DNA from: Pegea sp. RAD2-039
Lineage: Eukaryota; Chordata; Thaliacea; Salpida; Salpidae
Assembly: GCA_034620365.1 (NCBI GenBank)
Contig: JAQGEQ010000305.1
Span: 901,745-965,744, forward strand
Length of the DNA: 64,000 nucleotides
Reading direction: 5' to 3'
Shown here: piece after piece, positions 1 through 64,000 of the stretch
Numbering within the stretch: position 1 is the stretch's first letter
Layout of the letters: each line of letters opens with the position of its first letter
Notes under the pieces: generated by a model
Seen by the model: only the letters and a program-made list of their open reading frames with translations
Database searches by the model: none
What the model was told of the DNA's origin: nothing
Program-made: the position numbers and the translations under genes

Positions 1-2759
1 TTAACAATATTTTGAATTTAACTTTAATTACACAACTTGCAGATACAATTTCTTTTTTAAATTCTTAAATGTTTTTGCTGTGGATTTTTCTGTCGCTATT
101 TAAACAAACTTACATCATTAGTAAAGTTACAAAAGTAAACTTTGAATACAAATTACTCAATCTTAAATGAGGCTAAATGTCATTACAGAAATGATATTTA
201 TAATCTATCTACTATTATAAGATTTAACTTTCTGATAAGAACCACCTTTTGTAGTAATCATTACAACTTTAATTTCTAATTTTCTAGTTTTATATCAGAT
301 ATATTGTTTTTCAATTTCACCATTTATTTAGTTGCTACACCTGGTAACTATTTTTTAGAAAATTACAAATAAGAACTTAAGTATTGCAAATGAGATTAAA
401 GAGTTAAACTAATATTTGAAAAATGTTATTGGAAATTACTAAAAAGTCTACATAATGATGACTTTGGTAAGCTTAGCTTAACTGAAAAGCGAATAATTTA
501 GTTTAATTCTTGCTTCAACCTTACATACAACTTTCCATGAAGCATTTCATAAGTCAACAAAATTTATGTTTATAGACAATTGTGACTATAAAACTAATTT
601 CTAACTGTATTTATTCAATACATGACTGCCAGTTATAAGTTTAAAAAAGTTAAAAGTTTTAAAAGCTCTAAAAGCGAACAAGGTGAACTAGAAGCAGTTT
701 TAAACAAATAAGCTGAATTTTGCAACCAAGAAACAACAACTCGACTAAAACACAGTGTACAAGGCTTCCAACTTCATACTATCCACTATCTCAAATCTAA
801 TTGACAAGATTTAATAAATTAATTTATTACGAAAAGTAGTTTGTTAAATATTTGTCACCTTGGTCCATTTTTGTTCTTGGTTTTGGTCCATTTTAGCACA
901 TCAATTAAATCTTTAAACTACATAAACAATTTGTTCAAACTTTTTATTTCAAAAGATGGATTTTGTAAGTAAGAAAAAAGGTAAAGATGGAACCTAAAAA
1001 GTTTTTCGAGATTTACTTATAGACAACTGAATGAAAACAACTTTGATATTTTTGTTTTAATAATTTGTTTGATTCAAATTTCAAAACATGGAATCAATTT
1101 GAATATGGATACAGAAAAAAGGAAGATAAGAAAAGAAATTACAAACAACTACATAAACTCAAACTAATAAAACTTATTATTTAGTAATGCTTCTTGTTTG
1201 CACATGAAGAAAAAGATTATTAAATTTGAAAACAGAACAATGAAATGGTTTCAAAACAAAAAGTTTGAACAAGATCCAATTCTTGCATAAAATCGAAACT
1301 TGCTGTAAATTGTTTCATATTGACTTTTGAACTTGAATTTTGAAGCAGTTAAAAACAATAATTGCTTTCAATAAATACAACAAAATAAAAAAATAAAATA
1401 TTCATTGAAAATAGTTGGTGATTGGTTTTTCATAGATCTTTTACAAAATTTTGTTTATGATAACATTTTCACTAAAATACTTCGTTTACTGAAAAAAATT
1501 AAGTTGACTTTGGATATTAAGATGTTTATTTTCAGTTATTTGTGGGTTCTCATAAAATATTCTTCATTAGATCACTTATTTTATTAATAATTTATTAAAC
1601 TTGATAAGACTGATATTTCTATACATTGCAATGATATTATTCTTGTACATTTTGATGTTTCATAATATTTAAGTTGTGGAAATTAGGTCATTAGTATAAA
1701 GGTTCAGTTTAAAAGGAATTTTTACTATTATGTCTGATATTTAAACTTGTTTGAATGTTTTTGAACTCTCAGTCATAATCCTATCTGTCAGATAATTGCT
1801 TGGTGGGATTATAAAGCATATATTTCAAGTAAGTGGTGAGAATTGGATACAAATAACAAAAGATTTTTCTAATATAGCTTTTGATCATATGAAATATAAA
1901 GTAAATTATTTTGTAAAATAGTTTTACAAACAATAGCTTACATAATACTATATTATATAACCTTCATATTATAACATGATGATGAGTTTAAAGATTTAAT
2001 TTTGGGTTAGAATAATTAAACCTGCGGTTAGGAAATTCTGACGAAAACTCACAATCAGTAAATCGCTTGATGGAAGAGGATTTAAAATTACTGAAGCGTT
2101 AAATCGAATTCCAGATTTATAGTTGAACTAAATCAGTCATCAAGTTTGAATTTAAAGTGTCAAAGAAATATTTTCAACTCTTCAACTTTGTTATATTGTT
2201 TTGATCATGTTATCAAGAAATCTTTCAAGACACATTTTTGGCAAAAACAAATATAAGAAGTTTGTGAGTTTTTTTCATTAATTCTTTCATGATTATGATT
2301 GTTTATTTAACTTTGATAAAATAACTGTCCAAGTTAAAAAATTGTTTATTTTAGTTGTCTAAAAATGTTTAATTATGAATAAATGTTGAAAAAGTAAGAA
2401 GTTGACTTCTTTATAATCTTTCTTGTGCATAAAAGTTGTTGATGATTCTGTGATCACTACAAAAAAGATCAAATTCTTTTACATAAATTTCTATTTCTAT
2501 AGAATTGAAATTATTCTTTACATTTACGATTGCATTCTAAATAATTTTGATAAAATAAATAAATAACAAATTGATCACTTTATTAGTTTAAGGTTTATTT
2601 GAATTTCTAGCTTTGAAATTATTTTTATAAAATATTTGATAAAGTGAAATATAAAAATTTTTTAAAATATTTTATTGTAATTTTTCTGTTTGAACATATA
2701 TTCTGTTTCGATATTTACATTTGAATTTAAAATATTCAACAAAAGTTTATAAAATAAAA
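1..2759. other. AT-rich stretch without recognisable gene
   Basis: Very AT-rich sequence with stops in all frames. The only longer open frame (1405-1587) is low-complexity and resembles no family I know. I see no RNA gene, repeat array or transposon here. Confidence 0.6.
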
Positions 2760-3551
2760 AGATGTTGGAGTGCAACGAAACAAGTCCGAAGAAAACATTG
2801 AGAAGTCGATTCCTCTAATTGAACCGAAGCTTTAAGCGCTTGTAGCTCTTAGCAATTTGCATGAAACTAGAAAGACATCTCTCAGAGCTACAAGAAAATG
2901 TGCTTAAGTCTTATAAAAGAGCAAAGCTGCCGAAGCAAAAGGTGACACCAAATCCGTTTACGATGTTGTTAGACCTACAAAACATCTAACCAGACAATCT
3001 GCTACAGCAGAGATGGTGTACAACAGAGATGAACAACTACAAAAGTGGGTTGAACATTTTTACTTCTCTACTCGAAACACTGCGACGAACACTAGACTAG
3101 ATCAAACGGAATGTTTATCAATCATACGCAACCTAGATTGCGAACCAACAAGTGAAGAACTCAGCAAAGCCATTTCAGTAATGGGTTCTGAAAAAGCAAC
3201 AGATAGTGATAGTTTACTACCTGAGTGACAAAGTAATTCAAAACTTATCTTCTTCTTCTTTCGATATTTTAATCATTTATTGGATAATTTTAATATTGTA
3301 AACAAAACATGTTCTAAAATGTGTTACTTCCTCACCTATAAATATCGTTTAAAAGAATATCTCGAGTTACAATGCAGTTTAAGATCAAAATACTCTGACA
3401 CAGACATAGTTTTTTCGGTTCGTCAACCACACGCCTTTTATATCGCATTTATTGATCTGAGCAAAGCTTTTGATCTCGTTATTCAAGGAAGGCCTGTTTT
3501 CGGTACTGCTGAAGATTGGTTGCCAACCACAATCATTTCACACGAACACTA
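2760..3551 (+). mobile_element. Decayed non-LTR retrotransposon, reverse transcriptase fragment
   Basis: Two frames carry pieces of a LINE ORF2. Around 2940-3225 the translation has the pre-RT pattern GDTKSVYDVV followed by EQLQKWVEHFYFS, then the LEELxKAI..L..GKA-like stretch that precedes the polymerase core. Around 3370-3480 it has a QCxxRxxxSDTDIVFSVRQ-like segment and FIDLSKAFDLV, corresponding to the conserved (Y/F)xDFxKAFD block of LINE reverse transcriptases. Stops and frameshifts separate the pieces and the catalytic YxDD region is absent, so this is a dead fragment. The family is probably CR1/Jockey-like but is not resolvable by eye. Confidence 0.75.
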
Positions 3552-3973
3552 GAGCAACAGTGCTCTCAACCATTTATTTTTTCCTCTTTCAAGGTGCTCT
3601 CTACTCTGCAAACAACTGAAGAATAGAGAAGAAAAAACAGCTTCAAAGAACCCCACAAACTTTTAGCATATATATACAAATATTTTTTTTCAATCTTAGT
3701 TAAGTTTTTAGTTTTCAATAATTAGTTAGTATATCTCTAAATGTTAAAATCACTTGAGCAAATTTTCAAGAGTTTTTTTTAAGTTTTCTTTTAGTTAGAT
3801 ATAAATATTTTGGATTTCAGAAAAATGTCGTAATCACGTGACGATAAAAAATATCAAATCGACAGATTCAACTGTTTATTACGTCACAAGTAGAATTTCA
3901 ATCTTGATTAATTAAAGATTTATAGATCAAATTTTGACAAAAGTATGTTTATATTAGAAGCAAATTAATTAAA

Positions 3974-6292
3974 ATGCTAGCCGATTTTCATAAACAAATC
4001 TCTTTGCCGCAGCATCCATCTCTCAGAACTTCTACCTCGAAAAGTTTCGACAAAGAGCCTAAAAATGCTTACAAATATAATGACAGAAGATACTCTCTGG
4101 TTAAAATGCAGTTAAAGTGAGATACAAATTTTAAAATTATTTTTACTAATTTATTGTTGCAGAAATTCGATTTTAAACTTTCAAATTAAAGTTGCACTTT
4201 ATTACAATAAAATTAAATAATTCTTTTTATATAGAAAAAATACTGAAGGTTATAACAAGTACAAGGACTTTAAACATCACATTAACTGCGCACCTGAGCT
4301 AGGGTTGATTGAACTGAGCTCGACGCGGTGCTCAGCTATGAAAAAAGGATTTTCATTGCCTCCATATGCTACTGTTGACTATCGCCAACTTAGATGGCAA
4401 GTACAAATTTATTAAAGGATAAATATTGCTACTTATATTGACCAGCTGCAAAAACTTCTTGATTTTCTATTTGAACATTCAATTTATTTGTTAAAGTTGT
4501 TTAGACTTGTCAAAAATCTATTAATTTTTTGCACAAAATTCTTTTTTATTCATCTTTTTAAAATACTTGAACTTTTTGAAGTAAAATAGAAACTTTCAGA
4601 TGTAACACTTGTTATCTTATGTTAACTTGAAAAACTTCTAAAATTTCGGTTGGGCCTATTTTACATCTTGTTATGGATTTGAATAGAGAAATAAAAGTTA
4701 CTTTACCGCATATGTAAATTTAATATACTGATAATACTAATAATAATAATGATTTTTTCAGAGTAAATTAGTATTTGTTTTATGCGAAATCTATACTATA
4801 ATAACACTCTGTTAAAGAGTTATATTAGCCTCTGTAGTGTAGCATTATCACGCCCGCCAATCACGCAGAAGGGCCCAGGTTCGAGCCCAGGCGGGCACAT
4901 AATTGCGACAAGAAAAAGTTCATAAAAGTCCGGGTAAAAGAGCCTTATTAGTCTGGTAAATACCACCAACTTCTAAGAGACGCAAAACTCCAAATTTAAA
5001 GCTGTAGCTGGAACTTCATAGACATTTTGTCACTGTTATCAGTGTCGTTCTGGCAGCTTTTGTGACGCCAGCTGGGTGTAGCTGCATCAATCCGTCTATT
5101 ACGCTACATAACTTTGTTAGCGTGGAGAGTGTAATCGTGGACAGCAACTGAGTCTCCATAATTTCTACCATGGCTTACAGTATAGCCGTTTTCGGCCGAA
5201 GCAGACCATACTACTAATAACTGCATATGGAAAATCTACCGCCTGATGATTAAAGGTGCTTAGATGGTCCAAAACTGCGCATAGCAAAACAACTGATCTT
5301 TTAGTAGATAGAATGTTTATCTGATTTGTCCAAGATGTTCTTATTGGTAGTTGTTATAATTTCATTACAAATTAAAACAACTCTAACTTAAACTTTTCTA
5401 GTTGACTTTAAATTTTATGCTTTTATCTCCAGTAAGGGTGCAACTGCTAAAGAACGGCATCAAGCATATCAAAAGACTTTCGAAGCAGTAACCAACAAGA
5501 AACTTCAGCCTGTTGTTACTTTTCAAAACTACGATTGTATAAACGAAATTAAACCGGTTGAAAGTAAATCAGAAGAAAATGTGAAATCAACTTCTAAACT
5601 AACTGAAAGTCAACCCGTAAGTTTTAAAGAAGACCGTTTATAACTAAACTTATTCTATCCATAATTTGAAATACTTCTTCTTATGACTTTGTTAATTTGT
5701 AAAAAGGAGCTTTTTCTAGTCTAAAACTTGCAAAATTTTTGTTATCATGATTGCTTTTTATCTTGCATAAGATGGTCCAACAGAAAGGCAACGGAAATGA
5801 TGTTATGCTGCCATCTAAAGAAGCTTGCTCAAAGCTTCCAGAAGAAAATAAAGAGAAAAACTCAGCAGTGAGTTGTTATTTCGAATTTCTATCCGATATT
5901 TTGTGGCAACTTTAAATTTGAAGTAAAAAGTTTGTAGAGTAGAAACTTTTTAAACGATTGTTGTCAAAACGAATTTAGATTACAAATTAACATAACTTAT
6001 TTAAATGTAGAAAAAAAGAACTTTTGAAAAGGAGCTTAAGTTACCTCCAATACCACTGTGGGAGTCTTTACATTACAACGGAAACAGGTTTTTTTTGTTG
6101 CTACATCACTAAAAAATCTAAAATCTGAACTTTTTAATTTCTAGGGTTGCTGATAAGCTAGGAGTAAGCTTTAAAACAATCGCTAACAAACGCTTTCACG
6201 CAGTTTTTTATGATAAAGTCCCTGATCTTCGGGATCATATGCATGTATCAAAGCGTCCAGGACCTATTAGATACAGTGGAGTATTTGGTTAA
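3974..6292 (+). CDS. Uncharacterised six-exon gene, 269 aa
   Basis: Exons 3974-4116, 4235-4400, 5437-5616, 5772-5867, 6011-6087 and 6145-6292 join with GT-AG junctions and matching phases to give 810 nt ending in TAA. I do not recognise a named family. The product is basic, with Tyr/Arg/Pro-rich patches and no signal peptide or membrane segment. It ends with IPLWESLHYNGNR, then PDLRDHMH and KRPGPIRYSGVFG. Short conserved Pro/Arg/Tyr patches like these remind me of small ciliary or sperm-tail microtubule-associated proteins, but that is only an impression. Intron 2 (about 1 kb, against 30-300 nt for the others) has been enlarged by a SINE. The exon 3 acceptor is taken at ..CCAGTAAG|GGT because the AG four bases upstream would give an immediate stop. 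Confidence 0.72.
4828..5100 (+). mobile_element. tRNA-Val-derived SINE, copy 1 (inside an intron)
   Basis: The first ~70 bases resemble metazoan tRNA-Val: CTGTAGTGTAGC (A box), ATCACGCCCGCC, and the B box GGTTCGAGCCC. The 5' and 3' acceptor strands no longer pair, so this is not a working tRNA. The following unique body (AAAACTCCAAATTTAAA, CAGTGTCGTTCTGGCA, TTGTGACGCCAG) recurs at 8080-8275. It lies in intron 2 of the 269-aa gene in the sense direction. Confidence 0.8.
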
Positions 6293-7119
6293 TTTGATTA
6301 AACAGCTGAATTTTAAACTGAATGTATTTTACGCTGTTTAAAATTAAAATAAAAGGTCTTAAACATGAATTAGTCAAATTTATTCAGATCTTATTTAAGA
6401 AGAGTAGATTTTTCATTCCAATATTAGAACAAATCAATAATGGTATGATTACTGGTCGTTAATTTCTATGACAATTCAATGATAGAACAAATCAATAAAC
6501 TTGTTAAGTTCTGCTTATAACAATTATATCGTAAATAAATACTAACAAAATACATTTTCTGTTTTTACTTAATTAAATGCAGTTCTGTTATACGTCAAGT
6601 CAAATACTGTTTCTTGAACCAAATAGTCGTATTTGTATTGCAACAATATGAAAACAATCGTTATAAAACTTTTTCATTTTGTTTTTATCTTTGAGATTTA
6701 TCAAAGTATCTTTTGATGATAGCAACATAATACTTTTATTACATTTTGTTTTGCCACATCATGAAATATAATAACAATCTTCAGAAAAGTGTTCTGCAAA
6801 TGTTGTCTTTGCAATTATGTTTAAGCTCTTCATCTTCTTCTACAGAGCTCTTAGAGGAAGAACTTTTAATTATGATTTAAATAGCAACGAGTTTTTATAT
6901 AAAAGTATCCAAGTACTTTAATATATATATAAATTATAATATAAACTAGATTATTATCATTAAATTTTTAAGTAAACTGAATATAAACAAAATATTCATA
7001 AATGTTTTTGCAGTCCAAGTAAGCTCTTGTGTTTTTTTAACTATAAAAATCCTAAAAGTAATTTATTCTGAGGATATTGCAAAACCTCTGGTTCCTTTAA
7101 CTTGTTCTGCTAAATGGGG
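6293..7119. other. Intergenic AT-rich sequence
   Basis: Downstream of the 269-aa gene. A near-copy of one minisatellite unit (TTACTGGTCGTTAATTT) occurs near 6449. Nothing else is recognised. Confidence 0.5.
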
Positions 7120-7262
7120 TTTGATGGTATGCTTACTGGTTGTTAACTGGGGCTTGATGGTTGTTTACTGGTCATTAATTGGGGTTTGATGGTTGTTTAC
7201 TGGTCGTTAATTGGGGTTTGATGTGGTATGTTTATTGTTCGTGAATTAGGGTTTGGTAGTAC
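7120..7262 (+). repeat. Minisatellite, ~32-33 bp unit, about four copies
   Basis: Tandem units of the form TTTACTGGTCGTTAATTGGG followed by GTTTGATGGTTG are repeated with few changes, then decay into a diverged last copy (TTTATTGTTCGTGAATTAGG). No coding role is apparent. Confidence 0.8.
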
Positions 7263-7444
7263 GTTTACTAGTTCTCGACGATTGGTTGTTTTGTTCTTTT
7301 AAAACGTCAATTAATATTGGAAACCAAAAAATGGAAATTACTGAACGAAAAGGAAAAGAAACAAGTAAGTATTAAGGACGAAGAATAGTAAAGACTGATA
7401 CAAGAGTGAGAAGTTTGAAGCAGATGAAGTAATCACTTATGTGT

Positions 7445-7660
7445 TCATCTAAAACGATTGATAATTTTTTCGCAAAACTTCTTTATTTACAATATCGAAG
7501 GCTTTGGTGAGGTCTAAGAAAATGATGTAAGGACCCTTGTTTTGATTACATTTTCTTGGATTTGTTTAAGAACAAATACCATATCAGTAGTACTTCTAAT
7601 CTTTCTGAATCTGCACTGGGTTTCAGAAAGAACAGACTTAGCTATAGAAGACACAATCTT
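7445..7660 (-). mobile_element. Decayed LINE reverse transcriptase fragment
   Basis: The minus strand reads ETQCRFRKIRSTTDMVF, then in a shifted frame FLDLTKAFDIVNKEVLRK. These are the QxGFRxxRST..DM.F and FxDLxKAFD..N blocks of a non-LTR reverse transcriptase. One frameshift with stops separates them, so it is inactive. It is of the same general type as the fragment at 2760-3551 but in the opposite orientation and not a close copy. Confidence 0.75.
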
Positions 7661-8079
7661 ATAAAGTGAAATTCTTGAAAAAACGAAGAGTTATGCTTCT
7701 GTGGTTGAAGCAGTTAAATTTATCCCCATTATTTTTGTAAAAACTGATTGATGATTACTCTGTCATGAAAGTTATCATGTATCTTCCCACTCTTTCAATG
7801 AAATATTAGCTGCTTATGTAAGAATGTTTGCAGTATTTCACCTTTATTTTCACCTAATCTCTTTTAGGGAGTTACAAATAGCACGACTTAACAAATTGTG
7901 ATGTTGTGAGCATCAACAATATCAAAAAAATTAAACTTTCGAAGGTTAAGTGCATTTTTTAAACTCAATCAACAGTTAAAATTACAATTTTCGATGTATT
8001 TAGTATGTTCAAAGTCTTGAAACATCATAGATGAGCTCCTATTGAAACGGAACAGTGTTCCTTTCTTGTTTCTTCGCAG

Positions 8080-8275
8080 GTGCCAAGGACCAAGAGCTTT
8101 TGCGACGGGAAAAGTCCACAAGAAACCCGAGTCGAAGGGCCTTAGTAGTCTGATAAATGACAACATTTCTAAGAAACGCAAAACTCCGAATTTAAATCCG
8201 GAGTTGGAACAACTACGGTTGTTTGTCACTCAGTGTCGTTCTGGCATCTCCTGTGACACCAGTCGGGCGTTCTTT
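8080..8275 (+). mobile_element. SINE body, copy 2 (head lost)
   Basis: Aligns along its length with the body of the SINE at about 4902-5090. Shared runs include CGCAAAACTCC, AGTGTCGTTCTGGCA and TGTGAC.CCAG. The tRNA-like head is absent, so this is 5'-truncated. The two short open frames here (7969-8229 minus, 8042-8281 plus) are products of the repeat and not genes. Confidence 0.75.
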
Positions 8276-8819
8276 TTTTGATAAAGATAAGTTTATTACG
8301 ATAAGATTACTTCAACTATGTTAGTGGTTTTGTAAGAACAGCAGACTTCCTGTGTTAAGGCATGACTCGAAATGACTGAAGTAGGATTATCGCTAGCCAA
8401 GTTAAACTTTTCCATAAATGTTGAATTTGGGTTATTTTGATAAAATTTACTAAAATTAAAGTCCCCCACAATATATTACTCTAGAAACACAACGCTCTTT
8501 AAAGCCTTTAATAAGGCCTTAATAGTAAACCTGTCATTAATTTTAGAAGGTGGTAGATACACAAAAATGAAAAAATTTGGACTTTGAATAATGGAAATCG
8601 AAAGTGATAATCTAAAATCTTGGAAAATTAATGTCATTGATCTGAATTCTGGAGATCTTATGTGCCAGCAATGTTTTGTAAATTACACAAACATCGCCGC
8701 CACATCAAAATCAAACTTAAATCTTTCATTTAAGATCATTCAAAGACCAAAATAAATTCTGGAAAGTTTAAATATAAATTCTTATTTTAAAAATTATCCA
8801 CAATTTAATTGACCTTCAG

Positions 8820-9280
8820 TTTGATGATTTCTTTTCCATTAGTCCTTCCCTCAAGTTATATCAACTCAGACGACACACATTACATCTTAAAAGCCTATAT
8901 CACCTGGTACATTAATCAGAGCGAATTTTTTCTCATACCGCACAATTAATACATGGAACCAGCTGCCATCAGACATTGTCATGTCGGAGTCGCTCGCGTT
9001 GTTCAAAAAGAAGTTGAACCGTTATAACATTTCCAACATTGTCATTTATAAACTGTGAATTTTTCCTTTTTTTAAATATTTCTATAATTCTATGTAATTG
9101 TTAACTGTCATATGCTTTGAGGAATACCGAAATGCCATGTGTTACATCTTATGCTTTCCATATTTTTGACTAAATAGAGGTTATATGTTATTTGCGAGGA
9201 TGTGTGTCAGCGAGAGGCGCTCTCTTCAGGTACCCTACTTCGCATTTATTGTAATAAATAAAATAAATAGATAGGTTTGA
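8820..9280 (+). mobile_element. 3' end of a CR1/L2-type LINE
   Basis: From about 8946 to 9058 one frame reads FFSYRTINTWNQLPSDIV, then SLALFKKKLNRY, and stops. The pattern (F)FSxRxINxWNxLPxxVV..SLxxFKxxL is the conserved C-terminus of CR1/L2/Jockey-like ORF2 proteins. A ~200 nt 3' UTR follows and ends in a short AATAAATAAAATAAATAGAT tail. The upstream part is frameshifted. This looks like an ordinary 5'-truncated insertion. Confidence 0.75.
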
Positions 9281-9328
9281 ATTAGAATTAGAGGAGGTAG
9301 ATGTTATGTCCATGGTTCTATATTTAAT

Positions 9329-9583
9329 TCAGAACGATTTAATTCCCATTTGCTTCATCTGGTTGTTTTCAAATATTTCATAAGTTTTCTTACTCACATC
9401 ACTACAGATGAGATGAAACCAGAAGAGGCATTTAATATATTCTATTGCCGGATCTTCACCAGAGCAAATTTTATTGCAGGATTGGCAATTGCCATTGTAA
9501 CCTTGTTTTGAGGAAGTCGGTTTGTCAGAATTTTTCTGTCCACTTGAACTTAAGGTCTTGCAACTTTTATTTGGATCCACCAT
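9329..9583 (-). mobile_element. LINE ORF1-like fragment with PHD-type zinc motif
   Basis: An 84-aa open frame has a Cys-rich segment CQSCNKICSGEDPAIEYIKC followed by WFHLICSD, the PHD-like zinc pattern found in ORF1 of many CR1/L2-type LINEs. It stops before the last Cys pair. It abuts the opposite-strand LINE 3' end, so two elements meet here. A fragment of a host PHD gene is less likely given the neighbourhood. Confidence 0.6.
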
Positions 9584-10911
9584 AGTTTTTACTTTTATGA
9601 AAGATTTTTAGTGTCACTAACCCAAATAGTTGGAATCTATTTCTTATTCCGATAGAATAATTTATTACAAGTAATCACTTAGTAAAAATAATTTTATCAG
9701 AACTTATAAGCACTTCTTCAAATAGAATTCATCACAAGTTATATAGAAATTGCTCAGCAAAAACATCCTAATTTATTATCCTTATTCAATACAATATAAC
9801 CTATAACCTTCATATGAGAAAGTTAATATCTTGGTTTCTAGAGTTTATTTTTAGCTCACAATCAATTTTTTTTCCTTAACCCACTCTGAATGTTATTATT
9901 AATAAGATTTTTTCAATTGAAGTGTTTTTTAATGTTTGCATCTAAATTTCAAGAAAAACCGAACAGTATACAATGACTAATTTGGGATTTTGCTGAAAAA
10001 CGAATGTGTAATAAATCTATGAAATTTTGAACTTCATAACAGTGTTAATGTTAAGATTGTAATTTTTTTTTACAAACTTTTAAAAAATTTACTTTTTACA
10101 TAGAAAAATACGAAAGTATATTCAATGATAAAACAAACGCTAGCTCATTTATATAAGCAAAATGTTTGCGTTTCCGTATTTTAGTTTAAACAATTTTTCC
10201 CTTAAAACTTGTACAACTAGTGTTTGTGAGTTTTAATAATTTTAATTGCCTATGGCTTATTATTCGATTTATTTATTTATTTACCTCCCCATCTAATATT
10301 TCACTTTAATCTACCATTAAATTATTTTAATTTTATGTTGATATTCTCATAATTTTTTTATTTGATAATATATATTTGAAAGTAAACATCTATAAAGTAT
10401 TTATAAGAAATTTTTTCTAGTTTTTGTTTTTGGGAGTTCAATTTTACAATCTAATATAAGTTAATTTACAGAAGTTGTATGATTTGTATATAAATTTCTG
10501 TTGTTTATTTTTATTCAAATATTTTCTTAGAATATTAAATTATAAATAATAATTTTAAAGAAATTATTTCAGTCTGTTTAATCTGGGAAGTTTTCTCATG
10601 CATCATTTGTGTGTCTTAAACTATCAATTTTGTTACTTTTATCTATAAAGATCTGATAGATTTATGGAATTTAACAATTTTCTTTTTTATTTTATTGATT
10701 TGCAAATTGTTTTTGTACATAAATAATATGCAAGAAATGTGAACAATGTTTCAACATTGAAAAACTGATAAAAAATCATTCTAGTTTCTATTTTTATCTG
10801 TTTTAAAATTGGAGTTTAGATCTAATAAATTATTTCATGTTTGATTTTATTGATGTATTTTAAATTGTTAAAGTATTTTACCTGTAAATTACAATAATCC
10901 TGATTTTTTTC
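9584..10911. other. Intergenic, AT-rich upstream of myotrophin
   Basis: No coding signal or repeat array. It presumably contains the myotrophin promoter, but I cannot point to an element. Confidence 0.5.
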
Positions 10912-10948
10912 AGATATATATAATTTGTCAGTTGTAAGAATCTAGAAA

Positions 10949-11290
10949 ATGGCTGAACAAATTACCTGGGCGGTGAAAAACGGTGACTTGGAAGCTCTTA
11001 AAACAAAAAAGTTTGATCCAAATGGTAATTATGGGCAACAAACTTTGTTGGTCTCAGCATCTGATTATGGTCAATGTGAAGTAATCTCATATTTAATCTC
11101 TCTTGGAGCTGATGTCAATAAATCTGGTACAAATAACATCTGCCCACTTTTGGTTGCTATTTATGAAGATCATGTTAAAGCTGCTAAAATTCTGATTGAA
11201 AATGGAGCTGATAAAAATGGTTTGGGTTTGAATGGTGAAAAATATATGGAACTTGCTACTTCAGATGCCATGAAAAAACTTTTGTCTTGA
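10949..11290 (+). CDS. MTPN: Myotrophin (V-1), ankyrin-repeat protein
   Basis: 113 aa, close to the ~118 aa of vertebrate myotrophin. It opens MAEQITWAVKNGDLEALK, corresponding to the family's FMWALKNGDLDEVK start. It then has ankyrin repeats with LLVSASDYGQCEVISYLIS, GADVN, LLVAIYEDHVKAAKILI and GADKN, ending AMKKLLS. Members bind capping protein and regulate actin filament ends in the cytoplasm; that role is inferred from family. The coding region is a single exon, whereas vertebrate MTPN is split. A strong acceptor (TTTTTTTCAG, ending 10913) lies 35 nt before the ATG, so a 5' UTR intron or a trans-spliced leader is possible. A shortened first repeat loop accounts for the length difference. 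Confidence 0.93.
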   Translation: MAEQITWAVKNGDLEALKTKKFDPNGNYGQQTLLVSASDYGQCEVISYLISLGADVNKSGTNNICPLLVAIYEDHVKAAKILIENGADKNGLGLNGEKYMELATSDAMKKLLS

Positions 11291-11397
11291 TGATGTAATT
11301 GTTGAACTATATATCTTTGTATTCAGTAATTATGTAAATTCAACAAATGTTTCTTATAATTATCACTAATATTCCTAAATTTTTTCTAATTTTTCCA

Positions 11398-11403
11398 AAT
11401 AAA
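11398..11403 (+). terminator. Poly(A) signal of myotrophin
   Basis: AATAAA 108 nt after the stop codon in T-rich context, a plausible cleavage signal for the upstream gene. Confidence 0.6.
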
Positions 11404-11771
11404 CACATTCCTTTTCGTCTTGGATAATTTTCTGATATTTGTAGATATAAAAACTAGATAAATCTAACGTTTTCTTGATTTAGTTATTTCTGAATAATTA
11501 CTAATCGTAAAATTACTACTTAATAATATTCTATTTCTTTTGCAAGTATTATTAGAAGTAGTATTAGGTATGGAATCCTTTCTTTGAAAATTGAATAAAA
11601 CTTGGTTGGTATTTCCTGATATCTTTAGCTTCTAACTTTTACAAAAAGAGTGTTTTTAATTTCAGTTCCTTCATGATATTTTATTTGCTTTTGTTCAAAC
11701 TAGATATAAAGGTAATATTTTGTTAAATATTTCTGAGAAATCTTTTGAAGCACAAAGTTTAAATCACTAAA

Positions 11772-14700
11772 ATGAAAAGAAGGTAAATAAATATCATTGT
11801 TCTTGAAATTGAAATTGAAATATTTTTATATTTGTTTTTTCATCTCATAAAACTTATGGTTTATTTTGATTTAAAAATTATTTTTATAACCACAAAGATA
11901 ACTACAAAATCTTAGAAAATTAGATCTTATAACTTTTGATAAAATCTCATGATATTAGCTAAAAGTTAATTTCTTTCTCAGCAGCTTATTTACTTTTGAT
12001 CTCTAAGAAACTATTCTTAAAACATCTAAAGTTATTTTTTAATCATCTGACTTCAGATCTTCATCACCTTACGGTCAAAGATCTCGATGTCCTCTTCCTT
12101 CAGCATCTCGTTACCATCCAAGAAACTCTCAGCCATCATATCAAAACAAAATTGTTGGTAATTTAGCAAATTTTCTGACTGAATGTAACCTCTTTAACTT
12201 GTAGGATCGATCTACTTGGCGTCGGTCACATGATTCTTCTTCAAGACAATCTGATTATTATTTGAGTAATTCGAAATATAAGGTCCTTATCACTTAGATG
12301 TTGCTTAAACTCAACAAATCCTATTTTTTAGGGTTCATTGCCAAGAAGTTATCAAGGAAGATATTCAAATGAAAGACGATCTTATAATCGTTTGAAAAGA
12401 GTTCATCCTGAATCAGGCAAGTTTTTGTGTAACAAAATCCTCTAATATTATCAAAACTAACCATCAAAGTGACTTTGTGATAAGAATTAAACATTTTATG
12501 AAAACTGATTAATTAACGAACAAAGAAAGACTTAATACAAACAAATCTTCGTTTGGTGGTCGAAGGTGTTGTTACAAATATACAACTTCTGTTTTGTTAA
12601 TTACTATTTTCTGGTTACATCACCTTACAGCTAACTCATTACTTCCGTTCTGTTAACTTTTGTATGATTCTGTTTTCAATTTAATATCACTTCGTTGATT
12701 TTCAACGATTTGATTGGTTAACAGAAGCTATTGTGTTTATTCCTTTCAACATAATTGTGTAGCTTACCACAATGTATCTACAGAATCTATATCTTCAAGA
12801 CACTGTAGAAGCCCTTCTGTTAAGAGAAGTCGTAAAGACCGGCACTCACTTCGTTATACTCGAAGTAGAAACCGGAGCTGTAGAACCGGAAGCTGTAGAA
12901 GTCGAAGCTGTAGAAGCCGAAGCTGTAGAAGCCGAAGCTGTAGAAGCCGAAGCTGTAGAAGCCGAAGCTGTAGAAGTCGAAGCTGTAGAAGCCGAAGCTG
13001 TAGAAGCCGAAGCTGTAGAAGCCGAAGTAGATCTTCTAGAACCCGAAGTAGATCTTCTAGAACCCGAAGTAGATCTTCTAGAACCCGAAGTAGATCTTCT
13101 AGAACCCGAAGTAGATCTTCTAGAACCCGAAGTTCTAGAAGTAGAAGTTCTAGAAGTATAAGCTCTATATCAAGCTGTGGTGATGACTACAAATCCATTA
13201 AACTTGAAGATAGTTCGTCAGTGCATAGTTTATCTTCAATATCAGGTTTGAACTTTTTGACAATTTGAAAGTTTTTCAATTTCATCTTTCTGCAGATTCA
13301 TGTTCAGACGATCAACAAGTAAATAAATTCTTATACAAATTTCATCAGTCGATTATTTTTCTATTGAAAAAAACTTTCTAATGTTTTCAGAATTTAGATA
13401 TTCTACGAAATAATGCTTTGAACACGATGAAAGACTTCAAGTTTAATCTTGGTAGTATGATGTTAACAATTTGATTTTATAAAAACTCTTTGACTTGTTC
13501 AGAGTTAGAAGACGGAGAAATAATTGATATCCCAAAAAAGAAGACTAGTGTGTTCGATGACAAAACCGAAAGTTTAAATGGGGTTTACTGTCTTTCTCAT
13601 TTAAAGGTGGATGGGATAAAGAGCAACATTATTGGGGAAAGTTTAGCTCCTGCTTACAACAACTTATTGACTAAAAATATGGAACATTATTTCGTTACAA
13701 AGAAAAAGCATTCCTGTTGTGAAATGGAAAAACTATTATCAAAGACGAAGATAGATTGTAAAAATCTACCCCAATCTACCCAAGGGTCATCTGGATATCC
13801 TTCATTACTGACTTGTCTAAAAGAGGAACCGCAAGCTGATGGAGAGGAAGATGAGTCTGTGATGCTGCAGGAGAAATTGGATGATCTTGGTATAGGTATT
13901 TCGTCAAGAATTAAAAGTTATAAGAAATGCAAGAAGTAAGAAATAGTTGACTATCATTAAATTGCTTCTATCAAATTTTCTTTTAAAGAGCAATGCAAAT
14001 TTACTACAATAGAGCACTAATACACAAGTTGGAAATTATAAAGATGACCAAAATCATGGAAATAACTCAAGGAAGATTAGAAATAGTTGAGAGTAATAAG
14101 AAAGTAAACCACCTGCACCTCATCACCCACTATTTGTAACCAGTTATTTTTCATCTTGCAGAAAACTTCTGGTGCAACAACAACCATCTCAAAACCATCT
14201 TCTAGTGCACCAACAACCATTTCAAAACCATCTTCTAGTGCAACAAAAGCCATCACTTCTGGTGCAACAACAACCATCTCAAAACCATCTTCTGGTGCAA
14301 CAACAACCATCTCAAAACCATCTTCTAGTGCAACAACAACCATATCAAAACCATCTTCTGGTGCAACAAAAGCCATCACTTCTGGTGCAACAACAACCAG
14401 CTCAAAACCATCTTCTGGTGCAACAACAACCATCTCAAAACCATCTTCTAGTGCAAAGACAACCATCTCAGAACCATCTTTTATTGCAACAAAAGCCATC
14501 ACTTCTGGTGCACCAACAACCATCTCAAAACCATCTTCTAGTGCAACAAAAGCCATCACTTCTGGTGCAACAACAACCAGCTCAAAACCATCTTCTGGTG
14601 CAACAACAACCAGCTCAAAACCATCTTCTGGTGCAACAACAACCAGCTCAAAACCATCTTCTGGTGCAACAACAACCATCTCAAAACCATCTTCTAGTGC

Positions 14701-17700
14701 AAAGACAACCATCTCAGAACCATCTTTTAGTGCAACAAAAGCCATCACTTCTGGTGCAACAACAACCATATCAAAACCATCTTTTAGTGCAACAACAACC
14801 ATCTCAAAACCATCTACTAGTGCAACAACTATCTCAGAACCATCTTCTGGTGCAACAAAAGCCACCACTTCTTTGCAACCATCTTCTAGTGCAACAAAAA
14901 CCATCTCAAAACCATCTTCTAGTGCACCAACAACCATCTCAGAACCATATTCTAGTGCACCAACAACCATCTCAAAACCATCTTCTAGTGCAACAACAAC
15001 CATCTTAAAACCATATTCTAGTGCACCAACGACCATCTCAAAACCATCTTCTAGTGCAACAACAACCATCTTAAAACCATCTTCTAGTGCACCAACAACC
15101 ATCTCAAAACCATCTTCTAGTGCAACAAAAACCATCTCAAAACCATCTTCTAGTGCACCAAAAACCAATACTTCTGCTGCACCAAAAGCCACCACTTCTG
15201 GTGCAACAAAAGCCACCTCTTCTAGTGCAACAAAAACCACATCAAAACCATCTTCTAGTGCAACAAAAGCCACCACTACTGGTGCAATTACAACCATCTC
15301 AAAACCATCTGCTGGTGCAATAAAAACCATCTCAAAATCATCTACTAGTGCACCAACAATCATCTCAAAACCACCTTCTAGTGCACCAACAACCATCTCA
15401 AAACCATCTTCTGGTGCAACAAAAACCATCTCAAGACCATCTTCTGGTGCACCAAAAGCCACCACCTCTGGTGCAACAAAAACCATCTCAAAACCATCTT
15501 CTAGTGCAACAACAACCATCTCAAAACCATCTTCTGGTGCAACAACAACCATCTCAAAACCATCTTCTGGTGCAACAAAAACCATCTCAAAATCATCTAC
15601 TAGTGCACCAAGAACCATCTCAAAACCATCTTCTGGTGCAACAACAACCATCTCAAAACCATCTTCTGGTGCAACTAAAACCATCTCAAAACCATCTTCT
15701 GGTGCAACAAAAACCATCTCAAAACCATCTTCTAGTGCAACAACCATCTCAAAACCATCTTCTAGTGCATCAACAACCATCTCAAAACCATCTTCTGGTG
15801 CAACAAAAACCATCTCAAAATCATCTACTAGTGCACCAAGAACCATCTCAAAACCATCTTCTGGTGCAACAACAACCATCTCAAAACCATCTTCTGGTGC
15901 AACTAAAACCATCTCAAAACCATCTTCTGGTGCAACAAAAACCATCTCAAAACCATCTTCTAGTGCAACAACCATCTCAAAACCATCTTCTAGTGCACCA
16001 ACAACCATCTCAAAACCATCTTCTAGTGCACCAAAAGCCACCACTTCTGGTGCAACAACAACCATATCAAAACCATCTTGTGGTGCACCAAAAACCATAT
16101 CAAAACCATCTTCTAGTGCGCCAAAAGCCACCACTTCTGGTGCAACAACAACCATATCAAAACCATCTTGTGGTGCACCAAAAACCATCTCAAAACCATC
16201 TTCTGGTGCACCAAAAGCCACCACTTCTGGTGCAACAACAACCAGCTCAAAACCATCTTGTGGTGCACCAAAAACCATCTCTAGCCGACATGTCAGCAGA
16301 TATAGAAAAGTTAATTCTAAAAATGATAATTACGAAGATAGAAAAAAGAAAACGGAGACACCGATTGTGACCGGTATGACGTCATCAAGTATTTTTATTG
16401 TGTCTTCATCAATAAATTTTACAGAAATTGTTGAAAAGACTCAAAAAGTTACAAAATCTTCAATTTCACTCCAAAAAGATCTTCTTGATTCACTGATCAA
16501 GCATATAAGAAGTAGTTTAAGTCATAAATATCTTCCATATTCACAAGATCATCTTCAAGTTGCTGAAATCTTTTATGGCAATCCAAGTATGTTTTCAAAG
16601 ATATCTTTTCTAAATTTCACAAACTTCTTCTTTTCAGTTTTCCTCTCTAATTGGAAACTGAGTTACTCCGAAATTACATCTGAGACTCACCAAAGTGATT
16701 CATATCCAACAGAAATCTCTTATACGAGTCCTCTTCTCAGCTACAGATCCTATAGACTTAATTCAAATATTGAAAGATCAAATCTGGATGTCGATTCACC
16801 ATTCTTCAACAACTTCTTACATCCACACAAGATCATTTGCTCTTATGACCTCACTGGAATATGTTCTAATCCAACTTGTAAATATCAGCATATAAGTAAC
16901 TCACTTCATGCATCACCGAGTCAAATCTATCTCGATCTTCTCGCATACTGTCCCACAATGCTCAAAACATCCTCTGATGTCCCTGTCCGACCCAACGATC
17001 CTATGGATGTAAAATTAGCGGTCAGATGACCCATATTACTCGGACACTTGTCCCCAACTACTTTTATCATAGGCAGCGGAAGCAACAGTCAAACGATTGG
17101 TAAAAATGGACCCGTCTGACGTCAGCAACGTCTCGAAGATCTGCCGGAAGTTGATTCAACTCATCAATCGCGCTTTAAACTCGAAGGTATATTTCTGTCA
17201 CTTGATGGCGCTTTCATCATCTACTTCTAGAGCGTTCTCATGACACCACGTGACACAGGATACCTGCCACAACTCGCTGATGACGTCACTACAACGAATG
17301 AAGTCACTGCCGACGATGACGTCACAGAAGTTGGTCCTTTTGTCAACTTCAACCATTTGACAAGTCAGCTGCATCGCGTTAGTGACGTCATTACTCATTT
17401 GTATCATGCAGCTAATCGCTTACAAGTCGATGACGTCACTACTGAGCGCTATCTGTCACGTTACTATGACAACAGCGATCTAATCGACGAAAATGATGAC
17501 GCAACAATGACGAAAGCACTTGAGGCGCAATTACATCAGCACCCTGACAACGTATCACTACGTTTCAAACTTTGCCGCTTGTATCAAAGCAACAACCAAA
17601 TCAGGTGACCTTTTGACCCTTGTATCTGGCAACCGGTGGTGACGCCATCACTACTACGTCATCAGACAAGTTTTGAATCTGCTGTGTTTGGGAATCGAAT

Positions 17701-20462
17701 TGAATCAAACAGATGTGGAATTATGGAAGGCTTACTTGCCTATGTTTAGACGTGACCAACTGTCCAGAGGTCTCATAAACACCTCGCAGCTGCTTCAAGT
17801 GGTCCATGAGTGCCTCACCATCTTGCCTTTGGTCCACACTATCTGGGACGAGGTAAGTAGTTGTGGAATAGTGCTGATGACGTCATAACTTCGATAACTT
17901 AGGTGCTTAATTGGGAGTGGCCCTTAGAGGATCTATTGGGACTTTATGATTTGTTACTAAGCAACTTAGAGACTCATATCTCGGATGTGAAAGATGTTGA
18001 TCGTTTCTATTCCCGCTGGTTGCTATGCGCTCTTATGGAAAAGGTTCATTTGTTGATGGTTGCTAAGGACGCAACAGTAGCCAATCAAGTACTACAGGTA
18101 ATTTTCGTCTTGATCCTAATCACTGATCTTCATCTTTAAGATCATATTAGGAAAAATTATCAAAGTTGATAAGCGCGCGTATTTCATGTCGCGGTCCGCT
18201 TTTACAATCGCAAGATCTTGCCTTAATCTGTTTCGCTTCACTGCATCTTCATCACTGTCATCAACTTCCCGCTGGTTTCTATGACGACAGCATCACGTGA
18301 GTGACGTCATCTATCGTATTGAAGATGACGTCATCTGTATTTACAGAGATCTCCGCTTCGGATTGTGCGTCGGCGAGAAGGTGATTAAATTTCCGATGAC
18401 GTCATCAGTTCGTGATAACGCCGGCGCTATTCAAAATAAGCTACAGTGTAAGTGAAGTGGTTGATGACGTCACGTGGTTGCTTGATGACGTCACTGCTTG
18501 GTTTGTAGATTACATATCAGTATGTGAAGAAGCTGGAATAGATCACGAACTGAATCTAGAGAATCGCTTCTCGCTGTTAAACGCGATCGTCGATATGTAC
18601 GCGATCAATCATAAGTGGGCTGATATCGAGTCGTTGTTATTGTAAGTGTCCATGACCAGCTGGTCACTTGCTAACCACTTGTACGTATCCTAGTGACGAA
18701 CTGGACAAAGTAATAAAGCGTGGGGACAAGTTGGGGCGAAACGCGAAAGAACTCGCCGCTAAATGTCTCGAAACTCTGATTTCGCGATGCGCAAGAAGTT
18801 TTAATAAAGAGGTTGATTGTTGAAAGATCTTTTGAAAGATTCTACATCTTCTACTTGTTCAGATCTTCACAAAGATCTTGAAATACTTCCCTAGAAGTCC
18901 AAGGATAACTTTCATCATCTCCAGATTTTATGTGTCCCATGTGATGATGGATTGGGATTCTGCTCTTCAACATCTTCTCACTTGTGTCTTCAACATGATT
19001 GATCAAACTCGAAGTGAATTTTTTTCTTAATTTTCAAACAAGTGTCAATTTAGCACCTTGATTTGTAAAAACTCCTCGCCATGTCTTTTTACAGATGTAA
19101 ATCTACCCGCGCTTCTAAATGATGACGCAAATAATTGCTCGGCGGTAATCGAGTCTTTAATTGGATTCGATTTAGATTCGGACATCAGAACCAATCATTT
19201 GCGTCAAACTATAATCCGTCCTCATCCTGAGATCATTTTAGAAGATTTCCAATATGAGAAAGTTTATTTGTGGTTATGTAACTGGTAGGTGGTGACTTCA
19301 TGTAAGCATCTCTCATCTAACTCATCACTTGTACAGTTTACTCAAAACTCAATTCACCAACAACAGAGAGAAATCTTTTGAAAGTATACAAGCGAGATAC
19401 AGCATCTATATCTCCGCTATTGAAGATGTAGCAACTGAGCGAGAACGACAAATCCTCTGGACTCAGTAATCACAATTTTTTTGATCCTTATTAAAATTAT
19501 GATTTTACAAAACCAATCTCTAATTTTTCAGGTATCTTCTTGATCTTCAAATGACTGGTAATCAAATTGGGATTGTCATCAAATCAGAAGATTATCCGAC
19601 TCATAAAGATTCAAAGATGTTATCAAGAATCTTCTGGATGAGGCATTTCCGTGTGAAACTAGAACAATGTTTAACTTCTAGTAGATACAAATATCAGTTC
19701 AAATCATCTTTATATGAAGGACGTCACTACAATGATTACAACTTCCATAACATGGTGATCTTTTATATCTTCAACTGATCCTCATCTAATCTTTATTTTT
19801 AGATTGTAGATGTATTGATGAAATGTTATTCTGACAAATGGAGGTCGAAAGTTCTCAATAGTATGTCTGAATTGATGCCTTTGAATATTCCTCTTCTGAT
19901 CCGGTTTGTAAATCACTTCATCTGATCATTAAACTGATCTTCATCATCAAAAGAGCCTCGAATCATTTGCACCAGAGCAGGGATCAGTATTTAAACGCTT
20001 CTACATTGTGGAATCTGATTTATAAGAACAGAAGCATCCGATGTAAGAATATCGAAGCATGGAAAATGTGAGATCTTTTTATTGTCTCCAGATAATTTTT
20101 TAACAATTTTTTTTCTAATTAGAATCATCAACGCGAATTATGAAAGTCGAAACTCTAATGAGGTAACCAATCTGATCCCTAATTTCATTTTTAACTTTTC
20201 ATTTTTTCAGTTTATTAATATTATGAAAAATGCTGCATCATCCGTCCCGCGGTCCATAGAAATCTGGCAACAGGTCATCATCTCCGCCGTCTTTTATTGA
20301 ATCAATTAAACTTTTTATTTTCAGATTCTTATTTTTGTATTCAAAAAAGGTTCCGCAGCCCTTCTAGATAGCCTAGAAGCCCCGATCGAAAACCTGATTG
20401 GTTGTAACTTCAATCATATTATCAATAAGCTGTTGTCAAAATCCTCTGAAGCTCTTCCTTAA
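11772..20462 (+). CDS. ZFC3H1: ZFC3H1-like zinc-finger/HAT-repeat protein, 28 exons, ~2224 aa
   Basis: Exon ends: 11772-11782, 12057-12153, 12205-12282, 12332-12416, 12763-13245, 13296-13318, 13391-13451, 13503-13935, 14013-14103, 14162-16586, 16638-17008, 17073-17186, 17231-17604, 17666-17852, 17903-18097, 18151-18296, 18347-18447, 18509-18641, 18694-18811, 18863-19013, 19095-19284, 19337-19465, 19532-19754, 19803-19903, 19954-20067, 20123-20162, 20211-20273, 20325-20462; all phases close. The N-terminus is SR-rich with an ELEDGEI motif, as in vertebrate ZFC3H1. A large low-complexity repeat follows, then [10 protein letters not shown] and the zf-C3H1 motif [18 protein letters not shown], then HAT/TPR-like helices to the end (for example YNDYNFHNM). 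ZFC3H1 bridges MTR4 and poly(A)-binding protein in the nuclear PAXT complex that feeds polyadenylated RNA to the exosome; that role is inferred. Odd points: the intron after 12416 is GC-AG, the 51-nt intron 16587-16637 is in frame and stop-free, and the second intron's GTTGGT donor is weak. Confidence 0.88.
12888..13161 (+). repeat. Short tandem repeat encoding an RS domain
   Basis: Two adjoining arrays within exon 5 of ZFC3H1. The first is about ten 15-18 bp units (GAAGCTGTAGAAGCC type), read as SRSCR repeats. The second is five units of AGATCTTCTAGAACCCGAAG, read as RSSRT. The +1 frame is also open (EAVEA, EPEVDLL), but only the RS frame continues through both flanking splice sites. RS arrays are typical of nuclear RNA-processing proteins. 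Confidence 0.9.
14162..16285 (+). repeat. Coding minisatellite, 33-bp unit, ~2.1 kb
   Basis: About 60 imperfect units of 33 bp (TCTGGTGCAACAACAACCAT plus CTCAAAACCATCT) encode an 11-residue Ser/Thr/Lys/Pro repeat, [11 protein letters not shown]. It lies inside the long exon 10 of ZFC3H1 and is in frame with the zinc-finger region. Variant units ([17 protein letters not shown]) cluster at the 3' end. A 228-bp block is duplicated as a unit near 15.58-16.03 kb. Because the unit length is divisible by three and lacks stop triplets in several frames, it gives long spurious open frames, including a 733-codon antisense one. Confidence 0.93.
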
Positions 20463-20490
20463 ATTCTTTTTTATTATTGTTGTTGTTGCC

Positions 20491-20496
20491 AATAAA
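20491..20496 (+). terminator. Poly(A) signal of ZFC3H1
   Basis: AATAAA 29 nt after the stop codon, followed by T-rich sequence. The convergent receptor phosphatase gene has its own minus-strand AATAAA at 20811-20816. Confidence 0.65.
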
Positions 20497-21029
20497 ACAA
20501 GTTTTTTAGAAAATATTTTGTGTTTTTTTCTCGGAATTTAGTTTTGAAACAAATTTCAACTTCGAAGAGCTTTGATCTGTGTCTTGAGAGGACCTAGATG
20601 TGTTTTGTAAATTGCATCAAATCTTTGGAACAACTTTTATGATCTAAATGATTTAATTTATTTATTATCTGATGATTATGTTGAGAATCTACGAGTTCGA
20701 CCACAAACTGAATCCTGGTGGTCGGGGACAGGTCCCTTATTTGTGTCTTTCAACCTGATTTGTTGTCAAGAGAACAAATGGAGTGCTTTGATTTGAGATA
20801 ATTTTATTTGCAAACAAACAAGTCGATAAACACATGCGTCCAAAACTTCTTCAATTTTAACTGAAATGTTGAGAATCACAAATTGACTCTTTTGTGCAAT
20901 TCATCACAACATTAAGCTGAAAAAATAAAAAGATGAAGAAGTCCTAACATATCTTCATGAGAAAGCTCAGAGGCAGTTTTACAAATACATCACTTAAGTA
21001 TGTACATCCAGATGACGTCATAGGAGTCT

Positions 21030-24000
21030 TTAAGAACATCCATCTGATTTGAGACTAAGAAGATTTAGGACTTCTTCTCCCGAGATGCTGATTGATTGAT
21101 GACATTGCAAATCAACTGAATCGTCTACAGGATCATTTAGTTTTGCCTGAGATCAAATAGAAAATCAAAAAATGATCAGAGAGCCAATTAAAGACTTCTA
21201 CCTCCTTTACAGCTGCCTCGTAAAGATATAAGAGATGATTGAAAGAGTGAAAAATACCGGGCCGCATCTGACAAGTCAGGACAGACAATTGGTAGATGTC
21301 CACGACATCTTCATTTTGTAATCGATTATGAATGACAGTCCAGCAAGCAAACTGACCCGCAGATGTTGACCCGAATCTGCGATCAATACCAAAATGGCTT
21401 TTAGTGATAAAAACTTTGAAATAAAAAGCCTCAAAATGGATTTTGACAGAAAAGCTAAAATGGCGTTTAGAAGAAAATCCCTAAACATAGAAGAATCGCG
21501 TTTTAGTCATTTACCGATCTTGAACAACAGTTGATCCTTCTTTAGTTGCTGCATACTTCGAAACAATTGAGACAAACTTTTGATTCTCATCTGTCACGTG
21601 ATTTTCATCCCATTCTTTGATATGAAATTGCTTCACCATCAATACATAATCATCCTACAAAAGATGACACTAGATGTCGCTAATCGCTTCAATTACTTCA
21701 AAAACCTTCGTTGCTTCCAACACAAAAGTCCTTTGGATGAAACCACAATCTTCCTCTTGACTCAGAGTAACTTTGAAAGATGAGAACTGCAAAGGATTAT
21801 CTTGAAGTGGCCAGTAGATGTCGCTATCATCATTCTGTCGAAATCGAAGCTTCAAGAAGTGATGACGTCATCAGCAGATGCCTACCCAATCTTTGTCACC
21901 TAAAGTGACTATGACAGAGCAATTGAAGTCCCAAATAAGTTGCCAGAAGTCGGTCCTGGTCGATTCGATAGGTAATTGTGTCACTATAAACTGGGTACTG
22001 TTCCTGTAACCCTTGGGACAAGTGGACAGTTGGTACAGAGTTGAGGGACACAATGATGTCCTACTTGTAGATACGATGCGTTGATGTACTCGCTTCCTTC
22101 TTCACTAGAGTTCTTATCACGGAGTCGGACACAAGATTTAAAGATGGGGAGAAGGGCACCTTGCCGGTTCTTATCACGGTTCATCGTTCGCATCGCAAAA
22201 CTATTCTCCACCGGGATTTCTAAATGACGTTTGAGATGCTGTGGAGGAGCTGGGATCAGTATGAAGATCATTAGATGATGAAGATCACCTCAAATTGCTT
22301 CTCGATCACGTTTTTAGGGCGTTGAACATCTTCAGTGACAGAATGTTGATGTGACTTGACCAGCAAGTTGTAATAGGTCAGCAGTTCCTTCCTATGGACC
22401 ACAGTACACCCCACACGGATGTATTCGAGGACAGCATCGTGGACAAACACATATTGGTCCTAAGACACAAGTCTAAGTGGTCAGAAGTGATTTGTGGACC
22501 ACTTACTTGTGTTTGGACCAGATGGTTGCGTTGTGTTCGTATATGACGCAGAAAAGTTGGAATGTTAATCGATCCTGTGGTCTTCAGCATCTGAATCATC
22601 GCTTGGATGACGATGTAGGTCCCTGTGCGTCCAACTCCAGCGCTAAAGACTCGGTTGTCATGGTGATGTGGTTACTAACCAATCACTAACCTGCAGTGGA
22701 CCACAATTGGGGCAGTTTGTTCGTCTTTTGATGATTGTTTGATGAATGAAAGAACAGGAAGAATATAATCCGGGGTTCCATGGTCCGGCCACTCTGTATA
22801 ATGGTACTGGACCACTTTCCGTTCACCACCCGCTTTCTGCAAATGGTCCCAGATGAGCTGATGACGTGGAAAAGAGGACCAAATACCGTCCGTTTGCTCA
22901 ATTTGCTATTTTTGATGATAAAAGTTCGAATGGTGTAGTTGGCAAAGACTTGGGTTTGTTTGATGGACACGGTGATGTGTTTGTAAACTTCTTTACCATC
23001 TCGCGGCCAATAGCGGTCACATTTCCGCTGTAAACAAACCGGAAGTAGAAGATTATCGAAACTAATCAAGCGTGACTAACTCTTCCGTTTTCAATCAAAT
23101 TTGTTATCATGATTACCACTGAGACATTATTATTCCAAATCATTTCCCAAAAGTCACTGAAAGTTGAAGGTAGCGGCCCCTGTGATGTAATGAGACTGAT
23201 GACGTCAACATGATGACGTCACACGCCACTTACTTGACACGCGATGAATCCTTGTTGGTTGGTGAAACTCGAAACGTAATTAGCGTTCACATAATCACAA
23301 GGACTTCCCTGACGTTTCGCTTCTTTCAAATGAACGCGCGTGTGATCGTCTGAAGAGAAACACGTCATCAGAAACACGTCATCAAAAACACGTCATCAGA
23401 AACACGTGATCAGAAGATCTTGAGAATTTAGAAGTTAAAATGAAAATATTGAAGCAACTAACAAGCTACAATATTATTGTATCGATTCTTATCACAATTT
23501 TCCAACAAATTTGAAGCTTCTGTTGTAAACTGAGAGCTCACAGATTCATTCTGGATCGCCTAAGATACAAATACGCCATCAGATGACGTCACAAATTGAA
23601 AATGACGTCACTTGAAACTCCTGCAAGAAGAGAAAATCGTTTCCATGGTGACGTTGAGTGACGTAAGATTGAAAATCGTCGATCGCAATCGAATTAGTCA
23701 TCAAATCCGGCATCGGAGCTAAAAATTAACTTCCGTTATTGTCGCGTAGCAACGCATATGACGTCATCACCTGGCTGCGTCGTTTCTATCCATTTCTCGT
23801 CACTTTTGACGTAGCGTTTCCGGTCAGATTGATGATATAGATGACGCGCGATCATCAAAATGATAAAGATGAGGAGCAGTGATCCTACAGCAATGATGAC
23901 GATGTTGAGGACCTCGGATTGTGGTTCTGGTGAGGTTGGACCCGGACCAGAAAAAGTCGGTTCTGTAGCTGTAGTAACTAGTGGTTAGTAGATAGTTACT

Positions 24001-24589
24001 TGGTTGTCATGACACTCACGTGTTTCTATGCACGGATTTGTTTCCGGTTTCATCTTCCAATGTCCGTTGGCAACACACAGCAGTTCATACGCCCCCTGGT
24101 GGTGGTTACAGTAGAAGAAGATGCGCTCATTCAAGCGGAACCGCCTCCGCTTCCTCACTTCCGGTACTCGATGAAGCGAATATTTATTACCCGGATCATT
24201 ACAATGCATTCCATTTGCTAAAAGCAACCAATCAGAAATCGCTCTAAAAGATGACGTCATCGCTCACGGCGTCCACATGACGACTTGCGGCAGCAACGGT
24301 ACCCGATCGCGCTCTCCGCGTCCTCCACACAGATCTTGTTGCTAGCACAAACCGCGCGACTACAAACCGATTCGTTCCGGGTCGTTGGCGCCGCTGATGA
24401 CGTCATCTCCGGTAACGATGTAACGTTCAGTGACAGCGATTGTGACGTCATTGATTGATCGGGTGCTGTTGTGACATTAAAAGTAAGAAAAGCGCTTGTG
24501 CGTCCTGTGGATGACGTCATAGTTGGTTGGTTATGCTTGAGTGATTTTGAAAAGTTACCAAGCAGGAAGACGAAGAGAAGGATTTTCAT
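21030..24589 (-). CDS. Receptor tyrosine phosphatase with Sushi domain, 17 exons, 871 aa
   Basis: Exons (high to low): 24589-24268, 24217-24020, 23977-23771, 23718-23612, 23559-23463, 23349-23234, 23179-23081, 23027-22887, 22836-22691, 22642-22507, 22459-22289, 22238-22065, 22011-21886, 21849-21706, 21654-21515, 21376-21202, 21146-21030. There is a signal peptide ([11 protein letters not shown]), a Ser/Thr-rich and Cys-rich N-terminus, and one CCP/Sushi module (about residues 108-173, CNDPG ... NGHWK ... C). A transmembrane helix follows ([20 protein letters not shown]), then two phosphatase domains. D1 keeps KNRYNNI, the WPD loop (YTEWPDHG) and the P-loop [10 protein letters not shown], which an intron splits after the Cys codon. 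D2 reads [13 protein letters not shown] with Asp replacing the catalytic Cys, as in the PTPRG/PTPRZ group, so D2 should be inactive. The short ectodomain lacks the carbonic-anhydrase and fibronectin modules of PTPRG/Z. Ligand unknown. Confidence 0.88.
23357..23415. repeat. Short tandem repeat around CACGTCATC
   Basis: Four ~15 bp units (AAACACGTCATCAG type, the last CACGTGATCAG) in an intron of the receptor phosphatase. The units contain the half-site ACGTCA and may derive from the dispersed TGACGTCA motif. Confidence 0.7.
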
Positions 24590-24776
24590 TGGTTGAAATC
24601 AAATCATGCAAAATTGTAACAAAAATTAAAAATAAAATTTAAAAAAAATTTCTGAAATAAATAAATTGGGAAATTTAGTTTTAAGAAGAAAGAAGAAAAC
24701 GAAATTTGAAATCGAAAATAAATCTGCTAGTTTATAAGAATGTTCTGTAAGATGGTTGTGACGTCATTGAAGTTTA

Positions 24777-25321
24777 TCAGGCTTTGATGACGTCATTGTT
24801 GGTGATTAGATCGCGATATGTTTGTTTGTAAGAATCAAGTTTTGATTCCAATTCACAGATTCGACACGAAATATTTGCAGCTGAAAATATGTTGATGAGT
24901 TTGTAGCAGATGAAATGTAACCCACCTTCTATAAAACATTTCTTAGCTTCGTAAAGGTTGCCAGGCAACAAAATACCGAATGAAAAGATCGGGTCACTTT
25001 TTGATAACTTTTCAGAAGTTAGTTGAGAACCAAAAGGTTCAAATTTCAGTGTTTCATTTTCATTTCTTAAAATATTTCAAATATTTCGATTACATCATAA
25101 GTTAATATCAAAATCACCAACTTGATATCAACTTTAAAAGATGCTGAAGTCTCTACAGGATAAGATGTTGTTGATAATCTTTCTTTACCGATGATAATCC
25201 GTGATTTAGCAAGATTAAATCTTCCTTCTCGAAGAGTTTCTTCTAATTTCTTTTTATTTTCATCAATTTCATTCACAAATTTTAACATTTCAACACAAAC
25301 ACTATCTAATGGTGACGTCAT
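24777..25321 (-). CDS. CCDC115: CCDC115-like V-ATPase assembly factor, 147 aa
   Basis: Exons 25321-25122, 25065-24926 and 24880-24777 close in phase. The N-terminal helix has an EGRFNLAKSR segment, matching the family's EGWLSLAKAR. The core DPIFSFGILLPGNLYEAKKC matches DPLNWFGILVPHSLRQAQ in vertebrate CCDC115. A final coiled-coil segment starts ANISCRICELESKLDSYK. CCDC115 is the animal counterpart of yeast Vma22, an ER-associated chaperone for V-ATPase Vo assembly; that function is inferred. Human CCDC115 is 180 aa, so this is somewhat short in the linker. The first intron uses a weak GTTGGT donor. The start codon lies inside a TGACGTCA palindrome. It is on the same strand as, and just downstream of, PDCL. 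Confidence 0.8.
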
Positions 25322-25458
25322 AACGCTGCGAAAGAAATTTTATGAATGAAACAAACAAACAACAAAAAATATTCAAAATGATCAAAAGTTAGCTAGCTAA
25401 AACTCGGATAAATATTTCAAGATACGAAAAAGGGAGAAATTTAATTGTTCAGAGAATT

Positions 25459-26315
25459 TCACAACGACTTGTTGCTGCTGGTTGGTAGTAAGCTGTAGCT
25501 TATTAGGAATGCTTCAACATCATTTGCATAAAAGTCTTCACCCAAAACATCTGATACACGAACGAAATTACCAACAACCTCATTATTTTTATAAACAAGA
25601 ATAGCAGGTAGGGCTTGGTTTTGAAAATTCAGAGATAATTTGGCTTCTTTGGCGTCAATTTTACAAAATTTCACTTGTTCGTAATTCTCAGCTAAAATCT
25701 GTACATAAAAGTGTTTAGAAACCATCAAAAAAAAAGGTTGTCATGGTTACCAACCTGTAAACAACCATTCATCGCGATACAAGCTGAAACATTTTCATCA
25801 TATATATGAATGATAATTGAAACTAATTTGTCTTCATTTTCAATTTCTTCAACATAATTTCCGGAATTAAGTTCCAGAACCTGAAGATGAAGAAATCTTC
25901 AAATCTTGAATCTCTAAAAATCAATTACTTTTCCAAAAGCAGCTGACTTGACAGCTAACTTTGACTGAATTTCCAACATTCTTCTTCTGCTGTACTCTTG
26001 CAGGAATTTATCATCTTCTTCATCAAGCTCAAGATCTTTATCTTCATCGAGATCAGGATTAAATGTGTGCAACATTTGATGAATTTTTTCCTTTTTTTCT
26101 CTATTTTCTCTTATCTTCTTTTCATATTCATCCTGTTTATACATCTTCCAATCTTCAATAACTCCTTTGGGTCCAGTATTATGATCATTTAGTTGAGTAG
26201 GTGGACCCTGATTCAGTGGTTCTTCATTCTCATCTTGATCTTCTTCTTCAGAGGAAGAACAATAATTTTCAACTTTTTCTCCTAAAAGTTTATCATCGAT
26301 AGACAACATCGCCAT
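25459..26315 (-). CDS. PDCL: Phosducin-like protein 1, 250 aa
   Basis: Three exons, 26315-25929, 25880-25755 and 25698-25459. It opens with SIDDKLLGEKVENYCSSSEE (PhLP1: LDDKLLGEKLQYYYSSSED). An acidic region and NTGPKGVIEDWKMYKQ follow, then EEDDKFLQEYSRRRMLEIQ. The thioredoxin-like half has SIIIHIYDE, AMNGC, VKFCKIDAKEA, LPAILVYKNNEVVGNFVRV and FLISYSLLP. PhLP1 is a co-chaperone with CCT for G-protein beta-gamma assembly in the cytosol; that role is inferred. Human PDCL has 301 residues; the linker and C-terminal tail are shorter here. Intron 2 uses a GTTGGT donor. Confidence 0.93.
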
Positions 26316-28149
26316 TTTCGAAGCTCAAGTTAAATATCTGAAACAAAATTTGAAAACAATAATTTTTAGAGTAAAAAAATATAAAAAATTTATATAAAAA
26401 TATAAAAAAAGATGACTTTTTCAATTTGTACTCATTTCAAAGTTCTAGAAAAATCTAAATTAAATCTTATAAAAGTTATCTTTAAAATTTGATGGAATTT
26501 AAATAATTATAACTCACATCAAAGATAAAAACAAAATAAATATATTTTTGAAGTTTAAAACATAATAATTATAATTATGGCTTCAGCTGAGAACCACTTG
26601 GATGTGGTTCAGAAAAGTTGTCAAAAACAAAATGATGTTCAAAAGAACTAGAAAAGTTTTTAGAAAAATATAAATTTAATTTCAAATTTTATAAACCATT
26701 AATTGAAAGAAAATGTTATCAAGATTAAGCAAAGATAAAAACCAAATCATAAAATTAAACTTGAAATAATCAATATTTAGATTAATATGTTGAACAAGAA
26801 CCTCAGATTCAAATGAAGAATAAAATCAAAGATCTTTAAAATCTGTTTTTAAATATCAATTTTATTTCATCAAAACTTTATTTAATATTTCAAATTTGTA
26901 TCAGAATTTGTTTTTTTCAATTTGGAAACATTTCATTTTTATCAAATGATATTTGCTAACAGCAAAGTTTATACAAAAACATCAGTTTGTTTAGAGACAT
27001 AAATGAATGATTTTCTTGGGACTCTGGAAATACTTTGATCTTTTTTGGAAATGATCCTTAAAGACATACAACAATTTGATCCAAAAAAATTGATACAAAG
27101 GTAAAATGAGTTTTAATTTATTTCTATATTTTTGACAACAGCTGAAAACCATTTTAAAGTTTTTCAATGGTAAAAAATTCCATTAAACATAAGATAAACT
27201 TTCAAGAAATACTTTTAATCAAATATAAACCAAAGCTGATAAAGATATCACCAAATATTTGGACTTTGAAGGTAAATAAATACAATCTCGAATTGATTTA
27301 GTCCTACTAATAACATTAACTAATTGATATAATTGATTAAATTGTAATCTAACAATTCTAAACTTAAAATTTTAACAAAACCGAATAGATAAATATTTTT
27401 AATTTTCAGAAACTGACTTTTATTTTGATATACAAAACACTAAACAAACAAAATAAATAATATCTAAAACTATAATAAAATTCGGATAAATTAATTACAT
27501 CAATTAAAACGACAAATGCAAAAATTTAAAAAGAAGTTTAAAGAAAAAGATCACATAATGAAGTGTAGAAAACGACATGATTGAACAGAATGTCGTTGAT
27601 TACCATTTTACTGAATACCAACTTATGTTAATGGTTATTTAAGGGAATCCCCAAAACTCACTCTAACAAAAGAATTTTTTTTAATATTTAATGTTGTCAA
27701 GTATTAATGTTTACTTTAAAACGAATGACTCTTTATTATGAATTTTTTTATCTTATAAAAACCAGTAGTTTATTGTACATTTACAGAGGTATTGAAGTTA
27801 TCAAGAAGATATATATTACTTTAAAATTACATATGCTATAAGTTTTCATAAAAACTTTTGTAATTCATCAAAATCTTTAGGAGAGTTAGCTGATAGAGAA
27901 TCTTTAGTTAGATATTTTTTGCTAACCAAAGTAACCTAGTAGTTGAACTTGTTGAGAAGTAAGAACTTGAATCAGAAAGATTTAGTCCAACATTAACTAC
28001 AAATCATGCTTTGTGCTGAATACAGAGTCGTACAAACTAAATCAGTCAGTCAAGTTTTTTTAATTACGTCTCACACTATAAAACAGAATTGCTTTTAAAA
28101 TACTATTGATTAAGTAAAAAACTATTATTACTTAATTGCTAAAATTATT
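26316..28149. other. AT-rich intergenic region
   Basis: Upstream of PDCL. Stops in all frames. No RNA gene, array or transposon recognised. Confidence 0.5.
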
Positions 28150-28540
28150 ATTAGTTTTTAGGCGACACCCATACTCAATAGATCTTCAAAGATTTTTTAG
28201 AAGAAAGATTGGGCGACCGGTCAAGTCGATTGGCTGCTAATACATACTTTGGGTTTGAATTCCACCTCGTAATCGAAAGGATACCGCGTGGAATGTACCT
28301 TCTTAACGAATAGCAAGTCCTACTAACTTGTGGCTACTTCTAAAATGTCAAGGGTGAAAAGCCCTGGCAAAATATCTAGATAGAAACTCTTTGCATCTTA
28401 AAAGATGAATCTTAATAGAAAGGCAGTTCACCTAAGACCTAAAAAGTCTAAAATAAAAACTACAACCCGTTGACAGCAAGGTCACTGTCCCAGTTGTTTG
28501 CTAGTTGCCGTGTTACCGGCAATAATATCTAAAAACTAAA
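28150..28540 (+). mobile_element. SINE-like element with tRNA-like head
   Basis: Noticeably GC-richer than its surroundings. From about 28211 it shows a Pol III-like arrangement: CCGGTCAAGTCGATTGG (A-box-like) and, about 35 nt later, GGGTTTGAATTCCAC (B box). The downstream body includes GTGAAAAGCCCTGGC and ends near TGCCGTGTTACCGGCA, a short inverted repeat. It is a different family from the tRNA-Val SINE at 4.8 kb. Coding ability is nil. Confidence 0.55.
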
Positions 28541-28544
28541 CACT

Positions 28545-30978
28545 GAGTGTTTGGGTAAACAGTAACCTTCACCTCAATCAAATTATGTGTATATATGAAG
28601 AAAGTATGCGCGGGCAAAGAGAGATTTCAATTTGATTCTGTCAACTGATTCGGCTCACAAGGCTCATGAAAAAAGTTGTTCTACAGATCTCTATATTTTT
28701 CATTTCTCTTCATGTTTACTCACCCTGATTTTATTTCACAAAAATAAGCCTGATCCGTTGTACAACACTTACTCGTCTATAGTCAAAACCATATTCATTT
28801 TTATGAAAAAAAGAAGATAGTTGCTGATGTTATCTAAAGTATAAATAAAACTAAATAACGATTCGCAAAAGAGTCTATTATTTTGCATAAGAACATGGTA
28901 CTAAACGAAAGTAATAGATTAGAGCTACAACTTGGATGAAGCTTTAGAGACTTTATTCTTTTTCTAAGTTTCCGTGGTTAAATATTCTAATAAAAGAAAT
29001 TCTTCAAATAGTTTCAAAGATATTTATAAAGATAAATTATTTTCTAAACATGTCTTAAAATTGAGAGTATAAATTTATTAATATTGAGTTTTAAGCTGAT
29101 AATACTGCTCAGACTATAGGCCTATGATTTTAGTTAATCAAATAGTGAAAGTTTATTTAAATATTTATTAATAATATTTTTAAATAAAATACCGAGAAAT
29201 TTAAGTTTGTTAGCAGAAGCTCATAAAATATAAATTTTTATTTCTATATATAAACATTAAAAGATTTTATCATATCTTTATTATTGTTATAAACATTTTT
29301 TTTAACTTAGTTATAGCTCAGTTTTTCAATATTAAAAATAGCTTAGAGCTTTTTGAACTATATGTAAGTAAGCTTCTTTTCAAATGCTTTATTCTATTTT
29401 GATAGGATTGCAAAATACTTGAGTCACTATTAGATGAAATAAGGATTCTATATATTCACAAAAGTATTTATTCATTTGAAATCTTTTTTGAAATTCTGTT
29501 GAGGTATGTTGAGGTACTACTCTAAAAAGTAATTAAAATGTTTGATGAAGACTATTACAAGAAATGTTTTAGTAATTATTTGGTTTTATTTATTTTACAT
29601 TAAAGTTGATTAAAAGTTATAAAAATATGTTTTGCCACATTCCAATGTACATGTTTTTTGTTTTTTTTAATTTGTTTTGAAAAAAAATTTGCATAATAGT
29701 CAAAAAGTTTTTTTTAGTTCTTGATAATACTTCTTTTATATAAATATATTCTAAAGTCTTGTATCACCTTTTAAGAATTTTTTTTATTTTGTAAATCTTC
29801 GAAAATAGCCTTTACTACTTTCATTGTTGATTTTAGCATACTTCAGGTTCAAAATCAAATACGCCATAACTGTTAGGAATTTTTTATGACACTTCTGTGT
29901 TCATTCAACCATGAAATACCTAAGTACACAGAATAATTTTAACTGAAAGCTTATTATGTTTCAGAATTTGTAAGTAGAGTAGAAAATGTAGAGACGTGAC
30001 CAAGTTGTTTATTCTTCTTCATTTTATCTTTAGGTTTAGTAAAGCCTTATCACTCTATTTTTCATTTTGTTTTTGTTGTGTTCTAATTAGTTCAGATTCT
30101 ATTTTTGAAATTAACTCTTGTGAGTTTAAAGTAACTTTTGGCGCTAAAATTATTTTGACTGAAAATTATGTAAATTTGAAGTATATTTTATTTTAGTAAA
30201 CAACTTTTTATCCAATAACAAATCTTCAAGTATCTTCTGTATTTTCAAATCTTCCACAAATTTGAATTTGTAAAACAAACTTATCCACCTTTTAATCTCT
30301 GGTATAATTTCTGATAGCATCAGTTCTTCATTAACAAAAAGTAATATTTCTGGTTATTTGTTTATCTATACGTTATTTTTATTATGCAACTAATCTACAA
30401 ATTTCTCACAACTTTTTAGTAAACTTCTTTCTTGTTCTTCTACTTTAGAGATCTAAATTTTAGTGAAACTGGTTTTTTAAGTGCTTTTTCTCAATCTATA
30501 CTAGAACTTTTTTAATTGACAACTTTCCTTTAATTTTTTTCTATTATTTCTGCAATCTTGTAAATATTTTTAAAAGTTTTAAATTAAAGTATTACTCGAT
30601 AAATATATTTTGTTCTTGTTTATTATTTGTTCATCAAGCATGGTAGTGTAAATATATGTTCTACCAATTGTGAGTTAGTTAAATACATATTTTAATCATC
30701 TTACAATTAATTTTTTGCTTGTATAATTTTATATAGTACAAGTAAATGTCTAGTTTTCTTATTTTATTATTTGTTTGCTTCAATGACTTTTCTTTACAAG
30801 GATTTAACCAAAAGAATTTATATAACTTTTTTAATTATCAAATTAAACCATGAAATATTTGATAAAAAAAGATTTATTTGCAGCGATTTTATAATCCTGA
30901 AATTTTTCTGCTTAATTTTTTCTGCTTAATTTTTTCTTCTTTTCTTAATAATTAATAATTCTGATTAATGAGATTTGA
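28545..30978. other. AT-rich intergenic region upstream of KIBRA
   Basis: No recognisable gene; short open frames (28632-28820, 29996-30196) have no family resemblance and unfavourable composition. It should include the KIBRA promoter, which I cannot delimit. Confidence 0.5.
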
Positions 30979-33979
<3,001 letters not shown>

Positions 33980-34545
33980 AAGGCGATGATGACGTCATCA
34001 GCGCGTTGATGCAGTTCCAATTGTTACCTCAGTACGGGGAGTCTCGTTTTTCTATTTTGCCGGCAGTAGGTTGCCATGACAACGACAAGTTGATGACAAC
34101 AAGGTCGTATGTCAACATCGAAAATTGTGAAGCTGATAAGATGATCATTTAAGGTGTTTCTTGCCGCAAATTGTTTATCAACATTCCCGCGTTTAACACT
34201 CGCGAAACACAAGTCTGTTGAGAAGCGAATAAATGAAAAACTCCACTTTGGTTTCGTGACTTTTTTTGATGTTAATTTATTTTTGTACATCACTTAGTTA
34301 AAATGTCGTTGTTTATACAAACAAGAAAAAAATATAAAGCAATTTGTGGCAAAATACTGGACAAGATAAATCCATCAGACACTGAATGGTGTGTAATCGA
34401 GTGCATGTGACGTCATCAGATCGATAAAAATGATCAGCAAAAAAGTTGATGAGCGAAATATAAGCAGCTACTTTAAGGTGTTAGTAAAAAGACTGCAGAA
34501 AAGTATGATTTAAAAAAAAAGATAAAAAAGCAAAAAAAGATGACG

Positions 34546-35379
34546 TCATCGCGACGATCCGACGTTCAAATCTTTGATCACATCACCTTCATCATCATGA
34601 TCAACTACATTCGTAGTAAATCTTCCCGATCCTCGTTTACTCCCAGATCGTCCACTAGATGTCGCCACACTGTTAGCTGGTCGAACTGTAATGACCAGGT
34701 TTGAACTATTGGCCACCATCATGTCAGTGACCTGGTCCAAGGACTTGCCGGCCACTTCGATTCCATTAACTTCAAGGATTTCATCATCAACAGCGAGTAA
34801 TCCCGTCATCTCTGCAAGTCCTCCAGGAATCAATCGATGAATAGAGATGCCAGGTACTCGTTCAGTCTGAGTATTAGTCACTTGTAAGCGGACACCTTCC
34901 CGGATGTAGAATCCTAGCAGTCGATTTCCTCCAGGATTATGGAGTCGGACTCTTCGGTGATTTTCTGGGATGGTATCAACATCAATGATTGCTGCGACGG
35001 GACGAAAGTCCGCTGGAAGACTTATTGTCGGGATCTTCTTCTTCCCTTTTCTTCTAGAAGATCCATATCCATTACTAACAATGTAGTTATCTTTGTGGTG
35101 GATGAAAATCTTCATTAGACTTTGTAAAGAGCAAGTCTTCTTCGCTTTGTTGAAGTTGTCATCATTATTGATGGGTAACAAGTCCCCATTTGTAGGATCT
35201 GTATATGTAAGAACAATTTCTGTGGCTTCCAACTTATGAAGTGATGTAATTTTGTGGAGAAAGCTTTCAAAATTATCTTTTTCAACGTGAATTGCAAAAC
35301 GTCGAAATTCTGCCATAAATTTACTTTTCACTGAAAGTAAACCTCGATAAACGGATGACCTCATGCTACTTGCTTTCAT
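34546..35379 (-). CDS. PARD6: PAR6 polarity protein, single exon, 277 aa
   Basis: An N-terminal PB1 domain (about residues 23-95, EFRRFAIHVEKDNFESF ... DLLPINNDDNFNKA) contacts aPKC. The semi-CRIB ISLPADFRPVAAIIDVD and RRVRLH (about 118-145) binds Cdc42. A PDZ domain follows (GFYIREGV, VPGISIHRLIPGGLAE, LLAVDDEILEVNGIEVAGKS, VTDMMVANSSNLVITVRPAN). The order and spacing match animal PAR6, with a short C-terminal tail. PAR6 scaffolds the PAR3-aPKC complex at the cell cortex. The ATG at 35379 is the first in frame; a second possible start lies at Met22 immediately before the PB1 domain. No intron interrupts the coding region, unlike vertebrate PARD6 genes. A minus-strand AATAAA at 34276-34281 fits its 3' end. 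Confidence 0.95.
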   Translation of the reverse strand: MKASSMRSSVYRGLLSVKSKFMAEFRRFAIHVEKDNFESFLHKITSLHKLEATEIVLTYTDPTNGDLLPINNDDNFNKAKKTCSLQSLMKIFIHHKDNYIVSNGYGSSRRKGKKKIPTISLPADFRPVAAIIDVDTIPENHRRVRLHNPGGNRLLGFYIREGVRLQVTNTQTERVPGISIHRLIPGGLAEMTGLLAVDDEILEVNGIEVAGKSLDQVTDMMVANSSNLVITVRPANSVATSSGRSGSKRGSGRFTTNVVDHDDEGDVIKDLNVGSSR

Positions 35380-38300
35380 TTTAAGAAATAATTTAAAGTC
35401 TAAATGAAAATATAATTACTGAAATTGAATTTTATCATTGAAAATATTGATAATTACAAAATTCCATATTTTACTGTAAGATTGATTTCAAAAGTTCTAA
35501 AATGTCTAAATACTTTTATTTATTTTTACATTATTATAGACCATCTGATAGACAGTTGTTTAAATTAGATGTTAAATTTTTGTTTAAACAGCATTCTTTA
35601 ATCTGATTGAAAAGAGAGATCAAAAGCATATCTAAAAAAGCTGACTTTGAATATTATGTTTTGTATCTTAACTATGCAAAATTGCAAGCTTAAAATTTTT
35701 TTCATCTGAAATTATATGAACAAAACTAATAAATGAGCTTTCATATAAAATATAAATTACAAAAAAAATAAGGAAGAAAAACAATAGATTTAAAAGTAAC
35801 TATAAAATATTAATTATTAAAAATTCCTTTTTCCTGAAAAGCATTTAAATAAATAAGTTTGATTGAGTTTAAAATAAAACTACTTTTTTTCATTTGAGTT
35901 AATCAAGTTAACACTTTCTTCTTTATCAAAATTAATCATAGAAATGAAATGTCATTAAAAATACTACAAATAATAAAATAGGTCAATAAGTTAAGAAGCA
36001 GGAAGTGATCAGAGTCTAATTGATATCAACAACTTTAATAGAAAGCAATTAATTTGTAATATATTATCTAATTATTACAAGTTCAATAGTAAAAATGACA
36101 AATTGAGCTTTTTCGCAATTAATAGAAGAATTTGAAGAAAAAGCAGAACAATACTCAAAATTAGGTTTGAAAATGCTGAAAGAACTTTATTAAAATCTAT
36201 AAATTAACAAAAAAACAAATTTTTAAAGTATTTAAACTTGCAAAATTACCTTTGTTATGTTTGAAAGTCTGTACTGAGAGAAAAAATGAAAATATTTTTC
36301 AAAACGAATAAAACTCATAACATTTTTAACAGATAATAATAATTCAATATTTTAGAAATTGAAAGTTTATAAATAAAATATTATATAAAAAATCAATAAT
36401 TCTTTTATTACATTTCAATTTTAAAATTTTTAACTGCTTCATTGGCTAAGTAATTTGTTATAATAAATTTCTGGAATTTTTCCTTGTATTTTTATTGTTC
36501 AAAAAGAAAGAATTTGCATATGTTCAAAGCTCAGTATTCATAAAGTTACTTTTATTTTATGCACAAAATTAACAACCATCAAAGATTACATTCGTAATGT
36601 GAAAATGATTATTATTGTTTACTTTTTTGCAACAAATCTATTTTTATTATTTTTCGTTTATTTAGCCTCTTTTATCTCTGAATAAAAAATTTACATGCGA
36701 AAAAAGTTGACAAACCAGTTTGAAGTTATAAAGTAATCAGATAAATACGATTTTTCTCTGTGCTACATTAAGTTTTGACCGCAAAAAGAAAAATTATTCA
36801 AAACTAAATAAGAAGCCTAAAATACAGTCATGACAATGTTGTGGTTGTCGGTTCTAACATTTAATCTATAAATTTCGTAGGGTGTAGTTACATAATGATA
36901 TAATTGTCAAAGAAAGAAAAATAGTTTTGTGTCAATCATTTTTATTATAAATAGTCGAGTCTGCAAAAGTGTTTTTTGTGTTATCAAGAAACTATTTCAA
37001 AGTCAAATTTCTAACAGCAGTTTGCTGGTGAAACATTTATTTCGTAATTTATGGGAAGGATAAACCAAAAAAGTCCAATTAAAGTTTACTTATTAAAAAG
37101 TAGATATATTTTGTGTTATGACTGTTTATAGAGAATTTAAAGCGTCATTTATTTAGTAAGTAATTAAATGTCACTAACTACAATATAAATCTATCGGAAA
37201 CTTTTGTGACAAGCGAAAAAATTCAGACTTTTGATAATAAGATTCAAATATTGAAGAAAATATTTATGATTCAATATGTTTCAGTAAGCTTTGATTTAAA
37301 CAGATGAAATGTCGAACAAATGAATTGAAAATATCAAATTAGACTATTTCACTACAAGATTTATAATGCACAATAAAAGCTAGTTTCATTATTGATTTTA
37401 CCATTTATAATTAAAGCCAACGCTTGCAAGCCAAAAAAGGCAAGAACATGTTCATGTGCTTTAAAGCTTTATTTAGAAAGTGGGAGAAAAGACATTGAAT
37501 TAAAGACCAATAAGCAGAAGTATTTCTGATCTACAAAATAATTTTTAGTTTAAGCTTTGCTATAAATCATATTGGTGCTAACGTTGTTAAAAAAGCGTTT
37601 AGATTATTGGGTAATATTTTATTCATTTTTCTGCATTTGACCATCAATTTATTTTTGAAAATTATCTGAAACTACTTTTTTGTTGCTTGATTTATTTTCA
37701 ATACAAATGATAATTATAGAGAGACTTATAAAAATGTAAAAGGCTAATCACAACTGTAAACAACGACAAGCAATTTAACGGTCAGCTACAGAATGATTTA
37801 GTGGATATGCAAAACGCTCAAACCAAACTTAAAACACATTTACATATGCGGTAAAATATTTTGCTGTGATATAATTCAAATATACCACAACAATGTAAAA
37901 TCAACATATCAATTATTAATAAGCTCTTCATTAAACTAAATATAAAACATAGTATAAAGTTTAATTACGACAGCCTTATTAAACTCTTTTCCTATATATC
38001 TATAAATATATGTATTCTTTAGATAAAACTTGATTACAAGTTATACTAAACTTGTATCTGTGTAGTTATATGTTGCTGAAAATTGTATAATATATTCAGT
38101 TAGCAAAAAGTTAAATGTAATTTGTGGATTAATCTGAAAATTTCTGAGGATATTTATTAAAATTACCAAAAAATTTATTTAAATAGATTCTATGCATATT
38201 TTGTAGAAAGTTTTTAGGTTTGACTTCCAATTGTTATCATGTATAAAACTATTAGTTTTTTAAAACTTAGAATTTGCGCTGACTATTATTAACAGTTTAA

Positions 38301-41188
38301 CAGTCACTATTGTTTTCAATTATTCGAAATTGCATTTAAAACATTTTCAATTAAGTTGATATTTTTTCGTTAGATAAATCTGTTGTTAATTAATTATAAA
38401 ATTTCATTATTGTTCGCTATAAGAGCTGTTGAACTTATTACTTGAAGCCACGCGTTGAATAAACAAATATATAGATAAGATTGCTTAATGTTGAATATCT
38501 TTATTTCTTAATTCCTAAATTTTTAAATTTTAAACATTTCTTTAGACTTATAAAAATAAACTAAAAAGTTTTTAAGATGTGATTTTTCGCCCACAAGTTA
38601 AAAATTGTATCCAAAACAAATATTAAATAAATATGCGAATGAGTTATACCAAAGTTTGTAAGATTGTTGAAGATTTAAGCATTTTAGCTTATAAGGTAGT
38701 CGAAGGTTACAGATTTTTTACAGTTGAAATACAGAAAGTATATTGATAAACAAACAGAACCCAAAGATTCAAGCAAAATCGATTTCTTGTAAAGTTTGCT
38801 ATTAATTGTCAGTAGTGAAAGTTAAATTGAACGCAATTGTACAGGATTACAGCTTGTAAAGATGTTTTTAGTTTATCAGCTGTGATCTAGATTTTATATT
38901 TTAATTATTTTACTTAAAACGTTTTCCAGATTTAAATAAATCCAACTAAAGACGCAAGCGATTTTCTAAGTATTAACTTGAGATATTTCTCCGAGAAAAC
39001 TCAACTTTTATAGTTCACTAGATCTTCATCCTACTACAACTACTATCACCTCAATTACTACTGTTGATACATTTGACCAAAGTCTTAGTGATAAGGTTCT
39101 GGAACAAACAACTTGATACAAACACCAGTGGTGTCGTGACCTGTAGGGAATATTTTAAGTTAGATATCTCTTCAAGATTTATGTCAAGGAGCGTCTAAGT
39201 ATAGAATTCAATCTTTTCTAGAAATTCTTGATTAAAAACAGAAGCAGCATAAGAAAAGCCTGAAATAAATGTTCATGCATAAATGATTTAGATTTATTAC
39301 CAACTTAAGTAATAGATTTATTCTGGAATATCTTTGATTGCTTTTTTTAATCTATTTCTATTTTTTATCAAACTTTTATTGATTAGAGAATAAAAATGTT
39401 TTCACTGTTGTTGATGATCAGTTTTATACGTTCAAAAATAAAATAAATTTAGCTAAATTTATAATAATTGTAGAGTCTTATATTTTTAACTATACATATC
39501 TTACTTTTGACAATTTAATGAAGATAGAACCTTGGAAACTAACTCAGTGATATTAATCATTTTTGAAGATAAAAAATTGTTCTTCAAAAACTGGGTTGAA
39601 AGAAACAAAACTTACAAAATACAAAATAATTTTCTTGAATGTTATCATCAAACTTTTAGAAACAATAAAAAGATTTGGCTAGTAGCCGAGTAAGCAATTT
39701 TTCAATAAATGACAAAATTAAAGGATCTTTGAAAACCACGAAAAATCTGAAATACAAATATATTCTTTCAGAAGATTTCTTTGAATATCATGAAAGTTGT
39801 CAAAAAACTTTCTAAAGATCTTTTTTAATTACAATCATAATTCAACTGATGGCAAGTTCCAGATAGATGGTTTAAACTGATCAATAATATGTTTTAAATA
39901 CAAATATAAATCTTTCCAATTTTCGTTTAGTTTTTGGCGATTAAATCTTTTAATTTTATTCACTAATCATATCTTACTAATTAAATTAAAGTTTGGTTTT
40001 ATTGATTAGATGTTAAAAGGTTAAGAATTAAACCTATAAAAATATTTAAAACTGTTTCTTAGAGCTCTTCTGACTCATAAGATGTAAGCAATCTAAACGC
40101 AATCACAAGTTTTAAAAAAAGTAATTTACCTCCAAGAATAAAACTTTAAAGTGATTAGCAAGATCTCTAAATGCTGATGCTTTAAACATGTTGATGTTTA
40201 GTCACTTGTTTTGCAAGTTGTACATTTAAAAAATGTCAATTTGTAATTGGAATGCTTAAGTACACTTGTAAGAGATCTTTTAGAAAACTAATTTGTTTTA
40301 AATAATTAATTATTCATAGGACTTAATTCTTAAATTTATTAATCGTTAAACGACGCTATGGAGAGGTTGGAAGTAAAATGATAATTTTGTGAAAACAAGG
40401 ATATGATCTAATTGTTGAAATTTAACAATGCAATTTTCTTATTATGAATTTTGAACTGAAATTTCTTGGATTTAATAGCAACAATATATTAAAGCTACAA
40501 CAATTTTAAACTTCTATTTAGTATTTTTAATAAAATAAAAAGAATCAGATGATATTTGTTTAAAAATGTATTTATAGTTTCTGCTATTTATTAACGATAA
40601 AGTTTTCAAGTGAAAAGCGTTTTTATCTGATAACATTAAAAAGCCTTTTAGATTGATTTATTATAGACATTAAAATAAAAATGTTGAAGATGAAGAATTT
40701 TTCCTTACATTTGTGAATGTTAGATGTTTTTTATCATTTGAGAATTTAGAACAAAAACACTTTTTCTGAAACGAGCTTTAAAAACAGATTTTATTGAATT
40801 TCCGATTTCTAAATTCATGCGTAGGTTATCAAAATTCGACTTGAAATTAAACGTAAAGGTCAATTTCTTACATCGTTAACAAATAAATACTCTACTAAAA
40901 GTAGATAAATATAAAAATATTGCTAGTCGATTTCTTTATAAAAAAATAAAAATCTAAATGCAACTGGGTGTCTGTTGCCACCTAGTGGCTAGTAACAGGA
41001 AACTCTACTTATGACGTAACTTCTTTTTTTCTTCTTCTTTCATTTTTTTCATTGAACATCAAAAGTGACAACCAAAAAGCTACAAAGTCAGAAGTTAAAG
41101 TCGAAATCACTTGCAAATATTCTCTTGTTAGTTACTAAGCAGTAAAAGTCACGTGAGAAAAAATACCTTAGGTTTAGTTTTCCGGAAG
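35380..41188. other. 5.8 kb AT-rich gene desert
   Basis: Between the PAR6 start and the GPCR start. All frames are closed by frequent stops, and no TGACGTCA copy occurs before about 41.67 kb. No transposon, RNA gene or tandem array was recognised. It probably holds the divergent promoters of PAR6 and the GPCR. Confidence 0.5.
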
Positions 41189-43930
41189 ATGAGTCAACCA
41201 GCTGATGAAGTAGAAAAGGAATTTACGGTAAGATATGCTAATAGTAGATCAAGATAATTTTCAATTTAATTTATCCTTAAGTAATTTACGTTTTCTTTGT
41301 AATGGAAAACATTCAGAAAAACATCAAGTTACTGATATGTAAAGGTTAATCTTATTTTCATAGAAAAATTGAATTTATAATGTAGACAATTCGATTATCT
41401 TCGATATTAAATTACTAATTATTTAGTTCAACTTGCTGCTGTTTTTTCCGAATATTTCTGCCAAAAGTTTTAAAAAAATTGAAAATTTTTCAACAAACAA
41501 AGAAAATTAAACATCTTTGTGGCTTTGGAAGCACTTCCTATTAACGGGGACTTCTTGAGGCTCTCTAGATTCAATCACTATGACAACAAACGGATTTTGT
41601 GTGAATTAATTAATCTTCAATATTCGACATTGAACCTGTAAAACAACAAAGTTGTATAAAGAGTAGCAGAGTGACGTCACAAAACAAAATCGCGAGCCAT
41701 ATACACCTGGCTTTACCGGATACTCTTTTTCTTTAGATTGCATCAATTGACTCTTTCAAGGTCTCGACTCATGACGTCACGACGACGCCGATGAATAGCT
41801 CAACGACAGCCACATTGATGACGTCACAAATAGCGACCACCAATCAAATACTTGAGCTAACTGGAGTGTGCGTTTCGCTGCTGGCCATTTTCGTCAATGC
41901 CTGCGTAATTTTAGTCATCTTTATAGGACCTCGCGCTTTCAGGTTGTTATGGAAACCATAAATTAGATTTAATATGTTTTCAGTTAAGTTTGACGTTGAA
42001 TTGGTGCTTTTTTTTGCTCCTTTAATCGTTTGTTTGTTGGATGAACAATTTTTGACCTTTTAACAATTGTTAGAAATTAAAAAGATTTAAAGTCAATGAA
42101 ATAGTAAATTAAAAAGTTTAATTTTCTTTCAAAAGAGTTATAAACAAAAAAATCTTGGCAGAATTTGCCACAGAAGATTAATTAGGATTTAAAAATTTCT
42201 TTTAGGAGTTTTAATTATTTATATAATTACTTGCATGAGATAAAAGAAGAAATCTCTATTTTATTCTTGCAAGAAATTGATAGAAAAATTTGCTTCACCC
42301 ATTTGCATATGAGTTTAAGTTTTTCTCTTGTTACTTATACTAAACAAATTTTATAATTATCGTTTCCATAAAAAGATTTTTTTGAAGGTCTCCGACGTTT
42401 TATCTGATCTGCAGCCTTGCCATGGCAGATTTATTGACTGGTTTAACAGTCATAACAGCTTTCATCGCGCCCATGGAAAACTTGTTATGGCAACGAGTGG
42501 CCTTACGCGGTGTTTCTGTTGCTTGTTTTAGTACATCTGTCAACAACCTACTGGTGATTGCTGGCGAAAGGTTTGTTTACAATTGATTTTTTGTTATTGG
42601 CAACGAAGCTAGCCACCATACTAAACTCTTGCCTTACTAATAAAGCCAAATGCAAAGGGGTGGATTAGTTTTAAATTAATAAATTGCCCTTCTGCGGCTA
42701 ATATAATTTTCGATCAAAAATGTTTCATAAAACTTTGAAATTTGAAAACTTTTGAAGCGATAGAAGAATCGCGTAACTAACAACTATTTCGCTTTTTATA
42801 TAGATATGTGAAAATTCAAAATGATCCCTCCTATCAGCGTATCTTTTCTCCTCAAAATACTATCATATTCATGTCTTCAGCCTGGATCTTTGGGTGGGGA
42901 ATATTTGCCGTGGTTCCCATACTTGGCTGGCATTGTCCTTCTCAATACTGTAAATGTCCCGATGATTCCGCTTGTTTCTGTTTCCATAGCGATTGTTCCA
43001 TGTCTTTTGCACCATTTACTAAAAGCTATTTGATTACTGGAATAATTTATTACTATGCTTGTTTAATTGTGATGTTGGTCATTTATCTTGCTTTATTCCT
43101 TCATGTGAGAAAAGCTGCTGGCTTCAAACGTCAGGGCAGTGTAGTCGGGCCTCTTCCAAATCATGGTCCATTTCTTTTAATACATAAAAAGCGGGAAATC
43201 AAACTAACTAAAATCTTATGTGTTGTTATGGGAGCGTTTTTTATCTGCTGGCTTCCCCTGACAACGCTTTTTATCGTGGATACAAGCTATACGGTGGATG
43301 ATAAAGACAATGAGACGGCGAAACTGATAACGAAGTCATTTAATTATTGTTTACTTCCTGCAATGATTCATCCTCTTCTTAATCCTCTCATTTATTCTTT
43401 AAAGATGCCAAGGATGTGGTCTACTTTCCGGTGAGTGCGCTATCTGTAAGTTTTTTTTTATTCTAGCTTATATTTGATTAGTTTTTTGATTAATTAGTAT
43501 ATTAACAGGACTTTATGGACGACTGGCAGGTTAGAATCAAAAATAACCGAAAATAAAAAACATTTGTCACTTCTAACTGACATTGAAATTTATTTTCAAA
43601 TAACCTATTATTTTTATATTCTATTTCAATATTCATCGACATTTCGAGAAAAACTAATAAAAATAAAATCTTCAAAATCAATTTAACTAAAAATAAATCT
43701 TTAATACTGACAGGCTCCTGTTATACGCGATTTGGAGAAGAATCGCTCTTAAGAGAAGGAGAATTTATCAAGCAAAGACAGCAGTAAGAAGAGAGATTGA
43801 AGTTATAAGACCTTTGCAATCTCGTGGGGCAAGAAATGATCCTGTTTGTGAAAGACATTCAATCCGGTTAAAATCAAGAAAGAAAGAAGAACTTCAAACA
43901 AATTTACATCAAGTTGCTGTTTTGGAGTAA
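41189..43930 (+). CDS. Class A GPCR, probably lipid/MECA-like, 423 aa
   Basis: Exons 41189-41227, 41737-41942, 42388-42570, 42804-43430 and 43714-43930 join in phase. The Ser/Thr-rich N-terminus has an Asn-Ser-Ser glycosylation site (about residue 33). TM1 is about 54-77 and TM2 contains FYLICSLAMADLLTG. The DRY motif is ERY (142-144). TM4 ends VVPILGWHC, followed by a Cys-rich second extracellular loop. TM6 has FFICWLPLTTLF and TM7 HPLLNPLIYSL (NPxxY). The basic tail ends without an obvious palmitoylation Cys. ILGWxC in loop 2 with a Cys-rich loop, and ERY rather than DRY, are features of the EDG (LPA/S1P), cannabinoid and related receptors. The ligand cannot be called. Transduction through heterotrimeric G proteins at the plasma membrane is inferred. 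Confidence 0.85.
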
Positions 43931-44097
43931 AATTATGTGTTTAAAATGGAGTAATTTAAGGCCATTTTGAAAATCGACCAGATTCGGTTGCTGTAATTTT
44001 ACTAAATTGATTTAAACAGTTGTAAATAAGTTCATTTCTGAAGAACGAGTTCAAGAATTTGTGATGTTTGTGGACTTCTGTCAAACAGTTTAAATGA

Positions 44098-44103
44098 AAT
44101 AAA
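44098..44103 (+). terminator. Poly(A) signal of the GPCR gene
   Basis: AATAAA about 170 nt after the GPCR stop, followed by T-rich sequence. The convergent OXSM gene has a minus-strand AATAAA at 44197-44202. Confidence 0.55.
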
Positions 44104-44247
44104 AATTCCAAAAATGGCTTTTAAGAATTTCAATGAAAATTTTTCTCTTTTTTTTTTTTGAAAAAAAATAAAAAATATTTTCAATTTCATTTCTTTTTAT
44201 TTTATACGTCAACACCACAAAAAACTGAAATAAAAAAAGAGTCCTTA

Positions 44248-46882
44248 TCAATTAGAGATGCAGAGACTTGCATTTGTTCCTCCGAATCCGAACGAATTAC
44301 TCAACGCGATTCTTCTGCAAATCCACAAAATCTTGTCACTGCTCTTTACCACCATCTAGCGACTCACTTTTTGCTCTTCCACTGCTGAGTAGTGTTAGGA
44401 ACAAAATTGAAAGGGATCAGTTCATCATCACACTTATCCAAATTAAGTGTTGGTGGCAAGTAACCATGGTAACAAGCAAGAATTGTAAAGATCGCCTCCA
44501 CCGCGCCAGCAGCTCCTGAAATCAAAGATTATTATCCGGAAAAGGTTTTTAGGAAGATCACCTAAAAGATGTCCGATAGCTCCTTTGGTAGAGGATACAG
44601 CAAGATCTTCACGAGCTTCTCCAAAGAGCGCACCAATCGCTTGTGTTTCAGCAGCGTCACCCAGTGGCGTGGAAGTAGCGTGTGCGTTGATGTACGTGAC
44701 GTCATCAGTCGAGAAGTTGGCATCTTGAAGAGCTGACTGCATACATGCAAACGCCCCTGCACCTATATAGACATCTGGTCAAAGAGGACCACAAAATATG
44801 GGACATCCGACCATCTGGACAAGGAGCTGTGATATGGTTGGCATCGGTGGATAACCCGTAACCATGGATACGCGCGTAAACTTTCGCATTTCGTCGAAGA
44901 GCGTGTTGCTCTTCCTCTAGAACAATCACTCCTGCTCCTTCTCCCATCACAAAACCATCTCTAATGAACAGATTAGATGCGATAGTTGCTAGTAGCAACC
45001 AACCGCTGTGGATGAAAAGGTCTCGAAGCACTTTTTGCATCATCGTTGAACTTGGTACTCAAAGCTTTTGCTCTACAGAAACCTGCCAGTCCATATTTAT
45101 TCAAATTAGCTTCTGTGCCACCGGCAACCATGACGTCACAATCGCCATGCGATATGAAGCGACACGCATCACCAATTGCATGTGCTCCTGCACCAAAAGA
45201 CTTTATGAGGACTGATATTGGATTTGTGTCCCACTAACCCGTCGTACAAGCCGTTGATACACTGTGGCTTGGTCCTTTCAATTTATACTTGATTGAAATG
45301 TGACCATTAGACATGTTATTAAGGATAGAAGGGATAAAAAAAGGAGAAACTCTTCTAAGATTTTGATCATCTAATAGATTGATAGTTTCACTAATCAGTT
45401 GGAGATCTGGAAGACCGGTTCCTATGGCAACTCCTAAAAGAAGTCTATTGCATCTTTATTTTATTAAATTTTAAAGGTTTTGAAAGGTCAACATCTTAAG
45501 GTCAAACCACAAAGAAATAATTTAGAAAATTAATATTAAGTTGTTTTAGAATAAATTAAAGAATTGTTAAATGTGAGATGTCAATAACTAGAAAATGGAT
45601 TGAGTGTTTTTAAGTAGTTTTACCATAAAGTAATTACCTTAATTTTAGGTTAAATATATTATCTTGTCAAAAAAGATTAGAAAGACAAATTACTATAGAG
45701 GTTTTGAATTGAATTTTCTTGAAGAAATAATCTAATTTCAGTAAAATTTAACTTAAATTTTATTTTTATAGTTTCAATAATAAATTTTAAATCAATGTTT
45801 AAAAAAACTATTTTCTAATATTGGAAGAAAATATTTCATAACAAAGCAGTTTTAATAAAAGAAACTAATTTTAGCATATTTTTCTGTGGAACTTAATATT
45901 AAAAGAACAATTGTTATAAAAACTTGATAAAGATATAAATAAATAAAATAAAAGTAATTAGAAAATTTATTAAACAATCAAAGCTAACCTAATAATCTCT
46001 ATTACAACATGTTTATCGCTTATCAATTTTAATTTCAAAGTTCATCAACAACTTTTAATGTTAACTTCACAAATATTAAACACAATAAATCTACTAAATA
46101 GTTAAACAATAATTTATAAGCTGTTATCTGCAGCCATTTGTTAAATAAATTCATGAACCTGTTCTCTTTTGATCTCTTGAGTTTGATGGGAGCCAATTTG
46201 AATCTTTTAATGCTTCATCCGCAGCAAGAAGTGCAAAGTTTGAAGCCAAGGACACTGATCTTGAAGGTTTACCATGAAACTCATGATCTTTATCACCTTA
46301 AAATTTTATAAGTATAAATCAAAAATAAAATATATATTTAAACAAATTAATAACACGAAAATAAGTTGAAATATTCAAATTTACCTTTAGGTACAATAGC
46401 AGCTACTGTACAAGGTAATTCACAATCTTTAAAAATAAGATTTTGTACTCCACAACAACCAGCTAATAACTTTTTCCAGACATAATTAGAACCACAACCC
46501 AAAGGAGTTACCAATCCAATACCTGAATTGAATAAGAATTTGTTAATTATACCAATATCAAGCTATAATTGAAACTATTCATGTGATATCAGCAACAAAA
46601 ATTCAATAAAACAGATTTGATACTAGTGAAAGTTTTTTAGAAGAATAAATATTTTAATAAATGTTGCTCTTACATAAACTCAATTTCATTTAATCTAGTA
46701 AAGTTGCATAGAAGTAGAGTTATTTAAAGAAATGTATATCAAGGATTTATGTATTTTTATAAATTTAGCTCTATATTTGAAAAATGTGACCAACCTGTAA
46801 CCACAACCTTTCTAGACGAGCTTCGAGTAAAATGCAACAGATTTATTTTGCTAAAATTAAATATATTTCTACTGTTATTCAT
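44248..46882 (-). CDS. OXSM: Mitochondrial 3-oxoacyl-ACP synthase (KAS II type), 435 aa
   Basis: Nine exons: 46882-46795, 46522-46385, 46296-46159, 45433-45239, 45187-45004, 44960-44812, 44762-44562, 44515-44368, 44314-44248; phases close. The first ~25 residues are basic and hydroxylated without acids (mitochondrial presequence), then [15 protein letters not shown]. The elongating condensing enzyme triad is complete: Cys in [11 protein letters not shown] (about 184), His in [12 protein letters not shown] (about 325) and His in [11 protein letters not shown] (about 362), with the conserved Lys357. The C-terminus has [14 protein letters not shown]. It extends acyl-ACP in mitochondrial fatty acid synthesis, feeding lipoate production. 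Human OXSM is 459 aa. Two introns have GTTGGT donors and one GTTCAT, so boundaries there are less certain. Confidence 0.92.
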
Positions 46883-47855
46883 TGGAAAACTTGTTTTATT
46901 AGATCAGTCAATAAGAATTTAAATTTATAAATACAAACAACAAAATTGATTAGTGTGATGTAAAGCTACCCTATTTTGAGCTTTTTTATTTAAGGCCTAT
47001 AGATAATCTATAAAAAAGAAAAACAATTTCTATTTACATTTATATTGATTTCAAAGTAAAAAAAACGCTTCATAAAAAATATTTTTTAATCAAGCATACA
47101 AAATAATCGATACTATAAAGCATACATTTCGAAAAGCATTTTTATTCGTGTACGCCTCCATTGGTTTTAAAATAATTTGACAATTTTCTGTTCTTACCAA
47201 CATAAGCATAAATAAATTTCTCAGCTTCATTTAGAGTTTCAAATAAATAAAATATTGAAAAATGTAAACAGTACTGTTCTGGTAGATGCTTTATTCCGTT
47301 TATTAAAGGCAAGTTTAAAATACCTTTGACCAGAAAGCACAAAACAGTTAAAATATATTTTCATGGACTTAACAATGTTACTGAGAAGTTCACATATCAA
47401 GGTTAATAGCTTCGTGTTTTATATAGAAAACTACAGGTTCAATTATGAGGCTGCAACAAAAGTATTTCACCTCCAAAGAAAATATTCAATTATTTGAACT
47501 TTTGCGTTGCTACTTTTAACTAATCCTCAATTTCAAACTGAACAACCTTCACTGAACTAAATTCTTTGACAAAAAACAAAAAAGTTTGAAACAAACATCT
47601 CTTTTTATTACATTCAGTTGAATTCAAAGAAATCAAACAATGAAGTAAAATTCCTTTTGAAATATTTTACAAGAAGACCTGATGGTGAGAGATTAAAAAG
47701 AGATTCATCCATGATCAGATAGTGGAGAAAATATTTTCTGGGAATTCTAGCAGATGACTCTCAAGGAGTCAACAAGAAGGTAAAAAGGGAGAAATAAAGT
47801 CTGTGCTTTTTAAATGTATTTTTCGTATTTATGAAATCAGCGACTCCAAAAACAT
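46883..47855. other. Intergenic AT-rich sequence
   Basis: Between the OXSM start and the dsRBD-DZF gene stop. The 66-codon minus-strand open frame at 47142-47342 resembles no family and is probably chance. Confidence 0.5.
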
Positions 47856-50800
47856 CTATGATACAACTTGATCGTTTCCTTGGTTACTGAGATCACCAAA
47901 TACTAGGTCAGGTTTACAGAAGACGAACTTTCGAAGCGCGATCTACAAACAAGGGTGATAACCACGACACCTAGTGGTCAACTTTCACTAACCTGAGCAG
48001 CGAAAGTCAAATCTTCGCGACTTTGAAGCGTCATGGAGCTGATGACATCAACTTCTGATCGCTCACAAGGGTCAATAATTCCGTTGCTCTCTAATCACCA
48101 TGGAAACCAATCAAAATCACGCTGTAGTAACACTTTTTAAACAGTTACCTGGCAACAAGATTCCCGAGCTAATAGCTTCAAAAACTCGCTGAATAGAAAG
48201 TCCAGCTGTGAGCGTTGCTGGGGAGCTCTTCAAGATTCGCGTTGTCAACAGCTCGAGCGCCTGTGAGTGAAAGATTGTAACCTAGCAACGAAGGAAAGCT
48301 CGCGTACCCAGTCGTCAAGCGCAGCCCATTCATTCGAGGTCTTCGCGAGACTTTTAAGCAATCGAATCGTGATGACACAATAAGGTGTCGAACCAGCGTA
48401 GCACTAGAAGGTCAAAGAGTTGATGATCAGAGCAAATTTGATGATTTGGAGGAAGTTCAAACCTCAAACCATTTGTTGCGTCGTAATTGTGCAAGTACTT
48501 GTAGACAGTCCTTTGTATTTAACATATCAGAAGGTGGTCTACCATTGTTGGAAACCAGTGTCGACATATCAGGATCTAAAGATGTGGATGTAGATATTTG
48601 TTCATCTAATTATCATTTACCATCTTCAAATATTCGCATCACTGGAGATGTGAAGAGGATTGTGATATCAACTGGATGAGTGATTGGTGTCTTAATAGAT
48701 GAAGATTCGCGAATCTCCGAAGAGTTGAAGATCACTTTGATGAAATCTTCATCTTCACCAAGCAAAAGCTCATAATTATTACCCTGAGATATCGTTGTAA
48801 GAAGATGCTGAGGTGGTTAGTGGCTGCTTACAGGTAAGTATTTGGACAAAAGCGCATAAACATGCGACACAAGCGATTTAGTTGGATACGACGTGCTTAG
48901 AAGAGCAAGTTCAACTTGGAGGTCGTTTTTTAAAACAGTTCCCTTGGCAACGGCTCCAGTTCGAATGACTCCTCGGAGATAGTTGCTAAAAAATTGAATT
49001 TGAAATTTGTTTCAAAGTTTTATGCCGATAGTAAAGAAGAGAAATTTGTTTATAAAAAAGAGGATTAAAAAATATTGATTAAAAATCAGTAAAACGCTAA
49101 TGTCAACTTCAACTGACTTAAGTTTGAGCTTGGTGCTCATCTTTTTGACATCTTCAGCGACTCTCTTCAAACAAACTTCAGTTCGATCTAATGCTTCCTG
49201 CATCGAGTCAATCTCATCATCACTTGGATAGATCTCACGGTGTTTACGGAAGACATACTGATCGTTAAAAGTTGGAAGTCCAATATTCACTTTCTCATTC
49301 TGCTGAGTAGATTACAAAGAATTAGAATCGAATCTGACATCAAACAAACTTTATCAGAAGATGATTCTGATCTTTAGTTTCGTGGAAGATCAGATAAAGT
49401 CATAGGAATCAACTGATCTACTTACAGATTTCTTCTCTTTGCTGGGACTTGTATTAGCTTCAACCAAACGAAAATGATAAAGTTGTGCCACAGCGAGACG
49501 AGCGCAACCTTGAGTGGCGACTTTCTTGCTAGAAGCGCTATAAGTCGATTTAATATTTTTGATTCCAAAAGATTCAGATTCCACATTAAAGTCCAATGAA
49601 GCAGTGAATGACTGAAAGATAAAAAAGTCTCAGATAATTCCCATCTTATAAGATCTTAAAAGTTCTTCTTCTAATACATCTTTAGAAAGTTGGGATCAGT
49701 AAAGAATATTTAAAGAGGAAATTTACTTTTCCATCAGCAGTCATTTCTTCACTATATTGATATTCATTTGATATGTTACTTGAATTAAAGAATTGATGCA
49801 AACATTGCCGGCTATTCTCTAAAGTCCAATTTCCATACTCATCAACATCAATCTAAACAACAAATCGTAGATGATGTACATCAATTGATTCTCCACCAAC
49901 CTCTTCTTCCGCCTTTCTCTTCTTAGCAGACTTCGAGCTTTGAGGTCTTTCGATGATCTCCGGTTCATAGTAAAGAGCAGGAGCCATGTGGTCGGTAATC
50001 GAGTACTTGTAGTCGATAGCTAAAGGAGGGTCACCAGCTCTTTCAATTAAACCCTCACTGAAGAGTGTTCTGATCATAGAAAGAGCACACATTGAAGTAG
50101 CCTGCTTCTTGTTGGTTCCTTGTTCTTTTGATGAAAACTCTGTTAAAAGTAGATGATGATTTAATGCAAATCAATTGTCACTAAGATGTAGCTTTTTATT
50201 AGTATTTACAATAACATCCATTCATAAAAAGTCAACAAACCTTTTTGAATAGAATAAATTTGTAGTTTTAAACTGCAGATGAATATTCGAGCGTGTTCTG
50301 GACCCACAGTATAATGCTCATAGTTGGGTAGGGAGTATTGACTTTGGCAGAGTCGGTTCAACCGCTGTCGTGAGTTGGTCAGGTCCCAGCCTCCATGTTT
50401 AAAAATCTTCAAGACATGACGTCATCATTGTTCATATGACGTCATTAAAAATTACCTCTTCCGGACTTTCTTTAATATTTTTAATTATTTTGCTTCCCAT
50501 GGTCGGAATTTCACCAATAACAGGAGCTGTCTGTGAATAAATGAGCAGAATTAGAAGATATTGATGAAACGGAGAAACTTACAGGTCGCTGTGGTAACTC
50601 AGAAGAATACATTTGATTAGTTTTGACCAAATGATCAACATAATTCCAAGCAGCTCTGGTCTGGGCATCTTTTTTATTACTAGCTTCGACATATTCTTCA
50701 TGGTCCAGGTTGTTGACATAAAGCTGTAGAATCACTTTTACAAATCAAGACTCAAGATGGACATGAAACTTACTCTGCAAGTAAAGGTCACCTCAGGCTG

Positions 50801-51004
50801 GATACCTTTTTGTCTTATGTCATACTCAGGTTTCATACCTCTCTGTCCACACCAAGCATAAAAAAAAGATTTTATCTCAGTCGCTTTGACAGGTCTTGTA
50901 ATCCTCGGCTAGAATAGAAATAAATTAATATTTTTTAGTCATTATTATAATTTTAAAATTACCTTTTTTTCGGCCTTTTTCTTGGCCGGGTCATTTGCCG
51001 CCAT
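47856..51004 (-). CDS. Protein with three DHX9-like dsRBDs and a DZF domain, 712 aa
   Basis: Sixteen exons: 51004-50963, 50908-50774, 50723-50583, 50530-50456, 50406-50241, 50139-49901, 49852-49727, 49611-49426, 49299-49118, 48985-48832, 48807-48621, 48575-48463, 48403-48308, 48260-48149, 48090-47993, 47942-47856; phases close. dsRBD1 (about 24-95) has IKSFFYAWCGQRGMKPEYDI and ASNKKDAQTRAAWNYVDHLV, very like the first dsRBD of DHX9. dsRBD2 (about 135-218) opens GGWDLTNSRQRLNRL and dsRBD3 (about 272-360) opens GNWTLENSRQCLHQFF, both resembling DHX9's second dsRBD (GNWTLENAKARLNQ). A basic KKRK patch separates them. From about 372 on is a DZF domain (ILF2/ILF3/ZFR type): YPSDDEIDSMQEALDRTEVC, LRGVIRTGAVAKGTVLKNDL, LELLTTRIL, RVFEAISSGILLPG, DPCERSEVDVIS. 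No helicase motifs follow. A nuclear dsRNA-binding and NF45/NF90-like dimerisation role is inferred. The dsRBD-before-DZF order differs from ILF3, where DZF comes first. Confidence 0.85.
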
Positions 51005-52229
51005 GTCTATAAAAAGTAGTTATGTTTTTTTTAAATAATAAACTGAAAATTTGATTTAGTTTTCAACTTGAAAACTCACCGTATCTGAACTTAGAACTCA
51101 TCATATAGTCTAGATGTAATGTTTTATCAAATTAATATCTATAATTAAAATCTAATAAAAAATTTTGTTAAAAATTTATAAAGTTTACTTAAAATATTTT
51201 AAAAGAAATTTATATCAATAATTCAAAAGTGAAAATAAACTTTACAAAAAACTTTATCAATATAATTTTTTCATATAATAAAGCATAACTAAGTATATTT
51301 ATTATCTGATTCTATAATTTAACTAACATCTGCTGTTTATATAAAAAATATTGCCTAGTATAAGCAAAAATTCAGAATTATCATAAAAAATAATTTAATA
51401 TCAACATTTATATCAATATTATAATTAATAACTCTCAAAAATATCATAAAAAATTTTACTTATTCAAAATAATAAAAGTTAGTGATTATACAAAAAAGCG
51501 AAAAAAATAGAAACAGTTGAGCAAAGGCATAGAAGAAAGGAACCACGAACTTTTCAGCTGGGAGTTTATAGACGAATATATGAAACCAGAAAAATGAGTT
51601 TTATATAGAGGCCTATTTTGGGCATATTTCGAAAAATGTAAACATTTAATCAACTTTTTTGTTATCGTCTATAAAAATGTTTATCTTTAGTGCTTATTTT
51701 AATATCAAAAACTTATTCAATTTTATGTCTAGCTTACTACAAAATAATTGATTAAAAAAAAACTATGTAAAACGATTTTGGCTAACACAAGTGTGTTGAT
51801 AAGTTTGAATAATAAATAAAAGGCTCTATTTAAAAACTTTTAAAATAAAATAAAGTCTACATTAAAGAATAAAAAGAATTGTAAATCAAATATATCAAAA
51901 TATGAGCTCAGATAGGATAAGAAACCAGATAGATAAGGACCTAAAATTCGAAATGATTGCAAGAAGAGATTAATTATACAATTTCATACCTAAATTCTTA
52001 CAAACACAAACGATGGAGACTAATCTATTTCAATTAGCTACTTGATTCATGTCTGAAATTAGTTCTAGTCAAAACGTAATCATCGAGAAAAATCTTTTTT
52101 ATTTCTGGTCGGAAATCTTTAAATTGACCAATTTACCTACTTTATTTTTTCTTCAGTCAACTAATTGACTAAAACAACGGCATTTGATTGGTTGTTTTGT
52201 AAAATGATGGATCTATGATCAGCAACCAC
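51005..52229. other. AT-rich intergenic region
   Basis: Upstream of the dsRBD-DZF gene. Stops in all frames, no repeat array or RNA gene recognised. No TGACGTCA copies from here to the window end. Confidence 0.5.
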
Positions 52230-52236
52230 GATATGA

Positions 52237-52559
52237 CACCAAGATCGAGTACTTCTTCCATCAACTAATGAAGATTACAATATTTATGATCTCAATTCAG
52301 ATGATAGCAGTGATGATGAAGATGCTCCCAGAAAAACTGCATCTAATTTGCCGAAAGATACTTGAGACTATTTTCTAGTCTCAATATCAACTTTTATATT
52401 TTAGGAAAATTGTTGAAACCTCAGATGTACTTGCAAACTATTCACTTTCTTGGTATCACTACAATCCTCCTAAATGCTAAAAATAGAACTGTTAATTTGA
52501 CAAAACTGTTTAATAAAACTGAAAGAAAATACATAAAGCGAACTAGCTCGGCATGGTGA
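52237..52559 (+). pseudogene. INCENP: INCENP IN-box fragment, broken
   Basis: From about 52265 the translation reads YDLNSDDSSDDEDAPRK, matching the INCENP C-terminal signature MDLNSDDSTDDEAHPRK. It is preceded, after a one-base shift, by TPRSSTSS (INCENP: PRTPSS). About 200 nt downstream another frame ends KLFNKTERKYIKRTSSAW, matching IFKKSKPRYHKRTSSAVW, the TSS phosphosite region of the IN-box that binds and activates Aurora B. A frameshift, a stop after about 52361 and loss of the WARG region lie between. No INCENP N-terminal or coiled-coil part is nearby. This looks like a decayed partial copy; exons of an unusual functional gene are less likely. Confidence 0.65.
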
Positions 52560-53361
52560 AAGGAAACTCCTTCTTTTCTAACGAGAATATTTGAATACTA
52601 ATTAGCTGTAGTCTTAAGTTCTAATACCACTTCGACACATTTTCTGTCTCTAATTGCTAAAGTGCCAAAATAAGAAATTTCTAACGGCTCCCTTAAAAAA
52701 GGTCTCTCGTCAGAAATTGAATGATACTTTTTCTAGCCTCGTATTTCTACTTCACGGTCTAGGTCAGTAAGAAAAGTAAAAACTCTTTTCATTTATTTCA
52801 ATTTTTAAATAAATCAGCCGTAATTAATAATAATATCTTGAATGTCCAGAGTAACATTTACAAATGAATGTAACCTAAGGTCTAAAACTCAACAAAAACT
52901 CTTTTATAAGTTGTTTCTGCCCAAATACTCAGAAATATTTTATTTTTAGAAACTTTGTTAAAACTATTTTATTCATTTATTAAAACAATAGATTGAACAT
53001 TTATCTAAAATTAATTTTGTTAAATACATAATTAGTTTACTAAATATTATAAACTAATTAAATTTTTCAAATAAAACTTTTAACATCAAAAATTTTGTTT
53101 ATTTGTTCAAAAATATTATCAGATCAGCGGAAATTTTTCCACAAAAATGTTTTAAAAAGACATTTTAAGAATATTTCCACTTTTATGATATGAGTAAGAC
53201 TGATGATAAAGTCATTGGTTGTAAAGATTTAATATTTCACAGACACACAACAAATTTCATAAATAAAAAGTAGCTTAAGAGATTCAGATGATGTTCAGTT
53301 GACGTATGAGATAGAGAATTATTCATGAAAAATTGACACAAACAAACTTTAACAGCTTGTC
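52560..53361. other. Intergenic, kinase 3' flank
   Basis: AT-rich sequence without coding signal. It probably holds the 3' UTR of the minus-strand kinase. Confidence 0.5.
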
Positions 53362-54171
53362 TCACTCGTTAGCAAAATATTTATGCTTTAAAGCTGATTC
53401 CGCTGTTAGTCTTTTTTCTGGTTTTAATTGCAACAATTCATTCAATAAATCATTAAAATCTTCATCTAGATCTTTCCAGGTAACAAATCCTAGAGATTTT
53501 TTTTCAAACCATTTTTTATATTCAACACTTAAGACAACATCAGGTTGAGACCAAGGATAAAATCCAACCAACATCCGAAAGAAAGTGACTCCTGCTGACC
53601 ACATATCAGCTGGTCTTCCTCTTCTAGGAAGTTTATTGTACACTTCCGGCGCCATAATGTTTCTGGAGCCTCGTCGACATTGTGTGAAAACCTCTTGTTC
53701 CTGTCTTTCTAAATACGAGAGACCAAAATCGCAAATTTTAAGGACTTTATTCTTAACCAGCAAATTACTTAATTTGATGTCTGAATGAATCACACAATTT
53801 GAATGGAGGTAATTCAAACCATTCAGTAACTGCTTCATATACGATTGAACCAGAGGTTTCTCACGACTTTCATGGAGTGCGAATACATTGCTTAATTTTC
53901 TAGCATGTTCTAGAAGTAAAAAGAAATAATTCGGTGCTTCTGAACCCCATTCAATTAGTTTTATTATATTTTGATGATTTAGAGTTAAATGAATTCTAAT
54001 TTCACGTGAAACAAGCCTTGGACTTGAGATCTTATATTTTGTTTTTATAATCTTTAAGGCTGCTACATCTTCAGAATTTTCATTATTGGCAATATACACA
54101 CTCCCAAAACTTCCTTTGCCAATTATTTCGCCTATCTTCCAGTCTTTGAATGAATCAGGCTTATAACTCAT
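53362..54171 (-). CDS. CHK1-like Ser/Thr kinase, catalytic domain only, intronless
   Basis: 269 aa, almost exactly one kinase domain. Gly loop GKGSFGSV (19-26), VAIK-type Lys40, alpha-C Glu57, catalytic loop HSDIKLSN (129-136; HRD with Arg replaced by Ser, Asp131 and Lys133 kept), DFG (148-150), APE (174-176). The end, FYPWSQP ... EYKKWFEKKS, parallels CHK1's LPWDQP ... EYSDWKEKK, so CHK1/CAMK-like is the best call. The CHK1 SQ/TQ and KA1-like regulatory half is absent. There is no intron in the coding region. A TTTTTTCAG acceptor ends 19 nt before the ATG, so a 5' UTR intron or trans-splicing is possible. The Ser in HRD places it among kinases not needing an Arg to anchor the activation loop. 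A retrocopy that stayed open is one explanation. Confidence 0.8.
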   Translation of the reverse strand: MSYKPDSFKDWKIGEIIGKGSFGSVYIANNENSEDVAALKIIKTKYKISSPRLVSREIRIHLTLNHQNIIKLIEWGSEAPNYFFLLLEHARKLSNVFALHESREKPLVQSYMKQLLNGLNYLHSNCVIHSDIKLSNLLVKNKVLKICDFGLSYLERQEQEVFTQCRRGSRNIMAPEVYNKLPRRGRPADMWSAGVTFFRMLVGFYPWSQPDVVLSVEYKKWFEKKSLGFVTWKDLDEDFNDLLNELLQLKPEKRLTAESALKHKYFANE

Positions 54172-55585
54172 GATATAAAATATACTATACCTGAAAAAAT
54201 GATTATAATATAATAAAAGAAAGTTTATTTTATTTATAGATCAAAAAATATTTATAGAAAAGTTTTACTTTTATTAAAGTAAAATCATTAAAAAATTTTA
54301 GCTAATGTCTAGGAGCTTAAGATTGAAGATAAAATAATTTATTTTTAAAATGGTTTGTTAATTGTTAATCATTGTATTTTTATATTCTATCTTTTAATCT
54401 TAATTTATGGTTTCAAAAAGCCCAGAATGTTTACATGACTGAGATAATGAAAGACCAGAGAAAAACTCTGTTAATGTAAAGGACACCAAAAATTAAAAAA
54501 TTGTTTTTACTTGCTACCCAAGAATGTCTATCTTGATAGAGGTGTAAAAACAAACAAAAACAAGTTATTTCTCGTTTCAATATAAATAATATTTTAAAAA
54601 ATCGAAAAACATAATTTTCTTTGACTTAAATTAATAAATATGAAAAAGGCTGAAAAAATTAGGAATTCTTAAAATGTACTCATAACACTAAAAGAGAGTT
54701 TGGATAAATGGCATTAAGAACAGATTTTTACTGAGCTTTCTTAGCTTTAATAAAACTGTTTGAATCAATTTTTTATATAACAGTGTTACATTAATATAGA
54801 TAATCTGTTAGTAAAACCAAGAAAAACTTATATAAAATAACCAGAATATCTCAATCTAAAAATATAAATATACTCCATGTAAATAACAGAAATATCAATC
54901 TAAAGTTCTTACACAAATTTTAAAGTATTTTAAATTAATTCAAAACTTTTAAATTATGTGACAAAACATAAAAGTATAAGCAGCTCACCAAGATTAGACC
55001 TTTATAAAAACTTCTATTTATGCGATATATAAGTAATGTTACAATAAAAATCCTAATAAACTTTAAAATTGAAAAATAAAAGTAGTAGTTTTTGTAAAAT
55101 AGATTTTGCAAGTAGATATCAAATCTAAACAAAATCAAATTTTATTTGACTGGTTCACCAATATAAATTGAATAAAATTGTTTTTATTAACTCAAATATT
55201 TTTAACTAAAAACAATTTATCAGATAAATTCCAAGTTAATCTTGAAATATATATAAAATTATTTATTTCGAAATTTAATCAGTTAGTATCAAAAATTATT
55301 AGAAATATTATTATTTTAAAACTGCCTTTATTAAAAAATAAGAATACTCGAAATGATCAAATATCAACAATTTTTAAAATTTGAAACAAATAAATATCTT
55401 AAATACAATTGATTTAAATAAATATAACAACAATAAATGAACTTGTAAGAACTCATTTACAAAAGTTAACTTTTTAAACCATACTTACTTTACAATTGAT
55501 AAACTGATAAGTCTTTTAAGTTGTGCAGTTTATCACAGTTTCTATTTGCTGTGCGTCGGAGTCAAACCAGGCTTACCCACAAAAG
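54172..55585. other. AT-rich intergenic region
   Basis: No coding or repeat signal. Short open frames at 54935-55138 and 55178-55384 are low-complexity. Confidence 0.5.
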
Positions 55586-55666
55586 ATGTCCATACATAAA
55601 GATGAAGAACCTCTGTTAGTACAACTAGATAAGATTTTGTCACGTAATACAGTTTTTGATGTACGG
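55586..55666 (+). CDS. Possible first coding exon of an unknown gene
   Basis: An ATG opens a 27-codon frame (MSIHKDEEPLLVQLDKILS, then RNTVFDVR) ending at a good donor, CGG|GTAATT, in sequence less AT-biased than its flanks. I do not recognise it and could not join it in phase to a second exon. It could be a relic or a chance frame. Confidence 0.25.
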
Positions 55667-57324
55667 GTAATTTTTAATATCGAAATATAAATGACCCAAC
55701 AAATTCTGTATTTTGATTATTTTTTGTGCTTTCGATACTGAGTAACTTGCCTTCAGAAAGTACAGTGGCATTAGGAATAATACCCAGCTATCTCAATAAC
55801 TGAACATACACCAAGATGTCCATATTATTTTTTCTTAACTGGACGATCTGATGCAAGTTGGAATAACGAGTGACGCCCATCTAGCTGCTTCAACGCGATT
55901 TTTACTAGATCTAAACACCTTTTTGGTGCACCTCTGTTTGTATAGCCAGATTATAGCTTGGTACAATTTTTGGTAAATAATTATTGTCCATTCTGGTAAC
56001 GCGAATGTCTATATTTCGTCAGTGTGGTTTAGAGGCTGGGTAACTAACATTTAACAAGTAGAGTGGCATTAGAGATCGAATCCTAATTGATGCTGAGAAT
56101 GTTTGATAAAAAAGGTTATAAAAAAATACAAATTTATAAAATTTTTCATAAACTTTAGAAGTTCAACTGATTTAAAATTTTAATGAAAATTCAACGACTT
56201 TCATAACAAAATTATTTATCTAGATTTTCAAATAAAATACAGAAACGTGTAAAACTTTACATCATTGTATCTAGATATAATGCATATAGTGGAAATAGAT
56301 GCGATATTTCAAAGTTGATTTTAGGATATATATTGTTTTATAATATTGTGAGATTTAAGTTTTTTTTTAATATATCACCCAAATAAAAATGGTACTTAAA
56401 AATAAATCAAATAATGTAAAGGGTTGAAATGTAGCTACAAGATATTTTTTACATAAACAGCTTTAAGTTTGTTCGTGTGCTTTACCAAGGGAGTTGATTC
56501 TAGGAATTTTTGGTCCTAAAATAGAGTCTTATAAAAACAAAATTATTAAATAACTCAATGAAAAAAACTTCATCTTTATTCTAAAGTACACTAAGATATT
56601 AAACAGTTGTGTGGTCATGTCAATCAATGTGATCAGGTCAGATTCTAACTGAGAATTATTTTGAATAAGGCATTATTAAATAATCATTTTCAGTAAGGCA
56701 ACCGAACAAAGTTTAATTTGAAAGTTTTATCTAAATAATCGAATTGCATTTTTCAGCTATAAAGTTTTGTATAATTGCAAATCAGTTATTGGTATTCCAA
56801 CTTCAAAAAATTTCTTTTGTAGATGTTCACGTCTCATCGAGTCAGCAAAGACATCTTATAAACAATATTTTTATAAAGTATATCATGATGAGCTAAGTGA
56901 GTTTAAATGTAGTGAAGATATAGTTGGATGTACTTCTCAATCCTACGAGGAATTTATTCAAATCTTTCAATTACAATTTTGGTTTTATCAAAAATGTATC
57001 ATTTTATCTTTTTATATTTAAGATTTTAGATGTCTAACGTCATTCCAAAACTTTAATCTGGAAGTTTCTGACAAGTTTAAAAAAAATAATATTATTTATA
57101 AAACTCTTAAAAATTATTCAAATGTGAAACTATTCATATAACTTTTGCTGACTGAAGCTAATAACTAATGTAAGTAAAAAACATGGAGCACAAAAGTCGA
57201 ATACAGCAGTTTATTCTGTGAAACAAGCACAAGTTTGTGAAGTACACATTTCAAGTAAGCCACCTGTAAGTTGAACAAAGAGTTATAGTTTAAATCAGTA
57301 GCTAATTACTGAGTGTTTGCTTAC
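55667..57324. other. Low-complexity region with two related short sequences
   Basis: Segments at about 55745-55815 and 56042-56112 share AGTAxAGTGGCATTAG and similar flanks. The second has a B-box-like GAGATCGAATCCT, so both may be diverged SINE remnants. Nothing else is clear except the possible exon at 56757-57021. Confidence 0.35.
56757..57021 (+). CDS. Possible orphan exon, Cys-rich
   Basis: After a good acceptor (TTTTTCAG) an open frame runs 88 codons to a stop and contains NFFCRCSRLIESAKTSYKQY and YHDELSEFKC. The last exon of the secreted gene at 57.3 kb has FFTCTFGR ... NLKQEYHDEITRR, a weak similarity that may mean this is a relic of the same family. Too little to call a gene. Confidence 0.25.
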
Positions 57325-59686
57325 TTAACAAGATGGTTGCCACAAGTTGGTTGATGGTGGACAAAAGTTCCATTCGAATTTTGTTCCCAACAATGGAGTT
57401 GAAAACTTTGGAACACATTTGAATGTAGCTTTATAATGGTCTATGAGTTGTGGTCGCCATAGATTCCAGAAAGTGTCGTAATCAGTAGTAACTTGGGTAA
57501 TTCTTCTGGTAATTTCATCATGATATTCTTGTTTCAAGTTAGTGTATACAACATCAGTTATGTTTCTACCGAAAGTGCAAGTAAAGAATTGATCGAAAAG
57601 ACACAAGTGTTTACGAGCAAGCTGAAAAACAATAAAATCGATAAATATGTTTTAACCTGATAAGAATTACTTTTCGTAAAAGATTTGAATAAAATATGCT
57701 CAGATATCAGATATCTTTACAAAACTTTATACCGTATATCATTATTTATTCATAAATGTAATCTTGGTAAAATTTCAGATTACTTACTGATTCACACTTA
57801 AGCTTGATTTTGCTCTTTTCGCTACAGATCTTGTTCTCAAGATGAGTACTATAATGAGCAATCTTGGCCTCTCTATCAGCTTGACAATTAATGAAATGTC
57901 TATTAACACTATCGGCGTAATCTTTTGATCTGTTTTGCCATTGAGCAATGGCGTGGATGTAAGTGTAGTTCAAATCGGTAACGTGGTTATCGAATTCTTC
58001 TTTCTTGGCATCAACCCAGCTTTGAGCTTCAGTTTCAAGTCGTGATCGATAAGTAGTGATTTCATCTTCAGTTGGGCATGTACTGTTGATAGATGAAGTA
58101 AATAATATTTAAATGCATTTAGATGTTTTTAGTCTTACCCCCAGGTTGATTTTGGTTTCATGGTACTGATTCTTTGTTTCAAAGTGTTGAAAGCACCAGT
58201 TCCCCAAATTACAATGAGATTTCTCCAGTTGGTAACTATTGGATTAAGTTGCTCGGTATAGTTTCCAGCTTTGTAGTCGATACAAGTCTTGTAGGTATCC
58301 ACAGGGAAATCTTCAATTGCTGTGAGAAGAAGATTATTAGTTTCGATGTGACGTTTGAGTTAAGTATTCAAAGTTGACAGCTCACCTGATGCATTAAATT
58401 CTTTAAGATCATCGAAGGCATATCCACTCCATTTTGGATTAAAAGGATGAACTCGGATAAGTTTGTACAAATACTTTGGAGCATCTGGAATTGGTTTGCT
58501 AGAAAAATATATATTGAGAGCATAATAATCTAAGGTGTTAATTTGGTTTTACCAAGTTCGTTTGTATTGATGTTTTTGGAATCCATAACAACCAGTGTTG
58601 AAATGACATTTGTAGTTACATCTGTAACAATCCTTTGCTTTTGTAACAGCCTCAGTGATTGTGGTGTTGAACTCTCCGATAAGAGTAGTTTTTTCATTAG
58701 TAAGAAGTGTACTGTAATTAGTCATAGCGTCGGTGAAGTTGCCTGGCAATGACAATGATCCTACAAAGCAAAGATTCTGTAAGATAATGGTTACGAATTT
58801 AACCCAAGTGGTTACCATAAAGTGTTTCGAAAACTGAATTGGCAAAATGTTGTCGCTTATTAATGTGATCTGTAAGAGCATCTGCATATTTAAGTTGGAT
58901 CATTGTGTTCTTCAAGTCAGCAAGTCGTCCGTATTCCTCGACCTTGATTTCACGAACTTGCATGCAGTTAAGGAACCTTACAATGAAATTGGTTTATAGT
59001 TGTAAGATAAGTAAGCGACAAAAACTCACTTTGTTACAAGTTGCTTATGGAAATGTTCAAGCTTGTCAACCATATCAATCACTGAATTATTGTATCGAGT
59101 AGATGCAGCGCTCTTCAAGTTAGCAAGTTCAGTTTCATATTCTAGAGTTTTGTTACAATAGAGCTCTGAGTCTTCTTTGTAAACACGCTTGAGATATTCC
59201 TTGAATGTCTTTAGGTAAGACTCATGAATCTCATCAATTTGAGCTTGAAGTACTCCAAGATTATCATCCATCTCTTCTTTTATTTCATTACGCTTTTCAG
59301 TCATCTTATCTGTATAGTTGACTTGAACGTAATCAGTGATGTTAGTAGGATCTGTGGAAACAAAGAATCAATTAAAAATCTACAAGTACAAATTCTTATA
59401 ATGCCAGCAACTTACCACTTTCACATGATAGTCCTAGTCGCTTTGGGAAAGCTTTCAAGATGTGTGCATAGAATTTAGCAGTAAACCAAGCAGGGTTATG
59501 GTTAACATTGTGACCATAACTGTTGGTTGGTGGGAACACATGGAAATGATGTGTACACCAATAGTGGTAATTTGGAATTGAGATTGCTTGAGTAGCCTGA
59601 AAAATAAATCAAGAAATTAGTATTTTTATTCGTTAACAATTTATACTTACAGCAACAAACAGCAATAAAATTGCAATCAACTTCAT
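57325..59686 (-). CDS. Secreted N-glycosylated protein of unknown family, 597 aa
   Basis: Nine exons: 59686-59651, 59596-59416, 59351-59030, 58976-58816, 58760-58553, 58498-58386, 58319-58139, 58082-57788, 57621-57325; all phases close. The first exon is a hydrophobic signal peptide, MKLIAILLLFVA, continuing ATQAISIP. The mature protein starts with an aromatic/His-rich segment (NYHYWCTHHFHVFPP, SYGHNVNHNPAW). It then has long charged helical stretches, scattered Cys (for example CYRCNYKCHFNTGC) and about a dozen N-x-S/T sequons. It ends STNLWQPSC. No transmembrane helix beyond the signal. I do not recognise the family. A second, inverted copy of its start lies at 63863, so it is at least a two-member locus. 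Confidence 0.85.
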
Positions 59687-59924
59687 CTTCTTCTCTTGTG
59701 AAAGCTTGATAAAGAATTAATTCTGTAGTCAGATTGGAGATCTTTTATATTGTTCTTATACAAACAATATTTCCAAGAATTAATATATAAGAATACAGAA
59801 AAGTGTATGTTCAAGTATCATTGAATTAATAAGTTTTTATAATTAAGCTGTTTTGATATTTTTACTAAGTACAAGTAGTTTAAGTAAAGATAACAATTAA
59901 GTTGATTTGCTGAGTACCGGAAAA
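59545..59924. repeat. Inverted duplication, left arm
   Basis: Exon 1, intron 1, the start of exon 2 and about 240 nt of 5' flank are repeated in inverse orientation at 63617-64000. Over the visible length the arms differ by scattered changes and one ~8-15 nt indel near 59800 (right arm near 63735). Similarity stops at GAGTACCGGAAAAA (59912-59924). Confidence 0.93.
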
Positions 59925-62900
59925 ATTGAAAAAAGTAAACTTTTATTTAAGGGAATACTGAAAATACTTTCGAAATAATTTGGTAAACTTTTTGTTTTTA
60001 TTCAAAAAGTATATTTGTAAAAGCTTACAATGATATTGTTTTAACTCAATAAATACAAACTAATCTGTTGCTTATTGATTCCTTCAAAATTTTAATTGAA
60101 TGTTTTTCATTAAAACGTAAAAATTCTAATATCTTTTATTACAAATCTGCAACATAATCAAATATAATTTTATTTGTCCGAAAATGATTAAGATTTATTT
60201 TTTTTGATTAGTAATAATCAGTTGCCTAAGTTTTTTCTTATTTATTTTAGATTCTGTTGTAGAATAAAATATCAAACTAAACATTTAGTAACAATACAGT
60301 TTTAAGTAAATAACAACGTTTTAAAAGATGTCTAGACAACGTATTTTGCATATTTTTCGTTCTTTAAACAAACAACTATTCAGTCAAATTTGTTAAATAA
60401 TTTAATGTTGAGTTGTAATTCTAGATAAACAATTATTACAAAACAATTTTACTTCAAACTTTTCAAGAATACTTAAGTTCGATTACTCGGAAGTTATGTC
60501 AGTTTTGTGTTATTTTAGTTATCCAAGTTTAACTGAACGTTTGTTAATAAGTATTTAAGTTTTGAATAATGAGTGGCTCATTCAAATCTGCTTAGATTAG
60601 ATAACATTTGAAAGTTACAAATAAATTAAATTCTTCTATCGACTCTATGTAAAATGCAACAAATTGTTTTTGACACAATTTTTGTTAAAATTGTGAAATA
60701 TGTTGTAAAAACTATCAAAAATATTTGTAATATTTACGAAATTTAGTTTATATGTCATCCATATCAGAGTAACTGTAAAAATCTATAGTACTGACAGTGT
60801 TCAATAATACAAAAGTGTTTTTTTTTATTTCAATTCTAATTTTTCTTTAATTAACTTTGAAATTTGTTTTTTACTAAATACTTATTTATAAATAAAAAAA
60901 ACCTTTAAAAATATTCTAACTTCATTGCAATTACAACAGTTGTAACTCCATCATTTGTAAAGTAATACACATCATATTAATCTAATAGTTTAATACTTTG
61001 TGTAGTTGTAAAATGAAAACTACTTTATAAGTTAAAAAATATTTTTATATTATGATAATAAAATTGTGTTAATTGATTGCATACACTTTTTAGTAATAAA
61101 CAATTAATGACAAAATTAATTAGATTAATCAACAATACAAACGTTTAAAGTAATAGTTTAAAAATATAACTCCAATTTTTCTTTAATTAACTAAAAAAGC
61201 TGGATTTTATAGTAATTACAAACAAGACGTAATTATTAACAACAAAAACATTAAATAATTTTAAAATAATGATATATACAAGTTGTAGATTGTTGTATAT
61301 TTGAATTAAGCAACAGTAGAGTATTTTGCCGCTTACGTAAGTTATCTTTATTTCCTTATACACCGGATTCATTCTGGAGCAGATTTGGTGTTATTTGGAT
61401 CGTGTATTGTTGCTAGTCGACTTTTGCAAATTGAATAAAGCTCGATAATCATCTAAATCATCTTCATCTTTAAATCAGCTGTTCGGTGACCTGGGATAGT
61501 AACATCTCCCAAAACAACCATAAGCTAGTGGCACTACTCACCCATAGTTGAAGAGGATACTTTTTACGTCCGATAGTTGGCGAGAAAATCTTTGGCGATT
61601 GTGGAATTCGAACCCACGTACTTGCCATATAGATGATTACAAAACTTTCATTTTGATTTCCAAAGTCTTTGTGTGAATGGAGCAGTGCTTCTTTTGAAGA
61701 TGTTCTGAAAGTGAAGTAGAGTATTTAGTTATTTTGAACATCTAGCCATTACTTGTTTTTCTACAACTTGTTCTGAATTAGACAGATCAAAATACAAAAT
61801 CTTAATCTTACCCTACTTGCAAAAGAGTCGAAACAATCCATGGAATTGCGAAACATGTTTGACTCCACAATTAATCTTTGTTAAAGATGCAGAAGGAAGA
61901 AGACACAGACTAATAGCTACTGTTAGTTGTCTTGCAGATAAAGACTCTATGATGATACATCTATGAAATGGCTTCAAGTAAGGACAGCTGACAGCAGCAA
62001 GGCAATTTATTAAGTTGATGTATTCTATTTACAGATGAAAGCACCTAAACTAAAGCTCCAGTCTATCCACTCACTTTTTGAAAATGATTAAGTCTATTTT
62101 CAGTAAGCACCCTTAAGCTTGATTAGATTTGAAGTTTTAGAGGTGAGGGTTGAACAACGAAAGTATATTGGGACGAAATGTTCAACTCATTTAGTTTGGG
62201 GCTAGCCTGAAGTATAAAATATTTAGTTTCTAAACTCTCTGATCTTTAAATACATTTACTTCTCATGGACAGAAAACTTCAACATAATTGCAATGCAAGA
62301 TCTAATAGCAATTTAACAAAAAACTGACAACTAGATGTATTGCTCCAAAAACTAATCTATAAAACAGCAAAAAATATCATTATAATCTTCAAACATAAAC
62401 ACAAATCAATAAAGCAAGTTTGCTTTTAAATAAATAAATAATAAAGCGCAGAACTATCTAAAATTTAAAAAGACAGCCGAAACCTGTTTTGAAAAGTTTT
62501 ACTTTTAATAAAATTGTCAATTTATAAATTAATTTTGAAGTTTTTATTGAAATGAGGTTATGAGAAGAGAAATAAAATCAGACAGAAAATCTACAATCTG
62601 TTGACTTCAATCTATCAGTCACCGGGCCGTTCCACCAAATAGTGGATCTAAAACGTGGGGAAGATAAGTGTACGCTGTTCTCGCCTATAATCAAAGCTTA
62701 CATCTAGGTAGGAATGAATGTGGTTATCAACTCCTTTCTACCTGATGGTTTGGTCTACGAAGCTTATCCTAAGAAAATACAAAAAATTCTGAATTATATA
62801 AAATTAATAGAAATAAGACCTGACATAGATTTAGATAATCTGAAATAGTTTTTTATCTTCAGTGTGATAATAGATTTAAATAAAAAAACTGAATAAAATT

Positions 62901-63616
62901 ATTTTTTGACGTGCTACTCACTTGAAACCAAATTCCATAAGTCAACCTTTATCTGTTGTGTCTTATCTCAATGTGGTAAAAAATATAAGGCTTTAAAATA
63001 CAAAATTTATACTTGATACATATTTTGAATACAGGTTTAATTCCTTGGTACATATTAGTTTATTGTGTTTCAAACTAATTAATGCAGTTACAAACTAAAC
63101 GACTGAAAAATGAATCAAATAAAATGTTGTTTGAGATTTATATGTAATGTCTTCCTTATTATTCTCAAAAACTTGCAAAATAAACGTTCAGTAGTTTTAG
63201 ATTTTTCATTTTGAATATCAAATTTCAGAGACCAGATAATATACAAATGTTTTTTACTCATTTTATTCTTTCTACTTCATCAGCAAATCAAATATTGGCG
63301 ATGAATAAGGCGTAAAACCAACATTTTATCAAAAATATTAGATAGATCGATCTTGAAAATCTTTAATGGCCAAAATTTTGACAAAACTAAAAAGCAAAGT
63401 AAAAATAAAATGAACTTGTATAAAATATAAACAATTTAGATTGGAATATTTTTCAAAGTATTCTGACGAAAGCAAAATGAATAATTATTACAAATATTTT
63501 AAATATGATTTTTCCTAATTAAAAGAAAATTTAAATTTAAAGATATTCTTTCTAAATGAATATTTAATAGGATAAAAAATAATACTAAGGTTTATTAAAA
63601 AAACCTTTTTTCTTTA
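59925..63616. other. Spacer of the inverted duplication
   Basis: 3.7 kb of AT-rich sequence between the two head-to-head copies. It holds a SINE-like element at about 61.5 kb and a GC-richer patch at 62.59-62.77 kb (TGTTGACTTCAATC..., weakly like the 28.45 kb element). No supported gene; the open frame 61187-61372 (-) is low-complexity. Confidence 0.55.
61480..61640 (-). mobile_element. SINE-like fragment with B box
   Basis: Read on the minus strand, TACGTGGGTTCGAATTCCAC near 61600-61625 is a consensus Pol III B box with tRNA T-arm context, followed by AATCGCCAAAGATTTTC. The patch is GC-richer than the flanks. The tRNA-like 5' half is not clear, so this is probably a truncated SINE and not a tRNA gene. 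Confidence 0.5.
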
Positions 63617-64000
63617 TTTTTCCGGTACTCAGCAAATCAACTTAATTGTTATCTTTACTTAAACTACTTGTACTTAGTAAAAATATCAAAACAGCTTAAT
63701 TATAAAAACTTGTTAATTCAATGATACTTGAAAGTATACTTGATACTTTTCTGTATTCTTATTTATTAATTCTTGGAAATATTGTTTGTATAAGAACAAT
63801 ATAAAAGATCTCCAATCTGATTACAGAATTAATTCTTTATCAAGCTTTCACAAGAAAAGAAGATGAAGTTGATTGCAATTTTATTGCTGTTTGTTGCTGT
63901 AAGTATAAATTGTTAACGAATAAAAATACTAATTTCTTGATTTATTTTTCAGGCTACTCAAGCAATCTCAATTCCAAATTACCACTATTGGTGTACACAT
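63617..64000. repeat. Inverted duplication, right arm (continues past window)
   Basis: Reverse complement of 59545-59924. It still matches at the last base of the window, so the true arm is longer and may contain the whole gene. Confidence 0.93.
63863..64000 (+). CDS. Second copy of the secreted-protein gene, 5' part only
   Basis: Exon 1 (63863-63898, MKLIAILLLFVA), a 54-nt GT-AG intron and exon 2 from 63953 (ATQAISIPNYHYWCTH) give the same 28 residues as the copy at 57325-59686, and the intron is almost unchanged. Truncated by the window edge. Head-to-head with the other copy, about 4.2 kb between the two start codons. The shared 5' flank suggests similar regulation. Confidence 0.9.

Follow-up and report, generated by a model that had tools for sequence, protein, structure and literature searches.

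NF90 and NF45 carry DZF domains that are pseudoenzymes and pair with each other, and the NF90-NF45 pair raises affinity for double-stranded RNA (dsRNA) more than tenfold, as described in the available part of one study (PMC11952958). In the portion of text available from another, NF90 and SPNR are vertebrate-specific proteins and likely the product of a shuffle of dsRNA-binding domains (dsRBDs) of ADAR2 with the domain of ZFR (PMC4770229), and the accessible passages of both sources relate the origin of NF90, as a possible answer, to Alu-like repeats (PMC4770229, PMC11952958). Here we describe a gene in which dsRBDs of DHX9 type stand ahead of a DZF domain. The gene lies in a stretch of 64,000 nucleotides from Pegea sp. 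RAD2-039 (contig JAQGEQ010000305.1, positions 901,745 to 965,744), which we call the window. The best explanation, to which we assign a probability of roughly 0.6, is that the window holds a real NF90-like dsRNA-binding gene that arose by fusion of DHX9-type dsRBDs with a ZFR-type DZF domain and was then duplicated.

The window gene and its domains

Rebuilt from the raw sequence, the gene has 16 coding exons and an intact frame, closed by a stop where exon 16 ends (Table 1). All 15 introns (45-132 bases) have GT-AG ends and consistent phases, in agreement with the phase-consistent 16-exon model of an earlier note on this DNA. That note had started exon 9 at 49299, which is a valid in-frame acceptor, but the rebuilt model uses 49302, the other AG of a CAGCAG pair by virtue of which both choices keep the frame. 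A home-made gene finder also recovered the exons, with exon 12 shorter; because it was trained on the window gene itself, its agreement counts as weak support. We regard the window gene and its architecture as very likely real.

Table 1. Features of the window gene, in window positions, and its paralogues elsewhere in the genome
Feature	Position	Strand	Evidence
Whole gene, dsRBD1-dsRBD2-dsRBD3-DZF, 705 aa	47856..51004	-	Splice and frame check, Pfam, PDB sequences
dsRBD1, residues 24-105, exons 2-3, DHX9 dsRBD1 type	50586..50881	-	PDB sequence search
dsRBD2, residues 134-219, exons 5-6, DHX9/MLE dsRBD2 type	50042..50400	-	PDB sequence search
dsRBD3, residues about 270-363, exons 7-8, DHX9 dsRBD2 type	49447..49843	-	PDB sequence search
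DZF, residues about 383-691, exons 9-16, ILF3/ZFR class	47901..49266	-	Pfam, PDB sequences
Tandem acceptor CAGCAG at exon 9, two in-frame choices	49299..49302	-	Sequence
Paralogue C12:76k			
Paralogue C31, near contig end			
Paralogue C260:195k			
Paralogue at C12 start (gene cut by contig end)			

The domain landmarks reported earlier were all present in the rebuilt protein, with FYAWCGQR, GGWDLTNSR, and GNWTLENSR as in DHX9-like dsRBDs, and YPSDDEID..M and DPCE answering to the DZF pattern that runs from YP(S/T)xxEID..M to DPCE. In searches of PDB sequences, each dsRBD found its best match in DHX9 or MLE, in line with the DHX9 type proposed in the earlier note: dsRBD1 matched DHX9 dsRBD1 (66.1 bits, E 2.5e-17) and MLE (45.2 bits), dsRBD2 matched MLE (73.9 bits, E 8.2e-20), DHX9 dsRBD2 (64.4 bits), and, weakly, two plant dsRBD proteins (E 0.0043 and 0.47), and dsRBD3 matched DHX9 dsRBD2 (58.4 bits, E 7.8e-15). 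Ordinary ILF3 variation, the competing identity for these domains, was checked in the same searches, in which none of the three dsRBDs taken singly matched a chain of ILF3, Staufen, ADAR, or TARBP at E values up to 1. Pfam placed dsrm, DZF_N (residues 385-576, 45.1 bits), and DZF_C (residues 584-687, 76.2 bits) above cut-off. The DZF domain is full, as claimed; two dsrm stretches passed alone, and dsRBD3 alone scored 16.0 bits, under the cut-off of 23. Among PDB sequences the DZF region matched ILF3 at 157.5 bits and ILF2 at 50.7 bits, which assigns it to the ILF3/ZFR class. No helicase family and no zinc-finger family was found in the protein by Pfam at E values up to 1.

At the residue level, a KK pair is present in all three dsRBDs (NKKDA in dsRBD1, NKKQA in dsRBD2, and SKKVA in dsRBD3). 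The helix-1 lysine is kept in dsRBD1 (EIKSF), and arginine occupies the place of the MLE helix-1 lysine (K171) in dsRBD2 and dsRBD3. In MLE dsRBD1, according to the available part of the source, K53E and K54E abolish dsRNA binding and K4E strongly weakens it (PMC6486548). As to the catalytic acidic residues of active nucleotidyltransferases (OAS/cGAS type), in an alignment of the DZF domain with ILF3 only, GDLDLEL reads NDLQVEL; ILF3 is treated as a pseudoenzyme in the accessible text of PMC11952958.

Among the genes predicted nearby are one with a WW domain and one with PB1 and PDZ domains, and the next gene downstream (about 44250-46900, minus strand) appears by eye to be ketoacyl synthase-like. 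At 14166-16281 of the window, a 33-base unit is repeated in tandem about 67 times; this array is strongly skewed in GC and has a partly open repetitive frame. Rfam gave no match in the window at gathering scores, and a search of the whole assembly for COX1 gave no hit.

Relatives in the genome and the origin of the fusion

A dsrm profile search of the genome assembly (105.7 Mb in 387 contigs, smaller than any known vertebrate genome) returned 15 places, four of them relatives of the window gene. In the three full paralogues (C12:76k, C31, and C260), dsRBD1, dsRBD2, a short lysine-rich linker, and DZF follow in that order; their frames are open, and the aligned splice places keep AG and GT. All three have no third dsRBD, and among the copies seen only the window gene has dsRBD3. 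The window gene guided the marking of the paralogue exons, in models that leave out the start exon; for C12:76k this was done by hand, and the gene finder on its own gave most of the hand-marked exon ends. C12:76k scored above the Pfam cut-offs for dsrm, DZF_N, and DZF_C, and for 11 of its 13 introns both position and phase are those of the window gene, while the remaining two flank the place of the missing third dsRBD. Conserved order in the paralogues and conserved introns in C12:76k argue that the joining of dsRBDs and DZF is not a chance pairing of neighbours, and the structure kept in the paralogues also speaks against exons 1-8 and 9-16 being transcribed separately. C12:76k does not keep the residue at the place of MLE K171 in its dsRBD2, and its GPEH loop is lost. 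Between the window gene and C12:76k, Ka/Ks was 0.37 (ps 0.61, pn 0.35, Fisher p 2.8e-19) with a Ks of 1.27, near saturation; judged from these substitution counts, their divergence is one of purifying selection.

C12:76k and C31 are 99.5% alike in the coding part. The beginning of C12 and the end of C31 agree at 99.8% identity across 4.7 kb reaching to the ends of both contigs and, given this agreement, may be one locus. Within C12, a stretch of 5.8 kb or more is also present as an inverted copy, 98.9% identical (C12 start, L032 1-5843, and C12:71.5k, L033 1-5842), and this copy together with the overlap of the C12 start and C31 end (L034 4302-9000) may reflect recent duplication, adjoining contigs, or an assembly seam.

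Profile searches of the genome for DZF_N (4 places) and DZF_C (8 places) had all their hits in C8, C35, C246, and the window gene (on C12); because they missed the copies of the window gene, these counts of DZF genes are lower bounds. The gene at C8 is ILF2 (393 bits), and the ILF2 homologue that had been suggested as a possible partner does exist in this genome. Gene-finder predictions provided the models of C35 and C246. C35 has a predicted glutamine-rich start, a DHX9-type dsRBD1 (52.6 bits; Pfam dsrm 23.7 bits, cut-off 23), one C2H2 finger (zf-met 22.0 bits, cut-off 21.2), and a DZF domain that matches ILF3 at 182-195 bits versus 55-56 bits for ILF2. On these predicted domains C35 is a ZFR-like gene, the most ZFR-like of the DZF genes found. 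A motif scan of 9.9 kb found no second zinc finger in C35; the dsRBD1 exon (L014 7702-7959, minus strand) precedes the zinc finger and is itself preceded by a long tandem repeat. C246 combines a DZF domain with a weak dsRBD1 (18.5 bits, under the Pfam cut-off) that has lost the KK pair.

Six of the 15 dsrm places (the four copies, the window gene, and C35) have a dsRBD before a DZF domain. Of the other nine, predictions put two in ADAR (Pfam A_deamin) and one in a dsRBD-kinase gene; as judged by eye, two more lie in a TARBP-like gene, one in a DGCR8-like gene, and one in an MRPL44-like gene, and two have no assignment. No NF90 was seen among them: when the 9.9-kb loci of these nine places were searched by tblastn, the window protein matched no DZF domain; such searches go exon by exon, so absence of an NF90 gene is not proven by them. 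The predicted dsRBD-kinase protein, on C32 (L039 about 6095-8336, plus strand), has a dsRBD at 20.2 bits (cut-off 23) and a protein kinase domain at 70.6 bits, in the order found in PKR.

Trees were made from 11 DZF rows and from 17 dsRBD rows, with outside references consisting of PDB sequences of DHX9, MLE, ILF2, and ILF3 and, in the DZF tree, one human ZFR row. A further dsRBD tree of 13 rows left out C246, the C260 copy, and two ADAR rows. In the DZF tree, ILF2 stood apart (100/100), the window family formed one clade (100/100), and C35 joined this family with moderate support (89/92), a placement that carries a long-branch warning. The dsRBD phylogeny, which the earlier note had put forward as a check, placed the dsRBDs with the DHX9/MLE types. 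In the 17-row tree the dsRBD1s of the window gene, its copies, C35, and C246 formed one group (92/92) apart from dsRBD1 of DHX9 and MLE, and without C246 the group had 91/91 in the 13-row tree, these supports being moderate values from short domains and few references. This grouping suggests that the fusion is old and was duplicated afterwards, and we infer from the sequences a single origin of the fusion.

The third dsRBD grouped with dsRBD2 of DHX9 and MLE (97/97 and 92/98), not with the neighbouring dsRBD2. An origin of dsRBD3 by local duplication of dsRBD2 was rejected, as a tree that forces the two into one group is worse by 10.6 log units (AU p 0.036, with groups chosen after the tree). 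Holding all three DZF-family dsRBD2s together was not rejected (p 0.080, with groups likewise chosen after the tree).

Domain shuffling, which the earlier note had proposed as the source of a protein with three dsRBDs and a DZF domain, stands, but the fusion is not confined to the form with three dsRBDs. Since paralogues have two, and dsRBD1 is present in C35 and weakly in C246, the fusion looks older and broader. In a different reading, dsRBD-DZF is an old animal state of ZFR/NF90-class proteins, which vertebrates and flies would have lost, and did not arise in this lineage. This reading is favoured by the presence of dsRBD1 in 5/5 full non-ILF2 DZF genes found other than the window gene (C35, C246, C12:76k, C31, and C260, with C246 under the Pfam cut-off), among them the most ZFR-like one. 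Human ZFR, by contrast, is not known to have a dsRBD. In addition, the accessible part of PMC4770229 has fly Zn72D without a dsRBD and derives the dsRBDs of NF90 from ADAR2. We consider an old animal state unlikely, although it is the strongest competitor of a fusion of DHX9-type dsRBDs with a ZFR-type DZF domain followed by duplication.

Divergence of the copies and weaker readings

Ka/Ks values between the copies were 0.83 (C12:76k versus C260), 0.92 (C31 versus C260), and 2.1 (C12:76k versus C31, from nine changes). Against the C260 copy, nonsynonymous and synonymous rates thus show no difference, which is a point against the preferred reading. For C12:76k and C260, the coding part differs at 66/1734 bases (3.8%) and the introns at 41/1690 bases (2.4%; Fisher p 0.024 for this one pair of copies). 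Their frame has no stop and no indel, whereas the introns have three indels, and when the changes were placed at random, no stop arose in the frame in 2.5% of 5000 trials. Faster change in the coding part than in introns, as well as the three other full copies and the one that a contig end cuts, would fit an antiviral factor or innate dsRNA sensor that evolves fast, in a family multiplying under pressure of viral dsRNA; a lineage-specific dsRNA sensor was also considered in the earlier note. Several results count against this idea. First, in the same single pair, p was 0.054 for nonsynonymous changes versus introns, 0.54 for nonsynonymous versus synonymous changes, and 0.52 for the DZF domain alone. 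Second, the window gene is under purifying selection relative to its copies. Third, Pfam found no signalling domain in the window protein. A sensor of this kind thus seems distinctly improbable, more so than an old animal state.

Two further readings are set aside because of the paralogues. That two neighbouring genes, one for a short protein with DHX9-like dsRBDs and one for a DZF protein, were misjoined in the model is a real risk in a compact genome, as the gene finder ran the window gene on into the next one on a longer stretch, but is very hard to credit when the intron between exons 8 and 9 (49426/49302) is 123 bases with normal donor and acceptor, both halves keep one open frame and the same order in three full paralogues, and C35 also has dsRBD1 before DZF. 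We give equally little credence to a functionless, truncated DHX9 that lost its helicase and reads by chance into a DZF gene: genome searches (HA2_C 10 places, OB_NTP_bind 12 places, Walker-A DNA pattern 0) brought out no recognisable DHX9 helicase, which would fit this reading, but these searches also missed other helicases close to DHX9, for which reason we do not claim its absence, and the low Ka/Ks against C12:76k and the open frames of the three full copies speak for function. The ten HA2_C places and two OB_NTP_bind-only places (5 to 7 kb each) appear by eye to be other DEAH helicases, and tblastn with the window protein and a copy found no dsRBD at them.

Predicted function and comparison with known systems

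Under the preferred reading of fusion and duplication, DHX9-type dsRBDs would have been joined ahead of a ZFR-type DZF domain in an ancestor, and duplication of the fused gene would have given the window gene and its close two-dsRBD relatives, as well as, probably, the ZFR-like gene that bears a dsRBD. An NF90-like mechanism is likely. The DZF domain, being of the NF90/ZFR class, would be expected to pair with the organism's ILF2, and the N-terminal dsRBDs would be expected to hold dsRNA such as inverted repeats, hairpin precursors, and intronic duplexes, so that the protein may bind dsRNA to regulate splicing, editing, or the processing of small RNAs. This pairing, the RNA binding, and the cellular role are predictions from sequence. 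A more far-reaching scenario, which we hold only tentatively, is that one old fusion founded all non-ILF2 DZF genes here, including the ZFR-like gene and C246 with its decaying dsRBD1; NF90-like proteins would then have evolved at least twice, from different donors and in opposite order, the window gene would have acquired one more dsRBD2 of DHX9 type, which a second capture may have supplied, and the recent copies would be changing fast in a conflict over dsRNA.

Among the literature matches listed, none reports DHX9-type dsRBDs before a DZF domain. Most subscription papers lay outside this search, as did animal protein databases, and because of the latter predicted proteins of dsRBD-DZF shape may already stand in public annotation. 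Searches of the viral contig and genome contig collections with the window protein found no relative.

Each of the closest known systems shares part of this design. ILF2, which is not known to have a dsRBD, shares the DZF domain with the window protein, and its DZF falls in the separate clade of our tree. Like the window protein, ZFR and Zn72D have nucleic-acid-binding domains ahead of a C-terminal DZF domain, and the window DZF groups with that of the ZFR-like gene C35 on long branches, but the window protein has dsRBDs where ZFR has zinc fingers. With DHX9 and MLE, the window protein has in common a dsRBD1 followed by a dsRBD2, each with its counterpart as best PDB match; it differs in having no helicase core, a second dsRBD2-like domain, and a DZF domain instead. 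NF90/ILF3 and SPNR/STRBP resemble it in that they combine an ILF3/ZFR-class DZF domain with dsRBDs in one protein, and ILF2 is present here as well. The order and the donors are different, however: NF90 has its DZF domain first and two ADAR2-like dsRBDs after, in the available part of the source (PMC4770229), whereas the window protein has three DHX9-type dsRBDs first, its paralogues have two first, and its DZF domain comes last with little after it. On these comparisons the window gene looks like a parallel build of the NF90 type in which dsRBDs of DHX9 stand first. Together with the sister genes that keep the fusion, this suggests that proteins like NF90 may have been built more than once. 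If a separate fusion in reverse order and from DHX9 donors did occur in this 106 Mb genome, then dsRBDs on an ILF2-binding platform would be a repeated solution, the question would arise whether ZFR once bound dsRNA through a dsRBD, and why a DZF heterodimer needs dsRBDs would become testable on two separate builds.
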